Source: Syntrophotalea carbinolica DSM 2380
GTDB lineage: Bacteria > Desulfobacterota > Desulfuromonadia > Desulfuromonadales > Syntrophotaleaceae
DNA: 64,000 nucleotides
Reading direction: 5' to 3'
NCBI RefSeq assembly: GCF_000012885.1
Contig: NC_007498.2
Location: forward strand, 310,001 to 374,000
Part shown: positions 1 to 64,000 of the stretch, piece by piece
Numbering within the stretch: the stretch's first letter is position 1
Layout of the letters: the number at the start of each line of letters is the position of its first letter
Made by a program: the position numbers and the translations under genes
The notes under the pieces: generated by a model
The model's input: the letters and a program-made list of their open reading frames with translations, nothing else
Told to the model about the DNA's origin: nothing
The model's database searches: none

Positions 1-145
1 GAATCTGGGCTTTGACAACACAGCGGCCGGCAAAGGCCCTGGCGGCCTGCCCGGTTTCCTCTACGGAACGGGCCAGCCTGCCCTCCGGTATCGGAATGCC
101 GTATCGGTGGAAGAGCTGCTTGGCTTGGTATTCATGCAGTTTCAT
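1..145 (-). CDS. sucC: Succinyl-CoA synthetase beta subunit, N-terminal part
   Basis: Only the first 48 codons lie in the window; the gene continues off the left edge. The start [20 protein letters not shown] is the characteristic beginning of the ADP/GDP-forming succinate-CoA ligase beta subunit (ATP-grasp fold), followed by a segment ending VVKAQI that matches the first ATP-grasp strand. The enzyme joins succinate and CoA with ATP in the TCA cycle. The ATG at 143-145 has only a weak G-rich ribosome site before it. It follows the transaldolase by 58 bases on the same strand and may be cotranscribed with it. Identification rests on the N-terminus alone. Confidence 0.85.
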
Positions 146-203
146 TGCGGACTGGCCCCCGTGGTTGAACGTATCCGTTGCAGCGGATCACAAATGCACA
201 GAG

Positions 204-851
204 CTATTGCTGGGACGCCTTCCAGTCGGCCAGAAAGCGCTCGATGCCGACGTCCGTCAAGGGGTGTTTGGTCAGTTGCATGATGACATTGTAGGGGATG
301 GTGCAGATATGCGCCCCCTGCAGTCCGGCTCTAAGGACATGTTGCGGGCTGCGAACCGATGCAACGATAATTTCCGTATCGAACCCGTAATTTTCGAAAA
401 TAGTCAGGATCTCATCGACGCCTTCCATGCCGTCATGCCCGACATCGTCCAGTCGGCCGACAAAGGGGGACACATAGGCGGCGCCGGCTTTGGCGGCCAG
501 CAGTGCCTGCAGCGGTGAAAAAATCAGCGTCATGTTGACACGGACACCGTCTTTGGCCAGAACGCGGGTAGCCTTCAGACCCTCGCCGGTCATGGGGATC
601 TTGATCACGATATTGGTCGGATGGTACTGGATCAGTTCGCGCGCTTCGGCGATCATCCCCTCGGCGTCGGTAGCCACGACTTCCGCGGAAATCGGGCCAT
701 CGATCAATTGGACGATATCTTTAAGGACGTCGGTAAACTTGCGTCCGGTTTTGGCAACCAGGGACGGATTGGTGGTAACGCCATCTACCAGCCCCATTTC
801 ATGAGCCGCCTTGATCTGGTCGATATCGGCTGTGTCGATGAAAAATTTCAT
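204..851 (-). CDS. tal: Transaldolase (TalC / fructose-6-phosphate aldolase type)
   Basis: A 215-residue protein beginning [16 protein letters not shown], the hallmark of the short transaldolase/FSA subfamily (long TalB enzymes have about 315 residues). Visible motifs are [12 protein letters not shown] near residue 20, [10 protein letters not shown] near residue 85 containing the Schiff-base lysine, and [11 protein letters not shown] near residue 130. It should interconvert sugar phosphates in the non-oxidative pentose phosphate pathway. The ATG at 849-851 is chosen because GGAAGGAG lies just upstream; an in-frame ATG 10 codons earlier lacks such a site and adds residues unlike the family. 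Its neighbours on the same strand are the YHS-like gene upstream and sucC downstream. Confidence 0.93.
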
Positions 852-908
852 GCGAATCTCCTTCCGCGACAAGCGGTACAAAGCATGGAGTTTAGGGAAA
901 AAATGCTC

Positions 909-1175
909 CTAGGATTTTCCGGATGTTTCCTGCGAATCGAAGAGCCTTATGCACTCTTCTGAACAGAAATAGTACGTTTGGCCCTTGATAACTTTTTTCA
1001 GGGCCAGACTGCGTGGAATAAAGGTGCCGCAGTGCGGATCGCGAACCATGGCTTCCCCTTCGGGGCGCTTTTCCGGTGGTGGCCGATGGGTGGCGTTTTT
1101 AAATAAGCCCGTCACTGCCGTAACCAGGTAGTAAGATAACAGAAAAAGGAAAAACAGCCATAGAAAACGAAACAT
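909..1175 (-). CDS. Small membrane-anchored YHS/TRASH-like metal-binding protein (PP0621 family)
   Basis: An 88-residue protein with one N-terminal hydrophobic helix (about residues 3-24), a proline-rich linker, and a C-terminal motif MVRDPHCGTFIPRS followed by YYFCSEECIRLF. The Cys...CxxxC arrangement is like the YHS/TRASH metal-binding fold and the PP0621 family. The function of that family is unknown; a metal-sensing or metal-handling role is only a guess. It begins 7 bases after folK ends, so the two are probably translated from one mRNA. Confidence 0.75.
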   Translation of the reverse strand: MFRFLWLFFLFLLSYYLVTAVTGLFKNATHRPPPEKRPEGEAMVRDPHCGTFIPRSLALKKVIKGQTYYFCSEECIRLFDSQETSGKS

Positions 1176-1182
1176 ATGACAC

Positions 1183-1722
1183 TCACCAATGGCCGGGCAG
1201 GCGGCGGATGCCTGCGGTAGAGGGTAGTTGATGCAGCATGTCCCTCACGGTTTGCCGGCGCAAGGGATGGAGCAAGTCCGGGGCCAGGTCCATCAAGGGC
1301 ATAAGGACAAAAGCGCGTTCATGTAAGCGTGGATGGGGTACGACCAGATCCTGTTGTTGGACAATCTTATCGCCGTAAAGAAGCAGGTCTATATCAAGGG
1401 TGCGGGGCCCCCAATGTTCGTGGCGGCATCGACCGAAAGATTGCTCGATAGCCAGACCGGCCGCCAGCAATGCGGGTGCCTCCAAAAAAGTTTCAACCAT
1501 GAGTACGGCATTCAGAAAAGCCGGTTGACCGTCGGGGCCACCAACCGGTTCGGTTTCATAAATGGCGGATGCGGCCAGAACCTTGAGTTGCGGGAGATCG
1601 TGCAATGCCTGCCAGGCCCCTTGGAGGTTGGCAAGGCGGTCGCCGAGATTGGAGCCGAGGGCGAGAAACGCGGTGGTTGGCTGATGGTTACCATTCATAG
1701 CTGAGTATTTAACCATACCCAT
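1183..1722 (-). CDS. folK: 2-amino-4-hydroxy-6-hydroxymethyldihydropteridine pyrophosphokinase
   Basis: HPPK transfers pyrophosphate from ATP to 6-hydroxymethyl-dihydropterin in folate synthesis. Family motifs are clear: FLALGSNLGDR near the N-terminus, YETEPVGGPDGQPAFLN, the signature WGPRTLDIDLLLYG with the Mg-binding DxD, and VPHPRLHERAFVLMPL. The open frame gives 179 residues. An internal ATG at 1698 would give 171 residues and fits the usual start of the family better, but neither start has a strong ribosome site. It heads a minus-strand set with the YHS-like protein, transaldolase and sucC, cut off from the dehydrogenase upstream by the terminator at 1813-1844. Confidence 0.93.
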   Translation of the reverse strand: MGMVKYSAMNGNHQPTTAFLALGSNLGDRLANLQGAWQALHDLPQLKVLAASAIYETEPVGGPDGQPAFLNAVLMVETFLEAPALLAAGLAIEQSFGRCRHEHWGPRTLDIDLLLYGDKIVQQQDLVVPHPRLHERAFVLMPLMDLAPDLLHPLRRQTVRDMLHQLPSTAGIRRLPGHW

Positions 1723-1812
1723 TCTTCAGGAGTCAATGTGGCGTGTGTGGGTGCTACCGGAAGAGATGCCGGAAGGGGGGTTGCTTGATGTCTTGTCTCC
1801 CTGCCTTGGTGT

Positions 1813-1844
1813 AAAAAAACGGCCGGGATTTCTCCCGGCCGTTT
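1813..1844 (-). terminator. Intrinsic terminator after Fe-alcohol dehydrogenase 1
   Basis: Read on the minus strand, a GC-rich stem AAACGGCCGGGA / TCCCGGCCGTTT with a 4-base loop is followed by a run of T. It lies 74 bases past the dehydrogenase stop and separates it from folK. Confidence 0.9.
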
Positions 1845-1917
1845 CAGACGTACGATACTCGCTGACTTGTCGGGTTGCCCTCTTAAGCGGCCATCCGGCA
1901 AGTCGAGACGGGTATGA

Positions 1918-3090
1918 TTACATGGCAGCCTTGTAGATGTCGATGACCTGGTCCAGCGTAGCAGTACGAGGATTGGTCAGCATGCAGGCATCTTTCTGTG
2001 CATTTTCTGCCATGGTTTTGAGGTCTTCTTCTTTGACATTCAGCTCGGTCAGGCCAGCCGGGATGCCGATGGAAGCGGACAGTTCACGGATAGCTTCGAT
2101 GCCAGCGGCAGCAGCTTCGGTAACGGGCATGCCGGTGGTGTCAACGCCCATGAAGTCGGCGATGTCAGCAAAGCGATCCGGGCAAGCGATCATGTTGTAG
2201 TCGCAAACGGAAGGCAACAGGATGGCGTTGCAGACACCGTGGGGCAGGTTGTAGAAACCACCCAACTGGTGAGCCATGGCGTGTACGTAACCGAGGGAGG
2301 CGTTGTTGAACGCCATGCCGGCCAGGTACTGCGCGTAGCACATGGCATCGCGAGCTTCGATGTTGGCGCCCATGGCAACGGCCGGACGCAACCACTCGGC
2401 GATCAGACGGATGGCTTTTTCAGCGCAAGCGTCGGTGATCGGAGTAGCGATGGTGGAAACGTAAGCTTCCACGGCGTGGGTCAGTGCGTCCATGCCGGTG
2501 GCTGCGGTCAGTGCGGGGGGCTTGCCCAGCATCAGAACGGGGTCGTCAACAGCGATCAGCGGAGTGCAGCGCCAGTCGACGATAGCCATCTTAACATGGG
2601 TCTCGAGGTTGGTGATGATGCAGAAACGGGTCATTTCGGAAGCGGTACCCGCGGTGGTGTTGATGGCGATGAGGGGGGTCATGGGAACAGTGGATTTATT
2701 CACGCCCTCGTAATCGCGGATGTTGCCGCCGCCGGCAGTAACCAGGCCAATACCTTTGGCGCAGTCATGGGAAGAACCGCCGCCCAGGGAAACGATGAAG
2801 TCACAGCCTTCGTCTTCGTAGACCTTTACGCCGTCGTGAACGTTTTTGTCAGTCGGGTTGGGCTCGGCACCGGGGTAGATGGTGACTTCCACGCCAGCAT
2901 CTTTGATGTAGCCGGCGATGGTGTCGGCAACACCCATCTTCATCAGACCGGCATCGGTAACGAGGAGAGCTTTTTTAGCGCCGAGTTCATTGGCTTTAGG
3001 GCCAACTTCTTTAGCACAACCAGGACCCATCAGGGTAACGCTGGGGATGAAAAAGCCGTACGTGGTTTCTGCGAGGTTGACAATTGGCAT
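1918..3090 (-). CDS. Iron-containing alcohol dehydrogenase (copy 1)
   Basis: A 390-residue group III alcohol dehydrogenase: an NAD(P)-dependent oxidoreductase that interconverts primary alcohols and aldehydes with a single Fe(II). The nucleotide-binding turn is GGGSSHDCAKGIG at residues 103-115. Iron ligands, by alignment in mind with FucO/YqhD-type enzymes, are Asp201, His205, His270 and His284, all present. AGGAG lies just before the ATG. It is nearly identical to copy 2 at 7288-8460 (about 23 differences in 390 residues by eye), so the two arose by recent duplication and bracket the AOR gene cluster. Its upstream region differs entirely from that of copy 2. It is followed by its own terminator. 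Substrate cannot be read from sequence; ethanol is inferred from context. Confidence 0.95.
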   Translation of the reverse strand: MPIVNLAETTYGFFIPSVTLMGPGCAKEVGPKANELGAKKALLVTDAGLMKMGVADTIAGYIKDAGVEVTIYPGAEPNPTDKNVHDGVKVYEDEGCDFIVSLGGGSSHDCAKGIGLVTAGGGNIRDYEGVNKSTVPMTPLIAINTTAGTASEMTRFCIITNLETHVKMAIVDWRCTPLIAVDDPVLMLGKPPALTAATGMDALTHAVEAYVSTIATPITDACAEKAIRLIAEWLRPAVAMGANIEARDAMCYAQYLAGMAFNNASLGYVHAMAHQLGGFYNLPHGVCNAILLPSVCDYNMIACPDRFADIADFMGVDTTGMPVTEAAAAGIEAIRELSASIGIPAGLTELNVKEEDLKTMAENAQKDACMLTNPRTATLDQVIDIYKAAM

Positions 3091-3747
3091 GATTCATTCT
3101 CCTAGATAGAGCGTTGATGGAAATAACCCACACAACTAAATAAAAAAACATACGCGAAACAATTACTACAAATGACAAGTTTAAATCAAACCATTTTTTT
3201 AAAATGACGTTTCCGTATACTTCACATTGTCGAGTGTCGATTTTTATGATTAAGTTCAATGGTGTATACAGGTCTTGTTTTGTCTTTTGAAAACGATGGT
3301 GAAACAATGGCTTACAAAGCATCGAGACGTCGATGCAAAAAAAATATTATTCTGTATACGTTATAGGATGGCAAAATAAAAAAATGGTTGTTTTGAAGGG
3401 CGGGATGATGAGCGCTTAATTTACGCTGTGTATGCTACGTTTTTTTCAGGATGTCTAAAGGAGCTTTAGCTGGCGAGTCAAAACGACTTTATGCCAAACC
3501 TTTTTATTGCATATCTGTGGTTATATGTATTGCTGAACCAGGTAAAAACACCCATCGCAACGCAAGATAGAATATGAATGTAGGTTTTTTGTATTCTTTT
3601 CTGTCTGGATTTTAAGCCGTCTTTATTTCGTGGTGTGGGGTTGACGGCAAACGGTGTTAGGCTTCCCATGGACCGAGGTGGCGATCGCTTTCGGGGGTGT
3701 GCTACCTTCGGGGAATTGCTTTTGATTGGCTGTGGAGTAAGTACCTG
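3091..3747. other. AT-rich intergenic region upstream of dehydrogenase 1
   Basis: About 650 bases with no convincing gene. The part near the dehydrogenase is AT-rich. It contains three copies of the palindromic hexamer GTATAC at 3215, 3264 and 3354. No sigma54-type element like that before copy 2 was found. The promoter of copy 1 must lie here but could not be placed with confidence. Confidence 0.6.
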
Positions 3748-3780
3748 AAAATAAAAGAGCCGGCTTCAAAGCCGGCTCTT
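3748..3780 (-). terminator. Terminator of the AOR-moaD-thiF cluster
   Basis: On the minus strand, the stem AAGAGCCGGCTT / AAGCCGGCTCTT is followed by a T-rich stretch. It lies about 30 bases past the ThiF-like gene stop. Confidence 0.88.
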
Positions 3781-3809
3781 CGGGGATCGGTGAGGTGGAG
3801 CTGTCGGTT

Positions 3810-4628
3810 TCAGCATTCAATCTCCACAAACTCCATGTCGTAAAGATCGATGGACAGGCAGCGGCGGCGGGTCGGGGTTCCCTGATTCAGTAAGACTTTG
3901 CACACTTCGGCTACTTCCAGACTGGCTACGACCGCTGGAGTGAATGACGGGTTGCCGAGGTGTTTTTCAAGGCCGCTTTCCTGGGAATTATGGGCGAAAA
4001 ATTTCTGCAGGGTTCGCTCTCCTGGAAACTGGGTCATAAGGAACCCGTACCAGCCGGCGATGGCGCCATGCACCAAGGGGATCGAAAGTTGCTGGCAGAT
4101 CTCCGCCAGTTCCAGGCGCACGGCAATGCTGTCCAGGGCGTCCACGGCCACGTGGCAGTTTTCCAGAATCCGGGTGCCGTTATCGAGGCCAAAGGCGAGG
4201 CCGACAGGTAGCAGTTCAACCGCAGGGTTGACGCGATCCACCCGGCGCGCGGCGGCGGCGACTTTTTTGATGCCTAAAAAGTCCGGAGTGGCCAGCAGCT
4301 GCCGGTTCATGTTGTGTTCTTCGAAAACATCGGGATCCACAGCTACGATGGTGCCGACTCCCAGGCGTGCCAGCTCCTCGATAATGTAGCCGCCCAGGCC
4401 CCCGCAGCCGATAACCGCTACCTTGCTGTTGTAAAGCTTGAGCTGATCGTCAAGGTTGAGCATGTTGCGGTTGCGCTGATAGCGTGCCGGGAGCAGGCCG
4501 TTTTTCAGGGCCGTTCCTTCGACTTCTCGAATGCTGACTTTGAATCGGTTGGCGGCAGACAGCTGGTCGGCCCACAACAGGAGGTCGTCCTTGGCTCTTT
4601 CTTTGAGCCAGGTCAGGAGATCTGGCAT
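3810..4628 (-). CDS. ThiF/MoeB/HesA-family adenylyltransferase
   Basis: A 272-residue E1-like enzyme. The Rossmann nucleotide site VIGCGGLGGYIIEELARLG (about residues 71-89) and the metal and adenylate region VDPDVFEEHNMNRQ (about 97-110) are intact, as is the conserved Asp in VAVDALDS. The N-terminal 65 residues form a helical extension. The usual zinc CxxC pairs of MoeB are not evident. Family members adenylate the C-terminal glycine of a ubiquitin-like sulfur carrier. The partner is almost certainly the MoaD-like protein encoded one base upstream, making this a cofactor or sulfur-transfer helper for the neighbouring AOR (inference). GGAGGG precedes the ATG inside the end of the MoaD-like gene. 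Confidence 0.88.
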   Translation of the reverse strand: MPDLLTWLKERAKDDLLLWADQLSAANRFKVSIREVEGTALKNGLLPARYQRNRNMLNLDDQLKLYNSKVAVIGCGGLGGYIIEELARLGVGTIVAVDPDVFEEHNMNRQLLATPDFLGIKKVAAAARRVDRVNPAVELLPVGLAFGLDNGTRILENCHVAVDALDSIAVRLELAEICQQLSIPLVHGAIAGWYGFLMTQFPGERTLQKFFAHNSQESGLEKHLGNPSFTPAVVASLEVAEVCKVLLNQGTPTRRRCLSIDLYDMEFVEIEC

Positions 4629-4629
4629 G

Positions 4630-4854
4630 TTACCCTCCGCCGACTTTGGGGAACAGGGAGATGGTCACACCGGCGTGGAGCACCTGGTCGGATGTAACGT
4701 GGCGTCCATCGATCAGGGCAACGCCAAGTTCCGGTTCTTTTATGCCCAGTTGTTCCAGCACGTCGGCGATTGTACAGTCGTCCTTGACTTCGCGTTTGGC
4801 CACTTTGAAACGATTTTCTCTGAATCCTGCAAAAAGCTTTACAAAAATGGTCAT
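4630..4854 (-). CDS. MoaD/ThiS-like ubiquitin-fold sulfur carrier
   Basis: A 74-residue beta-grasp protein ending FPKVGGG. MoaD and ThiS end in Gly-Gly, the site of adenylation and thiocarboxylation; this one has an extra Gly. The start MTIFVKLFAGFRENRF and the central GVALIDGRHV match MoaD-type carriers. It lies between AOR and the ThiF-like gene, an arrangement common for tungsten AORs. It may therefore supply sulfur for the AOR pterin rather than for general Moco synthesis; the general MoaE-like partner is far away at 55393. A 262-base gap with RNA-like structure separates it from AOR. Confidence 0.88.
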   Translation of the reverse strand: MTIFVKLFAGFRENRFKVAKREVKDDCTIADVLEQLGIKEPELGVALIDGRHVTSDQVLHAGVTISLFPKVGGG

Positions 4855-4939
4855 GTCGTTTTCCCTCTCAAGTGCGAAAACAGTTCATTGCATTGCTTCT
4901 CATGCGGAATTTATCCAGTCTTCAGCGGGGTAGCTTGTG

Positions 4940-5045
4940 CGTATATACAGTACAAGAATCTACCTCTCCAGCGGGTAATATGCAAGCAAAACCTACCCTT
5001 TGGGTGAGATCATGGCATCCGGTTGATGGGGGCTGGAGCTTGTCT
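4940..5045 (-). promoter_or_regulatory. Structured leader or promoter region before moaD-like gene
   Basis: On the minus strand a 7-base stem CTCCAGC / GCTGGAG closes a ~65-base segment that itself holds a small ACCC/GGGT hairpin. The segment also contains TTGCAT and TAGATT 17 bases apart, a possible separate promoter for moaD-thiF. No known riboswitch was recognised. Confidence 0.3.
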
Positions 5046-5070
5046 TTTCTGTGCGGTTTTCATAGAGCAG

Positions 5071-5096
5071 GGCACCCGTAAAGGGGTGCCCTGTAG
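5071..5096 (-). terminator. Hairpin after AOR, weak terminator or mRNA-stabilising stem
   Basis: CAGGGCACC and its complement form a strong stem just past the AOR stop, but no T run follows on either strand. It may attenuate or protect the 3' end rather than terminate fully. Confidence 0.5.
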
Positions 5097-5116
5097 GATG
5101 GATGTTTCGCTTGGGG

Positions 5117-6847
5117 TCAGAAGTCCCAGAACTCATCGATCTCTTCATCGGTGAAGTCCCAAACGGCGTTGTGCGGTGGTATCGGTTCGTAGCTGAAGAA
5201 TTCCGGCAAGCGGTCATCCTGCTTGCTGAAACCTGCAGCCGTGTTGAAGTCGTGTTCGATTTTGAGGATTTTTTTGCCCAGCTCCGTTACGTCGTCGGCT
5301 GTCAGGTCGAGTCCGTAGGTTGCGTTGAGCAGGTCGATCAGTGCAGTGAACGACTCGGGGATATCCAGTGCCGGGAAGGCGATAAAAACACACATGCCGG
5401 TACTGTCCACGGCGGCGGTGGCGATCTGCAGGTTGCGCGAGAGTTCAACCTGACCGTCTTTCGTTAACGGATCGACATATCCGCCGACCTTGAGGATGTT
5501 GGTGGCGATGGTGTAGCCGGCAGTGTGGTCGGCGCCCATGGTGGAGGTGGCATAGGTGATGCCGATGCCTTTGACGGACCGCGGATCGTACGCGGGAATC
5601 CCCTGGTTTTTGACGACCGGTACCCGGACCAGGCCATAGGCTGTGCCGACCATGCCGGTTCCGTTGCCAAGGATCCGACCGAGAGGTGTGCCTTTGCCTA
5701 TCTCGTCGCGCAGTACGCGTTGGCATTCCTTGCCGTCACCCCAGGGGATCACGCCGGCTTCCATGGCGGTGGCGAGAAGTACAGCGCCTTCGATGGAGTC
5801 GATGCCTATGTCGTCCATCAAATTGTCGCATTTGGCGATGTCGTCCAAATCCTCGATCATGGCGTTGGCGCCCAGGCCCCAGATGGTTTCGTATTCGAAT
5901 CCCGAGGTGATGTAGCCGCCGGCCCTGTCCACGTAAACCTGTGAGCATTGGATGATGCAGCCTGCATGGCAACCGTGCTTATGTTTTCCGCCACGCTCGA
6001 CAATGGTGTCGTGCATGGTCTCGCCGCTGATTTTTTCATGGTGCTCGCATTGACCGTAGCGGAAGTTCTTGGTCGGCAGGCCGCCGGCTTCGTTGAGGAT
6101 GTTGATAAGGATATTGGTGCCGTAGGTGGGCAGTCCTTCGCCGCTGACCGGATGGTCCAGGAGCGATTTGGCGAAGATTTTCGCCGCAGCGCGGAATTTG
6201 TCCGGGTCGGCGATGGGGACCTTGCTCGCCCCGGTGTCGTCAATGGTGATGCACTTGATTTTTTTCGATCCCATGACGGCTCCGAGTCCGCCGCGACCGT
6301 GGCTGCGGATTTTCTGATCCGGATCCTTGACGGAAATGTTTGCGGCGCACATGCGCATTTCGCCTGGTACGCCAATGGAGAGGACCCCTATTTTGGGTCC
6401 GAATGTATCGATCATTTCGTCGATGATGGCAAAGTTCTGTTTCCCGACCAGGCTATCGGCAGCCTCAAAGGTGATGCCGTCCATGGTGATGTGCAGGCGG
6501 TACCATTTGTCTTCGGTGGGGGCGCCTTCGATGATGATGGCTTTGATACCCATGCGGGCCAGTTGTTGAGCGGCGGTGCCGCCCGCGTTGCTTTCCTTGA
6601 TGGTTCCGGTCAGAGGGCTTTTGGCGCCGGCCGACAAGCGTCCCGATTGTGCAGCGGGTGTGCCTGTTAAAAGGCCGGGAGCGAAGACCAGTTTGTTATT
6701 GGGGCCAAGGGGGTGGCATCTGGGGGGGACTTCGGCGGCGACGATGGTTGAGGTGAGACCGCGACCGCCAAGGCCTGCCCATTCCTCGGGAACGGACTCG
6801 CACTTGGTTGTCAGGTTCGACATGTTGATGCGAAAGATCTTGTTCAT
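5117..6847 (-). CDS. aor: Aldehyde:ferredoxin oxidoreductase (tungsten/molybdenum pterin)
   Basis: A 576-residue AOR-family enzyme that oxidises aldehydes to acids with ferredoxin (or the reverse). The N-terminal domain carries GLGGRGLT (residues 25-32) and FAPGLLTGTPAAQSGR. GRGGLGAVMGSK is at 184-195. The two pterin-binding DxxGx[DC] motifs are DDIGID (345-350) and DSTGMC (481-486). Iron-sulfur cysteines appear as Cys293, Cys297, Cys301 and Cys486; the first gap is three residues rather than the CxxC I recall for Pyrococcus AOR. GGAAGGAAA precedes the ATG. Flanked by two Fe-alcohol dehydrogenases and followed by MoaD- and ThiF-like genes, it most likely handles acetaldehyde; tungsten is inferred from family and physiology. 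Confidence 0.93.
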   Translation of the reverse strand: MNKIFRINMSNLTTKCESVPEEWAGLGGRGLTSTIVAAEVPPRCHPLGPNNKLVFAPGLLTGTPAAQSGRLSAGAKSPLTGTIKESNAGGTAAQQLARMGIKAIIIEGAPTEDKWYRLHITMDGITFEAADSLVGKQNFAIIDEMIDTFGPKIGVLSIGVPGEMRMCAANISVKDPDQKIRSHGRGGLGAVMGSKKIKCITIDDTGASKVPIADPDKFRAAAKIFAKSLLDHPVSGEGLPTYGTNILINILNEAGGLPTKNFRYGQCEHHEKISGETMHDTIVERGGKHKHGCHAGCIIQCSQVYVDRAGGYITSGFEYETIWGLGANAMIEDLDDIAKCDNLMDDIGIDSIEGAVLLATAMEAGVIPWGDGKECQRVLRDEIGKGTPLGRILGNGTGMVGTAYGLVRVPVVKNQGIPAYDPRSVKGIGITYATSTMGADHTAGYTIATNILKVGGYVDPLTKDGQVELSRNLQIATAAVDSTGMCVFIAFPALDIPESFTALIDLLNATYGLDLTADDVTELGKKILKIEHDFNTAAGFSKQDDRLPEFFSYEPIPPHNAVWDFTDEEIDEFWDF

Positions 6848-7180
6848 TATCGTTTCCTTCCGATTCGGGTTAAATGCATGTGGAGCTGATGTGCTCTCCG
6901 AAACACAACCTACCTTCTCCCGTCTGGTGCGGTGCTGGAGAAGTACCGGTGGTAGAAAACTTACAAGCCCTCCGCTGGTGCCAGGTCATTTTAGATGGAA
7001 AACGCTGGTTCCGGCAGTCGATGTTCGAGGCGGCAGGATCTCGGGCCTCGACGGTTGATGTTGACGGCGGGAAAATGCGTGTTTCCACGTCAATGTGTCA
7101 CCTTGAGTTGGTCCATTCTCTCGAGGTGAATGCGAAGCATAGAACAACTAGTGCCATTATAGCCTATGCCGGCACTTCGG
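6848..7180 (-). promoter_or_regulatory. AOR promoter and long 5' leader
   Basis: On the minus strand a perfect TATAAT at 7156-7161 lies 18 bases after a weak TTGTGC box, directly downstream of the terminator of dehydrogenase 2. This gives an mRNA leader of about 300 bases. The leader holds a CGAGGC / GCCTCG hairpin and no gene. Repeated GTGCC/GGCAC words around the -10 box could be an operator. I looked for a Moco-type riboswitch here and could not fit one. Confidence 0.5.
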
Positions 7181-7183
7181 CAC

Positions 7184-7218
7184 AAAAAAGGAGCAGTTGG
7201 GTTTCCCTCAATTGCTCC
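7184..7218 (-). terminator. Second terminator after dehydrogenase 2
   Basis: On the minus strand, GGAGCAATTG pairs with AACTGCTCC (one G-U) and is followed by TTTTTT. It insulates the AOR promoter. Confidence 0.85.
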
Positions 7219-7248
7219 ACAAGAATAATCTGCATCGAATGATTTTTA

Positions 7249-7276
7249 AGAATGCGCCCGCCATAAGGCGGGCGCA
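7249..7276 (-). terminator. First hairpin after dehydrogenase 2
   Basis: The perfect stem GCGCCCGCC / GGCGGGCGC with a TTAT loop lies 12 bases past the stop; its T tract is poor, and the stronger terminator follows 40 bases later. Confidence 0.7.
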
Positions 7277-7287
7277 AATTCAGCATA

Positions 7288-8460
7288 TTACATGGCTGCT
7301 TTGTAGATGCTGATAACCTGGTCCAGCGTAGCCGAACGGGGGTTGGTCAGCATGCAGGCGTCTTTCTGGGCATTTTCTGCCATGGTCTTGAGGTCTTCTT
7401 CTTTGACATTCAGCTCGGTCAGGCCGGCCGGGATGCCGATGGAAGCGGACAGCTCGCGAATGGCTTCGATACCGGCAGCAGCAGCTTCGGTGACGCTCAG
7501 ACCCTCGGTGGGTACGCCCATGAAGTCGGCGATGTCAGCGAAACGATCCGGGCAGGCGATCATGTTGTAGTCGCAGACGGCCGGCAACAGGATGGCGTTG
7601 CAGACACCGTGAGGCAGGTTGTAGAAACCGCCCAGCTGGTGAGCCATGGCGTGTACGTAGCCGAGAGAGGCGTTGTTGAACGCCATGCCGGCCAGGTACT
7701 GCGCGTAGCACATGGCATCGCGAGCGGCGATGTTGGCGCCCAGAGCAACGGCCGGACGCAACCACTCGGCGATCAGACGGATGGCTTTTTCGGCGCAAGC
7801 GTCGGTGATCGGAGTGGCGATGGTGGAAACATAGGCTTCCACGGCGTGAGTCAGGGCATCCATGCCGGTGGCTGCGGTCAGTGCGGGGGGCTTGCCCAGC
7901 ATCAGAACGGGGTCGTCAACGGCGATCAACGGGGTGACGCGCCAGTCAACGATAGCCATTTTGACATGGGTGTCGGTGTTGGTGATGATGCAAAAGCGGG
8001 TCATTTCGGAAGCGGTACCCGCGGTGGTGTTGATGGCGACGAGGGGGGTCATGGGAACGGTGGATTTGTTCACGCCCTCGTAGTCGCGGATGTGGCCGCC
8101 ACCGGCGGTAACCAGGCCGATACCTTTGGCGCAGTCATGGGAGGAGCCGCCGCCCAGGGAGACGATGAAGTCGCAGCCGTTGTCCTGGAAAACTTTAACG
8201 CCGTCGTGGACGTTTTTGTCGGTGGGGTTGGGCTCGGCACCGGGATAGATGACGACATCAACGCCTGCGTCCTTAACGTAACCGGCGATGGTGTCGGCAA
8301 CACCCATCTTCATCAGACCAGCATCGGTGACGAGAAGAGCTTTTTTTGCGCCAAGTTCTTTGGCCTTGGGGCCAACTTCTTTGGCACAACCGGGGCCCAT
8401 CAGGGTAACGCTGGGGATGAAGAAGCCGAAAGTAGTTTCTGCGAGATTTACAACGGGCAT
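7288..8460 (-). CDS. Iron-containing alcohol dehydrogenase (copy 2)
   Basis: A 390-residue paralogue of copy 1 at about 94 percent identity, with the same GGGSSHDCAKGIG turn and the same four iron ligands (Asp201, His205, His270, His284). Differences cluster at residues 91-94 and in the loop GVPTEGLSVTEA. GAGGAGG precedes the ATG. Unlike copy 1, it has a sigma54-type promoter element at 8721-8737 and an inverted repeat in its leader, so the two copies are likely used under different conditions. Two tandem terminators follow. An ethanol or related primary alcohol role is inferred from the nearby AOR and Rnf. Confidence 0.95.
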   Translation of the reverse strand: MPVVNLAETTFGFFIPSVTLMGPGCAKEVGPKAKELGAKKALLVTDAGLMKMGVADTIAGYVKDAGVDVVIYPGAEPNPTDKNVHDGVKVFQDNGCDFIVSLGGGSSHDCAKGIGLVTAGGGHIRDYEGVNKSTVPMTPLVAINTTAGTASEMTRFCIITNTDTHVKMAIVDWRVTPLIAVDDPVLMLGKPPALTAATGMDALTHAVEAYVSTIATPITDACAEKAIRLIAEWLRPAVALGANIAARDAMCYAQYLAGMAFNNASLGYVHAMAHQLGGFYNLPHGVCNAILLPAVCDYNMIACPDRFADIADFMGVPTEGLSVTEAAAAGIEAIRELSASIGIPAGLTELNVKEEDLKTMAENAQKDACMLTNPRSATLDQVISIYKAAM

Positions 8461-8490
8461 GATGAATCCTCCTCATAAGATGAGTTTTTT

Positions 8491-8515
8491 GTGAAAGCAA
8501 CGAAATGGCTTTCAC
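8491..8515 (-). promoter_or_regulatory. Inverted repeat in the leader of dehydrogenase 2
   Basis: GTGAAAGC and GCTTTCAC form a perfect 8-base inverted repeat spaced by 9 bases, just upstream of the ribosome site. It could be an operator or an mRNA hairpin. TTTACA and TAAGTA, 16 bases apart, lie further up at about 8550-8577 and could be a weak sigma70 promoter. Confidence 0.4.
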
Positions 8516-8720
8516 CACAAATAAAAACATCCGCTTGAAAATCTTACTTACCTGACACCGACAAACTGTAAAAGATTGTCTGAATCAATAATGTACAAAG
8601 TTGTTTCGGTGGGTCACCTCCTTCCCATGGTACATATGGGTTCCAATCTATCTTTGAATTTAGTGTTTACCAAATGCCAAAACGATGGTTTATGCATTCG
8701 GGCTGGGAGTTATAGGCATT

Positions 8721-8737
8721 AGCAATTTGAATGCCAG
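8721..8737 (-). promoter_or_regulatory. Sigma54 (-24/-12) promoter for dehydrogenase 2
   Basis: Read on the minus strand the sequence is CTGGCATTCAAATTGCT. It matches the sigma54 consensus YTGGCACGNNNNTTGCW at all key positions, with GG and GC exactly 10 bases apart. The predicted start is near 8710, giving a ~250-base leader. Three copies of [TC]TGATAC-like words (TCGATAC at 8994 and 9020, TTGATAC at 9033) sit 260-300 bases upstream, where activator sites are expected. A sigma54 response regulator is encoded at 14128. Confidence 0.7.
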
Positions 8738-9065
8738 TAGTGTTTACGGTTTGTCTTTCAAAAACAGAACAGCGTGCTTTTTATTTCCGTTGAGACTTCG
8801 ATTCCCGGCCAAGTCCCGGTCCCTTAGGCGAAAACCGAAATCCATCAAAACAAAACACGGTTAGAGTTTTTGCTTTCAACGGGTCGGGGCGGAGTTGGTG
8901 TCGGTGGATGATTGCCCCGTAAATGTGTTCCAGAAGTGATGCGGTGTGTCAAATCAGGTACTGAGTGTTCCTTTTTGTAACGCCCTGGTTGTGTCGATAC
9001 GTAACGGCTTCAGCTTCGATTCGATACTTGGTTTGATACAGCCCGTTTCGAGTTGGTCTTTGTGG

Positions 9066-9092
9066 TTGAAAATTTCCGGACATTATTATAAC
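9066..9092 (+). promoter_or_regulatory. Possible promoter for the moeA leader
   Basis: TTGAAA and TATAAC with a short 15-base spacer. It lies about 110 bases before the riboswitch. The spacing is suboptimal, so this is tentative. Confidence 0.3.
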
Positions 9093-9199
9093 TTGGATGG
9101 CCTACGCGAATGAGGGGGCATGGTTTTCGCCTGCCGGGCTTGTTGCGGCCCGGTGGTAGCTACGGCTCCGTCGTTTGCAGGTAACATATTGAATCCACA

Positions 9200-9334
9200 A
9201 CAAAGTGCAATCAAGAATGCGCCTCCGAGCCTGATGCCCTAAAAGAGATTTTATCTCTCAGGGGCGTCGGGCCGATGGGTTTCGCCGGAAACAGCGGAGC
9301 CTCCCTGTTTTCGGAAAGGAGACCATTGCCTTGG
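9200..9334 (+). ncRNA. Moco/Tuco-type riboswitch upstream of moeA
   Basis: The segment contains the conserved words I recall for the Moco RNA motif in the right order: GCCTCCGAG (9221-9229), a P2 stem GATGCCCT / AGGGGCGTC extended by AGAGA/TCTCT, then GATGGG, CGCCGGAAAC and GGAGCCTCC (9296-9304). A terminal helix GCAAT/ATTGC can close it. Between GATGGG and CGCCGG there is no room for the P3 hairpin. Reduced-P3 variants have been proposed to sense tungsten cofactor. An intrinsic terminator follows and moeA is the next gene, so cofactor binding would control moeA by attenuation. Identification is from remembered consensus, not from a covariance search. Confidence 0.8.
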
Positions 9335-9355
9335 GCTGTTTGAGGTAATGTATCC

Positions 9356-9393
9356 AAAAAGGTTCTTTCCGATGAAAGGGGGGAACCTTTTTG
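9356..9393 (+). terminator. Attenuator of the moeA riboswitch
   Basis: AAAAAGGTTC pairs perfectly with GAACCTTTTT, ending in a T run, 280 bases before the moeA start. Its place just after the riboswitch suggests a regulated terminator. Confidence 0.8.
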
Positions 9394-9672
9394 CGTCGGG
9401 TGTTATTGTAGCAGAGATTTTTTGACTTGCAGGGTCAGGTCAAAAAAAATTGAGCAATACGCTGTTTTATCGATTGCGCAATGTTCGATCCGGGGGTAGG
9501 ACTAAAAGGAAAAGTCCTTGTCTTGAAAAATATTTAACGGTGCCGTGCCGGTGGCTTGGATACCTGTTGTCAGCCCGGGGCTCGCCGTTTTCGAATTTTC
9601 CGCTTAGTTTTTTTTGTGGGTTATGGAATATCCTGGAGGAACCAGCCACGTCTGAAGGAGGCCGATACAGCC

Positions 9673-10890
9673 ATGCCGAGCTTTTTGGAAGCCCGAAATC
9701 TGATACTTGCAAATGTTCCTCTACTGGGTCAGGAACGCGTTCTTATTAGCGATGCCGTCGGCCGCATTCTGGCCGAAGATGTAACCGCGACCTGGGATAT
9801 GCCGCGTTGGACCAATTCCGCTATGGACGGTTATGCTGTCCGCAGCCAGGATTGCCAAAAGCCGACACGCCTCGAAGTTATCGATTTTATTCCCGCGGGT
9901 GGCGGTTCCGACAAGACGGTCGAACCGGGTACTGCCATCAAAATCATGACCGGGGCTCCTCTGCCGGCAGGGGCCGATGCCATCGTGCCTGTCGAGGAAA
10001 CGGCCGAGGAGGGGCATCTTGTACATGTTCAAAAGACGGTCAAAGCCCATGCCCATGTTCGTGTCAAAGGCGAAGACGTGAAGCAGGGCGAATGTGTGGT
10101 GCCGCGAGGGACGCTGCTTCGACCTGCGGAAATCGGCATGTTGGCATCGTACGGCAAGGTGTTTGTGCCGGTTTACCGTAAACCTCGTGTCGCTATTCTA
10201 TCTACGGGGGACGAACTTGTAGAGCTGGGCGAGACCCTCAGCGAAGATCGCATCATCAACAGCAACTCGCTGGCTCTGGTCGCATCCCTGAAAGAAATCG
10301 GCGCCGAACCGGTCGTCCTTGGCATTGCACTTGACAATCGGGCCAGCCATATAGAAAAAATCAGCGAAGGACTCAAAGCCGATGCGTTGATAACCTCCGC
10401 CGGCGTATCCACCGGCGACCGGGATTTTGTTCGTTCGGTGTTGGAGGAGCTTGGGGTCAAACCTGTTTTCTGGAAAGTCGATATCAAGCCGGGGCGGCCG
10501 ACGACCTTTGCCATGAGGGAAGGAACTCCCGTCTTTTCGCTGCCCGGCAATCCCGTCTCGACCATGGTTACCTTCGAGGAGCTGGTGAAGCCGGCGTTGC
10601 TGAAAATGATGGGGCATACCAAGGTGATCAAGCAGGAAATCGAAGCGGTTCTGGAGAGCGATCTGACCAAAAAACGCCTCGGGGTTCTCAATTTTCAGAG
10701 AGTCAATATCCGTCTTCAGGACGGATGCTATTTCGCCAGTTGCTCCGGTGACCAGAATACCGGCATCTTAAAGACCATGGTGCGCGCCGATGCTCTGGCC
10801 CTGCTGCCGGAAGACAAGGATGTATTCAAGGTCGGTGAAAAAGTCAAAGTTCATCTGCTGAGTTCGCAGGTTGGCATGTCGGAGATGTGA
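9673..10890 (+). CDS. moeA: Molybdopterin molybdenumtransferase (MoeA)
   Basis: A 405-residue MoeA, which inserts molybdate (or tungstate) into adenylated molybdopterin. Family motifs are MDGYAVRSQD near residue 50, PAGGGSDKTVEPGTAIKIMT, MTGAPLPAGADAIVPVE, the MoCF-binding stretch ISTGDELVE-like (AILSTGDELVELG, about 178), ITSAGVSTGDRDF and SLPGNPVSTMVTFEELV. The ATG at 9673 is used because AAGGAGG precedes it; the frame is open further upstream but that part lies in the leader and is unlike MoeA. The riboswitch ahead and the AOR cluster next door suggest a role in supplying the AOR cofactor. Confidence 0.95.
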   Translation: MPSFLEARNLILANVPLLGQERVLISDAVGRILAEDVTATWDMPRWTNSAMDGYAVRSQDCQKPTRLEVIDFIPAGGGSDKTVEPGTAIKIMTGAPLPAGADAIVPVEETAEEGHLVHVQKTVKAHAHVRVKGEDVKQGECVVPRGTLLRPAEIGMLASYGKVFVPVYRKPRVAILSTGDELVELGETLSEDRIINSNSLALVASLKEIGAEPVVLGIALDNRASHIEKISEGLKADALITSAGVSTGDRDFVRSVLEELGVKPVFWKVDIKPGRPTTFAMREGTPVFSLPGNPVSTMVTFEELVKPALLKMMGHTKVIKQEIEAVLESDLTKKRLGVLNFQRVNIRLQDGCYFASCSGDQNTGILKTMVRADALALLPEDKDVFKVGEKVKVHLLSSQVGMSEM

Positions 10891-10905
10891 TGCCGTTGCC
10901 ACCAG

Positions 10906-10957
10906 CTAGTGTGCATGCGGAAACCCGTGGTGCACACTGTGCGGTTTTTGTAAGGGA
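10906..10957 (+). terminator. Probable terminator after moeA
   Basis: AGTGTGCA pairs with TGCACACT around an inner CGG/CCG hairpin; a GGTTTTTG stretch follows after a few bases. The offset T run lowers confidence. Confidence 0.5.
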
Positions 10958-11036
10958 AAAGGATCGTTTTCGGATGAAAACAAGATAGTTTCCGGGGCGC
11001 GGAATCGTCCCCGGGAAAGCCGCGGAAAAGTTTCTT

Positions 11037-11064
11037 TTGACTCTAACTGCCGAATTACTATACT
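11037..11064 (+). promoter_or_regulatory. Sigma70 promoter for dehydrogenase 3 and the two-component genes
   Basis: TTGACT and TATACT are separated by 16 bases. The start point would be near 11071, giving a leader of about 150 bases. Confidence 0.65.
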
Positions 11065-11224
11065 GTAAACGTTATGTTTCCCTGTCGGTTGACAACGGTG
11101 AATGCTGCCATGCGGGCAGTTTGCAACCGACGGAACGGCACTGGCGTTGGAGTGAAATCGGCACAGCCAAGGTATGTTGCCGTTGAGCGGAAAAGAGATG
11201 AGCCCTTTGTCAAAGGGAGATTCC

Positions 11225-12376
11225 GTGAGCATTCGCAAGTTTGTTACACCGGAAATTATTTTCGGGCAGGGCGCGCTCAGCCAGATCGGCGAAAGTGCTG
11301 CACGCAGCGGTGCCTCCAAGGTCTTCGTCGTCACGGATCAGGGGCTTATCGACGCCGGGTGGGTAGATAAAGCGCTTTATTATCTGCGCAATGCCGGGTT
11401 GCAGTATGAAATCTTTTCATCCATAACCTCCAACCCCAAGGACTTGGAAGTCACCGAAGGCGTTGCCCATTATCTGCGTTCGGGATGCGATGCCCTGGTT
11501 GCGGTGGGAGGGGGCAGTCCGGCCGATACCGCCAAAGCCATCGCCACCCTGGCGACCAACGGCGGCGAATTGCAGGATTACGAGGGGGTGAATAAAATCC
11601 GGCATCCACTGCCGCCGATGGTCATTGTTCCCAGTACTGCCGGTACCGGATCCGAAGTCAGCCAGTTCGCCATCATCGTCGATCATCAACGACGTCTCAA
11701 GATGTCGATTATCTCCAAGTCACTGATTCCGGATATCGCCATTATCGATCCGGATTTGCTCAACACCAAATCCGCCCGGCTTGCTGCCGCAACGGGCATG
11801 GACGCCCTGTCCCATGCCATCGAGTCGTATGTTTCGCTGGCGGCTACGCCGCTGACGGACATTCATGCTCTGAACGCCATCCGGTTGATTTTTGCAAATC
11901 TTAAACAATCGGTTTTCGATCGACAGGATGCCGTGGCCAATAACAATATGGCCATGGCCAGTCTCAACGCCGGGATCGCCTTTTCCAATGCCATCCTGGG
12001 TGCGGGACATGCCATGACCCACCAGATCGACGGGTTGTTGGATACCCATCATGGGGAAACCAATGCCACCTTGTTACCCCATATCATGCAGTTCAATCTT
12101 CCCGTTTGCCGGGATAAATTCAATGCAATCGCGCGGCAGATCGATGAAGCCGCCAGTCAGGCAGGTCCGAAGCAAGACCTCGCCGAGAAAGCTATCGAAG
12201 CCGTCAGCACTCTTACCAAAGAGATCGGTCTGCATAACCGCCTTGCTTCGGTCGGGCTCAAGAAGGAAAATATCAAAACCCTGAGTCAGAATGCGCTCAA
12301 CGATGCCTGTCTGGTGACCAACCCCCGCGACGCCACCGCCGAGGATATTGAAAAGCTTTTTCTTAAAGCCTATTAG
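11225..12376 (+). CDS. Iron-containing alcohol dehydrogenase (type 3, divergent)
   Basis: A 383-residue Fe-dependent alcohol dehydrogenase, distinct from the copy 1/2 pair. The nucleotide turn is VAVGGGSPADTAKAIA, followed by STAGTGSEVSQFAII. Iron ligands are in TGMDALSHAIESYVS, GAGHAMTHQIDG and DTHHGETNATLLPH. The GTG at 11225 is chosen because AAAGGGAG lies upstream and the length matches the family; ATG codons at 11174 and 11198 are alternatives that add 17 or 9 residues. It is followed after 62 bases by a sensor kinase and a sigma54 regulator on the same strand, so alcohol metabolism may be tied to that signalling pair. The substrate is unknown. Confidence 0.93.
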   Translation: MSIRKFVTPEIIFGQGALSQIGESAARSGASKVFVVTDQGLIDAGWVDKALYYLRNAGLQYEIFSSITSNPKDLEVTEGVAHYLRSGCDALVAVGGGSPADTAKAIATLATNGGELQDYEGVNKIRHPLPPMVIVPSTAGTGSEVSQFAIIVDHQRRLKMSIISKSLIPDIAIIDPDLLNTKSARLAAATGMDALSHAIESYVSLAATPLTDIHALNAIRLIFANLKQSVFDRQDAVANNNMAMASLNAGIAFSNAILGAGHAMTHQIDGLLDTHHGETNATLLPHIMQFNLPVCRDKFNAIARQIDEAASQAGPKQDLAEKAIEAVSTLTKEIGLHNRLASVGLKKENIKTLSQNALNDACLVTNPRDATAEDIEKLFLKAY

Positions 12377-12438
12377 TCACGGTGAGTTACGCTCTTGCGA
12401 ATCTTTGCTCCATTCTTTCTTTTGCAACGGTTTGAATC

Positions 12439-14109
12439 ATGCTTGATAAAAAGACGCTTATTGAGAACCTCACGGGGGTCAACTCTTCCAAGCTGAACTA
12501 TTACGTTGAGCTCAAAAAGCGTAATGCCGAAATTCTCAAGCAAAACAGCCGCCTGGAGATCCTGCATCAGCTTTCCAGAGACATCAATCTGGAAATGTCC
12601 ACGGAGGATATGATCGAGCGGGCATACCGGCAACTGCACCGGGCTTTGCCGTGCGATTTTCTGGCCCTTGCCATGTTGCGCGAAGGCGCCCTGACCATGC
12701 GCGCCGTAATGCCCAGCAAGCCTCCTCGGTCGGCAAGCATACCGGGCGATTCGTTTGTCTGGGATGTCGTCAGATCCGGCCAGGCCTGTGTGCATGAGCC
12801 GGTCAACACCGCGGATGCCTTCTTTCAGGAATATCCCGAACTGGCCTGCGACCTGCAGTCCATGGCCATCGCCCCCTTGTACAAGCGGGCAGCCGTCCAT
12901 GGCCTGTTGCTGGTAGGGAGCGCCCAGGGCCAGGCGTATGCCAGGGAAGAACTCGGCTTTCTCCAGCACCTGGCCGATCATCTGACCATCAGCATTCAGA
13001 ATTCCCGCCTCTACAAGGAGGTTTCCAGGGCCCAGCAAGGTTGGGAATCCACATTCAAGGCCGTTACCGATCCCATTTTGCTGCTCGATCCGGATTACAA
13101 TATTCTGCTCGACAACGGCCGGCAGATGCCGGAAATGACCTGCGAGCAGGGCGCCTACCAGGGCATGAAATGTTACCGGCGTCTTTACGGTCGCGACATC
13201 CCCTGTGAGGAATGCCCCATGGAAAGCCTCAAAAAGGATCCGAAACCGGTATTCAAGAGGCTCGAAACGGACTCGGGGCAGGTGCTGGACCTTTTCTATT
13301 ACCCGGTGCTGGACGAAAATCGCCAGTTGACCGCCATTACTCATATCATTAAAGATGTAACGCAGAAGACCAATATGGAAGCCAGGCTTATGCATTCGGC
13401 TCGATTGGCGGCCATTGGTGAAATGGCTGCCGGCGTGGCGCATGAGCTGAACAGCCCCATGACGGTCATCATCGGTACGGCACAGCTGATTCATCGCGAG
13501 TTCGAAGCGCAGCCCGAGGTTCGCGAACCGCTCGAAGATATCGTCAACTGCGGTCTGCGCTGCAAACGCATTATCCAGAATCTGTTGACCTTCTCCCGCC
13601 AGGACCACCTGCCCATGGCAGAGACCGATCTTAACGAAGAGGTTGAGCGGGTTCTGCATCTGATTTATTATCAGATCGATCGTAACCAGATTACCATTGT
13701 CAAGAACCTCGACCCCAATTTGCCGTTGACCAAGGCGAACGGCCGCCAGATTCAGCAGGTTCTGACCAATCTGCTGATTAACGCCAGGGACGCCCTGGGG
13801 GGTGTTGACCGGGAAAAGACCATTGAGGTACGTTCCTATGCGGAGGATAATGGCGATGGACAGTGGATCATTATTTCTGTAAAAGATAACGGCATAGGTA
13901 TTCCGGCCAAAAATCTTCAGCGTGTTTTTACCCCTTTTTATACCAGTAAAGAGGAAACCAAGGGCACCGGACTGGGGCTTTCCGTCAGTCTCGGCATTGC
14001 CGAAGCCCATGGGGGCTCTCTGGAGGTGGAAAGTACCTGGGGAGAAGGCAGTTGTTTCACGTTGCGGTTGCCGATCAGAAAAGGCCCCGCATACGACCTC
14101 AATTTTTAA
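12439..14109 (+). CDS. Soluble sensor histidine kinase (GAF-PAS-HisKA-HATPase)
   Basis: A 556-residue cytoplasmic kinase with no membrane segment. A coiled N-terminus leads into a GAF-like domain (about 45-190), a PAS-like domain (about 205-310), the H box GEMAAGVAHELNSP with His335, and a Bergerat ATPase domain with N box NLLINARDAL, G1 VKDNGIGIP and G2 GTGLGLSVSLGIAEAHGG. The PAS segment has an unusual cysteine set CYRRLYGRDIPCEECP (Cys245, Cys256, Cys259), which could bind metal or sense redox state. It should phosphorylate the sigma54 response regulator encoded 18 bases downstream. The signal is not known; adjacent alcohol dehydrogenase suggests an alcohol, aldehyde or redox cue. Confidence 0.92.
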   Translation: MLDKKTLIENLTGVNSSKLNYYVELKKRNAEILKQNSRLEILHQLSRDINLEMSTEDMIERAYRQLHRALPCDFLALAMLREGALTMRAVMPSKPPRSASIPGDSFVWDVVRSGQACVHEPVNTADAFFQEYPELACDLQSMAIAPLYKRAAVHGLLLVGSAQGQAYAREELGFLQHLADHLTISIQNSRLYKEVSRAQQGWESTFKAVTDPILLLDPDYNILLDNGRQMPEMTCEQGAYQGMKCYRRLYGRDIPCEECPMESLKKDPKPVFKRLETDSGQVLDLFYYPVLDENRQLTAITHIIKDVTQKTNMEARLMHSARLAAIGEMAAGVAHELNSPMTVIIGTAQLIHREFEAQPEVREPLEDIVNCGLRCKRIIQNLLTFSRQDHLPMAETDLNEEVERVLHLIYYQIDRNQITIVKNLDPNLPLTKANGRQIQQVLTNLLINARDALGGVDREKTIEVRSYAEDNGDGQWIIISVKDNGIGIPAKNLQRVFTPFYTSKEETKGTGLGLSVSLGIAEAHGGSLEVESTWGEGSCFTLRLPIRKGPAYDLNF

Positions 14110-14127
14110 TCCAAAGGTGGTGTAATC

Positions 14128-15669
14128 TTGTCGAAGGTAAACATCCTGATCATCGATGACGAGGAATCTGTCTGTACATTTTTCCGGCGGTTGCTGCAAA
14201 GGAAAGGGTACCGGACCGTTACCGCCGTCAATGAAGAGGAGGCCTTAAAAGCGCTCGACTACGGCACGTTCAATGTGGCGATGGTCGATCTCAAGTTGCC
14301 CGACACCGATGGCTTAACCCTGTTGAAGCACATCAAGAGCCGTCAACCGGCCTGCGAAGTCATTATCATGACCGGTTTCAGTACCATCAAGACGGCGGTG
14401 CAGGCCATGCAGCTGGGAGCATACGAATACCTCGAAAAACCCTTTGAGGATATCAAGCTTATTGAACGGCTTATCGAAAAAGCTTCTGCCGTGAGTTTTC
14501 AGGGAGGCAAGGAAGAAGACGAAGAGTGGAGCGAACTGGCCAAATCCATGGGTTTTCTGGTCGGCGACAGTCCGGATATGCGTCGCCTGGTTTCTCTGGC
14601 CTACAAAATCGCTCCCAAAGATATCAGCGTCCTTATCCAGGGTGAAACCGGCACCGGCAAGGAAGTGCTGGCGCGCTTTATCCATACCGCCTCGGCCCGC
14701 ACGGAGCAGATGTTCATCCCCATAAACTGCGGTGCCCTGTCCGATAACCTGCTCGAAAGCGAATTGTTCGGTCACGAGCGCGGTTCCTTTACCGGAGCGG
14801 GCAACATGCGCCGGGGTATTTTTGAAATGGCCAACAAGGGTTCCCTGTTCCTGGATGAGATCGGTGAGGCCAGCCTGGCCATTCAGGTTAAATTGTTGCG
14901 CGTACTGGAAACCGGGGAGTTCATGCGCCTCGGCGGAGAGAAACAGATTCATTGCGACGTGCGTGTCATCTCCGCCTCCAACGTCGATCTGGAAGATGCC
15001 ATGTTGCGGCGGGAATTCCGCGAAGACCTCTTTTATCGGCTGAATGTCGTCAAACTGGTCATTCCGCCGCTGCGCTCGCGGGCACAGGACATTCCGATGC
15101 TGGCCAAGTATTTTGTCAAACAGTTCAATCCGACCCTGACGCTGTCGGACGAAATCCTCGATCTGCTGTGCCAGTACGACTGGCCGGGCAATATCCGGGA
15201 ATTGTCCAATACCCTGCGGCAGGCGGTGGCCCTGTGCGACGACAAGGTTATCCTGCCGGAACATTTCTCCGGTAAATTGACCGCCAGCAAACCCCGCCCG
15301 ATCAGCAACGGACAGGCCGCCGTGGCTTCGCCGGCGTTCGCCGAAGCAGAGCCTGCCAGCTCTGCGCCGTCCCTGGAAAGTTTCTGGGAGCATTACGGTA
15401 CCCCGGAAGCCCTGTCGCAGCTTTCCGACGGCGAACTGACTCAGCTGTTGAATTCCCTGCGCGGTCTGGAAGCGAACCTCTATGCGGTGATGCGCAAAAA
15501 AGGGCTGTCCTCGGCCGGTAGCGAAGCGTTGCGGGATTCGGAGGCCGCCTCCATCAAGCGTACCCTGTTGCAGCATCGTTGGAACATTACCGAGGCGGCG
15601 CGCGCCTTGGGGATTGCCCGCAACACTCTGCATCGCAAAATCAAGAAATACGGTCTGCAGAATCAATAA
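14128..15669 (+). CDS. Sigma54-dependent response regulator (NtrC family)
   Basis: A 513-residue regulator. The receiver domain has ILIIDDEESV and phospho-acceptor Asp54. The AAA+ domain has Walker A GETGTGKE (172-179), a sigma54-contact loop GSFTGA (219-224; Ala replaced by Ser at the second position), Walker B FLDEIG and a typical arginine-rich sensor region. The C-terminus is a Fis-type helix-turn-helix, WNITEAARALGIARNTLHRK. The start is a TTG at 14128 with AAGGTGG upstream; no ATG fits the receiver domain. It is the likely partner of the kinase before it and a plausible activator of the sigma54 promoter of dehydrogenase 2 (inference). Confidence 0.94.
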   Translation: MSKVNILIIDDEESVCTFFRRLLQRKGYRTVTAVNEEEALKALDYGTFNVAMVDLKLPDTDGLTLLKHIKSRQPACEVIIMTGFSTIKTAVQAMQLGAYEYLEKPFEDIKLIERLIEKASAVSFQGGKEEDEEWSELAKSMGFLVGDSPDMRRLVSLAYKIAPKDISVLIQGETGTGKEVLARFIHTASARTEQMFIPINCGALSDNLLESELFGHERGSFTGAGNMRRGIFEMANKGSLFLDEIGEASLAIQVKLLRVLETGEFMRLGGEKQIHCDVRVISASNVDLEDAMLRREFREDLFYRLNVVKLVIPPLRSRAQDIPMLAKYFVKQFNPTLTLSDEILDLLCQYDWPGNIRELSNTLRQAVALCDDKVILPEHFSGKLTASKPRPISNGQAAVASPAFAEAEPASSAPSLESFWEHYGTPEALSQLSDGELTQLLNSLRGLEANLYAVMRKKGLSSAGSEALRDSEAASIKRTLLQHRWNITEAARALGIARNTLHRKIKKYGLQNQ

Positions 15670-15701
15670 ACCGGCGATTCGGCTCTTTCGATAAGCAAAA
15701 C

Positions 15702-15735
15702 AAAACCCCCGTAAGCGATACGGGGGTTTTTGTTT
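15702..15735. terminator. Bidirectional terminator between the response regulator and rnfE
   Basis: AAAACCCCCGTA pairs with TACGGGGGTTTT; T runs flank the stem on both strands, serving the plus-strand regulator and the minus-strand rnf operon. Confidence 0.92.
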
Positions 15736-15757
15736 TGCTGCGGCACGTGCGACCGGT

Positions 15758-16366
15758 TCAACGTTCGGAGATCGAGCGCTTGCGATTTTTCCAGCCGTTG
15801 ATCGCCGCCAGCAGAAATCCCAGGGCCAGAAAGGCACCGGGTGGCAGGATCATCAGCAACATGGGGTGAAAACCGGCCCCGGTCATCTGCAGGCCAAACA
15901 GGCTGCCGGCGCCCAACAGCTCCCGGACCCCGCCGAGCATGACCAGCGCGAGGGTGAATCCGAGCCCCATGCCGGCACCGTCGGCGGCCGAGGCCCACAG
16001 CGGCTGGCGGGAAGCAAAGGCTTCGGCGCGGCCCAGAATCAGGCAGTTAACGACAATCAGCGGGATAAAAATGCCCAGTGCCTGATACAGCTCGAAGGCA
16101 TAGGCCTCCATCAGCAGCTGCACCACCGTGACGAAGGTCGCAATGATCACGATGAAGGCCGGAATGCGTACTTTGGCGGGAATCAAGGTGCGCAGGGCCG
16201 ATACGGCCATATTGGAGCAAAGCAGAACGCTGGTGGTGGCCAGCCCCATACCCAGCCCATTCATGGCGCTGGTGGTTACCGCCAGGGTCGGACACATGCC
16301 GAGCACCAGTTTAAAGATGGCGTTGTTACGCCACAGTCCGCTGCTGAAAATGGCCCAGAGTTTCAT
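15758..16366 (-). CDS. rnfE: Rnf complex subunit RnfE
   Basis: A 202-residue integral membrane protein with about six helices, homologous to RnfA and NqrD/E. Recognisable stretches are NNAIFKLVLGMCPTLAVTTSAMNG, shortened here as the conserved N-terminal LGMCPTLAV, and the half-channel segment GIFIPLIVVNCLILGRAEAF. RnfA and RnfE together hold a membrane-embedded Fe-S centre; Cys in LGMCP and VNC are the expected ligands. The start ATG overlaps the rnfG stop (ATGA). It is the last gene of the operon. Confidence 0.95.
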   Translation of the reverse strand: MKLWAIFSSGLWRNNAIFKLVLGMCPTLAVTTSAMNGLGMGLATTSVLLCSNMAVSALRTLIPAKVRIPAFIVIIATFVTVVQLLMEAYAFELYQALGIFIPLIVVNCLILGRAEAFASRQPLWASAADGAGMGLGFTLALVMLGGVRELLGAGSLFGLQMTGAGFHPMLLMILPPGAFLALGFLLAAINGWKNRKRSISER

Positions 16367-16968
16367 GGCTGTGCTCCGGTATCGGCCAGGATCAGAGCTG
16401 CCTGGCTGCGATACTTCTGCAGGCCCTCGGCAAGACCGGCGACAACCGCGCGCGAGGAGATGGTGGCTCCGCTGATCTGATCGAAATCGCCACCGTCCTT
16501 GCGGACCCGCCAACGATAGCCGGTCAGCCCCTTGCCGAGGAAACGTTGCCGGAAGGCCGGCTCCTCGATGCGGTTGCCGAGACCGGGCGTCTCGGTCTGG
16601 TGCAGGATCTCCAGGCCGAGCAGGGTGCCGTCGGGAGCTACGCCGACCATCATGCTGATGGGGCCTCCGTAACCTTTTTGCGCCACGACCTTAAACGCTA
16701 TGCCTACGATACGGCCCTGGCGACGCCCGCGGTAGTAGATCGTAGGCTGCGAGGCGTCATGGTCTGCCGGCTCCGCCGGGAGGGTGACGGTATCCTTGTC
16801 CGGCGTGTTGTCCACCGCCGGCAGCACCGCGCCCAAAGCCGTCCTCTGTTGCCGGGCATGCTGCTCGATAATGGGCTGGCGCGTACAGCGTTCGGTTACC
16901 CCCAGCAGCAACCCGGAAAGGGCGGTGATCAGCGTCAATACCAGCATGAAACGTACCCCTTCGCTCAT
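16363..16968 (-). CDS. rnfG: Rnf complex subunit RnfG (flavoprotein)
   Basis: A 201-residue protein with one N-terminal membrane helix and a periplasmic FMN-binding domain. The flavinylation motif ISGATISSRAVV is intact; FMN attaches to the Thr of SGAT by phosphodiester bond. The conserved HQTETPGLGNRI is also present. Its ATG overlaps the rnfD stop, and its stop overlaps the rnfE start, indicating translational coupling. Confidence 0.95.
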   Translation of the reverse strand: MSEGVRFMLVLTLITALSGLLLGVTERCTRQPIIEQHARQQRTALGAVLPAVDNTPDKDTVTLPAEPADHDASQPTIYYRGRRQGRIVGIAFKVVAQKGYGGPISMMVGVAPDGTLLGLEILHQTETPGLGNRIEEPAFRQRFLGKGLTGYRWRVRKDGGDFDQISGATISSRAVVAGLAEGLQKYRSQAALILADTGAQP

Positions 16969-17969
16969 AGGATGCCTCGCGAACTGCCCATACCGAAGGG
17001 GCGCGGTACCAGATAGCGGTCCAGCAGCGGGGTGACCGTATTCATGAGCAGGATGGAAAACGCCACCCCCTCGGGATAACTGCCAAACAGGCGGATAAGC
17101 ACGGTAAACAGTCCGCAACCGCAGCCGTACAGCAGCATGCTGCGCCCTGTCAACGGCGAGGTGACCAGGTCGGTGGCCATATAAAAAGCCCCCAGCATCA
17201 GGCCGCCGGACAGCAGGTGAAAAACCGGATGGGGGTAGCGGCTCGGATCGACAAGCCAGAACATGCCGGAGACTGTCGCCACCGTGCCGATGTAACTGAC
17301 CGGAATATGCCAGCTGATGACCCGTCGCCAGAGCAGGAACAGAGCGCCGATTAACAGCGCCAGGGCCGAGACCTCGCCCAGGCAGCCGGCCATGTTGCCG
17401 AGCAGATAATCAAGAGCAAAACCGGTCGCATTCGGCGGCAGATGGCCGCTGAGCATCACGGCGCTTTTGGTTTCGCTCAAGGGTGTCGCTGCCGTTACCG
17501 CATCGGCCAAAAACCGCCCGGGTTGCGGCCCCGACCAATGGGTCATGACCGTGGGAAAAGACACCAGCAGCACGATACGGGCCACCAGTGCCGGATTGAA
17601 CGGATTATGCCCCAGCCCGCCAAAGACCTGCTTGCCGATCACGATGGCGATAACCGAACCGAGCAGAGCCAGCCACCAGGGGCTCGACGGCGGCAGATTG
17701 AAGGCCACCAGCAAGCCGGTCAGTACGGCGCTGCCATCGCTAACGGTGACCGGACTGCCGACGGCTTTCTGCCACAGTGCTTCCACGGCCACGGCGGAGG
17801 CAACACAGATCGTCATGACGGCTACAGCGGCCAGCCCGAACAGGTAGACGGCGACAACCGCCGCCGGCAGCAGGGCCAGTATCACGGCGCCCATCATGCC
17901 GCGGGTGGTCATGCCGCAGTGCAGGTGCGGGGAACAGGATACGCTCAGCAGTGGCTTGGAATGCTGCAT
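16965..17969 (-). CDS. rnfD: Rnf complex subunit RnfD (membrane flavoprotein)
   Basis: A 334-residue polytopic membrane protein related to NqrB. The motif DAVTAATPL matches the site at which RnfD carries covalent FMN on threonine. GLGHNPFNPALVARI and the C-terminal SYPEGVAFSILLMNTVTPLLDR are typical. The start ATG at 17967-17969 overlaps the end of rnfC by a few bases. It takes electrons from the cytoplasmic subunits towards RnfG. Confidence 0.95.
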   Translation of the reverse strand: MQHSKPLLSVSCSPHLHCGMTTRGMMGAVILALLPAAVVAVYLFGLAAVAVMTICVASAVAVEALWQKAVGSPVTVSDGSAVLTGLLVAFNLPPSSPWWLALLGSVIAIVIGKQVFGGLGHNPFNPALVARIVLLVSFPTVMTHWSGPQPGRFLADAVTAATPLSETKSAVMLSGHLPPNATGFALDYLLGNMAGCLGEVSALALLIGALFLLWRRVISWHIPVSYIGTVATVSGMFWLVDPSRYPHPVFHLLSGGLMLGAFYMATDLVTSPLTGRSMLLYGCGCGLFTVLIRLFGSYPEGVAFSILLMNTVTPLLDRYLVPRPFGMGSSRGIL

Positions 17970-17970
17970 T

Positions 17971-19284
17971 TTACATGCTCCTGCGTCGGGCCAGGATGGC
18001 GCCTTTGGCATAACGAATCGACTGCACCAGTGGTATCCCGGCCGGACAGACAAAAGAACAGCTGCCACATTCGATGCAGTTGCGTGCCGCGAAGCGTTCC
18101 GCCAGCGCCAGTTCGTCTCGACGGGCATAATCGGCGATAAAAGTCGGCATCAGGTGCATGGGACAGGCGGCGACACATCGGCCGCAGCGCACACACGAAC
18201 CGATGGCGGCGGTTGTCTGGTCCTGGCGGCGAAAGGCCAGCACGCCGCTGGTGCCGCGCAGCACGGGGACCGCGAGCGTATGTTGGGCGGTCCCCATCAT
18301 CGGGCCGCCGAGCAGCACCTTGGCCGGCTCCCCGCGCAGTCCGCAATGCTCAAGCAGATGAGCGATCGGCGTACCGATACGCACCCGCAGGTTTTGCGGA
18401 TGGACCACGCCGGGGCCGCTGACGGTTACCATGCGTTCGATAAGCGGGCGTTGGCGTGTTACCGCATCGGTCAGAGCCGCCACGGTGCCGACATTCTGTA
18501 CCAGCACTCCCACATCCATGGGCAGCCCGCGAGCCGGCACCCGGCGTCCCGTTACCGCGTAGATCAGTTGGCGTTCCGCCCCCTGGGGATATTTGGCGGG
18601 CAGCACTGCCAGGCCGATACCGCGCTGTCGGCAGTGGGGAGCCAGCAGTGCGGCGGCATCGGGCTGGTTGTCCTCCATCCCGATCCAGACATGGTCGGCG
18701 TCGGTGATTTTCTGCAAAACCTCAATCCCGGTCAGAACTTTTTCCATCCGTTCCAGCAGCGTGCGCCGGTCGGCCGTCAGCCAGGGTTCGCATTCCACCG
18801 CGTTGACGATCACCGTATCGATGGTTTTATCCCGCGGCGGATCGAGTTTGACATGGCTCGGAAACGCAGCGCCGCCCATACCCACCACCCCCGCTTCGCG
18901 AATGCGATCGAGCATTGCGGCAACGGTCAGTACGTGGAAACTCTGTTTTTGTACCTCTTCGGCCCATACATCGTCGCCGTCAGGTTTTAGAACCACCGCC
19001 GGCAGGTCGGTGCCGCAAGGGTGGGGGCGCGGCTCCACCGCCGTAACCAGACCGGAGGTCGAGGCATGCACCGGTACCGAGACGAACCCGTGGGCACGGC
19101 CTATGGTCTGCCCCCGTAGTACGTGCTGGCCGGCGCCGACACAAGGGGTGGCGGGCGCACCGACATGCTGGGCCAGGGGGATGACCAGCTCAGGCGGTAA
19201 GGGGCAGGTTGCGCTGGGGGTATCTGCCGTCGCTGATTTATGTGAGGGCGGATGGGTGCCGCCGGGAAAACCCCGCCGGGTCAT
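17971..19284 (-). CDS. rnfC: Rnf complex subunit RnfC (NADH-binding, Fe-S, FMN)
   Basis: A 438-residue soluble subunit that exchanges electrons with NAD(H). Features: an N-terminal RnfC barrel-sandwich region, the flavin/NAD-binding GVVGMGGAAFPSHVKL, VNAVECEPWLTADRR, and two C-terminal 4Fe-4S motifs, CVRCGRCVAACPMHLMP and CIECGSCSFVCPAGIP. The ATG is at 19282-19284 with AAGGA upstream and overlaps the rnfB stop (ATGA). The open frame extends further upstream only because of high GC. Confidence 0.95.
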   Translation of the reverse strand: MTRRGFPGGTHPPSHKSATADTPSATCPLPPELVIPLAQHVGAPATPCVGAGQHVLRGQTIGRAHGFVSVPVHASTSGLVTAVEPRPHPCGTDLPAVVLKPDGDDVWAEEVQKQSFHVLTVAAMLDRIREAGVVGMGGAAFPSHVKLDPPRDKTIDTVIVNAVECEPWLTADRRTLLERMEKVLTGIEVLQKITDADHVWIGMEDNQPDAAALLAPHCRQRGIGLAVLPAKYPQGAERQLIYAVTGRRVPARGLPMDVGVLVQNVGTVAALTDAVTRQRPLIERMVTVSGPGVVHPQNLRVRIGTPIAHLLEHCGLRGEPAKVLLGGPMMGTAQHTLAVPVLRGTSGVLAFRRQDQTTAAIGSCVRCGRCVAACPMHLMPTFIADYARRDELALAERFAARNCIECGSCSFVCPAGIPLVQSIRYAKGAILARRRSM

Positions 19285-20129
19285 GATCCCGTTCCTTTCG
19301 TGGTGGCAGGTGCCGGGGCAACCGTCTCGCCGCCAGCTGCGAAGGTTTCGATGCAGTGATGCGGGCAGCGGTCGATGGCACTGGCCATGGTTGCCGGATC
19401 TTCGTGTCCGTAGCGTACCACCGCCAGGGCATCGTCCATAATAAAGCTGTCCGGGGCGGCTTTGACGCAAAGGCGGCAGCCGAGACAGCCGGCATCGCAG
19501 TATTTCTTTACCTTGGCAGCGGTATCGTGGCTGTTGCACAGAACATGGGTCTGCGCAACGGCGGGAGCCAGGGTCAGGACCTGTCGCGGACAGATCGAAA
19601 CGCACAGGCCGCAGCCGGTGCAGCGATCACGATTCACCACCGCCAGGCCCACGCTGTTGATGCTCAACGCGCCAAACGGGCAATGTTGCACGCAACTGCC
19701 CAATCCCAGGCAGCCCGACGGACAAAGTTTGGGTCCAAAAGCCAGTTTCTGGGCGGCGCGGCAATCCTGCAGGCCCTGATAGTCGTATTTGGCGCGGGCC
19801 ATCTGTCGATTGCCGCGGCAGCGAACCACGGCGATCTGCGGTTGGCGGGGCGTTGCCTCGATACCGAGGATGGCGGCAATGCGCGCCAGGGTTTCGGCCC
19901 CGCCGGGGCGGCACAGGTCCGGCTTGGCATTGCCGGCCAGCAACGCGCGCGCATAGGCGTCGCACCCGGGATAACCGCAGGCGCCGCAATTGGCACCTGC
20001 CAGCACCTCCAGCAGCGCAACCTGCCGGGGGTCGACGGTGACGGCGAAGCGCCGGGCGGCCATGGCCAACAACAGCGCCGCGATACACCCAAGGCTTCCA
20101 AGACTGATGATTGCAGCAAACATGTTCAT
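19281..20129 (-). CDS. rnfB: Rnf complex subunit RnfB (ferredoxin-interacting Fe-S protein)
   Basis: A 283-residue protein with an N-terminal membrane anchor and many Fe-S cysteines. The four-Cys domain has GANCGACGYPGCDAYA. Two further clusters are CPSGCLGLGSCVQHCPFGA and CTGCGLCVSICPRQVL. A last set, CDAGCLGCRLCVKAAP with a later CPHHC, gives a ferredoxin-like region. It accepts electrons from reduced ferredoxin, such as AOR would make. The ATG at 20129 or 20123 follows rnfA by about 7 bases. Confidence 0.95.
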   Translation of the reverse strand: MNMFAAIISLGSLGCIAALLLAMAARRFAVTVDPRQVALLEVLAGANCGACGYPGCDAYARALLAGNAKPDLCRPGGAETLARIAAILGIEATPRQPQIAVVRCRGNRQMARAKYDYQGLQDCRAAQKLAFGPKLCPSGCLGLGSCVQHCPFGALSINSVGLAVVNRDRCTGCGLCVSICPRQVLTLAPAVAQTHVLCNSHDTAAKVKKYCDAGCLGCRLCVKAAPDSFIMDDALAVVRYGHEDPATMASAIDRCPHHCIETFAAGGETVAPAPATTKGTGS

Positions 20130-20136
20130 TCCGCTT

Positions 20137-20718
20137 TCAACCCGGCACCAGGCCGGCAAAACCCATGAATGCCAGTGCCAGCAGCCCGGCAGTGATCAGT
20201 TCGATAGGTGTGCCGCGAAAAGCCGCCGGCACCGGACACAGGCGCAGACGTTCGCGTAATCCGGCAAACAAAACCAGGGCCAGCGTAAAACCGACTGCGC
20301 CGCCAAAAGCGAACACCAGACTCTGCACAAAACTGTAACCCTGCTGGATGTTGAGCACCGCCAAACCGAGGACGGCGCAATTGGTGGTAATCAGGGGCAG
20401 GAAAATACCCAGGGACTGGTACAGCACCGGCGAGGATTTGCGTACGATCATTTCCACCATCTGCACCAGCGTGGCAATGACCAGAATAAAAGCGATGGTC
20501 TGCAGATAATCGAGATGGTAGGGCGTCAGTACCAGATATTGCAACACCCAGGTGCAGCCGCTGGCCACCACCATCACGAAGGTGACGGCCATACCCATGC
20601 CAAGGGCTGTTTCCACTTTTCTGGAGACGCCGAGAAACGGGCATAATCCGAGGAATCGCGCCAACACAAAATTGTTGACAAGTACCGCTCCGATCAAGAT
20701 TAACAGCAGATTTTTCAT
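20137..20718 (-). CDS. rnfA: Rnf complex subunit RnfA
   Basis: A 193-residue, six-helix membrane protein and the first gene of the operon. It begins [20 protein letters not shown], with the typical [11 protein letters not shown] and [15 protein letters not shown] segments holding the conserved cysteines. GGAGG precedes the ATG at 20716-20718. Gene order A-B-C-D-G-E is that of Rhodobacter and Escherichia (rnf/rsx), not the C-D-G-E-A-B order of acetogens. Confidence 0.95.
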
Positions 20719-20760
20719 GCGCTCCCTCCAGCCGGTATCCAAGCCGGCCAAACGCTTTTG

Positions 20761-20789
20761 AGCTTACCGCAGCGCTCGAACCAAAGCAA
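20761..20789 (-). promoter_or_regulatory. Weak candidate promoter for the rnf operon
   Basis: On the minus strand TTGCTT and TAAGCT are 17 bases apart, about 45 bases before rnfA. The match is poor, so the call is tentative. Confidence 0.3.
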
Positions 20790-20835
20790 TTTTTAATTCG
20801 ACCGATCTCCATATCGCAGGGTGGTATTTCAATTC

Positions 20836-20864
20836 TTGACAGACACCAAAGTGCGTGATAGTCA
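20836..20864 (+). promoter_or_regulatory. Candidate promoter for hemL
   Basis: A perfect TTGACA is followed after 17 bases by TAGTCA. The start codon lies about 50 bases beyond the expected transcription start. Confidence 0.55.
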
Positions 20865-20921
20865 AAAAGCTCCTGCGTTTATCAAACATCACGTTTATCA
20901 CCCCATCAGGAAAGATTTTTC

Positions 20922-22205
20922 ATGTCATATTCTCGATCGCATCAGTTTTTCGAGCGCGCCCGCAAGGTTATCCCCGGCGGCGTCAACAGCCCTGTTCGTG
21001 CATTTAAGGCCGTCGGTCGCCAGCCCCTGTTCATCGAGCGGGCCGAAGGCTGCACGCTTGTCGATGCCGACGGCAACCGTTATATCGACTACGTCGGCTC
21101 CTGGGGCCCCATGATCGTCGGCCACAGCCACCCCAAAGTGGTGGAAGCCATATGCGATGCTGCCGCTCGCGGTACCTCTTTCGGTGCCCCGACCGCTCTG
21201 GAAATCGAACTGGCCGAGCAGGTCTGCGCCGCTTTTCCGAATATGGAAAGCGTGCGCATGGTGTCTTCGGGCACCGAGGCGACCATGAGTGCCATCCGTC
21301 TGGCGCGCGGTGTAACCGGTCGCGACAAGATTCTTAAGTTCGAGGGGTGTTATCACGGCCATGCCGACAGTCTGCTGGTGGATGCCGGCAGCGGTGTCGC
21401 TACCTTCGGTATCCCCGCCTCGCCGGGTGTGCCGGCGGATTTCGCCCGCCATACGCTGACGGCTCCCTACAACGATCTGGGCAGGGTCAGGGCGCTGGTC
21501 GAAGAACACAAAGCGGATCTGGCGGCCATCATCCTCGAACCGATCGCCGGCAACATGGGCTGCGTACCGCCGCAACCGGGATTTCTCGAGGGACTGCGCG
21601 CCTTGTGCGATCAGCACGAGATTCTCTTGATTATCGACGAGGTCATGACCGGTTTTCGTGTCAGCTACGGCGGCGCGCAACAATTGTACGGTGTGCGCGG
21701 CGATCTGGTCTGTCTGGGCAAGGTCATCGGCGGCGGGCTGCCGGTCGGCGCTTTTGGTGGCCGTCAGGATATCATGCGGCATCTGGCGCCGGATGGCGGC
21801 GTGTATCAGGCCGGTACCCTGTCGGGGAATCCCCTGGCCATGAGTGCCGGCATCGCTACCTTGAAGCTGATAAGGGAAGAAGGGGTGTATGAGCAGCTGG
21901 AGCAACGCAGTGCCTACCTGGCCGAGGGGCTGCGGCAGGCGGCTGCCGCAGCCGGGGTGCCTGCCTGTCTGCAACGGGTCGGCAGCATGTTCTGCAACTA
22001 TTTCCAGACGGGGCCGGTGACTTCCTTCGCCGATGCCAAAGCCAGCGATACCGAGGCGTTTGCCCGCTATTTCGGACAGATGCTGGATAACGGCGTACAT
22101 CTGGCGCCGTCCCAGTTCGAGGCCGGCTTCGTGAGTCTGGCTCACACGGTGGAGGATATCGATCGTACCGTCGAGGCGGCGCATCGGTCGTTGAAGGCGA
22201 TTTGA
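20922..22205 (+). CDS. hemL: Glutamate-1-semialdehyde 2,1-aminomutase
   Basis: A 427-residue PLP enzyme that converts glutamate-1-semialdehyde to 5-aminolevulinate in the C5 route to haem. Conserved stretches are [15 protein letters not shown] near the N-terminus, [38 protein letters not shown] and the PLP lysine site [16 protein letters not shown] (Lys about 267). AGGAAAG precedes the ATG. It is transcribed away from rnf, which shares the short intergenic region. Full length for the family. Confidence 0.97.
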
Positions 22206-22256
22206 TCTGTTCGGGGGCGTTTCCTGGAGGTTGGTGGCGGAGCGCTCCCGTTTTTG

Positions 22257-22299
22257 ATTCTTGGTACTTGGTACAACGATACTTGGTTTTTGATACTTC
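22257..22299. repeat. Short TACTTGG-type heptamer repeat
   Basis: Repeated CTTGGTA/TACTTGG words occur several times in about 40 bases just before the first family A repeat. It belongs with other 7-base simple repeats scattered through the window. Confidence 0.5.
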
Positions 22300-22304
22300 A
22301 ACAT

Positions 22305-22585
22305 CAACACCGGCGGGTCGCGTCTCGCCAGACGCCTTACTTTTTGTCCAGACGGCAACAAAAAGTAAGCAAAAAATGCCTTGCCCTCCGGGAAGGCATG
22401 TCCGGTGCGGAGAGGTGGAGGACGTCACCCTTTTGCAGGTTATTGGTGGTGTCGCTGCTTTTCTTGGGGCTCTTCCGCTTTTGAAACTGCGTTGCTGAAA
22501 TCGTTTGTTTTTTCTCTTTGTCGATCCGGGCGAGTACGATTCTGTTGGGTAAACCTTAAACACCTTTAGAACCAAGCATCAGGAC
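22305..22585 (+). repeat. Intergenic repeat family A, copy 1
   Basis: About 281 bases. It starts CAACACCGGCGGGTCGCG, has a stem CTTACTTTTTG...CAAAAAGTAAG around a loop, then the stem-forming TGCCTTGCCCTCCGGGAAGGCA, and ends ACCAAGCATC. It is about 88-90 percent like copy 2. Its first ~70 bases share architecture with repeat family B. Both strands show open frames, but these look like by-products of high GC. Confidence 0.85.
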
Positions 22586-22642
22586 ACCGCGTTGGCGGTT
22601 TTTTCAATTTAGCAGCGTCGGTGTCTGCAACAGTTTTGCAGG

Positions 22643-22923
22643 CAACACCGGCGGGTCGCGTCCCGCCGGACGCCTTACTTTTTGTCCAGACGGCAACAAA
22701 AAGTAAGCAAAAAGTGCCTTGCCCTCCGGGAAGGCATGTCCGGCGCGGAGAGGCGGAGGACGTTACTCTTTTGCAGATTGTTGGTGGCGTCGCCGCTTTC
22801 TTTGGAGCTCTTCCGCTTTTGAAACTGCGTTGCTGAAATCGTTCGTTTTTCTTTCTGTCGAAATGGGCGAGTGCGATTCTGTTGGGTAGAACCTTAACCC
22901 CCTCAGAACCAAGCATCGGGAAT
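22643..22923 (+). repeat. Intergenic repeat family A, copy 2
   Basis: A second copy in the same orientation, offset by 338 bases from the first, with the same start, same internal CTTACTTTTTG/CAAAAAGTAAG stem and same end. Confidence 0.85.
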
Positions 22924-22924
22924 G

Positions 22925-22960
22925 CAGTCACTAATCACCAGTCACTAGTCACCAATCACT
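22925..22960. repeat. Heptamer repeat (A[AG]TCAC[CT])
   Basis: Five successive 7-base units of the type AGTCACT, AATCACC, AGTCACT, AGTCACC, AATCACT. The same motif recurs near 32502, 32637, 38858, 56316 and 58523. Confidence 0.8.
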
Positions 22961-22974
22961 TTACCTTCCGCTTT

Positions 22975-24195
22975 TCAATCACTCTTCAACACATCGAGAA
23001 TCTCCACCTGCGCCGCCTGCCAGGCCGGATAGGCCCCCGCGACCAGCCCCAGCAGGGCTGAGCCGGCCAGGGCGATGAGCACCAGTCCGGGTTCGAAGAC
23101 CAGCGGCATCTGGCCGATGCGGCACACGATGACGACCAGCCCCAGGGCGCTCAGTACTCCAAATAAGCCGCCGATACCGGCCATCAGGGCGGCTTCCACC
23201 AGAAACTGGCGGACGATATCGCGTCGCCGGGCTCCTACCGCTCGTCGCACCCCTATTTCCAGCCGCCGGGAGCGTACCAGCAGGATCATGATGGATAAAA
23301 TGCCCAGACCGCCGACGGCGAAGGATACCGAGGAGCTGATCAGTCCCAGGGTGCTGACCAGGCTCAGGGCCTGCTCCTGCACCTGCATGGTGTCTTTGGC
23401 GGTCAACACCGAAAAATCATCGTCCTCGCCCGGATCGATGCGGTGGCGCTGGCGCAGGATGTCGTTGGCGGTTTGCTTGGCGGCGGCGACGTTCGCCTCG
23501 TCGCCGAGTTGCAGGTAGACGCCGGTGATCCAGTCCTGATTGGCCATGCGGCGCAGGTAGGTCGACATGGGCACGAATACCTGCTCGTCCTGATCGGCCC
23601 CGGCGATATCCGCGCCTTTGGTTTGCATGACGCCCGCTACCCGCAGCACGGCGCGATCAAAATAGACCTGCTGGCCAAGGGCCGCTTCGGCCCGGTCGAA
23701 CAACCGCTCGGCGATTTTCGAACCGAGCACGCAGATCTTGGCTTTGTGGCGCTCATCCGCGGCGGAAAGAAACCGTCCGACGGCGGGTTCGGCATTGCGC
23801 ACCGTCCGGTACTGGGGATTGGTCGCCACCAGTTGGCATTTGATGTTGACATTGCCCGCGCGTATCGGCACGGTGACGCTGACAAACGGCGCCGCTTTGC
23901 GTACCGCCGGCAGGGCCTGGGCCAGCACCCGGGCATCCTGCAAGGTGAAGTTGGTCGCCTCGTGACGCACCCGACCAGGTCGTCCCGGACGAAACGCCAG
24001 CCGACCGGTACGTGCCATGAACAGGTTGCTGCCGAGTTTGGCGGTTTCCTGTTCGGCTTTGAGCAACATGGCGCGGGAAATGTGCTGTACCCCGGTCAGC
24101 GCCAGGGCGCCGAGCAACACGCCAAGCATGGCCAGTATCGTGCGCACGTAATGCGCGCGCAGGGACGCCAGAGCTATTTTAATACTGAACAACAT
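22975..24195 (-). CDS. ABC transporter permease, MacB/FtsX-like (second permease)
   Basis: A 406-residue permease with one N-terminal membrane helix, a large periplasmic MacB-type domain (about 40-275) and three C-terminal helices. The FtsX-domain signature ILLVRSRRLEIGVRRAVGAR, in the cytoplasmic loop, is clear. It ends with the typical AYPAWQAAQVEILDVLKSD. It follows the other permease by 20 bases and completes a four-gene exporter: adaptor, ATPase and two permeases. MacB-like systems export macrolides, peptides or lipoproteins; the substrate here is unknown. Confidence 0.88.
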   Translation of the reverse strand: MLFSIKIALASLRAHYVRTILAMLGVLLGALALTGVQHISRAMLLKAEQETAKLGSNLFMARTGRLAFRPGRPGRVRHEATNFTLQDARVLAQALPAVRKAAPFVSVTVPIRAGNVNIKCQLVATNPQYRTVRNAEPAVGRFLSAADERHKAKICVLGSKIAERLFDRAEAALGQQVYFDRAVLRVAGVMQTKGADIAGADQDEQVFVPMSTYLRRMANQDWITGVYLQLGDEANVAAAKQTANDILRQRHRIDPGEDDDFSVLTAKDTMQVQEQALSLVSTLGLISSSVSFAVGGLGILSIMILLVRSRRLEIGVRRAVGARRRDIVRQFLVEAALMAGIGGLFGVLSALGLVVIVCRIGQMPLVFEPGLVLIALAGSALLGLVAGAYPAWQAAQVEILDVLKSD

Positions 24196-24215
24196 GGCGA
24201 TTCTCCGCGGCGAGT

Positions 24216-25469
24216 TTAACCATTGCCTTTAAGTGCCTCGATGGGTGCCAGGGATGCGGCACGGCGTGCCGGCTTGAGGCCGAAGATCAGGCCGATGGCC
24301 AGGGAGGCGAACAGGGCGAAGCCGAACACTTTCCACGAAAAAAGGATTTTCAGCACGCCCAGGCGCGCCAGCAGCTGCCCCAGGGCTATGCCCAGTCCCA
24401 TCCCGAGCAGCGCGCCGATCAGGGTCAGCCCGACCGCTTCCAGCAGAATCTGCACCAGAATCGCCCAGCGCGGCGCACCGAGGGCCATTTTCAGACCGAT
24501 TTCGGAGCGTCGTTCATCGACGCCGAGGTAAAACAGGTTGGCCAGTACAAAACCGCCGACCACCATGGCCACGACTGCGGTGACGCCGAGAAACAGTACC
24601 AGCCCGCCTTTGAAGGTCGACAGGAACTTGAGAACCTCATCGGCTGTCAGAATGCTGAAGTCGTCTTCCTGCTCGGGCCGCAGGCCGTGCAGATGCCGCA
24701 GCAGACTGCGCAGATTGGCGACATGCTGCGGCATGTATTCCGGATTGTGGAACTTGACCCGCAAGGCGCGAAAGTATTTGCGATCCAGGTTGAAGCGTTT
24801 GGTCAGGGTGGTGATCGGGATGATGATGCGATTGTCGACCGATCCACTTCCGCCCGATACGCCCCGATAACTCAAACGACCGACGATCTGCAGCGGGAAA
24901 CGGTCCATCAGCACCGTGCGACCGATGGGCGAGGCATCGCCGAACAGTTCCCGGGAAACGGTGTCGCCGATCAGGCCGACCCGGGCGCTGCGCGCCAGAT
25001 CCTCGGCGGATAGATCCCGCCCTTCGCTTAAGGGCCAGTCCCAGGCACGGGCATAGCCTTCCGAGGTTCCCACCACCAGGGGCACCTGCGTTACCTGGCC
25101 GCCGTAGCGCACCTGGACATTCGATTTGGCGCGCATGGGCACCACCAGGTAAGCTCCCGGCAGCGCCCGGCGCAGTGCGGCATTATCCTCGTAGGAAAGG
25201 GTCAGGGTGCGCTGGCCCACGGCCCGGCTTTCGATGTTGCCGCCGAGGACCAGAACCGCATCGGGGCCGAAAATCCGCACCATCTCGTTGGCCTTGCGCT
25301 CGGCGCCGTCCACCGCAGCGACGATGATGGTCAAAGAGGCGATGCCGAGAGCCACCCCCGCCACCACGAACAGGCTGCGGGTTTTGGCGGCCCACAAGGC
25401 GTGGCGCGCCATGCCGGCACAACGCCAGGCAATCAGCAGGGTTTCAGTGATCCTGGACCAGGCCGTCAT
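24216..25469 (-). CDS. ABC transporter permease, MacB/FtsX-like (first permease)
   Basis: A 417-residue permease with the same layout as its downstream neighbour: one N-terminal helix (AAKTRSLFVVAGVALGIASL), a periplasmic MacB-type domain, and C-terminal helices preceded by DERRSEIGLKMALGAPR. The two permeases are diverged paralogues and could form a heterodimer. The ATG at 25467-25469 lies inside the ATPase gene, with GGAGG 11 bases upstream; another in-frame ATG lies 8 codons before it. Confidence 0.88.
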   Translation of the reverse strand: MTAWSRITETLLIAWRCAGMARHALWAAKTRSLFVVAGVALGIASLTIIVAAVDGAERKANEMVRIFGPDAVLVLGGNIESRAVGQRTLTLSYEDNAALRRALPGAYLVVPMRAKSNVQVRYGGQVTQVPLVVGTSEGYARAWDWPLSEGRDLSAEDLARSARVGLIGDTVSRELFGDASPIGRTVLMDRFPLQIVGRLSYRGVSGGSGSVDNRIIIPITTLTKRFNLDRKYFRALRVKFHNPEYMPQHVANLRSLLRHLHGLRPEQEDDFSILTADEVLKFLSTFKGGLVLFLGVTAVVAMVVGGFVLANLFYLGVDERRSEIGLKMALGAPRWAILVQILLEAVGLTLIGALLGMGLGIALGQLLARLGVLKILFSWKVFGFALFASLAIGLIFGLKPARRAASLAPIEALKGNG

Positions 25470-26127
25470 GCAGCAATACCTCCCGCTCGGCATAGTCGGC
25501 CGTAGCGGCGTCGTGGGTGACCAGAATGACCGTGCGCCCCTGACTGTGAATGCTCCGGAGCAGGGCCATGATTTCCGTACTGGTGGCGGAATCGAGCTGC
25601 CCGGTCGGTTCGTCCGCCAGCAATACCTGGGGATCGTTGAGCAGGGCGCGGGCCATGGCGACCCGCTGCTGCTGGCCGCCGGAGAGTTGCCCGGGGCGAA
25701 AGTGCAGGCGATCCGCCAAACCGACCTGGCCCAGCAGTTCCTCGGCCCGCTGGCGCAGATGTCGCGCCGGAGTGGCGCCGTAGAGGCCGGGCAGGATGAC
25801 GTTCTCGAGCGCGGAAACGTAGGGGATCAGATAAAACGTCTGGAAGATGAAGCCGAACAGTCGGTTGCGCAGCGCGCTGAGGCGATCATCCGGCAAGCCG
25901 GCGACATCCTCGCCCTGCAGCAGGTACTGTCCGCCCGTGGGGCGGTCGAGCAGTCCGAGGATGTGCATCAGGGTCGATTTGCCCGACCCGGAAGCCCCCC
26001 GCAAGGCGACGAATTCACCCTGCCCGATATCCAGACTGACGCCGCGCAGCACGTCGATATCCAGGTCGCCGAGGGTGAAGGTCTTTTGGATGTTCTGCAG
26101 CCGGATGATCGGATTCGGATCGCTCAT
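25444..26127 (-). CDS. ABC transporter ATPase, MacB/LolD family
   Basis: A 227-residue ATPase domain. Walker A is [10 protein letters not shown]-loop in [11 protein letters not shown], signature [15 protein letters not shown], Walker [12 protein letters not shown] and the H-loop [13 protein letters not shown] MacB-type ATPase is normally fused to its permease; here it is separate, as in many two-permease systems. Its start overlaps the adaptor stop, and its end overlaps the first permease. Confidence 0.93.
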
Positions 26128-27377
26128 GGTTTGTTCTTTCGTTTTTTGCCGTTGGCGGCAAGCACCACCTGGGTCGCGACACGGTCTCCTTCCTGCAGTC
26201 CCTGCAGAATTTCGCTTTCCAGCAGGCCGGTCAGACCCAGTTCGGGATGCACCTCACGCACCTTGCCGTCGGGGGGGAGCAGAAACACCACCTGGCGTCC
26301 GTCGACCCATTTCAGGGCGGCGTTGGGCAAGCGCAGCACCGCGTCCTTTTCCGCCACCACGATCTGCACCTGGGTGGTCATTTCGGGACGCAGCCAGGCC
26401 GCTTCCGGTTTGGGAATGGCGACCAGCGCCTTGTAATACACGATGTTGTCGCGGATTTCCGGCTCCGGGTAGACGGTCTGAATGGTGCCGGGGAACACCT
26501 TGTCGGTGTAGGCGTCGACCCGGAATTCCACCTGCTGCCCAGGGCTGACCTGGCCGATGTCCGTTTCGTCGACGTAAATCCACATTTCCAGCCGCGAGGT
26601 GTCGAGCACCGTAATCAGATTGGCCACCTGCAGCCCGGCGACGATGGTTTCGCCTTCCTGGGCGGTTACCTGGCTGACGATGCCGTCGATGGGGCTGTGA
26701 ATGTCGGTATAGGACAGCCGCACCTGCAACGCGTCCAGCTTGGCCCGGGAGGACTGCACGGCCAGTTGCGCCTGGCGCAGGTTTTCCTCGTATTCCTGCT
26801 GAAGGCGTTCGAGGGCGGTTTGACGCGCAGCCTCACGACGGGTCTCAACCTCCGCCTGTTGCTGGGCGTTTTCCAGTTCGTCCTGTGAAACGATGCCCTC
26901 CGCCGCCAATTGGCGGATGCGCTGGTAATTGCTGCGCAGATATTCCGCCTGGGCGCGGGTCAGCGCCAACTCGGCCTGCGCTTCTTCGATGTTCAAAGGC
27001 TCGATGCGTCGCACCCGTTGCAGTTCGGCTTCGTCGGTTCGCAGACCGGCCCGTGCTTCGGCCACCTGGGCGCGGATCTCCCGGTTGTCGATGCGTGCTA
27101 CCAGCTGACCCCGGCTGACCCGATCCCCCACCTGCACCAGCATCTTTTCGATGGTACCGGTGGCCCTGGTGCCGATTTTGACGATAGCACCCACCTGGGT
27201 TTTGACGATACCGGTCTGTTCCAGTACCTGCCGCACCGGTCCCCGACTGACTACGTCCGTCGCAAGAACGCTGACGGTCTCTTTCTTATGGAGCGCCAGC
27301 CATCCGAAGTAGCTGCCAATAGAGACAATCAATAATACGGCTAACAATATTATTTTGTTTTTAAGTCGTTTTACCAT
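26124..27377 (-). CDS. Periplasmic adaptor (HlyD/MacA-like membrane fusion protein)
   Basis: A 417-residue adaptor with an N-terminal membrane helix (about 9-28), a lipoyl half-motif (IVKIGTRATGTIEKMLVQVGD), a long alpha-helical hairpin rich in Ala, Glu and Gln (about 115-225), the second lipoyl half (SPIDGIVSQVTAQEGETI) and beta-barrel domains. It would link the MacB-like permeases to an outer-membrane channel; no TolC-like gene is in this operon. It is the first gene of the operon. Confidence 0.92.
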   Translation of the reverse strand: MVKRLKNKIILLAVLLIVSIGSYFGWLALHKKETVSVLATDVVSRGPVRQVLEQTGIVKTQVGAIVKIGTRATGTIEKMLVQVGDRVSRGQLVARIDNREIRAQVAEARAGLRTDEAELQRVRRIEPLNIEEAQAELALTRAQAEYLRSNYQRIRQLAAEGIVSQDELENAQQQAEVETRREAARQTALERLQQEYEENLRQAQLAVQSSRAKLDALQVRLSYTDIHSPIDGIVSQVTAQEGETIVAGLQVANLITVLDTSRLEMWIYVDETDIGQVSPGQQVEFRVDAYTDKVFPGTIQTVYPEPEIRDNIVYYKALVAIPKPEAAWLRPEMTTQVQIVVAEKDAVLRLPNAALKWVDGRQVVFLLPPDGKVREVHPELGLTGLLESEILQGLQEGDRVATQVVLAANGKKRKNKP

Positions 27378-27685
27378 GGCAATGAAAACCTTTATCTTTG
27401 AACTGGGCGTTCCAAACTACATTTGTTTAAAATAATAATCTTCATCTAAATGTTTGAGTGTTGCCTCAGTCAGCAGCTATTCATATTAATTTTTGGCAAA
27501 ACACATAAATTCAAGCTTGTTGTGTTGAGTCTGGGACTTCTTCTGGTAACGTTGGAAATAGACAAGAAACTATTTTCATTGTTATGAGCGACTAACTCTC
27601 TCTGAAAAATAAGTATAGCCCAATAAAGCGCAGGTCCTCTCTTACTAACAACTGGTTTTGCAACGTAATAGAAAGGGGGATATCA
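27378..27685. other. AT-rich divergent intergenic region
   Basis: About 308 bases between the exporter operon (minus) and a small exported-protein gene (plus). It must hold promoters for both, but no clear element was placed and no gene is seen. Confidence 0.5.
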
Positions 27686-28048
27686 GTGAAAACAATTATT
27701 GGCTTATCCTTATTGTTAGTTGTTTTTAGTCCTTCGCTCTCTTTTGCCGATGATAGTTTTACGTTACATGCAGCATACTCAACAACGTTTGGTTTTCTTA
27801 CCGACACATTGTTGTTTTATCAGGCCGAAAACTTGAATGTAGGGCAACGAATCCTGGTCTCAACCGTTGTCGGATCGCTCCCGGGCCTGGTGAAGGAGGC
27901 GACGGACGAAAAATTTTGTTATGGCGATTACGCCGTGGATATTGGTGGTGCTGCCATAGGTGCTCTGATAGGGGAAACGCTTTGGGGATATATGTCTGTC
28001 AGTGCAAGTGGCGACCAATTCTTCATTCGGCTTCACAATAAGTTTTGA
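27686..28048 (+). CDS. Small exported protein of unknown function
   Basis: A 120-residue protein with a signal peptide (KTIIGLSLLLVVFSPSLSFA, cut near residue 21). The mature part has a hydrophobic, glycine-rich middle (VDIGGAAIGALIGETLW) that might be a membrane segment, and resembles small DUF2279/YfiM-like proteins only loosely. It starts with GTG at 27686, preceded by GAAAGGGGGA at good spacing. The function is not known. It stands alone and is read away from the exporter. Confidence 0.7.
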   Translation: MKTIIGLSLLLVVFSPSLSFADDSFTLHAAYSTTFGFLTDTLLFYQAENLNVGQRILVSTVVGSLPGLVKEATDEKFCYGDYAVDIGGAAIGALIGETLWGYMSVSASGDQFFIRLHNKF

Positions 28049-28142
28049 GCCGCAGCGTCCCACAATTCCAGGTAGAGAATCGATGATCATCGTTTGACGC
28101 GGTGGCTCTCTTTCACCCTTATGGGGAAAAGATCATAATTAT

Positions 28143-28185
28143 TGAATCACCGCAGGGGCCTTGAGGCTTCTGTGGTGATTCAAGA
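28143..28185. terminator. Long hairpin between the small exported protein and phospholipase D
   Basis: TGAATCACC and GGTGATTCA bracket inner CAG/CTG and GCCT/GGC pairs, giving a 17-base-long stem with mismatches. No clear T run. It probably ends transcription from the minus-strand phospholipase gene and perhaps also from the left. Confidence 0.55.
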
Positions 28186-28191
28186 CGGCTC

Positions 28192-29370
28192 TTAAAGTTC
28201 CCGATCGAGATTCTGTCGAGTAACGTCACGATCACTGAACCATCCCAGAAAAGCCTGCACCTTTCCCCAGAACCATTCCCGCAGCCGTTTGCGCCAGGAA
28301 CGCACCACCCAGTCCTCCAGCCGAATCTCCACGCTGCGGGCGAAGTCGGCTTCCAGCAAGCTCGCGGCTTGTTCGCTGAGGTCGACATCCTGCACTTCCT
28401 GATTGGCTTCCAGGTTCCAGCGGTAATTCCAGGCGTCCGCGTTGCTGGAACCGAGGCTCAGCCAGTCGTCGCACAGCAGCATTTTGAAATGGGTAAAACG
28501 CGGCTGGTATTCGAAAATCCGCACCCCGGCTTTCAGCAGACGGTGGTAGTAACGCCGCCCCATGTACCAGACCGCCGGATGATCACTCAAGGCGCCGGGC
28601 AGCAGCAGCCGCACGTCCCGGCCGCGGCGGGCACTGCGGCGCAGCACCTGACGCAATTTCCAGGACGGTACGAAATAAGCCGTTGCCAGCCACACCCTGC
28701 GTCGAGCCCGGCGGGTCTGGCGGACGTAGGAGCGCATGATTTCGGAACGGCCCTTGATGCCCCTCTGCACGGTGACGCGCCCCTGACAGCCATCGCTCTG
28801 CTGCCAGGCGCCGCCGGGAACCTCGGACAGCGCGCTGTTGGCCCAGCGGTTCCAGGTGCGCGCAAAAAGCGCCTGCCAGTCGGCCAGACAGGGACCACGG
28901 ACTTCCAACATGACTTCATGCCACCAGGTGCCGGATTCGATACGCGGATCGAAGGAATCGATCAAGCCGGTGCCGCCGGTGAAGGCGATATTGCCATCGA
29001 CGATGAGCAGTTTGCGGTGGTCCCGCAGCAGGTTGCTGCGCCAGCGGAAAAATCGCAGGGGGTTGTAAAAAGCAAGTTCCGCCCCGGCATCGGTGAGCCG
29101 TTTGCGGTCACTGCGGCGCAACCCCAGGGCGCCGTAGGCATCGAGCAGCACACACACCCGTACCCCGCGTTTTGCCGCTGCTCGCAGTTGCCTGAAAAAG
29201 CGCTCGGTGACCTGGCCCGATTCGCACAGGTACATCTCCACCAGTACATAGCGCCGCGCCTCCGCAATGGAGGCTTCCATGGCAGGGAAAAACCGGTCGC
29301 CATCGACCAGCAACCGGAAGCGGTTGCCGCTGCGCCAGGGAAAACGGTATTTACCATGGGAGGTTATCAT
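28192..29370 (-). CDS. Phospholipase D family, ClsB-like cardiolipin synthase
   Basis: Two HxKxxxxD motifs are present, DHRKLLIVDGNIAFTGG and THFKMLLCDDWLSLGSSNAD, each followed by the usual GG or GSxN. There is no N-terminal membrane anchor, as in Escherichia ClsB (413 residues), whose start resembles this protein from residue 9 on. The ATG at 29370 (393 residues) has AAAGG upstream. A GTG at 29442 would add 24 residues without a clear ribosome site. Family members condense phosphatidylglycerol or phosphatidylethanolamine into cardiolipin. Runs of Arg near the C-terminus may bind the membrane. Confidence 0.88.
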   Translation of the reverse strand: MITSHGKYRFPWRSGNRFRLLVDGDRFFPAMEASIAEARRYVLVEMYLCESGQVTERFFRQLRAAAKRGVRVCVLLDAYGALGLRRSDRKRLTDAGAELAFYNPLRFFRWRSNLLRDHRKLLIVDGNIAFTGGTGLIDSFDPRIESGTWWHEVMLEVRGPCLADWQALFARTWNRWANSALSEVPGGAWQQSDGCQGRVTVQRGIKGRSEIMRSYVRQTRRARRRVWLATAYFVPSWKLRQVLRRSARRGRDVRLLLPGALSDHPAVWYMGRRYYHRLLKAGVRIFEYQPRFTHFKMLLCDDWLSLGSSNADAWNYRWNLEANQEVQDVDLSEQAASLLEADFARSVEIRLEDWVVRSWRKRLREWFWGKVQAFLGWFSDRDVTRQNLDREL

Positions 29371-29481
29371 CACGGCCTTTGCGTCGGGAGTATCGATTGT
29401 CGGGGCATAATTCGTACCGTCAGCGGAAGTAGCAGGTGCCACGCCGGTAACTCAAGCATACCCGACAATCCGGGAAGATGC

Positions 29482-30723
29482 TTACAACATGCCGATCACC
29501 GCGCCGGTCATACAGGTAGCCAGGGTGCCGGCCATGATCGATTTCAGCCCCAGATTTACGATTTCGCTGCGCCGTTCGGGAACCATGGTGCCCATGCCGC
29601 CGATCATGATGCCCAGCGAGCCGAAATTGGCGAAACCGCAGAGCGCATAGGCCAGGATCAGACGGCTGCGCTCCGACAGGGCGGCCGCCGGCAGTCGCGC
29701 CATGTCGAGGTAAGCCAGCAGTTCGTTGAGGATGACCTTGGTGCCGAGCAGACTGCCGGCCGTGGTGGCTTCCTGCCAGGGGATGCCGATGACCCAGGCC
29801 ACGGGTGCCAGCAGCCAGCCGAGCAGCCGTTGCAGGGTCAAGGCCCGTCCGTCCATGGCGGGCAGCAGGCCCAGCAGTTCGTTGGCAAGGTAGACCAGCG
29901 CCACCAGCACGATGAGCATGGCCAGGATGTTCAGCCACAGTTTGAGCCCCTCGCTGGTTCCCCTGGTGACGGCATCCATGGCACTGTCAGCCGGTTCGAG
30001 GGTGGCCAGCCCGCCGTCCGTCGGGGGACCGTCGGGGGGGACCATGACCTGGGCAATGACGATCGCGGCCGGCGCGCTGATCAGCGACGCGATGAGAATA
30101 TGCCCCAGGGCATCGGGAATGACATGCTGCAGGAAACCGGCATACAGCACCAGCATGGTGCCGGCAATGGTACTCATGCCGCAGGTCATGACCATAAACA
30201 GTTCGCTGCGGCTGAGGGTTTTAAGGTACGGGCGGATCAGCAACGGTGCCTCCACCATGCCGACGAAGATGTTGGCCGCTGCGCCGACCGCAACCGCACC
30301 GCCGATGGGCAGCACCCGCCGCAGCAGGCCCGACAGCAGCCGCACCACCAGCGGCAGAACGCGCCAATAAAACAGCAGTGCCGACAGGGCGCTCATGACC
30401 AGCACCAGGGGCAGGGAACGGAAACCGAGGATAAACGCGCTGCCGGGAGTCGTCTCGACAAAGGGCAGGGGGCCGCCGCCCAGATACCCGAAAACCAGCC
30501 CCGTGCCGGCGGCCGTGGCGCGATCCAGGGCCAGGAACAGTTGATTGAGAGACAGGAAAAAACCGCGAAAGCCCGGCAGTTTCAGCAACAGCAGGGCCAG
30601 CAGGATCTGAAAGGACAGCCCTGCCAGCAAGGTTTTAACCGGCAGCCGGCGACGATTTTCGCTGCACAGCCAGGCAATGATGATAAGCGCCAGCAAACCG
30701 AGCAGGCCCCGTACGACAAACAT
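29482..30723 (-). CDS. Concentrative nucleoside transporter (CNT/NupC family)
   Basis: A 413-residue membrane protein with about ten helices. CNT signatures include FVGMVEAPLLIRPYL, the cluster SRSELFMVMTCGMSTIAGTMLV (cut here as MTCGMSTIAG) and GTKVILNELLAYLD, followed by ALCGFANFGSLGIMIGG. It should import nucleosides with H+ or Na+. AGGGAG precedes the ATG. It sits 44 bases after the DUF445 gene and 111 bases before the phospholipase gene on the same strand. Confidence 0.93.
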   Translation of the reverse strand: MFVVRGLLGLLALIIIAWLCSENRRRLPVKTLLAGLSFQILLALLLLKLPGFRGFFLSLNQLFLALDRATAAGTGLVFGYLGGGPLPFVETTPGSAFILGFRSLPLVLVMSALSALLFYWRVLPLVVRLLSGLLRRVLPIGGAVAVGAAANIFVGMVEAPLLIRPYLKTLSRSELFMVMTCGMSTIAGTMLVLYAGFLQHVIPDALGHILIASLISAPAAIVIAQVMVPPDGPPTDGGLATLEPADSAMDAVTRGTSEGLKLWLNILAMLIVLVALVYLANELLGLLPAMDGRALTLQRLLGWLLAPVAWVIGIPWQEATTAGSLLGTKVILNELLAYLDMARLPAAALSERSRLILAYALCGFANFGSLGIMIGGMGTMVPERRSEIVNLGLKSIMAGTLATCMTGAVIGML

Positions 30724-30767
30724 GAAAACACTCCCTTGCTAGGGTGATCTGGTTCCCGGATATGCGT

Positions 30768-32366
30768 TTAGAAACTCCCCATCACCAGCAGATTCACCGT
30801 ACCGATAATGCCGCCGAGCAACGCGCCGAACAGATTGATGTATTTGAACTGCTCCTGCATGATGCCGAGCAACAGGCTTTCCACGGCCAGGATATCGAGG
30901 CTGTTGACTTTGTCCTCGACCATACGGCTGACATCCAGGGAGTCGACCAGCGGCGGAACTTCGCGGCTCAACAGCTGCACCAGCTGGGCATGGAGGCCAT
31001 CTTCCAGTTCCTGGCGCACTTCGCTCGACATGCGTGCCGACAACCGTCCCAGGGGATGCTCAAACAGCCAGTTTTCAATCAGGACCGCCAGTTCCCTGTC
31101 AAGCGCGGCCTGCGCTGCCGGCGAACATATGGCCGTGCGCAGACGCTCGGTAAGGGCGCGCCGCGCCATGGGCATCCCGCCCGTAGGCAGCAGGTCCGTC
31201 AGCAATTCCCCCAGGGTGCGCTGGCGCAAGGGGTCGAGCATGCGGTCGAAGAGTGCCTCCAGGGATTTGCCGGCCGCTGCGCCACGCAGGGTCACCACCA
31301 CCCGGGCCCGTACGAAACGCCGGATGCGGGCGATACGGCCGTAAGGCACCTTGCTCAGCAGGTCCGCCGGGGATTTTTCCAGCAGATCATCGAACCGTTC
31401 CCGTATCACCTCGGCGATGCGCCGGCGGGTCTGTTCCTCGGCCAGACAGCGGCCGATTTCGTCACCGGCCCGGTCGAGCAGGCCGGGCAGGTACTCGCTG
31501 ATCTTCTCGGGGGTGAGAAACCCCGCCACCAGTCCGCCCATCATGCCCAGGGACTCGGTGAATCCGGCAATCGCTTCCTGGGCCCGTTCCGCCAGGCGCT
31601 GACGCACCTGCGGGTCCTGCAGCAATGTCAGCAGTCGCTCCATCAGCGGCGGCAACTCCCCTTCGATCCAGCGCTGCACGCCGTCGACCAGATCGTCCGG
31701 CACCAGTTCCCGCAACGGCTGCGACGATTCCAGCAGCTTCTGCAGCTGTTCATCCACCAGCTGGCCGGCCTGGCGACCGACCTTGTCGGATTGCAGCCAG
31801 GCGACGGCTTTGCGCCGTACATGGCGTTCCAGGGCGTTACGCTGCAGTGTGCCCAGCAGGCTGGCCGGTTCCCGTGCCAGCAGGGCATCGCTTTTTTCCT
31901 GCAGCCAGGCTTCCAGGCGGGCTTTAAATGCCGGGCTTTCCAGATATTCGAACAGACCCCGAACCGCTTTCCATCGCAGTGTTTCGGTCAGTTCCTGGAA
32001 CCGCTCCTTGAACTTGTCCGGCACCAGGTCACACAGTGGGCCGAGTTCCTTGTCGAGCAATCCGCCGAGTTTACCCGCCACCGCCTGGCGCAATTCGAGC
32101 TGAAAACTTTCCCGCTGCAGCGCCTGCGCCACCTCGTCGGAGGTCACCAGATGGCTGCCGACCATATCGCCGATGCGGCGCGCCAGTTCCTCCCGTTTGG
32201 ACGGAATGATGCCGGGTGTCAAGGGCACCCGCACGCCGAAAATCCGCCAGGCACGCAGCGGCCGGAAAAGCATGCGGATGGCGATATAATTGGTAACGTA
32301 TCCGATCATCGCCCCCAGCAGGGGCGGGGCCAGATAGGGTAAAGTTTTGAGCAACGCTTCGGACAT
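30768..32366 (-). CDS. DUF445 family membrane protein
   Basis: A 532-residue protein with an N-terminal membrane helix pair containing GAMIGYVTNYIAIRMLFRPL, the hallmark of DUF445 (YheB-type), a long charged alpha-helical middle, and a C-terminal glycine-rich membrane helix LFGALLGGIIGTVNLLV. The start at 32366 is chosen for GAGGTG upstream and because the family begins near this point; an upstream in-frame ATG adds 31 unlikely residues. The function is unknown; homologues are associated with the cell envelope. Confidence 0.9.
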   Translation of the reverse strand: MSEALLKTLPYLAPPLLGAMIGYVTNYIAIRMLFRPLRAWRIFGVRVPLTPGIIPSKREELARRIGDMVGSHLVTSDEVAQALQRESFQLELRQAVAGKLGGLLDKELGPLCDLVPDKFKERFQELTETLRWKAVRGLFEYLESPAFKARLEAWLQEKSDALLAREPASLLGTLQRNALERHVRRKAVAWLQSDKVGRQAGQLVDEQLQKLLESSQPLRELVPDDLVDGVQRWIEGELPPLMERLLTLLQDPQVRQRLAERAQEAIAGFTESLGMMGGLVAGFLTPEKISEYLPGLLDRAGDEIGRCLAEEQTRRRIAEVIRERFDDLLEKSPADLLSKVPYGRIARIRRFVRARVVVTLRGAAAGKSLEALFDRMLDPLRQRTLGELLTDLLPTGGMPMARRALTERLRTAICSPAAQAALDRELAVLIENWLFEHPLGRLSARMSSEVRQELEDGLHAQLVQLLSREVPPLVDSLDVSRMVEDKVNSLDILAVESLLLGIMQEQFKYINLFGALLGGIIGTVNLLVMGSF

Positions 32367-32501
32367 GAGCACCTCGCGGAATTCGATAGGAAGGACCGGC
32401 TGCTTGTGGCCCGGCCGCTGGTTATCATAACGATAATATAACGGCCGTGCAAGCTCCACAAACCGCTCGATTTGTTAAACTTTTGCTGGACGGCCATAGA
32501 C

Positions 32502-32533
32502 TGTGACTGGTGATTAGTAATTAGTGACTGGTT
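32502..32533. repeat. Heptamer repeat (reverse orientation)
   Basis: Units of the type GTGACTG, GTGATTA and TTAGTGA, the reverse complement of the A[AG]TCAC[CT] motif seen elsewhere. Confidence 0.75.
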
Positions 32534-32636
32534 GTTTCTGCATGAATCCCGTTTGACCTCCACCTGATGCTCAAACTGGCAGGGTGGGGGCGGTAGCGCG
32601 TATCGAATAAATGCAGCAGTAAGGAGTTTTTTACCC

Positions 32637-32670
32637 ATCACCAGTCACTAATCACTTATCACTAATCACC
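32637..32670. repeat. Heptamer repeat (A[AG]TCAC[CT])
   Basis: Five 7-base units (CATCACC, AGTCACT, AATCACT, TATCACT, AATCACC) between the DUF445 gene and the acetyltransferase gene. The rest of the 370-base gap shows no gene. Confidence 0.8.
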
Positions 32671-32735
32671 GGGTTGGAAAAAGTCCCTGGCCGTAAAACC
32701 CAAACGATACGATCAACAGACAAGGAACGCACCCT

Positions 32736-33230
32736 ATGACCTCACAGGATGTATCGGCGCAAAACAAGCTCTGCGTTCGCGAAATGACCATCGACGATCT
32801 GCCCGAGGTGTTTCATATCGGCGAGGAAGTGTTTACCGCCGAATTTTCTCCGACCCTGTACCGGACCTGGGACGAGTACGAAATCACCACGCTGTTCAAC
32901 TCCGACACCGAACTCTGTCTGGTGGCCGAGTGGGAGGATCGCATCGTCGGATTCGCCCTCGGTACGACGGTGGAAAAGCAGCGCGGCCCGTGGAAATACG
33001 GCTATCTGGTGTGGCTCGGTGTGCGTCCGAATGTGCAAAAGGCCAAGGTTGGCCAGGGCCTGTTTCGCGAGCTGCGCCGCCGCATGCATGACCAGGGTGT
33101 GCGTATGATCATCGTCGATACCGCGGCCGACAATGAGGCGGCCATCTCTTTTTTCCGTAAGCAGGGGTTCGGGAACCCGCGCGAACACGTCTATCTGAGC
33201 CTCAATTTGACCCGCCCGCGCAAAAAATAG
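32736..33230 (+). CDS. GNAT-family N-acetyltransferase
   Basis: A 164-residue protein with a GNAT fold: N-terminal strand LCVREMTIDDLPEVFHIGE, the core YLVWLGVRPNVQKAKVGQGLFREL in which the acetyl-CoA P-loop Q/RxxGxG/A reads QKAKVG and is altered from the strict consensus, then VRMIIVDTAADNEAAISFFRKQGF. It should acetylate an amine with acetyl-CoA; the acceptor is unknown. AAGGA precedes the ATG. The peptidase gene follows 7 bases later, so they are likely cotranscribed. Confidence 0.88.
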   Translation: MTSQDVSAQNKLCVREMTIDDLPEVFHIGEEVFTAEFSPTLYRTWDEYEITTLFNSDTELCLVAEWEDRIVGFALGTTVEKQRGPWKYGYLVWLGVRPNVQKAKVGQGLFRELRRRMHDQGVRMIIVDTAADNEAAISFFRKQGFGNPREHVYLSLNLTRPRKK

Positions 33231-33237
33231 GAGAGCC

Positions 33238-34443
33238 ATGGTGACACGTTGGGAAACCTTGCGTTCGCACCTGCGTCGCGACCGTTTGCATCGATTGTTG
33301 TGGGAGATGGTGGAGATCTATTCCCCCTCGGGTAAGGAGGAGGATATTCAGCTGTTTCTCGAAAAAACCCTGCAGGATGCGGGTTTGACCGTGTATCGGG
33401 AGCCCCTTGACGAGACCCGCTTCAATTTGCGTTGCGTGCTGGGGGCTGGCGAACCCGATTTTTACCTGGTGGGGCATGTGGATACCGTGGCCGACTGGGA
33501 TCTTCAGGAAACGGGGCCGCGTCAGCAGGGTGGCACCTTCCACGGGCTCGGCAGCGCCGATATGAAAGCCGGTTGCGCGGCCATGGTCGAAGCTTTTTTG
33601 ACCCTGGCCGAAAACCTGCCTGCCGAACAGCAGCCGTCGGTGGGGCTGCTGTTGGTGGTGGGCGAAGAAGAGGACGGTGCCGGCAGTCTGGCTTTTCTCG
33701 CCGAACGCCGGCCCGCCTGGGTGGTCATCGGCGAGCCGACCGGCCTGCAGGCCTGCTGCGCGCATTACGGCTACGTGGAGGTGGTGCTGACCACCAGCGG
33801 GCGGCGCAGTCATTCCTGCCTGCCGGAGCAGGGCCACAATGCCGTGGAGTCGATGCTGCGCGTGTTGCTGCAGCTGGGCCGCATACCGCTGCTGCGCAAG
33901 CCTGACAGCGGTCTGGTCTACTCCATCCGCGAAATGAATTCATCCCAGGCCGGTTTCGTGGTGCCGGATCGCTGTGAGACGTGGATCGATCTGCACCTGG
34001 CACCGACTCTCGATCTCGACCGGACCATCGCGACTTTGCGGCGGCGCCTCGACGTGGCCCGTCGGCATATCCCCGGACTCGAACTCGAGGTGGAGATTCC
34101 CTGGGCGAGTCGCAGTTACGATCTCGGCAGCGACCATTGGCCGGGGCACGCTCTGGCAGAGCTGTATCCCCGTCTGGCACGGCCACTGGCGTTTACCGCC
34201 TTTCGTTCCCACTCCGACGGTAACCTGTTTTATGAAAAAGGCACCCGGCCTTTACTGCTGGGGCCCGGTTCGCTGGAGACCGCCCATACCTGGGACGAGC
34301 AGGTACCGCTGGAAGAGGTCGACCTGGCGGCGGCCATCTATCTGGGGTTGTGCCTGGCCGCACCGGGGCCGCGCGATGGGTCCCTGTTGTTTGGGGGGAA
34401 TGAGGGTACGGATGATCCGGAGGGGCGGCAGTCGTTTGCATAG
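33238..34443 (+). CDS. M20-family metallopeptidase/amidohydrolase (ArgE/DapE-like)
   Basis: A 401-residue zinc hydrolase. Metal ligands appear in VGHVDTVADW (His, Asp), GSADMKAG (Asp), VVGEEEDGAGS (catalytic and bridging Glu) and GEPTG (Glu); the last ligand is probably the His in AFRSHSDGN. A dimerisation domain lies between about residues 185 and 295. Family members hydrolyse acyl-amino acids or dipeptides. The acetyltransferase gene just before it suggests an acetylated substrate in some amino acid pathway, but this is speculation. Confidence 0.9.
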   Translation: MVTRWETLRSHLRRDRLHRLLWEMVEIYSPSGKEEDIQLFLEKTLQDAGLTVYREPLDETRFNLRCVLGAGEPDFYLVGHVDTVADWDLQETGPRQQGGTFHGLGSADMKAGCAAMVEAFLTLAENLPAEQQPSVGLLLVVGEEEDGAGSLAFLAERRPAWVVIGEPTGLQACCAHYGYVEVVLTTSGRRSHSCLPEQGHNAVESMLRVLLQLGRIPLLRKPDSGLVYSIREMNSSQAGFVVPDRCETWIDLHLAPTLDLDRTIATLRRRLDVARRHIPGLELEVEIPWASRSYDLGSDHWPGHALAELYPRLARPLAFTAFRSHSDGNLFYEKGTRPLLLGPGSLETAHTWDEQVPLEEVDLAAAIYLGLCLAAPGPRDGSLLFGGNEGTDDPEGRQSFA

Positions 34444-34481
34444 CCGCCAGGGGGACGGCCGGTTAGCCGATCCCGCGGGTG

Positions 34482-34521
34482 AAAAAAGACCCGCCCCTTG
34501 CCAAAGTGCAGGGGGCGGGTC
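34482..34521 (-). terminator. Terminator of the sugar nucleotidyltransferase gene
   Basis: On the minus strand GACCCGCCCC pairs with GGGGCGGGTC and is followed by TTTTTT. It also lies between two convergent genes. Confidence 0.9.
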
Positions 34522-34529
34522 GTTGTATA

Positions 34530-35525
34530 TCAGCTGTCCATTTCGATCAGCGAGTCGTCGCCGATATTCATGCGCCGCGGCGAACCGGCCAGACGCACGC
34601 CGTTGCCGAGAATGCTGAAACGCAGATTGGCGTCTTTGACCTGGCAGTCGGCATTGACGATGGAGTCGCGGACGATGCTGGCCTCGACGGTCGTGCCGGT
34701 GGCCAGGGAGACATAGGGGCCGATAATGCTGCCGCGTACCGTCACGCCGTCGGCGATAAAGACCGGCGGGATGACCACGGTGTCGATGAGGTCGCCCTGG
34801 CAGCTGTGGCGTTCTTCCAGCAGGTAACGGTTGGTTTCGAGCAGGGTCTCGGGTTTGCCGCAGTCGAGCCAGGCATCGATTTCCGGCGCGCGGAAGCGCA
34901 GGCCGTCGTTGACCATGCGCATAAACACCGCCGGCAGGTAAAATTCGCCTTTGACCGTGTCGCCGGCCTGGATGGCCTGATCGAGATACTGCATGAAACG
35001 GTTGGCATCCTTGAGGTAGTACAGCCCCACCTGGGCCAGGCGCGAGACCGGCGTGTCGGGTTTTTCCACCATGTCGACGATGATGCCGTTGCGGATCACG
35101 TTAACGCCGAAGCGCTGATAATCCTCGACTTCCTTCGAATAGATCAAACCGTCGGCTTCCGCGCACAGTTCCGGAATGCGGGTCAGATCGGTGACGAAGA
35201 TGGTGTCGTTGAAGACCACCAGCACATCGTCGCCCTCGGCAATGCGGGGGTCGGCCAGAGCTACGGCGTGGGCCGGTCCGAGACGATCCTTCTGTACGAT
35301 GTAGCTGCAGTTCAGGTCGGGAAAGACGCGTTTCATAAACGCTTCGATCTGCTGTCCATTTTCATCGGTGATAAAAATCAACTCGTCGGCGGCCAGCACC
35401 TTGAGACGTTCGATGATATGTTCCAGAACCGTTTTACCCGCCACCTGCACCAGGGATTTGGCGCGCGTGTGGGTGTGTGGGCGCAGTCGCGTGCCTTTGC
35501 CCGCCACCGGCAGAATGATTTTCAT
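34530..35525 (-). CDS. Sugar-phosphate nucleotidyltransferase with left-handed beta-helix
   Basis: A 331-residue enzyme of the RmlA/GlmU type. The nucleotide motif is MKIILPVAGKGTRLRPHT, with the usual KSLVQVAGKTVLEH and GPAHAVALA; DTIFVTD gives the metal Asp and GVNVIRNG, VEKPDTP follow. The C-terminal third (about 245-325) is rich in hexapeptide-like IADGVTVRGSIIGPYVSLA repeats, a left-handed beta-helix. It should make an NDP-sugar from a sugar 1-phosphate; sugar and nucleotide cannot be read from the sequence, though the CDCGKPETLLETN-like stretch (WLDCGKPETLLETN) is common in glucose-1-phosphate thymidylyltransferases. GGAGG precedes the ATG. Confidence 0.9.
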   Translation of the reverse strand: MKIILPVAGKGTRLRPHTHTRAKSLVQVAGKTVLEHIIERLKVLAADELIFITDENGQQIEAFMKRVFPDLNCSYIVQKDRLGPAHAVALADPRIAEGDDVLVVFNDTIFVTDLTRIPELCAEADGLIYSKEVEDYQRFGVNVIRNGIIVDMVEKPDTPVSRLAQVGLYYLKDANRFMQYLDQAIQAGDTVKGEFYLPAVFMRMVNDGLRFRAPEIDAWLDCGKPETLLETNRYLLEERHSCQGDLIDTVVIPPVFIADGVTVRGSIIGPYVSLATGTTVEASIVRDSIVNADCQVKDANLRFSILGNGVRLAGSPRRMNIGDDSLIEMDS

Positions 35526-35682
35526 GCTATCCTCCGTGAATATGAAGTCTTGTCAGAACCGGGCCATTTCCGGTAGCATGAGCCCGCTATCGTGCAAGAC
35601 TATAACCGCATTGTCCTCTCCGGGCAAGTTTTCCCATGCGATACCGGCCTGTCGCCGGCACGCATACCCATAAGGAAGCATC

Positions 35683-36549
35683 ATGAAGGATCATCTCGTC
35701 CGCGTTGCCACCCAGGACGGCACCTTGCGTGCCACCGCTGCCGTTACCACCGAACTGGTCGATGCCATCTGCCGGCGCCAGGGCACCGATCCCACCGCCA
35801 GCGTCGCCCTGGGGCGCCTGGTCACCGGCACGGCCCTCATGGGCAGTCTGCTCAAAGGCGACCAACGCCTGGCATTGATGATCGAAGGCAACGGGCCGGT
35901 CAAAAAACTGCACGCCGAGACCGACGCCCTGGGGCAGGTGCGCGGCTCGGTCAAGGAGCCGATCTCCGGCATCGCCCCCACCGAAACAGGCTTTGACGTG
36001 CCGGCTGCCATCGGCCGGGCCGGTTTTCTGCATGTCGTCAAGGACCTCGGTCTCAAGGAACCCTATCGCGGCATGGTGCAGCTCTACAGCAGCGAGGTTG
36101 CCGAGGATCTGGCCTATTATCTGACCTCCTCCGAGCAGGTGCCCTCCACCGTCGCCCTGGGGGTCTATCTGGAAAAAGACGGCCGCATCTCCGCCGCCGG
36201 CGGCCTTCTGGTGCAGGCCCTGCCCGAGGGCGAAGAGGCCCTTATCGCGCTGCTTGAGGAGCGCCTCGTGGCCCTGCCGCCGATCACCACGTTGCTGCGC
36301 GACGGCAAAGGCCCCCGGCAGATTATCGAGGAGCTGTTTGCCGGCATCCCCCTGGGGCGCAACGAAGAGACGCCGCTGGTGTTCCGTTGCACCTGCAGTC
36401 GTTCCCAGGTGCTGGGTATGCTCAAGACCCTCGGTGAGGAGGAGTTGAAGGATATGGCCGCCAAGGACGAGCAGACCAGCGTGGTTTGCGAATTCTGCAA
36501 GGAGCGTTACAGCTTCAGCTCCGACGAAATCAAAGCTCTGATCGCGTAA
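35683..36549 (+). CDS. hslO: Redox-regulated chaperone Hsp33
   Basis: A 288-residue Hsp33, a holdase switched on by oxidation. The C-terminal zinc centre has CTC (about 236-238) and CEFC (about 268-271), the four reactive cysteines. N-terminal motifs include GRLVTGTALMGSLLKGDQRLAL and SEQVPSTVALGVYL. AAGGA precedes the ATG. mnmH follows 21 bases later and is likely cotranscribed. Confidence 0.96.
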   Translation: MKDHLVRVATQDGTLRATAAVTTELVDAICRRQGTDPTASVALGRLVTGTALMGSLLKGDQRLALMIEGNGPVKKLHAETDALGQVRGSVKEPISGIAPTETGFDVPAAIGRAGFLHVVKDLGLKEPYRGMVQLYSSEVAEDLAYYLTSSEQVPSTVALGVYLEKDGRISAAGGLLVQALPEGEEALIALLEERLVALPPITTLLRDGKGPRQIIEELFAGIPLGRNEETPLVFRCTCSRSQVLGMLKTLGEEELKDMAAKDEQTSVVCEFCKERYSFSSDEIKALIA

Positions 36550-36570
36550 AGACAGGATAGCATCCCCATC

Positions 36571-37605
36571 ATGAGCCAACGGCCGTACACTCCCGAACTT
36601 TTTTTGCAGCAGGCAACCCGACATCCGGTATTCGATGTCCGTACTCCTTCCGAGTTCCGCAAGGGCCATATTCCCGGTGCCCGGAACCTGCCGCTGTTTT
36701 CCGATGAAGAAAGACACGAAATCGGCCTGCTGTACAAACAGCAGGGCCGGGAGCCGGCGGTGCTGCGCGGATTGGAGATGGTCGGACCGCGCCTGACGGA
36801 ATATATCCGGCAGGTTCAGGCCGTCACCGATTCCAGACAGGTTCTGGTGCATTGCTGGCGCGGCGGCATGCGCAGCGCATCGCTGGCCTGGCTGTTGGGC
36901 CAGGTCGGGTATCGGGTCGGATTGCTCCAGGGGGGCTACAAGGCTTATCGCAAGTGCGTCCTGGCGGACTACGAGAAGCCTTTGCAACTGCTGGTGCTCG
37001 GGGGTATGACCGGTAGCGGTAAAACCGAGATTCTGCATAGTCTGCAACAACGGGGGCAGCAGGTTCTCGATCTCGAAGGTTTGGCCTGCCACCGGGGGTC
37101 GGCCTTCGGCGCGCTGGACGATGTCGAGCAACCGACCACCGAACAGTTCGAAAACGATGTCCACGCCGTGCTGCAGACCCTGCAGCCTGAGCAACCGATC
37201 TGGGTCGAAGACGAGAGCCGCAGGATCGGTAGCGTGATCGTCAATGATGGTCTGTTCAGACAGATGCGCAATGCGCCTCTGGTGTGTATCCATGTGTCGC
37301 GCGAAGCCCGGGTCGAACGTCTCTGCAACGACTACGGCAGTGTTTCGCCGGAAAAACTGGCCGGTGCGGTCAGCAATATCAGCAAGCGCCTCGGTGGGGA
37401 AAAAACCCGTCTCGCCCTGCAGGCCATCGCTGATGGCGATTATGCCACCGCCACCCATGCGGTGCTCGATTACTACGACAAAACCTACCTGTACGGCATT
37501 TCCAAGAGAAACCCGGACCGCGTCATGGATCTTGATCCCACCCCCGAATCTCCGGGCGCTATTGCCGCGGCGTTGGGTAAAATTGCGCGGGATGTGCAAT
37601 TGTAG
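36571..37605 (+). CDS. mnmH: tRNA 2-selenouridine synthase
   Basis: A 344-residue MnmH/SelU. The N-terminal rhodanese domain has FDVRTPSEFRKGHIPGA and the catalytic Cys in VHCWRGGMRSASLAWLL (about residue 92). The C-terminal domain has a P-loop, LGGMTGSGKTEIL (about 141-153), then EDESRRIG. It replaces sulfur by selenium in the wobble base of tRNAs for Lys, Glu and Gln using selenophosphate, so the cell probably uses selenium. It sits next to hslO, and repeat array B starts 85 bases after its stop. Confidence 0.96.
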   Translation: MSQRPYTPELFLQQATRHPVFDVRTPSEFRKGHIPGARNLPLFSDEERHEIGLLYKQQGREPAVLRGLEMVGPRLTEYIRQVQAVTDSRQVLVHCWRGGMRSASLAWLLGQVGYRVGLLQGGYKAYRKCVLADYEKPLQLLVLGGMTGSGKTEILHSLQQRGQQVLDLEGLACHRGSAFGALDDVEQPTTEQFENDVHAVLQTLQPEQPIWVEDESRRIGSVIVNDGLFRQMRNAPLVCIHVSREARVERLCNDYGSVSPEKLAGAVSNISKRLGGEKTRLALQAIADGDYATATHAVLDYYDKTYLYGISKRNPDRVMDLDPTPESPGAIAAALGKIARDVQL

Positions 37606-37690
37606 GGTCGGCATTGGATAAAACCAACACCGTGGGGTTGCGCCTCTGCTTGGGATCGGCGAATTTGGAGTGTAAAGTCTCAGTACTTCT

Positions 37691-38833
37691 ACTTCAAGAC
37701 CGCGGGGTCGCGCCCCCGCACGGCGCCTTACTCTTTTTGCTTGCCCAAATAGAGTAAGCAGAAAAAGGGCACCCCGCTCCTGGCCCGCCTGCGGCGGGTA
37801 CCCTTCACTACGCCACCGACGGGCGGGCGGACGGGATTCGCTGCGCTCAGTCGTCCGCCTGTTTCGCCCGCCGGCTGCTTCGTTCCGGCTGCGTCACAAG
37901 GGGAGTAACGGCAAACGGCGCAGCAGCTTTAATTGTCAGATGCGCCATTTCGCGAAATCAAGTTGAAGTAACGGTTTTAGCTCTTTACACCAACTGCAAC
38001 TTCAAGACCGCGGGGTCGCGCCCCCGCGCGGCGCCTTACTCTTTTTGCTTGCCCAAATAGAGTAAGCAGAAAAAGGGCACCCCGCTCCTGGCCCGCCTGC
38101 GGCGGGTACCCTCCACTACGCCACCGACGGGCGGGCGGACGGGATTCGCTGCGCTCAGTCGTCCGCCTGTTTCGCCCGCCGGCTGCTTCGTTCCGGCTGC
38201 GTCACAAGGGGAGTAACGGCAAACGGCGCAGCAGCTTTAATTGCCAGATGCGCCATTTCGCGAAATCAAGTTGAAGTAATGGTTTTAGCTCTTTACATCA
38301 AATGCAACTTCAAGACCGCGGGGTCGCGCCCCCCGCGCGGCGCCTTACTCTTTTTGCTTGCCCAAATAGAGTAAGCAGAAAAAGGGCACCCCGCTCCTGG
38401 CCCGCCTGCGGCGGGTACCCTCCACTACGCCACCGACGGGCGGGCGGACGGGATTCGCTGCGCTCAGTCGTCCGCCTGTTTCGCCCGCCGGCTGCTTCGT
38501 TCCGGCTGCGTCACAAGGGGAGTAACGGCAAACGGCGCAGCAGCTTTAATTGCCAGATGCGCCATTTCGCGAAATCAAGTTGAAGTAACGGTTTTAGCTC
38601 TTTACACCAACTGCAACTTCAAGACCGCGGGGTCGCGCCCCCGCGCGGCGCCTTACTCTCTTTTCACACCAAAAGAGAGTAAGCAGAGAACGGCACCCCG
38701 CTCCTGGCCCGCCTGCGGCGGGTACCCTACACTGCGCAACCGTCGGACGGGCGGACGGGATTCGCTGCGCTCAGTCGTCCGCCTGTTTCGCCCGCCGGTG
38801 GCTTCGTTTCGGCAGTGTCACAAGGGGAAGATG
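37691..38833 (+). repeat. Repeat family B: tandem array of 308-bp units (3.7 copies)
   Basis: Units start with ACTTCAAGACCGCGGGGTCG at 37691, 37999, 38307 and 38616, so the period is 308-309 bases. Within a unit are the stem CTTACTCTTTTTG...AGAGTAAG, the stretch CCCGCCTGCGGCGGGTACCC, and the inverted pair CGGGCGGACGGGATTCGCTG. The first three units are nearly identical. The fourth diverges in its stem loop, keeping complementarity (CTCTCTTTTCA / AAAAGAGAG), and is truncated. Recent tandem amplification is evident. No protein function is supported; open frames through the unit are likely by-products. Confidence 0.92.
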
Positions 38834-38857
38834 GCCATAGACCGAAAATGTATTTAT

Positions 38858-38924
38858 CTAATCACCAATTACCAGTTACCAATCACTGGTTTTTCTTGTC
38901 CTTTGAACCTTGAACCTTGAACCG
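38858..38924. repeat. Heptamer repeats, two types
   Basis: TAATCACCAATTACCAGTTACC-like units (A[AG]T[CT]AC[CT]) are followed at 38903 by three copies of TTGAACC. Both have a 7-base period. Confidence 0.7.
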
Positions 38925-39035
38925 CCCCCTCGTTTTTCGATCGTGTGAAATCGCTAAATATGGTGGTCAACCGGCCTCCCTTGTGCCATCATAACAACCT
39001 GTTCATGGGGTGTTATCAGCTGCGGGGAGGGCAGG

Positions 39036-40511
39036 ATGGGTTCAGGTCTCAGCAAGTCATTGATCCTTAAAGGTCTGCAGTGCCACAAGGCGCTGTGGCT
39101 GGCCAAAAATCCTCCCGATTTTACCCTTCCCGAAAAGCCGGAGCTGCAGGCTAAATTCGATCTCGGTACCGAGGTCGGCATCCTCGCCCAGCAGCTTTTT
39201 CCCGGCGGTACCGAGGTGCCTTTCGAGGGGCTGTCCTTTTCCGAGCAGCTGGCCCGCACCCGGCAACTCATCGCCAGCGGCGCGCAGGTCATTTACGAAG
39301 CGACCTTTTCCTTCTCCGCCATTTTCGTCAAGGTTGATATCCTGGTGCGCGATGGCGATGCCTGGCAGATCCACGAGGTCAAGATGGGCACCTCGGTCAA
39401 GGATGTCAATCTCGACGACGTGGCCGTGCAGCAGTATGTGCTCAACGGTTGCGGCCTGTCCGTCTCCAAGTGCTTTCTGGTGCATATCGATAACAGCTAT
39501 GTGCGCCAGGGAGACATCGAGGTCGACAAGCTGTTCGCCAGCGAGGATGTCAGTCTCAAGGTTCTGGCGCGTCTGCAGGGTATGCCGGCCACCGTCGAGG
39601 AATTACGTGCGACTTTGCGCGGCGGGGGCGAACCTCCGGTCGACATCGGCCCGCACTGCAAAGACCCCTACGAATGCGATTACATTCCCTATTGTTGGCA
39701 ACATATTCCCGAAGATTCGATTTTTGATCTGCGCGGCCTCGGTGTCGATAAGTTCGAGCTTTACCGGCGCGGGATCATCCGCCTTGCCGATGTGTCGCTG
39801 GATGAACTCAACCCCGCCCAGCGGCAGCAGGCCGAGGCAACTCTGAACCGTCAGGATGCGATCAACCTGCCTCAGGTCAAAAACTTTCTCGACAGCCTCT
39901 GGTACCCGCTTTGCCATCTCGATTTCGAAACCTTCGATACCCCGATCCCGCCTTTCGACGGCGTCCGCCCGTATCAGAAGGTGCCTTTTCAGTATTCGCT
40001 GCATATCCAAACGGAAGCGGGTGCCGAACCGCAGCACTTTGAATATCTGGCCCCGCCCAATATCGATCCGCGCCGTGAGTTGATTGAACATCTGCTCGCT
40101 GCCATTCCCGCCGATGCCTGTGTTTTGACCTATAATCAGGCTTTTGAGAAGAGCGTCTTGCGGGAACTAGCCGCACTGTTCCCCGATCTGGCCGAGGCTA
40201 TCGAAAAGCGGGTGGCCAACGTGCGCGACCTGATGCTGCCGTTCAAGAAGCGATACATCTATCGTTGGCCGATGCGCGGTTCCTATTCGATCAAGGAGGT
40301 GCTGCCGGCCATGGTGCCGGAGCTTTCCTACGAAGGGCTGGATATCGCCAACGGCATGGCGGCGATGCAGGCTTATCATGAGATGTGTGCGCTTGAGGAT
40401 TCGGTGGCGCTTGCGGAGTTGCGGCGGGCGATGCTTGCGTATTGCCAATTGGATACGTTGGCGATGGTGCGGATTTTGGAGGAGTTGGAGAAACCAGGCC
40501 TTGTACGGTAA
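39036..40511 (+). CDS. DUF2779 protein: Cas4-like nuclease fused to DEDD exonuclease domain
   Basis: A 491-residue protein. The N-terminal half carries PD-(D/E)xK nuclease signs, VDILVRDGDAWQIHEVKMG, and cysteines placed as in Cas4/AddB 4Fe-4S nucleases: Cys16 (LQCHKALWL) and CKDPYECDYIPYC near 212-224. The C-terminal half has DEDD exonuclease motifs: CHLDFETFD, LTYNQAFEKSVLRELA, NVRDLM and YCQLDTLAMVRI. A dual nuclease role is inferred; substrate and purpose are unknown. The last residues seem replaced: a second copy of the gene's 3' end lies at 42779, beyond the AbiE genes. GGGGAGG precedes the ATG. Confidence 0.85.
   Translation: MGSGLSKSLILKGLQCHKALWLAKNPPDFTLPEKPELQAKFDLGTEVGILAQQLFPGGTEVPFEGLSFSEQLARTRQLIASGAQVIYEATFSFSAIFVKVDILVRDGDAWQIHEVKMGTSVKDVNLDDVAVQQYVLNGCGLSVSKCFLVHIDNSYVRQGDIEVDKLFASEDVSLKVLARLQGMPATVEELRATLRGGGEPPVDIGPHCKDPYECDYIPYCWQHIPEDSIFDLRGLGVDKFELYRRGIIRLADVSLDELNPAQRQQAEATLNRQDAINLPQVKNFLDSLWYPLCHLDFETFDTPIPPFDGVRPYQKVPFQYSLHIQTEAGAEPQHFEYLAPPNIDPRRELIEHLLAAIPADACVLTYNQAFEKSVLRELAALFPDLAEAIEKRVANVRDLMLPFKKRYIYRWPMRGSYSIKEVLPAMVPELSYEGLDIANGMAAMQAYHEMCALEDSVALAELRRAMLAYCQLDTLAMVRILEELEKPGLVR
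40464..40480 (+). repeat. Left direct repeat flanking the AbiE cassette
   Basis: ATGGTGCGGATTTTGGA in the last codons of the DUF2779 gene. The identical 17 bases recur at 42779-42795, with similar but imperfect flanks. Confidence 0.75.
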
Positions 40512-40540
40512 AAAAATCTTCCCGATTCGCTCTGGAATAT

Positions 40541-40570
40541 TTCTAGAAAAAGATGTATATTTTTCTAGAA
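40541..40570. promoter_or_regulatory. Operator-like inverted repeat before abiEi
   Basis: TTCTAGAAAAA and TTTTTCTAGAA form a perfect 11-base inverted repeat with 8 bases between, ending 20 bases before the antitoxin ATG. AbiEi proteins are known to repress their own promoter through inverted repeats. Confidence 0.75.
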
Positions 40571-40589
40571 GTAAATCCGGAGGGATTTC

Positions 40590-41228
40590 ATGCAAAGTAT
40601 CAATAATAAATTACTTTATAGAATATACGGGCACGGGAGGGGTTGGGTCTTTTTCCCCAATGAATTTGTTGGCAGTTTTAACCGGAGACAGATCGATAAC
40701 GCTCTGTCCGATCTAGCTGAAGAAGGAAAAATTCGCCGGATTTGTCGGGGAATGTACGATTACCCCAAATACAGCGAGCTGCTGGGCAAGACCTTGAGCC
40801 CCGATTTCGACCAAGTGGCCCAGGCTTTTGCCCGCAAATTCAACTGGCGCATTCAGCCTGGTGGTGATGCCGCATTGAACCTGCTAGGCCTGTCGACCCA
40901 AGTTCCGGGAAAATACGTATATCTTTCCGATGGCCCCAACCGCTCTTACGCTATTGGCGCCTATAAACTGGAATTCAAAAAAACAGCGCTCAAAGACATT
41001 GGCTTCAAATATAGAGAAAGCGGCATCATCGTTCAGGCACTTAAAACCCTGGGCAAGGAAAGGATTACGCCGGAGATTCTTGAAAAAATCCGCAACGAAA
41101 TTGTCTTGAAGATGTGCCCCAAAATTCTGAAAGACACCAAAACGGTCACCGGCTGGGTCTACGAGTGCATCAAGGAGATTTGCCGGGAGGGAGAAAATGG
41201 ACAAGATCGCGACAATATCGGCGGCTGA
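40590..41228 (+). CDS. AbiEi-type antitoxin (DUF6088 family)
   Basis: A 212-residue protein with an N-terminal winged helix (about 5-60; FNRRQIDNALSDLAEEGKIRRICRGMYD cut here as DNALSDLAEEGKIRR) and the AbiEi core GDAALNLLGLSTQVPGKYVYLSDGP. It is the expected transcription-repressing antitoxin of a type IV toxin-antitoxin system that also aborts phage infection. GGAGGG precedes the ATG. It overlaps the toxin gene by 32 bases. Confidence 0.85.
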   Translation: MQSINNKLLYRIYGHGRGWVFFPNEFVGSFNRRQIDNALSDLAEEGKIRRICRGMYDYPKYSELLGKTLSPDFDQVAQAFARKFNWRIQPGGDAALNLLGLSTQVPGKYVYLSDGPNRSYAIGAYKLEFKKTALKDIGFKYRESGIIVQALKTLGKERITPEILEKIRNEIVLKMCPKILKDTKTVTGWVYECIKEICREGENGQDRDNIGG

Positions 41229-42183
41229 ACGAAGCGAACTCTTTTCCGAGACGGCGATATCCCGTGGCATGACGGCAGCGATTGTGGAAAAGGATTTTTG
41301 GGTTACCTGGACCTTGGACAAACTCTTCGCCCACCCGCCCCTGGCGCATGTCCTTATGTTCAAAGGCGGCACAAGCCTTTCCAAGGTCTTCGGTTTGATT
41401 GAACGCTTCTCGGAAGACATCGACCTGATTCTGGACTGGACCATTTTGACCGGTGAAAACCCTGAGGCCGCACGTTCCAAATCAAAGCAGGAAAAACTGA
41501 ACAGAGCCATTAATGAGCAGGCCCAGGCCTTTATCGCCGGAGAACTGCTGCCAATGGTGACTGAGTGCATCGCGCCAATCTGTCAGTGCGAGGTCGACAG
41601 AGCGGACCCCCATGTTTTGAATATCCGTTACCCGGGCGCTTTTTCTGACACCTATCTACGCCCCGAGGTGCGGCTGGAGATCGGCCCCCTGGCTTCCTGG
41701 CTGCCTTTCAGCGAATATATGATCCGACCATATGCCGCTGAAGCCTTCCCCGCCGTCTTTGAGCGAGTCGAATGTCAAGTGAAGGCGATCAGGGCTGAGC
41801 GCACCTTCTGGGAAAAAGCGACCATTCTGCATCACGAAGCCAATCGCCCGGGAGGGAGCGCCCAGCCACCGCGAAATTCCCGGCACTACTACGACCTGGC
41901 CAAAATGGCCACATCCTCTGTCAGGGAGCTTGCCCTGGCCAACCTGGACTTGCTTGCAGGGGTCGTCGAGTTCAAGCAACGATTCTATCCGCGCGGGTGG
42001 GCCAGGTATGATCTGGCAAAGCCTGGAACGTTGCGACTCGTGCCGGATGGACATGTGCTAGCGGCGGTGCAGGCTGATTATCGCGAAATGAAGAACATGA
42101 TTTTCGGTGAATACTTAACGGTAGAGGAGATTCTGGCCAGGTTGCAGAGCCTGGAAAGCGAAATAAATGGGATGTCTTCATGA
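41197..42183 (+). CDS. AbiEii-type nucleotidyltransferase toxin
   Basis: A 328-residue protein with AbiEii/AbiGii toxin motifs. FKGGTSLSK (about 54-62) is the nucleotide-binding GGTSLSK, followed by ERFSEDIDLILDW with the catalytic DxD. Two further motifs are common in the family: a Lys in FWEKATILHHEA and the Asp in RHYYDLAKM. AbiEii enzymes are GTP- or NTP-dependent nucleotidyltransferases that stop growth, some by modifying tRNA. GGGAGGGAG lies before the ATG inside the antitoxin gene. Confidence 0.9.
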   Translation: MDKIATISAAERSELFSETAISRGMTAAIVEKDFWVTWTLDKLFAHPPLAHVLMFKGGTSLSKVFGLIERFSEDIDLILDWTILTGENPEAARSKSKQEKLNRAINEQAQAFIAGELLPMVTECIAPICQCEVDRADPHVLNIRYPGAFSDTYLRPEVRLEIGPLASWLPFSEYMIRPYAAEAFPAVFERVECQVKAIRAERTFWEKATILHHEANRPGGSAQPPRNSRHYYDLAKMATSSVRELALANLDLLAGVVEFKQRFYPRGWARYDLAKPGTLRLVPDGHVLAAVQADYREMKNMIFGEYLTVEEILARLQSLESEINGMSS

Positions 42184-42277
42184 TCAATGCCCTTTAAAAC
42201 CGATGCGGGCAATCCTGTAGCTGCACTGACCATCCTGATCAAAATGGCCCGTGGCTGTTACTCAGATGGAGGGATAG

Positions 42278-42760
42278 ATGCAACAAAGAAAATTTCTGGT
42301 AAGGCTCGTCCGTCCGGTTTTCGAGGTCGCGGTAGTGGAGGTAGAGGCCGAGAGCGAAGAAATGGCGGAAGTCGTTGCTTTGAGCCAAAGTGCTGTCATT
42401 GAAGATAAACATTGGATCGGCGCCTTCGAGCCCGGCAGCTATAGCTGCGAGGCGCAATATGTGGTCTCGGCAGATGAGATGGAAGACGACTTCATTTTCT
42501 CTGAAATCGAGAACGAACGGAAGTATGGGTTGCTTAAAGCGAACCTTGATTCCGGTGAAGGCCGTATACTACTTCAACCCTGGATGGAGAAGGTTGACGA
42601 CCTGATGTCAGCAGACCTCTGCATGGATTGGGGTAATGATCTTGAATCGCTACGCCAAGAGGGAGCAGATAATTACTTCGACAAGCTGAGAGATCTTAAC
42701 GCGCCGAAAGGGGTTCGCTCGGCAAAAATTATTCCATTTCACCGGCCAGAAAAGGAATAA
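42278..42760 (+). CDS. Hypothetical protein in the AbiE cassette
   Basis: A 160-residue acidic protein, no signal peptide or membrane segment. It starts MQQRKFLVRLVRPVFEVAVVEVEAE-like (first strand KFLVRLVRPVFEVAVVEV), suggesting a small alpha/beta fold, and ends KIIPFHRPEKE. GGAGG precedes the ATG at good spacing and codon use looks coding. I do not recognise the family. It lies 95 bases past the toxin and inside the apparent insertion, so it may be cargo of the same event. Confidence 0.65.
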   Translation: MQQRKFLVRLVRPVFEVAVVEVEAESEEMAEVVALSQSAVIEDKHWIGAFEPGSYSCEAQYVVSADEMEDDFIFSEIENERKYGLLKANLDSGEGRILLQPWMEKVDDLMSADLCMDWGNDLESLRQEGADNYFDKLRDLNAPKGVRSAKIIPFHRPEKE

Positions 42761-42778
42761 GCGTGAGAGGTACTCGCT

Positions 42779-42795
42779 ATGGTGCGGATTTTGGA
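42779..42795 (+). repeat. Right direct repeat flanking the AbiE cassette
   Basis: ATGGTGCGGATTTTGGA, identical to 40464-40480. Read in the DUF2779 frame it continues AMVRILEKLGELLRCL, which looks like the original C-terminus of that protein. Confidence 0.75.
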
Positions 42796-42822
42796 AAAGT
42801 TGGGGGAATTGTTGCGATGTTT

Positions 42823-42855
42823 AAAAAGCCCGCTCCGGAAAAGGAGCGGGCTTTG
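42823..42855. terminator. Intrinsic terminator
   Basis: AAAGCCCGCTCC pairs with GGAGCGGGCTTT around GGAAAA. It directly follows the duplicated DUF2779 3' end, so it was probably the original terminator of that gene. A/T flanks let it work in both directions. Confidence 0.85.
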
Positions 42856-42907
42856 ACGTATGTACCGGAAATTGATTTTTATGGAAATTGGTCGAAGGTT
42901 AGAGCAA

Positions 42908-43054
42908 TCAGCGGTGCTTTTTTTTGCCGATAATGGATGAGTATTCCTTGGGGAAAAACTTGCGCAGACATCTGGGGCAAATACCGTGACTTTCGCCGCT
43001 TAGATTAGCATCCCACCCGATTTTTGATTGGCACCAACTGCAGACTTTAAACAT
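42908..43054 (-). CDS. Small zinc-ribbon protein
   Basis: A 48-residue protein starting MFKVCSWCQSKIGWDANL and containing a second pair, GICPRCLRKFF. The two CxxC pairs predict one zinc site. GGGGAGG is 4 bases before the ATG. It stops close to the convergent terminator at 42823-42855. Its function is unknown. Confidence 0.7.
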   Translation of the reverse strand: MFKVCSWCQSKIGWDANLSGESHGICPRCLRKFFPKEYSSIIGKKKHR

Positions 43055-43201
43055 GACAGCCTCCCCTCGATGCGGTATGCACTGTGTCATCGACAATTCA
43101 CTAACGAGCCGTTATCACTGTTGTTTTTAAAATATTAACCAAATGAGCCGGTATTGCAAGGGGAACGGAAAGTATACGCAAAAATTTCCTTCCTGCGAAA
43201 A

Positions 43202-43330
43202 TCAGGGACACCCTCCCTCCTGTTTTTCTCTTTCTCTTGTTCCTGATCCCGCCATTGCGTCGCGCAACAGTTTCAAGTCCGTCAAACCCTCCGCAAGATG
43301 CTGGATAACGGCCCCTTTTTGTTTTTTCAT
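43202..43330 (-). CDS. Possible small protein
   Basis: A 42-codon frame starting MKKQKGAVIQHLAEGLTDLK with GAGG upstream; it reads as a short amphipathic helix followed by a charged tail. No homologue recognised and it may be chance. Confidence 0.3.
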   Translation of the reverse strand: MKKQKGAVIQHLAEGLTDLKLLRDAMAGSGTREREKQEGGCP

Positions 43331-43399
43331 AACAGCCTCAGCGGTTGTCTTTTTCCTCGAACTGAAAAAAGTACTTGTCCAACCCCATTGCATATGTTA

Positions 43400-43746
43400 A
43401 TCGTATTATAGTGTTTTTCATATAAATAAAGTGAACCAGAGGTTTGAGGCGTTTGCCACACCCATGCAGCCTGTTCCTTACCGATGTGCATATGGTTCAC
43501 TTTTACCAAAACCTGAGGGATATCCTTCACAGCAAGTCCGTCATCGTTTCCCTGGCGGCCCGGTAAGCAGTAGCGGAGCTCTTCCTCCCTTGAGCTTTTT
43601 TTACTACATGCGAAAGCAGTTCATAGAGTCTTCAGCCTCTATGCTTCTTTTTAGAAGCCCCTCCTTAACTGCTGCTGTAAATCGGGCCGCAATTTTTATC
43701 ATCATCCGATCTCTGCAAACCGTTAACTTTATGGAGTAACCGACTT
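43400..43746. other. Intergenic region
   Basis: About 350 bases between the small-protein region and the next exported protein. No gene or known RNA was recognised. A promoter for the downstream gene is expected but not clear. Confidence 0.4.
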
Positions 43747-44622
43747 ATGCGAAAGATCTTTGCCAGCTTGCCTTATCTGCTATTGTTCAGTCTGCTTGCG
43801 GTCACGGCGGTGCACGCCGAAGATCGTTATTTCCCCTATGTGCTGGCATCGCAGGAAGCCGCTACAGTCGCCGACAAAGCGGACGCTGTCAAACAAGCCC
43901 TGATGGCCGGCGGTTTCGAGATTGCCGGCGAATATGCTCCCTATGCGGGCGCGCATATTCTCGTTGTCACCAGCGCCGATCTGAAAAAGGCCGCCACCGC
44001 TTCCGATTTCGGCGGTTACGGTGCGGGAGTGCGGGTCGCCTTGACCCAGGTAAGCGACCAGGTGCAGATCGCTTATACCAACCCCTTTTATATGCAGCAC
44101 ATCTATCGCATGAAGGAAGATCTGTCCGGAGTGGCCGCCGCCTTGGAAAAGGCTCTCGGTAAACAAAAAGACTTCGGGATGCAAGAAGGGTTGACCGCCA
44201 GGAAGCTGAGTGAATACCACTATATGTTCGGCATGCCGTATTTCGATGACCATATCGAACTGCTCGCCTATGCCGATCATCAAAGTGCTCTCGACAAGGT
44301 GGAAAGCGGCCTTGCTGACAGCGAGGCGGTGAGTAAAGTGTACCGCATCGATATTCCGGGCAAACAAGAGTCGGTGTTCGGCGTGGCAATCATCGAAGGC
44401 AAGGGCGCCGACAAAACCGTGATGGCCGCCACCGACACCGGCGATTTGCGCCATACCCCGCATTTGCCTTACGAACTGCTGGTCTCCGGCAACAAAGCCT
44501 ATATCCTGCACGGCAAATTCCGTATCGCGCAAAGCTTCCCGGACCTGGGCATGGGGACTTTCATGAAAATCTCCGGCGCGCCCAACGCCATCGAAGAGAC
44601 CATTAAAGAAGCTATCCAATAA
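43747..44622 (+). CDS. Exported protein of unknown function (DUF302-like features)
   Basis: A 291-residue protein with a signal peptide ending VTAVHA (cut about residue 24). The mature part begins with a segment (KADAVKQALMAGGFEIAGEYAPY) and a later YTNPFYMQHIYRMK that are reminiscent of DUF302-type domains, but the match is weak. No cysteines in the mature part and no metal motif. GGAG precedes the ATG. A strong terminator follows at once, so it is a single-gene unit. A periplasmic location is likely; the function is not known. Confidence 0.75.
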   Translation: MRKIFASLPYLLLFSLLAVTAVHAEDRYFPYVLASQEAATVADKADAVKQALMAGGFEIAGEYAPYAGAHILVVTSADLKKAATASDFGGYGAGVRVALTQVSDQVQIAYTNPFYMQHIYRMKEDLSGVAAALEKALGKQKDFGMQEGLTARKLSEYHYMFGMPYFDDHIELLAYADHQSALDKVESGLADSEAVSKVYRIDIPGKQESVFGVAIIEGKGADKTVMAATDTGDLRHTPHLPYELLVSGNKAYILHGKFRIAQSFPDLGMGTFMKISGAPNAIEETIKEAIQ

Positions 44623-44647
44623 ATTTAGACGGATTTGACAAGATAGT

Positions 44648-44676
44648 AAAATCCCCGCCTCCGGGCGGGGATTTTG
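44648..44676 (+). terminator. Terminator after the exported protein
   Basis: AAAATCCCCGCC pairs with GGCGGGGATTTT, followed by GTGTTTTT. Confidence 0.9.
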
Positions 44677-44875
44677 TGTTTTTGGTGGCGAAATGGCGAC
44701 TGGTTCGGGGGCCTTCCATGATAAGTAAAGTCAAGGGGGAGACGGAGATTTCCCTTATGATAATCCTTGGCCATGGCGGATGGGCCGACGGTGTGTTGAA
44801 AAATTTCACAGGGAGTCCAATCCGGTTGACTGTAAGGGGAATGTCTCCCTGAATTTTTTTAGGAAGGATGCGCAA

Positions 44876-45058
44876 ATGGAGTATGTGTTGTAGTCTTTGG
44901 CTGTGATGCTGGTGCTGTCGGGTATTGCCGGGATGATCTTGCCGGCCGCGAGCCGGGCCGGGCTCGGTGCGTTTCTCGGCTTGATCCTGGGCACGGCGGC
45001 CAAAATGGCTCTGGCTTTTGCCATGGTCGGGATTTTTCTGGCGGTGCGGCTGTTTTGA
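44876..45058 (+). pseudogene. Remnant of a DUF456-type membrane protein gene
   Basis: An ATG with AGGAAGG upstream opens MEYVL, then an in-frame TAG, then 54 residues SLAVMLVLSGIAGMILPA joined directly to SRAGLGAFLGLILGTAAKMA and a final hydrophobic helix. The first part looks like the N-terminus and the second like the C-terminus of DUF456 proteins (usually ~160 residues), so the middle is deleted. The stop codon could derive from TGG by one base change. A suppressed or re-initiated small membrane protein cannot be excluded. Confidence 0.6.
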
Positions 45059-45112
45059 GGATAGAGAATTCAGGGGGATTCTGGCCGTCTCAACAAAATC
45101 AGGGAGAGAAAA

Positions 45113-45445
45113 ATGAGGACTTTAACTATCGGCATTTTGTTCGCCATCTGCTTCGGTCAAGTGGCCTTCGCGGATACCACCTATATTTGCACCCGTGGCG
45201 ATATGGAACGCAGGATCGAGGTCGTTTACCTGGGCGCAGATACGGTGCCCTGTGAAGTTCGCTATACCAGAAACGGCACGACCGAGGTGCTGTGGAGCGC
45301 CCAGGCCGAGGAAGGTTATTGTGAGGCCCGGGCTGCTGAATTTGTAGAGAAACAACGAGGTTGGGGATGGGAATGCGTCGAGAGCGCAGCGGATATGAGT
45401 GCGTCATCTGCCCCGGATATGCCCGAAGAGCAGGGTGTTGAATAG
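45113..45445 (+). CDS. Small exported cysteine-containing protein
   Basis: A 110-residue protein with a signal peptide cut after VAFA (about residue 20). The mature part has four cysteines in YICTRG, VPCEVRY, GYCEARA and WECVESA, likely two disulfides, and an acidic tail. GGGAGAG precedes the ATG. The family is present in other Gram-negative bacteria as hypothetical periplasmic proteins, from memory; the function is not known. Confidence 0.75.
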   Translation: MRTLTIGILFAICFGQVAFADTTYICTRGDMERRIEVVYLGADTVPCEVRYTRNGTTEVLWSAQAEEGYCEARAAEFVEKQRGWGWECVESAADMSASSAPDMPEEQGVE

Positions 45446-45583
45446 TTTTAATCGCCTGACCTTTCCTTTCCGATGCTGTAGAGTTTGAGGAAAATTTTCC
45501 TGTCCTCAGGATTTTATTTGTCATGAGGAGCCGAAGTGCGCATAAGGGCAGTGTCTCCGGTATTTCCGATGCATCGATTTGTC

Positions 45584-45629
45584 TTGACAGTCGGGTTTTT
45601 AATATGGAATGATTGACCGGTCAGTCAAT
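45584..45629 (+). promoter_or_regulatory. Promoter and operator of the TetR regulator gene
   Basis: TTGACA at 45584 begins a likely promoter whose -10 box is near 45603-45612. It is overlapped on its downstream side by the palindrome GATTGACCGGTCAGTCAATG (45611-45630), typical of TetR-family operators, giving autorepression. The ATG lies at 45641. Confidence 0.75.
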
Positions 45630-45640
45630 GTGAGGAGTAT

Positions 45641-46201
45641 ATGAAAAAAATAGCCGACAAACGATCCGCTCTTCTTCGTGCCGCTTTGGATCTTTTTGCC
45701 GAAAATGGTTTCAATGCCTCGCCCACATCCCTTATCGCCAAGCGGGCCGGGGTCGCCAGCGGCACCCTGTTTGTGCATTTCAAGAACAAAGAGGGGCTGA
45801 TCCGCGAACTTTACAAAGAAGTGTCTGCGCAACTGGATGATCTGGTATGGAACAATTCCGAGGACCTGCCTTTCAGGGAGCGTTTTCTCTCCGCTTTTTC
45901 TCAGTATCTCCGCTTCTTCCTGGCCCACCCGAAAGAATTCAGGTTCGGTGAGCAATACTATTTCTCGCCATTTTGCGATTCGGAGAGCGATACAACCGGA
46001 GACAATCAAAAGGTTCGCGAGCTTCTGCTTCAGGCCCGAGAACAGAAAGTGATCAAGGATTTACCGCTGGTGGTTCTTGAGTCCATCGCCTTCGGACCCA
46101 TCGTTTCTTTGGCCAAGGAACATGCTATTCGAGCCATTCCTGTTGATGAGAAAATGATCGAGCAGATCGTTCAGGCTTGTTGGGACGGGTTGCAAAGTTA
46201 A
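45641..46201 (+). CDS. TetR-family transcriptional repressor of the efflux operon
   Basis: A 186-residue repressor. The N-terminal helix-turn-helix runs over about residues 8-54 (ALDLFAENGFNASPTSLIAKRAGVASGTLFVHF cut here as SLIAKRAGVASGTLFVHF). The C-terminal domain should bind an exported compound. It reads in the same direction as the RND genes; near-identical operator sequences lie before its own gene and before the adaptor gene. Confidence 0.93.
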   Translation: MKKIADKRSALLRAALDLFAENGFNASPTSLIAKRAGVASGTLFVHFKNKEGLIRELYKEVSAQLDDLVWNNSEDLPFRERFLSAFSQYLRFFLAHPKEFRFGEQYYFSPFCDSESDTTGDNQKVRELLLQAREQKVIKDLPLVVLESIAFGPIVSLAKEHAIRAIPVDEKMIEQIVQACWDGLQS

Positions 46202-46211
46202 ATTTTTTTAT

Positions 46212-46243
46212 CGACAAAAATGACTGACTGGTCAGTTTTGTCG
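46212..46243. promoter_or_regulatory. TetR operator before the RND adaptor gene
   Basis: CGACAAAA and TTTTGTCG bracket TGACTGACTGGTCAG, forming a long imperfect palindrome that shares the TGAC(T/C)GGTCAGT core with the operator at 45611. Confidence 0.8.
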
Positions 46244-46286
46244 ATGTTTGAATAGCGCTTCTTTAACTTTTTCAAAGAGGAATGAA

Positions 46287-47471
46287 ATGAAAACCCAAAT
46301 GCAAGTTACCCCAGGTATTGTGGTTTTGCTTGTCTTGATCTTGGTAATAAGCGGCTGTGGCAAAGATACCAACGCGAGCGTATCGCCAAGAAAGCCCCCC
46401 GAAGTCGGAATAATGGTGGTGCAGCCGCAAAAGGTGACGCTGACCACGGAGCTTCCGGGACGTACCGCCGCTCATCTGATTGCCGAAGTCAGGCCGCAGG
46501 TGGGAGGGATCATTCAGAAACGTCTGTTTGTCGAAGGTTCCGATGTCAAGGAGGGACAGATCCTTTACCAGATAGATCCGGCCCGGTACCGGGAAGCTTA
46601 CCATCGCGCTACAGCGACCTTGGCTGAGGCCAGAGCGAATCTTACCACCGTGCGGCTGCGCGAGGAACGTTATCGTGAACTGGTGAAAATCAATGCGGTC
46701 AGCCGGCAGGACTACGACGACACCAAGGCGGCCCTCAAACAGGCGGAGGCGAAGGTCGAAGCCGCCAGGGCGGACCAGGAAACCGCGCGTATCAATTTGG
46801 ACTATACCGGGGTAAAAGCCCCGATCTCAGGGCGAATCGGTCGTTCCGCCGTTACCACCGGCGCCTTGGTGACAGCAAGTCAGGCTGCACCCCTGGCCGT
46901 CATTCAGCAACTGGATCCGATCTATGTCGATGTCACCCAGTCGAGTGCTGAGATGCTGCGTATGAAATTGAATCTTGCCAGTGGGATGTTAAAGAGCAGC
47001 GGGCCGGAGCAGGCCAGGGTTCGCCTTGTACTGGAAGACGGTACCCCGTATCCGCTGCCGGGAAGGCTTAGATTCTCCGAAGTTTCCGTTGAGGAGAGCA
47101 CCGGATCGGTGACCCTGCGAAATATGTTTCCCAATCCGGACAAACTGTTGCTTCCGGGGATGTTTGTCCGTGCCGTGTTGGAAGAGGGCATAAACGAAAA
47201 CGCTATCCTGGTGCCGCAAAGGGGGGTCACCCGTAACCCGGGCGGCGAGGCAATCGTTATGGTTGCCAGCGCCGAAAACACCGTGGAACAGCGGGTCATC
47301 AAGGTTTCTCGAACCGTTGGCGACCGTTGGCTGGTGACCGAGGGGCTTGCGGCCGGCGACCGCATCATTCTGGAAGGGATTCAAAAGGCCCCTGTGGGAA
47401 CGGTCGTGACTCCCGTCCTTTTCAGGGGCGAGTCTGAACTGACCACCCCCGCGCTAGCGGCAAATCGATAG
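46287..47471 (+). CDS. RND efflux periplasmic adaptor lipoprotein (AcrA family)
   Basis: A 394-residue adaptor. The signal peptide ends in lipobox VISGC, so it is anchored by a lipid. Family motifs: AHLIAEVRPQVGGIIQKRLF, EGSDVKEGQILYQIDPA, a helical hairpin (about 95-150) and APISGRIGRSAVTTGALVTA. The ATG at 46287 is chosen for AGAGGA upstream; an earlier in-frame ATG at 46248 lies close to the operator. The RND pump gene follows 12 bases later. Confidence 0.94.
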   Translation: MKTQMQVTPGIVVLLVLILVISGCGKDTNASVSPRKPPEVGIMVVQPQKVTLTTELPGRTAAHLIAEVRPQVGGIIQKRLFVEGSDVKEGQILYQIDPARYREAYHRATATLAEARANLTTVRLREERYRELVKINAVSRQDYDDTKAALKQAEAKVEAARADQETARINLDYTGVKAPISGRIGRSAVTTGALVTASQAAPLAVIQQLDPIYVDVTQSSAEMLRMKLNLASGMLKSSGPEQARVRLVLEDGTPYPLPGRLRFSEVSVEESTGSVTLRNMFPNPDKLLLPGMFVRAVLEEGINENAILVPQRGVTRNPGGEAIVMVASAENTVEQRVIKVSRTVGDRWLVTEGLAAGDRIILEGIQKAPVGTVVTPVLFRGESELTTPALAANR

Positions 47472-47483
47472 AGGAGTTGTTTC

Positions 47484-50400
47484 ATGGCAAGGTTTTTTAT
47501 CAATCGTCCCATCTTTGCCTGGGTGGTGGCCATTCTTATTATGCTGGCAGGTTCTCTGGCGATTCTCACCATGCCTATCGCCCAATACCCGCCTATCGCG
47601 ATGCCCGAAATCCAGGTTCAGGCCCGTTATCCGGGGGCCTCCGCGCAGACCCTGCAGGATGCCGTCACCCAGATCATCGAACAGAAGATGACCGGCATCG
47701 ACAACCTTCTCTACATGACCTCCAGCAGCGACTCAACGGGGCAGGCGACGATTACCCTGACCTTCAGCAATGCCACCGACCCGAACATGGCCCAGGTGCA
47801 GGTGCAGAACAAGCTGTCACTCGCCACCCCTCTGCTGCCGCAGGTCGTGCAAAGACAAGGTATTTCGGTCACCAAGTCGACGAATAACTATCTGCTGATC
47901 ATGGGGCTTGTTTCGGAAGACGCCTCCATGGGCCGCTATGAAGTCGCAGACTACATGGAGTCGAACATCAAGGACGCGCTCGCGCGGCTGCCGGGCGTCG
48001 GTGAGCTGGAAATGTTCGATACCCAGCACGCCATGCGCGTATGGCTTGATCCGGACAAACTGAATAACTATCGGCTGACGCCCACCGATGTGGCTTCGGC
48101 CATTCAATCCCAGAACGCGGAAGTCTCGGCCGGAGAGTTCGGAGGATTGCCGGCCCATCAGGGGCAGCAACTCAACGCCACCATAACCGTGCGCAACTAT
48201 ATGCAGACCCCGGAAGAGTTCGGGTCGATCATTCTGCGCACCAACAGCGACGGTTCCAACGTCTATCTGCGGGATGTGGCCGAGGTCAAGGTGGGGGCCG
48301 AGCGCTACGACTCCCGCTCTCGCTACAACGGCAAACCGGCGTCGGCCATGGGTATCAAACTTGCCACCGGTGCCAACGCTCTTGATACAGCCGATCAGGT
48401 CAAAGCCAAAATGGCGGAATTGTCGAAATATTTTCCGTCGGGCCTAAAAGTCGTTTACTCCTACGACACCACGCCTTTTACCAAGATTTCCATCAAAACG
48501 GTGGTCCATACCCTGCTCGAGGCGATTGTCCTGGTCTTTCTGGTGATGTTTCTTTTTCTGCAGAACTTCCGGGCGACGCTGATTCCGACATTGGCCGTGC
48601 CGGTGGTTCTGCTCGGCACCTTCGGCGTATTGGCGGCAACCGGCTTTTCCATCAACACCTTGACCATGTTCGCCATGGTGCTGGCTATCGGCCTGCTGGT
48701 GGACGACGCCATCGTCGTGGTCGAAAACGTCGAGCGCATCATGAGTGCCGAGGGATTGTCGCCGCGCGAGGCCACCATCAAATCGATGAAGGAGATTACC
48801 GGCGCCCTGTGGGGGATTGCCATCGTGCTGTCGGCGGTTTTCGTCCCGATGTTCTTCTTCAGCGGATCGGCCGGCATCATTTATCGCCAATTCTCCATCA
48901 CCATCGTTACCGCCATGCTCCTGTCGGTCCTGGTTGCCATGATTTTTACTCCGGCTCTGTGCGCCACGCTTTTGAAACCGGTGGCCAGGGGACATGATGT
49001 GTCCGAAAGAAGTGTTTTTTTTCGCTTTTTCCGAGGGTTCAACCATTGGTTTGATCGCGGGTCCGGGGGCTATCGCACAATCGTCGGCCGCATGATCGGA
49101 AAACCGAATCGGTATATGTTGATTTATTTATCTATCGTCGTTGTCATGGGCGGGCTCTTCTGGTGGATGCCGACCGGGTTTCTTCCCGATGAGGACCAAG
49201 GCATCATGTTCGTCCAGTATCAGCTGCCGGCTGGTGCGGTGGAAGAGCGGTCTCTGGAGGTCGCCAAACAGATAGAAGACTATTTTCTCAAGGAAGAGGC
49301 GGTGGATTCCGTTATGACGGTTACCGGTTTCAGTTTTGCCGGCCGTGGGCAGAACATGGGCTTCGGTTTCGTCAAACTCAAGGATTGGGCTTTGCGTAAG
49401 AAGCCGGAACTGCGTGCACAGGCGGTGGCCAACCGGGCTACAAAAGCCTTTTCCACCATCAGGGACGGCATTGCTTTCGCTTTTCTGCCGCCGCCGGCCA
49501 CCGAACTGGGCAATGCCACCGGTTTCGATGTTCGGCTGGTCGACCGGGGTGGGCTGGGTCATGACAAGCTCATGGCCGCCCGCGATCAGCTCCTGGGCCT
49601 GTCCCAAGGGAATCCGGCTCTGACCAAAGTGCGCCCTAACGGCATGGATGATACGCCCATGTTCAAAATCGATCTGGATGATAACCGGGCCGGAGCCAGT
49701 AAGGTCGAACTTGGCGATGTCAACGATATTATCAACACCGCCTGGGGGAGCCTCTACGTCAACGATTATATCGAGAACGGCCGGGTGAAGAAGGTTTACC
49801 TGCAGTCTGCGGCGAATTTCAGGATGCTCCCCGAGGATATCGGCAGATGGTATGTGCGCAATACCGCCGGAGATATGGTGCCGTTTTCCGCCTTCGCGAC
49901 GGCCCGTTGGATCTATGGATCCCCGCGTTTGGAACGCTACAACGGTTTGCCCGCCGTAGAAATTCTGGGAGAGCCGGCGTCCGGCGAGAGTTCCGGTACG
50001 GCCATGAAAGAGATAGAGAAGATGGCGGCACAGTTGCCTGCGGCGATCGGCTGCGAATGGACAGGACTTTCTTTCCAGGAACGGGCCGCCGGTGCCCAGA
50101 CCATGTTTCTTTACGCCACATCTCTGGTCGTTGTGTTTCTTTGCCTGGCGGCTCTCTACGAAAGTTGGGCCATCCCCGCATCGGTCATGCTCGTCGTACC
50201 GCTGGGGGTTGTCGGTGCCTTGTTGGCGGCCTCGGCCCGCGGTTTTTCCAACGATGTCTATTTTCAGATAGCCATTCTGACGACCATAGGTCTTTCCGCC
50301 AAGAACGCCATCCTGATCGTGGAATTCGCCAAGGAGAGGATGCATTTCGGCATGGGGCTGCTGGAGGCAACGGTGGAAGCCGCCCAACTGCGCCTGCGGC

Positions 50401-50645
50401 CGATCCTGATGACCTCCCTCGCGTTCTTTTTCGGGGTGCTGCCCATGGCTCTGAGCAAAGGGGCCGGTTCCGGAGCCCAGAACTCTATCGGAACCGGTCT
50501 GGTGGGCGGCATTATCTCCGGCACCCTGCTGGCGATATTTTTTGTGCCGGTGTTCTTTGTCGTTGTTCGAAAGGTCTTTCCTATCCGCGAGCGAGAGACA
50601 ATCGCCGCAACAGTTTCGGAAGAACCCGCCGTGGAGACGTATTAA
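47484..50645 (+). CDS. RND multidrug efflux pump (HAE1/AcrB family)
   Basis: A 1053-residue inner-membrane transporter with 12 predicted helices. It begins [17 protein letters not shown]. The proton-relay aspartates are in [17 protein letters not shown] (about 405-420), and the C-terminal half has [20 protein letters not shown] with the relay lysine. Two large periplasmic loops are present. It exports hydrophobic or amphiphilic compounds by proton antiport. It lies between the adaptor and outer-membrane channel genes, with a one-base gap to the latter. Confidence 0.97.
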
Positions 50646-50646
50646 G

Positions 50647-52071
50647 ATGAAATGTAGATTCTGTCGGATAAAACTGCTGGCCGCTATTTTAACCTTTCTT
50701 CTGGCCGGTTGCGGGACCCTGGCTCCCCGTTACACGCGGCCCGCATCACCTGTGCCGGTGTCCTGGCCGGAAGGGTCCGCTTATCAGCCTGCAGCCGAGG
50801 GGACGGAAACCCGTTCCGCAGCCGAGGTTGGCTGGCGCGAGTTCTTCGCCAATGAAAAACTGCGAAAACTGATGGAGCTGGCTTTGGAGAATAACCGCGA
50901 CCTGCGTGTGTCCGCGCTCAAAATCGAGAAAGCCCGCGCCCAGTACCGAATCCAGCGAGCCGATCTTTTCCCGACGCTGAGCATCGCCGGTAAGGGGAGC
51001 GTGAACCGAACGCCTGCAAGCCTTTCCACCACAGGAAAGCGTGGAACCTTCGAGGAATACAGCGTCGGGCTTGGCATGAGTTCCTATGAGTTTGATTTTT
51101 TCGGACGCGTGCGCAGCCTTAAGGATCAGACCCTCGAAGAGTATTTTGCCACCGAAGAGGCCCGTCGTAGCGCCCAGATTACGTTGATCGCCGAAGTCGC
51201 AACAGCTTACCAGACTTTGGCCGCGGACAGAGAACGTCTGGACCTGGCCCGTCAGACCTTGAAAAGCCATCAGGCGACCTATGAACTTACTCGTTCCCGG
51301 TTTCAGGCCGGGTTGGCTACAAAACTCGAAGTTCGCCAGGCGCAGACCAGTGTCGATTCGACCCTGGTCGATATCGCCCGTTATACAAGCCTTACGGCCG
51401 AAGACGAAAATGCTCTGAGGTTTCTTGTCGGCACCGATTTTTCGTCAGCCCTTCTCCCCGCTGCCCTGGATGAAGCCGTTACCGATTTGAAAGACATCCC
51501 TGCCGGCGTACCTTCGGAAGTGTTGCAGCGTCGCCCCGATATTCTGGCGGCCGAGCACCGATTAATGGGAGCGAACGCCAATATCGGCGCGGCCCGGGCA
51601 GCGTTTTTTCCCCGAATAACCCTGACCGCTTCGGGCGGGTTCGCCAGCGACGCCTTGTCGAGTCTTTTTGAAGGTGCCACCGGAACCTGGGCCTTTGCTC
51701 CCCGGATCGAGTTGCCCATCTTTAATGCCGGAAGACTTCGTGCTCAATTGAAGACATCGAAGGTGGATCGGGACATCTATCTGGCTCGTTACGAAGGAGC
51801 GATCCAGGGTGCATTCCGGGAGGTTGCCGATGCCCTGGCGCAACGAGGAACCATTGATGATCAATTGCTGGCGCAACGTTCACTGGTGGAGGCCACCGAC
51901 GAAAGCTATATCCTTTCTGAAGCACGCTTCAGAAAAGGGATCGACAGCTTTCTCAATGTTTTGGATTCCCAGCGCTCTCTTTACGACGCACAGCAGAATT
52001 TGATTACCATCCGTCTTGCTCGCCTCGACAATTTTGTGAAGCTTTATCGGGTGCTCGGGGGTGGGGCTTAG
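50647..52071 (+). CDS. RND efflux outer-membrane channel lipoprotein (OprM/NodT family)
   Basis: A 474-residue outer-membrane factor with signal peptide and lipobox LLAGC. Two OEP repeats are seen: NRDLRVSALKIEKARAQYRI and RFQAGLATKLEVRQAQTS in the first half, VPSEVLQRRPDILAAEHRLM and RFRKGIDSFLNVLDSQRSLYD in the second. The ATG at 50647 directly follows the pump stop. It completes the TetR-regulated tripartite efflux operon. Confidence 0.95.
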   Translation: MKCRFCRIKLLAAILTFLLAGCGTLAPRYTRPASPVPVSWPEGSAYQPAAEGTETRSAAEVGWREFFANEKLRKLMELALENNRDLRVSALKIEKARAQYRIQRADLFPTLSIAGKGSVNRTPASLSTTGKRGTFEEYSVGLGMSSYEFDFFGRVRSLKDQTLEEYFATEEARRSAQITLIAEVATAYQTLAADRERLDLARQTLKSHQATYELTRSRFQAGLATKLEVRQAQTSVDSTLVDIARYTSLTAEDENALRFLVGTDFSSALLPAALDEAVTDLKDIPAGVPSEVLQRRPDILAAEHRLMGANANIGAARAAFFPRITLTASGGFASDALSSLFEGATGTWAFAPRIELPIFNAGRLRAQLKTSKVDRDIYLARYEGAIQGAFREVADALAQRGTIDDQLLAQRSLVEATDESYILSEARFRKGIDSFLNVLDSQRSLYDAQQNLITIRLARLDNFVKLYRVLGGGA

Positions 52072-52254
52072 CAACTTGTTGAGTCCGATGACCCGACAAA
52101 AGGGCCGTATCCGTTTTCAGGAAACCCTGAATTTAAAGATTCATCGGGTGAGATGTCAGAGAGCGCATGAAACGGTCGTAAGTCGCATTTCAGGATATAT
52201 AAAAATAGGGAGAGTAAGGGGGATATCATGCTTGCCAGGAGAGCAGGATAGACG

Positions 52255-54267
52255 TCACAGCTCGATGCGGAATTCCAGACCGGCACCGGTATTGCGTGCG
52301 GCGATGGAACCCTGCATGCGTTTTTCTATGATGACTTTAGATATATAAAGTCCGATGCCGGTGCCGTTTTCCTTGGTGGTGAAATAGGATTCAAACAGCT
52401 GCTCTCGAACCGATTCCGGGACGCCGCCGGCATTGTCCCGGACGGTAATGATCTTCTTGCCCCCGTCCTGGAATACGTGAATGTGAATGCGCGGAGCGGC
52501 AACGCACTTGTCGATCAGTGCTTCCTTGGCATTGTTCAGAAGATTGAGCAGCACATGGGAAAATTCGTTGCCGTGACCGGTTACGAGCAGACCGTCGACT
52601 GCATCGAAGACAATCTCGATCCCATGTTTTTTCAGGTCCGTTGCGATCAGTTCGAGGATTTTGCTGGCCGATTCCTTAAGATCGAAGGGCATCGGCCCCT
52701 GATCGGTGCGGAAAAAATTACTAAAATCGTCGATGGTCGAGGACATGTGCTGGAGAAGGTTTTCGACCTGTGCCACCGCCTGCTGCCGCTGCTCGTCGGA
52801 CCCTCCGCCGTTGCCTGGATGCCCCAGGCTGTAAACCAGCAGGTTGAGCAGGTGCAGCGGTTGCCGCCACTGGTGGGCAATGTAGCTGATCATTTCGCCC
52901 ATGGCCGCCATGCGGCTCTGCTGCAGAAGCAGCAGGTCCTTTGCCCGCATGTCTTCAGCGATCCGGACTTGGTCGGTAATGTCCTGTATGGTTCCGACCA
53001 TGCCTGTCATCCGGCCGTTCTCGCCGAAGACAGGCTCTCTCTGGTCCTGAATCACCAATTCTTCACCGCAGGCCTGTTGCAGGCGGTATTCTGTAGCGCA
53101 GGGCTGCCGATTGCGTACCAGTTTTACGATCGCATTGCGCAGCCGTTTGCGATCTTCTTTTCGGATCATCTCAAACAGCATATCTTCGCTGCCGGCAAAG
53201 GTCTCGGCCGGGATCCCCAAGATGCGCCAGCATTCCTCCGAGGCCGACTGCAACTGCCCGAAAAGATCCCAGGACCAGTTGCCGACGCGGGCGATACGCT
53301 GGGCTTCGACCAGGTTGTGTTCTCTCTCCCGGAGAGCGGCCTGCATGGCCCTGCGCTCGCTGATGTTATGGAAATTCCCGGCGATGAGCGGCCGCCCCTC
53401 GTATTCGAGATAGCCGGCCATCACTTCCACAGGAATCAGTGCCCCGGAAGCGACCCGGTGCACGGTCTCGAAACGGGCCGGCTTCCCCTGTTTCAGTTGC
53501 TTGTACAGAGCGGACATACGGGCGGCGTCGTAATGAGGATCCCAGTCGGGGACGCGCGTCTGCAAAAGAATATTCTCGTCCCAACCGAAATGGGCGCAGG
53601 TCGCGGCATTGACATAATACATGCGATACCCATCGGTTGGATCGAGTACATAAATGGGATCGCGACTGTTTTCCACCAGATAGCGAAAAAAGAAGGCCTC
53701 CCTTTCCAGCTTGTCGCGTTGCTCCACTTCCTGATTGAGGCGCAGGTTTTTCAGCCCCATCTCGGCAATCATCTCCACCAGCGAGCGGAGATATTTCATC
53801 ACGTCCTGGATATGGCTGCGGCTCAGGATCGGTACCCGTTCCAGCGCAGCGAGATATTCTTCCTCGTCGAAACCGAAACGGCCAGCCTGATCGCGGAAAA
53901 ATTCACGGTCGGGGGGATCGTCATCATAAAAAAACTGGCCGGTGAAAAAGGTCGCAAGATGTCTGCCTTCGATAAAAATCGGCATGGCGACATCCCACAG
54001 GCCGTTTTGGCAGCGGTAGTCGACATATCCTGCCGGACAGTTATCAATATGGGCCTTGATATAGGCGTCGCTTTCCCGGCAACGGGCGTTGGTCACAGGA
54101 TGGCAGCGATGAAAGCGCGCACAAATATCTTGCCAGCCAACCGATGCAAGCATCCGTTCTTCGCTGTCGAGAATGGCGCCGGGTACTCCGGTCAACCGAA
54201 ACTGGGTCTCCAGCAGCTGTTGCAACTGGCTGACCGATATCATCTGGGAAAAAACAAGTTCAGACAT
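52255..54267 (-). CDS. PocR-PAS-PAS sensor histidine kinase
   Basis: A 670-residue soluble kinase. The N-terminus (about 8-165) is a PocR sensory domain with RCHPVTNARCRESDAYIKAH-type cysteine/histidine pattern (Cys-x-His...Cys) and CPAGYVDYRCQNGLWD. Two PAS domains follow (about 195-325 and 335-445). The H box is SYIAHQWRQPLHLL and the ATPase domain has NLLNNAKEAL, VRDNAGGVP and GTGIGLYISKVI. PocR domains bind small organic ligands such as 1,3-propanediol-type compounds (from PocR of propanediol genes). The start at 54267 has AAAGAGA upstream. No response regulator is adjacent. Confidence 0.92.
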   Translation of the reverse strand: MSELVFSQMISVSQLQQLLETQFRLTGVPGAILDSEERMLASVGWQDICARFHRCHPVTNARCRESDAYIKAHIDNCPAGYVDYRCQNGLWDVAMPIFIEGRHLATFFTGQFFYDDDPPDREFFRDQAGRFGFDEEEYLAALERVPILSRSHIQDVMKYLRSLVEMIAEMGLKNLRLNQEVEQRDKLEREAFFFRYLVENSRDPIYVLDPTDGYRMYYVNAATCAHFGWDENILLQTRVPDWDPHYDAARMSALYKQLKQGKPARFETVHRVASGALIPVEVMAGYLEYEGRPLIAGNFHNISERRAMQAALREREHNLVEAQRIARVGNWSWDLFGQLQSASEECWRILGIPAETFAGSEDMLFEMIRKEDRKRLRNAIVKLVRNRQPCATEYRLQQACGEELVIQDQREPVFGENGRMTGMVGTIQDITDQVRIAEDMRAKDLLLLQQSRMAAMGEMISYIAHQWRQPLHLLNLLVYSLGHPGNGGGSDEQRQQAVAQVENLLQHMSSTIDDFSNFFRTDQGPMPFDLKESASKILELIATDLKKHGIEIVFDAVDGLLVTGHGNEFSHVLLNLLNNAKEALIDKCVAAPRIHIHVFQDGGKKIITVRDNAGGVPESVREQLFESYFTTKENGTGIGLYISKVIIEKRMQGSIAARNTGAGLEFRIEL

Positions 54268-54400
54268 GGTTCTCTTTGTGCCGTTCTGGGCGGCCCGGGC
54301 TAGGTAGTGGCCAGCGAATCTCATTCTCAGCACCCGGTTTTACCGGGTAAAGGGGAAGGGTAAAGCTTGCCAGTAAAAAAATCGTTACATTTGGGGGCAT

Positions 54401-54425
54401 ATGTCCAAATTTTACCCAAGTATCT
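54401..54425. promoter_or_regulatory. Palindrome upstream of the PocR kinase
   Basis: TTTGG and CCAAA bracket a central CATATG, giving TTTGGGGGCATATGTCCAAA. It may be an operator for the minus-strand kinase gene, which begins ~140 bases away. Confidence 0.35.
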
Positions 54426-54469
54426 TAACCGGTAGACATTCCATTCAGCAACTTACGGCGAAAAGTCAT

Positions 54470-54500
54470 GGCCTGGAATATGTTACGCATATTCCATGCC
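54470..54500. promoter_or_regulatory. Strong inverted repeat in the intergenic region
   Basis: GGCCTGGAATATG and CATATTCCATGCC pair over 13 bases with one mismatch around TTACG. No T run follows, so it is more like an operator or RNA stem than a terminator. Confidence 0.4.
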
Positions 54501-54579
54501 TACGGTTTGGATAAGAACTTATTTCTGGGAAGCTGTTGCAGGCAATGGCGCAACCGGCTCGACAAGCGGCATCGCCGTT

Positions 54580-54765
54580 GTGCCGTTACTCCCCTTGTGA
54601 CGCCGCCGGAACGGAGCGGGCGACGGGCGAAACAGGCGGACGACTGAGCGCAGCGAATCTCGTCCGCCCGCCCGTCGGTTCAGCAGTGAAGAGAACCGCT
54701 ATAGGTGGGCCAGAAGCGGGGCACCTTTCTCTACTTACTCATTATGGGTGTAAAAAGAAAGTAGT
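54580..54765 (-). repeat. Repeat family B, degenerate copy
   Basis: Reverse orientation relative to 37691. It keeps CGCCGCCGGAACGGAGC, GCGGACGACTGAGCGCAGCG and CTTACTC, but lacks the end of the unit and has several changes. Confidence 0.85.
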
Positions 54766-54799
54766 TGTCGCGAGATGGCGCTGCCAAATTGCCTTTTAA

Positions 54800-55035
54800 T
54801 GGCTTTACCATTATCCCCTTGCGACGCCGCCGGAACGGAGCGGGCGGCGGGCGAAACAGGTGGACGACTGAGCGCAGCGAATCTTGTCCACCCGTCCGTC
54901 GGTTGCGTAGTGCAGGGAACCCGCCGCAGGCGGGCCAGGAGCGGGGCACCTTTCTCTGCTTACTCTCTTTTGGTGTAAAAAGAGAGTAAGGCGCCGGGTG
55001 GGGGCGCGACCCCACGGTGTTGCGGTTGAAGGTTC
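54800..55035 (-). repeat. Repeat family B copy
   Basis: Nearly complete reverse-orientation copy, with the stem CTTACTCTCTTTTGG...AAAAAGAGAGTAAG and ending at CCCCACGGTGTTG. Confidence 0.88.
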
Positions 55036-55089
55036 AAAAGCAAAGATTTTAACACCGCTGATCACCGTCGCTGTTGGATTGCAAGCGGC

Positions 55090-55320
55090 GTTGCCGTTAC
55101 TCCCCTTGTGACGCCGCCGGAACGGAGCGGACGGCGGGCGAAACAGGCGGACGACTGAGCGCAGCGAATCTTGTCCACCCGTCCGTCGGTTGGGTAGTGC
55201 AGGGAACCCGCCGCAGGCGGGCCAGAAGCCGGGGCACCTTTCTCTGCTTACTTCCTTTTGGTGTAAAAAGAGAGTAAGGCGCCGGGTGGGGGCGCGACCC
55301 CACGGTGTTGAAGTAGAAGT
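55090..55320 (-). repeat. Repeat family B copy
   Basis: Reverse-orientation copy almost identical to the one at 54800, making a second small tandem pair with a period of about 290 bases. Confidence 0.88.
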
Positions 55321-55392
55321 AGAAGTAAAGAGTGCTAAGAGTTTTGCCTGATAACGGCGATCCCATTATTCTCCTTAGTACCCCGTATTTGC

Positions 55393-55776
55393 CTACTCCC
55401 CACATCTCTCCTTCTTGACGAAAGTCGTCATCTTCTTCAACAGACTGATGCCATACTGACATGCTTCAAAAGCATCAGCACTGTTGGGTGACGACACCGC
55501 AATCAGCGAGATGATCTCCCCCGTCTTCAGGCACCCAAGCCGCCGGATCAAAAGCGCATCCTCAATTTGCCAGCGGTTTTTCAATTGCTCGATGATCCCG
55601 GCCATCTCGGTTTCCATATCGCCGTTGCGGCAATACTCCACACCCTTGGTTCCGGCCTCATTGTAAGGCGTTTCCTTGACCACCGCATAGTGCAGCAGCA
55701 CCGAACCGGCAGTGTTCTTGGTGAGTTTTTCGTACATTTCCTCCGGGCGAATGGGCTCCTTGACGACATAAACCAT
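55393..55776 (-). CDS. moaE: MoaE-like molybdopterin synthase catalytic subunit
   Basis: A 127-residue protein (Escherichia MoaE has 150). The C-terminal half is typical: RWQIEDALLIRRLGCLKTGE, SLIAVSSPNSADAFEACQYG and LLKKMTTFVKKE, which holds the catalytic lysines. The N-terminal half is shortened and carries HYAVVKETPYNEAGTKG in place of the usual TFxGxVR loop, so it is a divergent MoaE. It puts dithiolene sulfur into precursor Z using MoaD-thiocarboxylate. It stands alone between family B repeats, far from the MoaD-like gene at 4630. Confidence 0.8.
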   Translation of the reverse strand: MVYVVKEPIRPEEMYEKLTKNTAGSVLLHYAVVKETPYNEAGTKGVEYCRNGDMETEMAGIIEQLKNRWQIEDALLIRRLGCLKTGEIISLIAVSSPNSADAFEACQYGISLLKKMTTFVKKERCGE

Positions 55777-55957
55777 GGGGTCTGGCTCCTTTTTGGAAAA
55801 GAATTATATAGCAGAAAGGTAGGATAAACTGTTTTTCGTTGTAACGCTACAGGAATGACGTTGAGGAATAAATGCGACAATCCTTATTTCGCCAGTGGTC
55901 TGCGAGGCTGCGCAGACACCGGTGTCGCAGTATTTGGCAAATGGCTTTTGCGTCTGG

Positions 55958-56188
55958 CTTTGCCGTTACTCCCCCTGTGACGCCGCCGGAGCGGAGCAAT
56001 TGTCGGGCGAAACAGGCGGACGACTGAGCGCAGCGAATCCCGTTCGCCCGCCCGTCGGTTGCGCAGAGGAGGGAACCCGCCGCAGGCGGGCCAGGAGCGG
56101 GGCACCTTTCTCTGCTTACTTTCTTTTGGTGTGAAAAGAGAGTAAGGCGCCGGGCGGGGGCGCCACCCCGCGGTGTTGCAGTTTTCGG
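55958..56188 (-). repeat. Repeat family B copy within duplicated segment 1
   Basis: Reverse-orientation copy with all landmarks. It forms the left part of the ~600-base segment that recurs at 58163-58795. Confidence 0.88.
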
Positions 56189-56315
56189 TTTAAAAGCAAC
56201 AATCCTTACTTTGCCGGACCCGGCTGGCAGCCAGCTTACTGGAATTTGCGGGATAGCGGGGCTGCAAATCACCGGTAGTCGAGGTTGGGAAAACTTCTGC
56301 CCCCGACACGAGGAG

Positions 56316-56376
56316 ACTAATCACCAGTCAGTAATCACTGGTTTCCCTACAAATGACCAAGGACAAAGGACAAGTG
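56316..56376. repeat. Heptamer repeats
   Basis: TAATCACCAGTCAGTAATCACT-type units followed by AAGGACA/AAGGACA units; both have a 7-base period and recur in copy 2 of the duplicated segment. Confidence 0.7.
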
Positions 56377-56435
56377 ACGATGTTTAAATAATTAGATTTC
56401 TTGACGAAAAGGTTGTGCAAATCTAGTTTGAAGAT

Positions 56436-56550
56436 TATTTAAAAATGTTTGTTACACTTTGTCTTTGTTAGGGGATGGAGTGACTGGTCAACGTGTGAGC
56501 AAATAGCGATAACGAACCGCTTTGTGCCTGTAAGGTGTGGGCGGTTTTTA
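56436..56550 (+). ncRNA. Candidate small RNA, copy 1
   Basis: A promoter TTGACG (56401) - 17 bases - TAGTTT (56424) leads after ~115 bases into an intrinsic terminator: ACCGC...GGCGGTTTTT with inner GCCT/AGG pairs (56515-56550). A paralogous unit is at 58668-58788. The conserved core is TGTTACA(C/T)TTTGTCTTTGTT and GGTCAACGTGTGAGCA. No open frame is conserved. It could instead be the leader of the following DUF2726 gene. Confidence 0.5.
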
Positions 56551-56564
56551 TCTTTGGGGAAGAT

Positions 56565-57332
56565 ATGGACTATCTACTGATTTTATTGATTATATTCGTG
56601 AGCCTGGGACTTATCGCTGCACGCTTAAAGCCGCAGCCTGAGAGTTCATCCAACAGAGTGTCCTATGAACCCCGGCGGGCATTATTCAGTGCCGCGGAGC
56701 GCTCCTTCCTTGGCGTTCTGGAACAGGCGGTTGCCGGGCATTTCCGTATTATGGGCAAAGTCCGCCTGGGGGATTTGATCCAACCGGCAAAAGGTTTGTC
56801 ACGCAGTCAGCGCACCGGCGCCTGGAATCGCATTCACCAGAAACATGTCGACTTTGTGCTTTGTCATCCGGATACCCTGGATGTAACTGGCGTGGTAGAG
56901 TTGGACGATGTTTCCCATCGGCGTAAGGATCGCAGTGAACGGGACGTGTTTGTTGACAATGCGCTCAGCACGGCAGGTATTCCTATCGTGCATTTTGCTG
57001 CGCGCAAGGGGTACTCGGTGCAGGAAATTACGGTAAAGTTGGAGCAGGTCTTTTCTCGGCGTGCGGAGGTTGAAACTGTGAAATCGGCGGGTGTCGTTTC
57101 AGAAAATAACCCACCGCTGGAAAGGTCGGTAGCTCCGGATGAGGACATGACTACAGAAGTCTTGTTTGCCGAAATACCGCCTGATCCGGTATCTGGCCAG
57201 GTCGTTCCGTTCTGTACGGTATGTAATTCTCCGATGGTCAAACGACAAGCCAAAAAAGGGCCGCATGCCGGCAAATATTTTTGGGCGTGTTCGGCGTTTC
57301 CGAAGTGCCGCAACATTCAGATCCTTAGCTAG
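56565..57332 (+). CDS. DUF2726 protein with C-terminal topoisomerase-type zinc finger
   Basis: A 255-residue protein. An N-terminal helix (MDYLLILLIIFVSLGLIAA) anchors it in the membrane. DUF2726 follows (about 40-160), with HVDFVLCHPDTLDVTGVVELDD, DRSERDVFVDNAL and GIPIVHF; this domain resembles restriction-endonuclease-like folds. The C-terminus has CTVCNSPMV...CSAFPKC, a one-zinc topoisomerase I-type finger that binds nucleic acid. A role in nucleic acid binding or cleavage is inferred. GGGGAAG precedes the ATG at 56565, 10 codons inside the open frame. Confidence 0.85.
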   Translation: MDYLLILLIIFVSLGLIAARLKPQPESSSNRVSYEPRRALFSAAERSFLGVLEQAVAGHFRIMGKVRLGDLIQPAKGLSRSQRTGAWNRIHQKHVDFVLCHPDTLDVTGVVELDDVSHRRKDRSERDVFVDNALSTAGIPIVHFAARKGYSVQEITVKLEQVFSRRAEVETVKSAGVVSENNPPLERSVAPDEDMTTEVLFAEIPPDPVSGQVVPFCTVCNSPMVKRQAKKGPHAGKYFWACSAFPKCRNIQILS

Positions 57333-57410
57333 CTTTACTATGACGAGCCTCCGGTTGTTGCGATTGCATACAAGTTCGGCTCTCTCTTTTTTTCTCTCAA
57401 GGAGCTTACG

Positions 57411-58106
57411 ATGAAAAAGTGTTTCTCAGTGATGCTTATGATGCTCATCTCGATCTCGCTCACAGCCTGCAAAAAAGAACTTAAAACCCCCGAAGAAAAA
57501 CTTGGCTATGTTTTAGGCGCCGACGTGGGCAAATCCTATAAGACATTCAAGGAGAACGAAGTCAATTTTGATGAAGAGGCATTTTTTAAGGGTTTTACCG
57601 ATGGGATGAATGACAGCGAACTGTTATTGACAGCTGATGAGATAAAAGCTGTGCAAGTGGAAGCCATTACAAAACTCAAAAAGAATTTGGAATTAAAAAA
57701 GGCTTCTGAGGCAGAAAAAAACCTCAAAGAAGGGGCACAGTTTCTCGTTGAAAATAGTGAAAAAGAGGGTGTCGTGGTGACCAAATCCGGTCTCCAGTAT
57801 CAAGTTTTGACAAAAGGCGATGGGCCGGTGCCGGTGGCTACGGATACGGTCAAAGTCCATTATGTCGGTAAATTGCTGGATGGAACTGAATTTGACAGCT
57901 CCTACACCCGTGGAAAACCTGCAGAGTTCAGAGTTGGCGGCGTGATTAAAGGCTGGTCCGAGGCATTGCAGATGATGCCTACAGGGAGCAAATGGAAACT
58001 GTTCATTCCCAGCGAGCTTGCTTATGGTGCGAGGGGCGCCGGACAGAAGATCGGCCCTAATGCCACGCTTGTTTTTGAAGTTGAACTCCTTGAAATCGTA
58101 AAATAA
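57411..58106 (+). CDS. FKBP-type peptidyl-prolyl isomerase lipoprotein (FkpA/Mip-like)
   Basis: A 231-residue protein with signal peptide and lipobox SLTAC. The N-terminal dimerisation region has [14 protein letters not shown]. The FKBP domain (about 125-231) shows [41 protein letters not shown] and [20 protein letters not shown], with active-site residues intact. It should catalyse prolyl isomerisation and assist folding in the periplasm. It lies between the two copies of the duplicated segment. Confidence 0.95.
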
Positions 58107-58162
58107 GAAGGCGAATCTGCAGAAACAGACGAGGTGAGAAATGCCGATAAAATAGGCTGTTT

Positions 58163-58398
58163 CGCTTTGCCTTTATTCCCCTTGTGACGCCGCCGGAACG
58201 AAGCAATCGTCGGGCGAAACAGGCGGACGACTGAGCGCAGCGAATCTTGTCCGCCCGCCCGTCGGTTGCGCAGTGAAGGGAACCCGCCGCAGGTGGGCCA
58301 GGAGCGGGGTGCCCTTTTTCTGCTTACTCTGTTTGGGCAAGCAAAAAGAGTAAGGCGCCGGGCGGGGGCGCCACCCCGCGGTGTTGCAGTTTTCGGTT
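58163..58398 (-). repeat. Repeat family B copy within duplicated segment 2
   Basis: Reverse-orientation copy. Its stem is CTTACTCTGTTTGGGCAAGCAAAAAGAGTAAG-type, as in the 37.7-kb array (cut: CTTACTCTGTTTGGGCAAGC), unlike the four preceding reverse copies. Confidence 0.88.
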
Positions 58399-58667
58399 TA
58401 AAAGTAACAATCCTTATTTCCCCGGTTCCGTCTATAGCCAGCTTACTGGAATTTGCGGGATAGCGGAGCTGCGAATCACCTGTACCGGAGGTTGGGGAAA
58501 CGTCTGCTCTCGACACGAGGAGACTAATCACTAATCACCAGTCACGAATCACTGGTTTTCCTACAAATGACCAAGGACAAAGGACAAGTGACGATGTTTA
58601 AATCAGTGACGATGTTTAAATAATTAGAATTCTTGACGAGAAGGTTACGTGGGGCTAATTTATGATT

Positions 58668-58788
58668 TGTTTATGAACGTTTGTTACATTTTGTCTTTGT
58701 TGTTTGGGGGATGGAATGATGGTCAACGTGTGAGCATATAGTGAGTAAGGACCGCTCTGCGCCTATGAGGCGTGAGCGGTTTTTTTTG
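58668..58788 (+). ncRNA. Candidate small RNA, copy 2
   Basis: Promoter TTGACG (58633) - 17 bases - TAATTT (58656). The terminator ACCGCTC...GAGCGGTTTTTTTT with inner GCGCCT/AGGCGT is at 58750-58788. It differs from copy 1 at many bases but keeps promoter spacing, and the terminator stem changes are compensatory (CGC(T)TTGTGCC/GGTGTGGGCG versus CGCTCTGCGCC/GGCGTGAGCG). Confidence 0.55.
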
Positions 58789-58942
58789 TGTTTAAGAGGT
58801 GGATTGGAAAATGTAGATGAGACCCCTACCTTACAGAACATGTCTTCCAATACAAAGTTTGGTAATTCAAGATCTGATCTCACCAACGGGGGAGGGGCGG
58901 CGCCGCCGGGTATGCATTTATTGAAAACAGAGGAAGGGTATT

Positions 58943-59335
58943 ATGCCAGTCACGTTTCAGGGCATCCGTATTGGACAAAAGTACTCCCGTCCACAACTAG
59001 CTGATCTATGGGGATATAGGGGCTATCAAGCGCTTGCCCGCGGTGTGGTGACCCCAAGGGATAGCAATTTTATTATCCTCTTCGTAACCGAATACCAGCA
59101 GACATTTCAGGAACAATACGATGATCGACTGACTGGGAAAATTCTTCAGTGGGAAGGTCCAAGGGATCACTTCGCTGAAGATCGAATGGAAAATTCTCAC
59201 GATAATGGTGATGAGATACATGTCTTCCACCGTGAAAGACATCACTCTGACTTCACGTATATTGGGCGTGTTGTCGTGTTGAAAATTGAGCGAAGAATTG
59301 AAAGGCCAAGTACCTTTCAGTTCAGAGTGGAATGA
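58943..59335 (+). CDS. Stand-alone DUF3427/ScoMcrA-head-like domain protein
   Basis: A 130-residue protein. It has RPQLADLWGYRGYQALARGV, then FIILFVTEY, YDDRLTGKILQWEGP and IHVFHRERHHSDFTYIGRV. This pattern resembles the DUF3427 or ScoMcrA N-terminal head domain found in restriction and defence proteins, where it may read DNA. Such domains are normally fused to a helicase or nuclease; here it is alone. AGGAAGGG precedes the ATG. It opens the defence-like cluster after the duplicated segment. The assignment is from memory of the family pattern. Confidence 0.6.
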   Translation: MPVTFQGIRIGQKYSRPQLADLWGYRGYQALARGVVTPRDSNFIILFVTEYQQTFQEQYDDRLTGKILQWEGPRDHFAEDRMENSHDNGDEIHVFHRERHHSDFTYIGRVVVLKIERRIERPSTFQFRVE

Positions 59336-59582
59336 CTCACCACCTGATACTCTGTTGAGTTGCATATGTTTTTCACTAAATCCAATTACTACCAGGGACT
59401 GTGGCAGTACTCAGGAGGCACCTCGATGCAAAAGGATGCATTATGAATTCATTAAAACGCAGAGTATGTGGCAATGTAAGACTTATCCGCGATGAATTCG
59501 TATAGGGTATGAAAACTATTAGGATGTAACTTCTATTTTGTCAGCAAAAGATTTAAATTATTAGGATAGGAAAAAAAGAAAA

Positions 59583-62500
59583 ATGAAAATAGCCATTCTA
59601 CACCTAAGTGATATTCACCTCAGAGATAAAAAGGAAGATATTTTAAATAAAGCGGAACTTATTGCATCATCCTTTTTTGTTCAAATAAGAGATAGTAGTC
59701 TCGTTCTAATTTTAATAACAGGTGATATAGCCTATAGTGGAGAAGGAGATCAATATAATTTAGCATTAAACTTTTTTGAAAAGATTAAATCTATTGTAAA
59801 AAGTGAAAAAAATATTAATGTTGATATAATAGTTTCGCCAGGAAACCATGACTGCAAACTAGATAAGGATGACATAGTAAGAGAATCAGTTATAGAAAAA
59901 ATCAACAAAGACGAGAGCCATGCTGAAAATATCGCAGTTATACAAGAATGTACAAAAGTTCAAAGTAATTTTTTTGAATTTCAAGAAATAATAACAGAAT
60001 CCACTCCCTTGGAAAAACATAATCTTTTTTGTGAATATAAATACACCATAGGAGATAGAGAAGTAAGAGTGACATCCGTTAATGCTTCCTGGATGTCAAG
60101 CATAGCGGAAAAGCAGGGCTCTCTAATCTATCCACAGAAATTTGTTAGTAAGCACCTTGAAGAGGAGTCAAGTCTTAGGATTCTATTGTTGCATCATCCT
60201 TTAAATTGGTACTCACAATCTACATATCATCCACTGAAAAATCTATTGAGAGCAAAATCAGATATTATATTATCTGGCCATGAACATTGTGTAAGTTCTG
60301 GTTTGATTGATGAGAAATTTGTAGGTAAAAGTTTGTTTTTTGAAGCAGGTGCGTTAAATCCACATGAAAAAGATAAAAATCGTTGGTCTGTAATAAGTAT
60401 AGATCTTGGTAAGCAAGAAGTTGTAGAAGAAAGATATGCAATTGATGGGTTCACCAAGTTGGAGCTAGAGAATAAATCTGAGATGAAGTTAGATTTAAGT
60501 GGAAAAGAATTTCAACATTTAGATTTGACAGAGGAGTTTAAAACAACGTTAAAAGATCCTGGAGCACTCTTTTCAAGGCCAGATAAGGAGAAAGTTAATT
60601 TAGAGAGTATTTTTGTGTTCCCTGAACTGGAAGAACGAATAAGGGCTTCTAGGAAAGCAAGGATATTTAATGCAGAAACTGTATTTGGAGATCTAGATAA
60701 TTATAAGAGAGTGTTGTTTCTAGGAGAAGAGAAGGCCGGAAAGACGGTGTTGATTTTAAGAGGATTCAGTTACCTGCATTCCCAAGGTTATGCCCCCTTA
60801 TATCTAAGAGCTAAAGATTTATCTAGCGTATCTGAGAAATCACTTCGTAAGGATATTCTGCTAGCTGCAAAAAGTCAATATTGCAACCCAGAAGAATATG
60901 AAAGGATTTCAAAAAGGAAAAAGGTTGCAATGCTGGACGATTTGGACTTTCTCAAGGGAGGTGGGAAGGCTCAATATAGTTTGATCTCTTATTTAGAAAA
61001 TAATTTTGACTCAGTAATACTTACTGCCGAGAAAGATTTTGAAATAAATGAGTTGATCGATTCAAATATAAAATCCATTTTGGAGAAATACAGTATTTTT
61101 GAGATTAGACCTTTCGGTCATAAGTTAAGATATGAGTTGATTAGGAAGTGGTGCATTTCATCTGGAGTTAATACCAAAAAAGACCTAGATCAAAAGCTAC
61201 ACGATATTGAGCGTGTATTAAATTCAGTAATTGGTAAAAATCTGGTTCCTCGTAAACCAATATACTTATTGATATTACTTCAAAGTTGTAACGGGTCACC
61301 TGATGCAGAGCTTAAAAATAGTAGCTTTGCATACTATTATCAATATTTATTTACGAAAAATTTAAGTGAAACAGGTGTTAAGCCAGAGCAATTACATGAG
61401 TTGTTCTTTTACTTAACAAATTTGTCTTGGTTTTTTCATTGTGAGAAATCCTCTTATTTGACAGAAGAAAAACTAATCGAATTTAATAGGCAGTTTTCTG
61501 ATGAATTCACTACCGTTGATTTCAAGTATAGAATTGAATTGCTATGTGATGCATTTATTCTAAAAAAACACGGAAATTTGTACAAGTTTTCATATCCATA
61601 TGTCTATTATTACTTTGTAGGTAAGTATCTATCTGAAAATATTGATCAATTAAAAGTACGAGAATTTGTTGAAGAATGTATTGCAAATCTCCATATAAGA
61701 AAAAATGCCAATTTTGTTTTATTTTTAACACACCATCAAAATAGTCCATTGGTCATTGATCTTGTAGAAAAGTCTCTTGTCGAAAACCTTAAAGATGCTA
61801 TTCCAATTGAATATGGTAAAGATATTGATTCAATAAATAATCTGGTTGATTCAGTATCTGAATTAATAATGGAAGACACCGATGTTGATCAGAACCAAAA
61901 GAAATCAAGAGGGTTGGTTGATGAAATTGAATTACATGATGAAGAAAATGATGAGGAAGATATAGATGGTGGGAAAGAAAGTGAGGCGGATGACGTCGAT
62001 GATGTTGTTGAAATTGTTAATAGATATAAAAGACTTACAAAAACTGCAGAAATTCTAGGTCAGATTCTTAAGAATTACTATGGGTCAATTAAGCGTGATA
62101 GGAAAATAGAGTTAATAAAGGAAGTTTTTGATGGGCCTTTGAGGATGCAGGGATCTTTGTATAAAGATATGCTTAATGATCCCGGTCCTCTAGTTAAAGA
62201 GATAGAGTCTTTTATTGATTTTAAGGGGAAGAATCTTGATAAAGATAAAAAGAGAATTATCGCAAAAAAAATATGTTTTCGTATTCTTGGGCTAGTTAGT
62301 ACAAGCCTAATACATCAAACAGCCATATATGTTTGCTCAGATGATTTGAAAGAAGAGATAGGGCAAGCTGTAAAGAGCAGTAAAACAATTGCATATAGAT
62401 TGTTAGAGGCGGCTGTTGATCTTTCAACTCCTGGATTTGTCAATGCGGAAAAATTATCAAACTTGTCCAAAACATTGTCTAATAATCCATTCGCTTTTAC

Positions 62501-62645
62501 AATGTTGCAGACGCTTGTGCTATATCATTTACATATGTTTCATACAGACTTTCGAGTGAGACAAAAACTCTGTCAATCATTAAAAATAGAGATGTCAACA
62601 TCTCGTCATATCGATGTAAATAGCAAAGATAGAAAAATTTTGTAA
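59583..62645 (+). CDS. Calcineurin-like metallophosphoesterase fused to STAND/NACHT-like ATPase
   Basis: A 1020-residue protein. Residues 1-290 form a metallophosphoesterase: LSDIHL (Asp10, His12), ITGDIAYSGE (Asp48), SPGNHD (87-90), LLLHHPLNW and LSGHEHC (232-235) supply all metal ligands. A P-loop ATPase follows: GEEKAGKT (381-388) and Walker B VAMLDDLDF (448-456), then IRPFGHKLRYELIRKW and a NACHT-like winged-helix element FSYPYVYYYFVGKYLSE (669-685). The last third is helical with an acidic linker (about 776-810). No membrane segment is seen. Codon use is strongly AT-rich compared with all neighbours, indicating recent transfer. The layout, an effector enzyme plus a STAND switch plus a helical sensor region, matches prokaryotic anti-phage sensors; function is inferred. 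Confidence 0.85.
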   Translation: MKIAILHLSDIHLRDKKEDILNKAELIASSFFVQIRDSSLVLILITGDIAYSGEGDQYNLALNFFEKIKSIVKSEKNINVDIIVSPGNHDCKLDKDDIVRESVIEKINKDESHAENIAVIQECTKVQSNFFEFQEIITESTPLEKHNLFCEYKYTIGDREVRVTSVNASWMSSIAEKQGSLIYPQKFVSKHLEEESSLRILLLHHPLNWYSQSTYHPLKNLLRAKSDIILSGHEHCVSSGLIDEKFVGKSLFFEAGALNPHEKDKNRWSVISIDLGKQEVVEERYAIDGFTKLELENKSEMKLDLSGKEFQHLDLTEEFKTTLKDPGALFSRPDKEKVNLESIFVFPELEERIRASRKARIFNAETVFGDLDNYKRVLFLGEEKAGKTVLILRGFSYLHSQGYAPLYLRAKDLSSVSEKSLRKDILLAAKSQYCNPEEYERISKRKKVAMLDDLDFLKGGGKAQYSLISYLENNFDSVILTAEKDFEINELIDSNIKSILEKYSIFEIRPFGHKLRYELIRKWCISSGVNTKKDLDQKLHDIERVLNSVIGKNLVPRKPIYLLILLQSCNGSPDAELKNSSFAYYYQYLFTKNLSETGVKPEQLHELFFYLTNLSWFFHCEKSSYLTEEKLIEFNRQFSDEFTTVDFKYRIELLCDAFILKKHGNLYKFSYPYVYYYFVGKYLSENIDQLKVREFVEECIANLHIRKNANFVLFLTHHQNSPLVIDLVEKSLVENLKDAIPIEYGKDIDSINNLVDSVSELIMEDTDVDQNQKKSRGLVDEIELHDEENDEEDIDGGKESEADDVDDVVEIVNRYKRLTKTAEILGQILKNYYGSIKRDRKIELIKEVFDGPLRMQGSLYKDMLNDPGPLVKEIESFIDFKGKNLDKDKKRIIAKKICFRILGLVSTSLIHQTAIYVCSDDLKEEIGQAVKSSKTIAYRLLEAAVDLSTPGFVNAEKLSNLSKTLSNNPFAFTMLQTLVLYHLHMFHTDFRVRQKLCQSLKIEMSTSRHIDVNSKDRKIL

Positions 62646-62809
62646 TAAGGAATGGGAGTAGGTCTTGGGTCACTTTACTCATTAGGATGAAGTGGTCCGC
62701 GGCAGGTGCCCCATTTCCGAACCTGTTTTTGACCTTCGCTATTATTCGCGAATTTCAGATGCCAGAGAATGACATCTCTGGCAGATTTCGAGGTTGTTCC
62801 TGCTTTGCC

Positions 62810-63811
62810 ATGTACCGTCATCCAATCAGTGCAGAGGCTAATTTGCCCATTACCGAAAAATACCAGAAATCCTTCACCCACCTCAACCGCGCACCGGGCC
62901 GCGTTTGGACACCGGCAACGAAAAAGAAAGCTCCGCACAAACCCTTGCTGCTTCTGGCTCTCCTCGACCTTTTCGCCCAAGGTCATATCCAAACCAATTT
63001 CATCGAACTTACTCCTGATCTCAGCGATCTTTTCACCCTTTACTGGTCTCGCATCGTTCTTCCGGGTCAGAAAAGCTCTGTTGCGTTTCCTTTCTTCTTT
63101 CTGAGAAGCGAAGGTTTTTGGCATCTGGTGCCGGTACCGGAAAAAGAGCAGGTGCTGGCGTCGACAAAGTCCATCAGCACTGTCGGCCAACTGCGTGACA
63201 TCGCTCTGGGAGCGAGGCTGGACGATGAACTGTTTGCTCTTTTGCAGAACGAGAACAACCGTGAAATGCTGCGCGCAGCGCTCATCACCGCCCACTTCAG
63301 TGAAGATGTTCATCCGGCTCTGATCGAGCAGGGAGCGGTGAACGCCGAAGCTTTCGACTATAGTTTGCGCTTGTACGAGAAGGCGCATGGAAAGATCGGA
63401 GATAAAGAAGAGAAATACAAACCGGCGGTGCGCGATCAGGGTTTCCGTCGGGCCATTGTCAATGCCTATGGCCATCGCTGTGCCCTGTGTGGCATCCGCA
63501 TGCTTACCCCGGATGGGCATACCGTGGTCGATGCTGCTCATATCGTGCCCTGGAGCGAGAGCCATAACGATGACATTTCCAATGGTATGGCGCTTTGTCG
63601 CCTGTGTCATTGGACCTTCGATGAGGGCATGCTTGGGGTGCGCAATGACTACACCGTGATCACCTCGCCTTTGCTGGTTCGAAACACGAATGTGCCGGGT
63701 TTTCTGCTTAACCTTGCCGACCGGCCGATCATCGGACCGCCGGAACGTGATCTGTGGCCGGCTCTGGAATCCTTGGTCCATCACCGTAAAAGGTTTCGAC
63801 TCAGATCATGA
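62810..63811 (+). CDS. HNH endonuclease with phosphorothioate-DNA-binding-like N-terminal domain
   Basis: A ~333-residue protein. The N-terminal domain (about 30-165) has APHKPLLLLALLDLFAQGHI, LSDLFTLYWSRIV, FPFFFLRSEGFWHL and LDDELFALLQNENNREMLR, which resembles the sulfur-binding domain of ScoMcrA-type enzymes. The C-terminal HNH nuclease has HRCALCGIRM, DAAHIVPWSES and NGMALCRLCHWTFDEG, with zinc cysteines and the catalytic His. Such proteins are type IV restriction enzymes that cut phosphorothioate-modified DNA. The start is uncertain: ATG codons at 62687, 62759 and 62810 are in frame, none with a good ribosome site; 62810 fits the domain best. Confidence 0.75.
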   Translation: MYRHPISAEANLPITEKYQKSFTHLNRAPGRVWTPATKKKAPHKPLLLLALLDLFAQGHIQTNFIELTPDLSDLFTLYWSRIVLPGQKSSVAFPFFFLRSEGFWHLVPVPEKEQVLASTKSISTVGQLRDIALGARLDDELFALLQNENNREMLRAALITAHFSEDVHPALIEQGAVNAEAFDYSLRLYEKAHGKIGDKEEKYKPAVRDQGFRRAIVNAYGHRCALCGIRMLTPDGHTVVDAAHIVPWSESHNDDISNGMALCRLCHWTFDEGMLGVRNDYTVITSPLLVRNTNVPGFLLNLADRPIIGPPERDLWPALESLVHHRKRFRLRS

Positions 63812-64000
63812 CCACCAAAGTGTGCCCATTCTGCAACCCGAATATTAGATCCCGCATCGTGGCCGAACACGGCAGCGTGTTTGCCGTGTCCGACATCTAT
63901 CCAGTAACCGATGGCCATCTGCTCATCCTGCCCAAACGTCATATCTCCGACTGGTTCTCTCTGACGGAAGAGGAACGGCAAGATGCCGAAAAGCTGATCC
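63808..64000 (+). CDS. HIT-family protein, N-terminal part
   Basis: Sixty-four codons before the window ends. It starts MTTKVCPFCNPNIRSRIV and continues with VSDIYPVTDGHLLILPKRHI, the zinc CxxC and first histidine region of HIT hydrolases; the catalytic HxHxH lies beyond the edge. The ATG overlaps the HNH stop (ATGA), so the two are translationally coupled. HIT proteins hydrolyse nucleotide conjugates; the coupling to a restriction-type nuclease is notable. Confidence 0.85.
   Translation, partial: MTTKVCPFCNPNIRSRIVAEHGSVFAVSDIYPVTDGHLLILPKRHISDWFSLTEEERQDAEKLI

Follow-up and report, generated by a model that had tools for sequence, protein, structure and literature searches.

The RNA encoded upstream of moeA in the window (the whole 64,000-nt stretch of DNA analysed here) is probably a Moco-class pterin-cofactor riboswitch that lacks the P3 helix, responds mainly to the tungsten cofactor and turns moeA off by transcription termination. 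The RNA does belong to a known riboswitch class, and both this class and the tungsten idea have already been published for this organism. The present analysis adds the antiterminator anatomy of the moeA leader, a possible split of the platforms that follow the aptamer and, as counter-examples, P3-less RNAs that precede mod genes. Computation establishes the family membership of the RNA, the absence of P3, the terminator, the exclusive pairings and their recurrence among relatives.

The aptamer and its missing P3

Rfam model RF01055 matches the RNA end to end (model positions 1-135; cmscan) at 9211-9337 on the plus strand, with 69.0 bits against a gathering score of 36. The E value is 1.5e-14 over the 64-kb window and was 7.7e-16 in a repeat search. 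This is the sole gathering-level Rfam match within the window; a search of 6600-9800 returned seven further matches, all below their own gathering scores, and no second RF01055 match on either strand up to E 10. The gene context also fits the family, with a molybdenum/tungsten cofactor gene, moeA, downstream. The original prediction had claimed a Moco-type riboswitch without P3 and had proposed to run RF01055 and inspect P3. Both claims are borne out: the match lies above the gathering score, and its alignment lacks the 15 model positions occupied by P3. The aptamer is organized as follows:

9211..9337, plus strand: P3-less Moco RNA aptamer (RF01055; cmscan 69.0 bits, P3 positions deleted)
9223..9226, plus strand: P1 core 5′ strand, CUCC (cmscan alignment)
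9229..9272, plus strand: P2, 12 outer pairs and an inner hairpin (fold, in agreement with the cmscan alignment)
9273..9276, plus strand: CGAU, the whole P2-P4 interval and the expected place of P3 (sequence, alignment and fold)
9277..9302, plus strand: P4 with a GAAA tetraloop (cmscan alignment; 10 of 11 positions pair)
9303..9314, plus strand: P5, CC with GG (cmscan alignment)
9318..9321, plus strand: P1 core 3′ strand, GGAG (cmscan alignment)

P1, P2, P4 and P5 are all present around the conserved junction, as judged by alignment and pair check. In the cmscan alignment the P4 tetraloop GGAAAC is present together with the 5′ half of its receptor in P2, CCUAA; the 3′ half of the receptor reads CAGGG, the consensus being AuGg. 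Only CGAU separates the end of P2 (9272) from the start of P4 (9277). The gap left by P3 had been placed where GATGGG runs into CGCCGGAAAC. The helix is indeed absent, but its place was wrongly assigned: that stretch is P4, whose 5′ strand, GGGTTTCGCCG, is common to P3-bearing Moco RNAs as well, and the expected site of P3 lies between GGCC (9270-9273) and ATGGG. At this site the E. coli moaA RNA holds 28 bases, and its P2-P4 segment folds as two stems, P2 and P3. The E. coli riboswitch (149 moaA) shares its core and OFF logic with the moeA leader. However, it has P3, which the moeA leader does not, and carries its ribosome site inside P1 (PMC2408646), whereas the moeA leader carries a separate terminator about 280 bases before the gene.

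Terminator and antiterminator of the moeA leader

A terminator had been predicted directly behind the aptamer, and a 16-bp stem does begin 17 bases past the aptamer match. The elements of this part of the leader and the controlled gene are:

9311..9318, plus strand: antiterminator strand 1, UCGGAAAG, inside the aptamer (P5/P1); perfect 8-bp complement of 9365-9372
9324..9350, plus strand: linker hairpin joining the antiterminator strands (11-bp hairpin in free and constrained folds)
9355..9393, plus strand: intrinsic terminator, 16-bp stem ending in a U run (P 0.96 when the full-length leader folds freely, 0.998 under the aptamer constraint)
9365..9372, plus strand: antiterminator strand 2, CUUUCCGA, in the terminator 5′ arm and loop (fold of partial transcripts)
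9673..10890, plus strand: moeA, 405 aa (PF03453, PF00994, PF03454)

The three domains confirm the predicted identity of moeA, which starts at ATG 9673 with AAGGAGG 11 bases upstream. A generic terminator scan did not return 9355-9393; its sole match was P4 of the aptamer.

In equilibrium folding of partial transcripts, the pairing of 9311-9318 with 9365-9372 has a probability of 0.83, 0.99 and 0.97 at transcript ends 9373, 9380 and 9385 respectively, and the probability of the P1 core in the same transcripts is 0. The terminator then reaches 0.75 at transcript end 9390 and 0.96 at 9397. Constraining the moeA leader to form the aptamer raises the terminator to 0.998. Aptamer and antiterminator are mutually exclusive, so ligand should give termination. 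Left unconstrained, the full-length leader favours the terminator anyway, so any switching has to take place while the RNA is being transcribed.

Cofactor-induced termination is the most likely mechanism suggested by these folds. With no ligand, the 3′ strand of the aptamer (9311-9318) would pair with 9365-9372 and RNA polymerase would read on into moeA. With cofactor bound, 9311-9318 would be held in P5/P1, the terminator at 9355-9393 would form and transcription would stop. Such a switch would exert product feedback on MoeA, the enzyme that inserts the metal into molybdopterin. By analogy with the family, which works genetically as an OFF switch in E. coli (PMC2408646), ligand binding would drive the choice between terminator and antiterminator.

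The same anatomy recurs among relatives. Inspection by eye showed that the terminator arm GGTTCTTTCC (four leaders) or GGTTTCTTTCC (one leader) is kept in five same-family leaders (G000, G002, G007, G009 and G011). The kept arms are complementary to the GGAAAG of the aptamer while the remainder of the terminator varies, and the MoeA gene is first or second in four of the five. Stepwise folding gave peaks of 11.1 (G000), 9.7 (G007), 6.1 (G009) and 13.0 (G011) aptamer-terminator pairs, and in G011 the pairs persist to the longest transcript tested (12.9). The G002 leader showed 0.0 such pairs in the stepwise fold and 3.96 in a test of 121 leaders. This larger test covered the leaders of the order and the phylum that have a separate terminator; those whose first stem overlaps the aptamer were left out. 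In 84 of the 121 leaders, five or more aptamer-terminator pairs are in place before the 3′ arm has been transcribed, compared to 11 of 121 with shuffled arms; the other 37 stay below five pairs. The longest exact complement between aptamer and terminator averages 6.36, compared to 4.35 for shuffled sequences and 5.41 after swapping with the terminators of other leaders. All nine MoeA-class leaders tested form the pairing, the tenth being of the overlap class. It forms in none of four TonB leaders and in neither of two acetylating aldehyde dehydrogenase leaders, and the antiterminator design is therefore not universal.

A constitutive terminator behind a relic aptamer that no longer switches would also be dominated by the terminator stem in the free full-length RNA, and the roughly 280 bases between terminator and moeA mean that an internal promoter could drive the gene. 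However, a promoter scan gave one plus-strand match (9422-9450) where 1.6 are expected by chance, the conserved core words are intact in an RNA that scores 69 bits, and relatives retain the complement needed for the antiterminator in otherwise variable terminators, a frequent pattern. Loss of switching is accordingly an improbable explanation, and a functional OFF switch is preferred.

Gene neighbourhood

The AOR cluster beside the RNA is divergent and does not lie downstream of it:

3810..4628, minus strand: ThiF/MoeB-like gene of the AOR cluster (PF00899)
4630..4854, minus strand: small ORF, 74 aa, ending in GG, ThiS/MoaD-like by eye (ORF translation)
5117..6847, minus strand: AOR gene, aorA1, Pcar_0254 by position (PF02730, PF01314; no RF01055 match upstream)
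7288..8460, minus strand: Fe-containing alcohol dehydrogenase, between the AOR gene and the RNA (PF00465, PF25137)

The adjacency of an AOR cluster had been correctly predicted, as PF01314 and PF02730 confirm, but the cluster runs in the opposite direction, separated from the RNA by an alcohol dehydrogenase gene, and is not under the switch. A second alcohol dehydrogenase gene also lies on the minus strand. The two alcohol dehydrogenases of the window are 94% identical (367/390) and lie five genes apart, with the AOR gene between them; by number, the same layout holds for Pcar_0251 and Pcar_0255 with aorA1 (Pcar_0254) in the middle (PMC3543383). Together with the AOR identities given below, this gene order fits Pelobacter (Syntrophotalea) carbinolicus DSM 2380.

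Control of this divergent cluster by the RNA is very improbable. Moco riboswitches have been predicted for aorA1, aorA2 and aorA3 (PMC3543383). However, the only RF01055 match of the locus is on the plus strand and points to moeA, and 2.36 kb, including the alcohol dehydrogenase gene, separate it from the start of aorA1 on the opposite strand. We infer that the published aorA1 riboswitch may be the divergent moeA RNA.

Elsewhere in the window, inspection of the ORF translations by eye suggests an Rnf-like minus-strand cluster at 15758-20812, and two ORFs at 21856-22931 carry a long, nearly identical translated repeat, probably a multicopy element.

Sister RNAs and tungsten in this genome

The genome (G000) contains four P3-less copies of the aptamer: one before moeA and three directly before AOR genes, namely aorA2, aorA3 and a fifth, divergent AOR gene at 2.958 Mb. 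The three sister RNAs (L035, L036 and L037) score 64.9-71.5 bits against RF01055. In L036, the RNA (7679-7798) lies directly before the fifth AOR gene (5762-7690). The fifth AOR is 28-29% identical to the other three compared, and its gene is missing from the four aorA genes listed in the 2012 genome paper (PMC3543383). The AOR genes at 804 and 556 kb are 75.2-75.5% identical, the range coming from the denominator, and the AOR at 804 kb is 75.2-75.3% identical to that of the window; 75.4% has been reported between Pcar_0665 and Pcar_0456 (PMC4275255). PF01314 has five matches in the genome, i.e. genes of tungsten use are present, and the TupA-like matches fall below the curated cut-off.

Tungsten use by the organism, as originally predicted, is supported by the three sister copies before AOR genes and by published cultures. 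Cultures given 300 nM tungstate contained more of the W-AORs Pcar_0456 and Pcar_0665 than cultures given 150 nM molybdate, and tungstate increased the activity of non-acetylating acetaldehyde dehydrogenase 5.8- to 36-fold and that of formate dehydrogenase 100- to 2700-fold (PMC4275255). Tungsten is favoured for this organism on these two grounds, the sister copies and the reported rise of Pcar_0665 and Pcar_0456; from the sister copies that front AOR genes we infer that the ligand here is mainly the tungsten cofactor. The level of AOR protein may reflect the stability of the apo-enzyme, and aorA transcripts also shift with the substrate (PMC3543383). Moreover, a tungstate response needs no such RNA, since formate dehydrogenase activity rises and no formate dehydrogenase gene lies at any of the four RNAs of the genome.

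P3 and the choice of metal across the phylum

The link between a reduced P3 and tungsten has been published, as the original prediction had stated, and is therefore not a new suggestion: 58 of 176 Moco RNAs lack P3 and were tied to tungsten use, with Pelobacter carbinolicus named as a carrier (Regulski 2008, PMC2408646). Sensing of the tungsten cofactor by P3-less RNAs was left open in 2008 because the cofactor was too unstable for binding assays (PMC2408646). The moeA leader shares with this P3-lacking (proposed Tuco) class a full-length RF01055 match, the lack of P3, a cofactor-synthesis gene downstream and a terminator platform; the leader and its antiterminator are not described in the passages of PMC2408646 available. 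The metal question is not settled in the available parts of PMC7653027, PMC3766115, PMC12121620 and PMC9943018. A search of titles and abstract openings in the open literature gave nothing on the moeA leader, its antiterminator or an ON/OFF split. A study by Amadei in 2023 is reportedly on the E. coli structure.

RF01055 matches were found in 40 of 58 relatives and in 79 of 395 genomes of the phylum, 76 of them over the cut-off. The set analysed comprises the 217 matches over the cut-off; six matches below it and L005 were left out. P3 is absent in 216 of the 217 RNAs, 207 by fold and nine by reading. In the former, a single stem spans the whole stretch between the P2 start and P4. The five scorable P3-bearing controls (E. 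coli, L229, L240, L279 and L317) fold as two stems; L241 and L245 were unscorable. P2 reaches P4 in all nine exceptions to the fold, where either the stem search was misplaced at its start or end or the P4 stem is degenerate. The P3 state of the one remaining RNA, G264:C62 (39.9 bits), is unclear. The linker letters between P2 and P4 gave no clear split as a metal determinant.

Other measures of P3 were set aside. An automatic helix search, which classed 182 RNAs as P3-less, 22 as P3-plus and 11 as unclear and found no P4 in 2, hardly told the E. coli control apart (7 against 6). A junction pattern found in 202 of 217 RNAs was too lax and would also fit E. coli moaA. The P2-P4 gap, in at least 116 named pattern stretches, is unreliable where GGCC also occurs inside P2. 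Genomes of f37 have many long aptamers, up to 193 bases (L063, L121, L122, L133, L146, L148, L155 and L156), which can mimic P3 by length alone because of an expanded P2 loop; two of these long RNAs precede a hydrogenase small subunit. Tandem pairs of Moco RNAs, about 150-400 bases from start to start, occur in L105, L110, L095, L124, L173, L183 and L176.

The first genes downstream of the 217 RNAs include those for AOR (41), MoaA (26), porin O/P (20), TupA-like (17), MoeA (10) and ModA (10) proteins and, more rarely, permease (6), CoxM-like (6) and XDH-like (2) proteins; gene clusters were named from representatives, and the CoxM, MogA, FdhA and hydrogenase large-subunit labels were given by eye. 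Eight P3-less RNAs precede xanthine-dehydrogenase-type genes. The phosphate-selective-porin-like gene (PF07396; one representative scanned), seen in L142 and 20 leaders, is the third commonest first gene behind the RNA. It precedes TupA-like genes in contig L234 and is a possible outer-membrane channel for tungstate or molybdate. In L107, L063, L135 and L145, P3-less RNAs precede NAD(P)-type semialdehyde dehydrogenases (one of the four domain-scanned), which need neither molybdenum nor tungsten. These enzymes are possibly metal-free isozymes of AOR, by analogy with the B12-independent metE placed under B12 riboswitches.

AOR is present in 310 of the 395 phylum genomes. By hand comparison, it occurs in 72 of the 79 RNA-bearing genomes, the seven without it being G176, G252, G317, G374, G409, G428 and G199. 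In the first six of these, all seven RNAs precede mod-type genes and fold without P3. No AOR was detectable when these six genomes were rechecked, and five of them have no TupA-like match at E 1e-5. Their ModA proteins, one per genome, score 197-225 bits against TIGR01256, well past its molybdate cut-off of 62.5. In the AOR-less G199 (82% complete), the RNA precedes moaA.

Because P3-less RNAs precede mod genes in six genomes without AOR, loss of P3 does not by itself mean tungsten. The step from a missing P3 to tungsten in the original prediction is therefore not supported, and the published P3-lacking = tungsten split (PMC2408646) is no general rule in this phylum. Loss of P3 is not a tungsten marker by itself; the case for tungsten here rests on the regulon, and P3 status alone should not serve to call tungsten use from genomes.

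The census bears on another reading of the same OFF switch, in which the aptamer senses the molybdenum cofactor, or both cofactors alike, and P3 is irrelevant to the choice of metal. The near-complete absence of P3 in the phylum speaks for it, as do the P3-less RNAs before mod genes in AOR-less genomes, five of them also without a TupA-like match, and those before xanthine-dehydrogenase-type genes; in addition, MoeA inserts either metal. This reading is nevertheless rather unlikely for the moeA leader, given that the three other copies of the genome precede AOR genes, that more AOR protein was found in W-only than in Mo-only cultures (PMC4275255) and that P3 and metal split near-perfectly over 176 RNAs (PMC2408646). 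An OFF switch sensing mainly the tungsten cofactor is the reading retained here.

A possible ON platform in AOR leaders

The sister RNAs have the same P3-less aptamer as the moeA leader but, unlike it, no terminator. Their start codon follows P1 by 46-51 bases, and their ribosome site holds GGGAG, complementary to the CUCCC of the aptamer. Among the phylum leaders, a terminator ends within 85 bases of GGAAAGG in 3 of 45 AOR leaders compared to 136 of 162 other classed leaders; one search span was used for both groups, and 10 of the 217 leaders, whose first gene fell in no class, were left out. This count supersedes an earlier contrast (2/45 compared to 146/162) in which the search span was wider for the other leaders. 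GGGAG is found in the ribosome site of 35 of 45 AOR leaders, 38 of 244 other genes and 5 of 24 AOR genes without the RNA (13 of 37 such loci, without a recognised start, were left out). Some GGGAG-CUCCC match is expected for any gene, since CUCC also resembles the ribosome's own anti-SD.

With the aptamer locked, the ribosome site was freed in 16 and hidden in 2 of 40 AOR leaders, and among 160 chimeras 42 went up and 16 down (p 0.015; like the p-values for GGGAG, the RNA-less control and the terminator, this value is too small because the AOR leaders share ancestry). The 45 AOR leaders cover 14 family labels by hand count; five were left out of the locking test, two with a wrong start and three not parsed. 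The ribosome site of aorA2 (0.39 to 0.39) and aorA3 (0.03 to 0.09) changed almost nothing. A first folding test of 38 AOR leaders, in which the site was freer in 22 and less free in 6, lacked P2 constraints and was dropped.

Given the locking result and the published rise of AOR proteins with tungstate, an ON design of the AOR leaders is plausible. Tentatively, one P3-less aptamer might serve two opposite platforms according to gene function: OFF, by antiterminator against terminator, for supply genes such as moeA, moaA, tup and mod, and ON for tungsten enzymes (AOR), where the unliganded CUCCC would mask the GGGAG ribosome site and ligand would free it, P3 not being the metal selector. If this is true, the tungsten enzyme would be made only when its cofactor exists, and supply would be shut down meanwhile. 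The genome offers a clean in vivo test, with one aptamer class and, for the same ligand, a predicted fall of moeA and rise of aorA2 and aorA3; the organism is cultured and has already been grown W-only and Mo-only.

In a sister genus, an acetylating acetaldehyde dehydrogenase gene lies downstream of the same aptamer (L086 and L087; G007 and G009 loci L077 and L081). In G007 the terminator stem begins within the GGAG of the aptamer, the anatomy expected of an ON switch.
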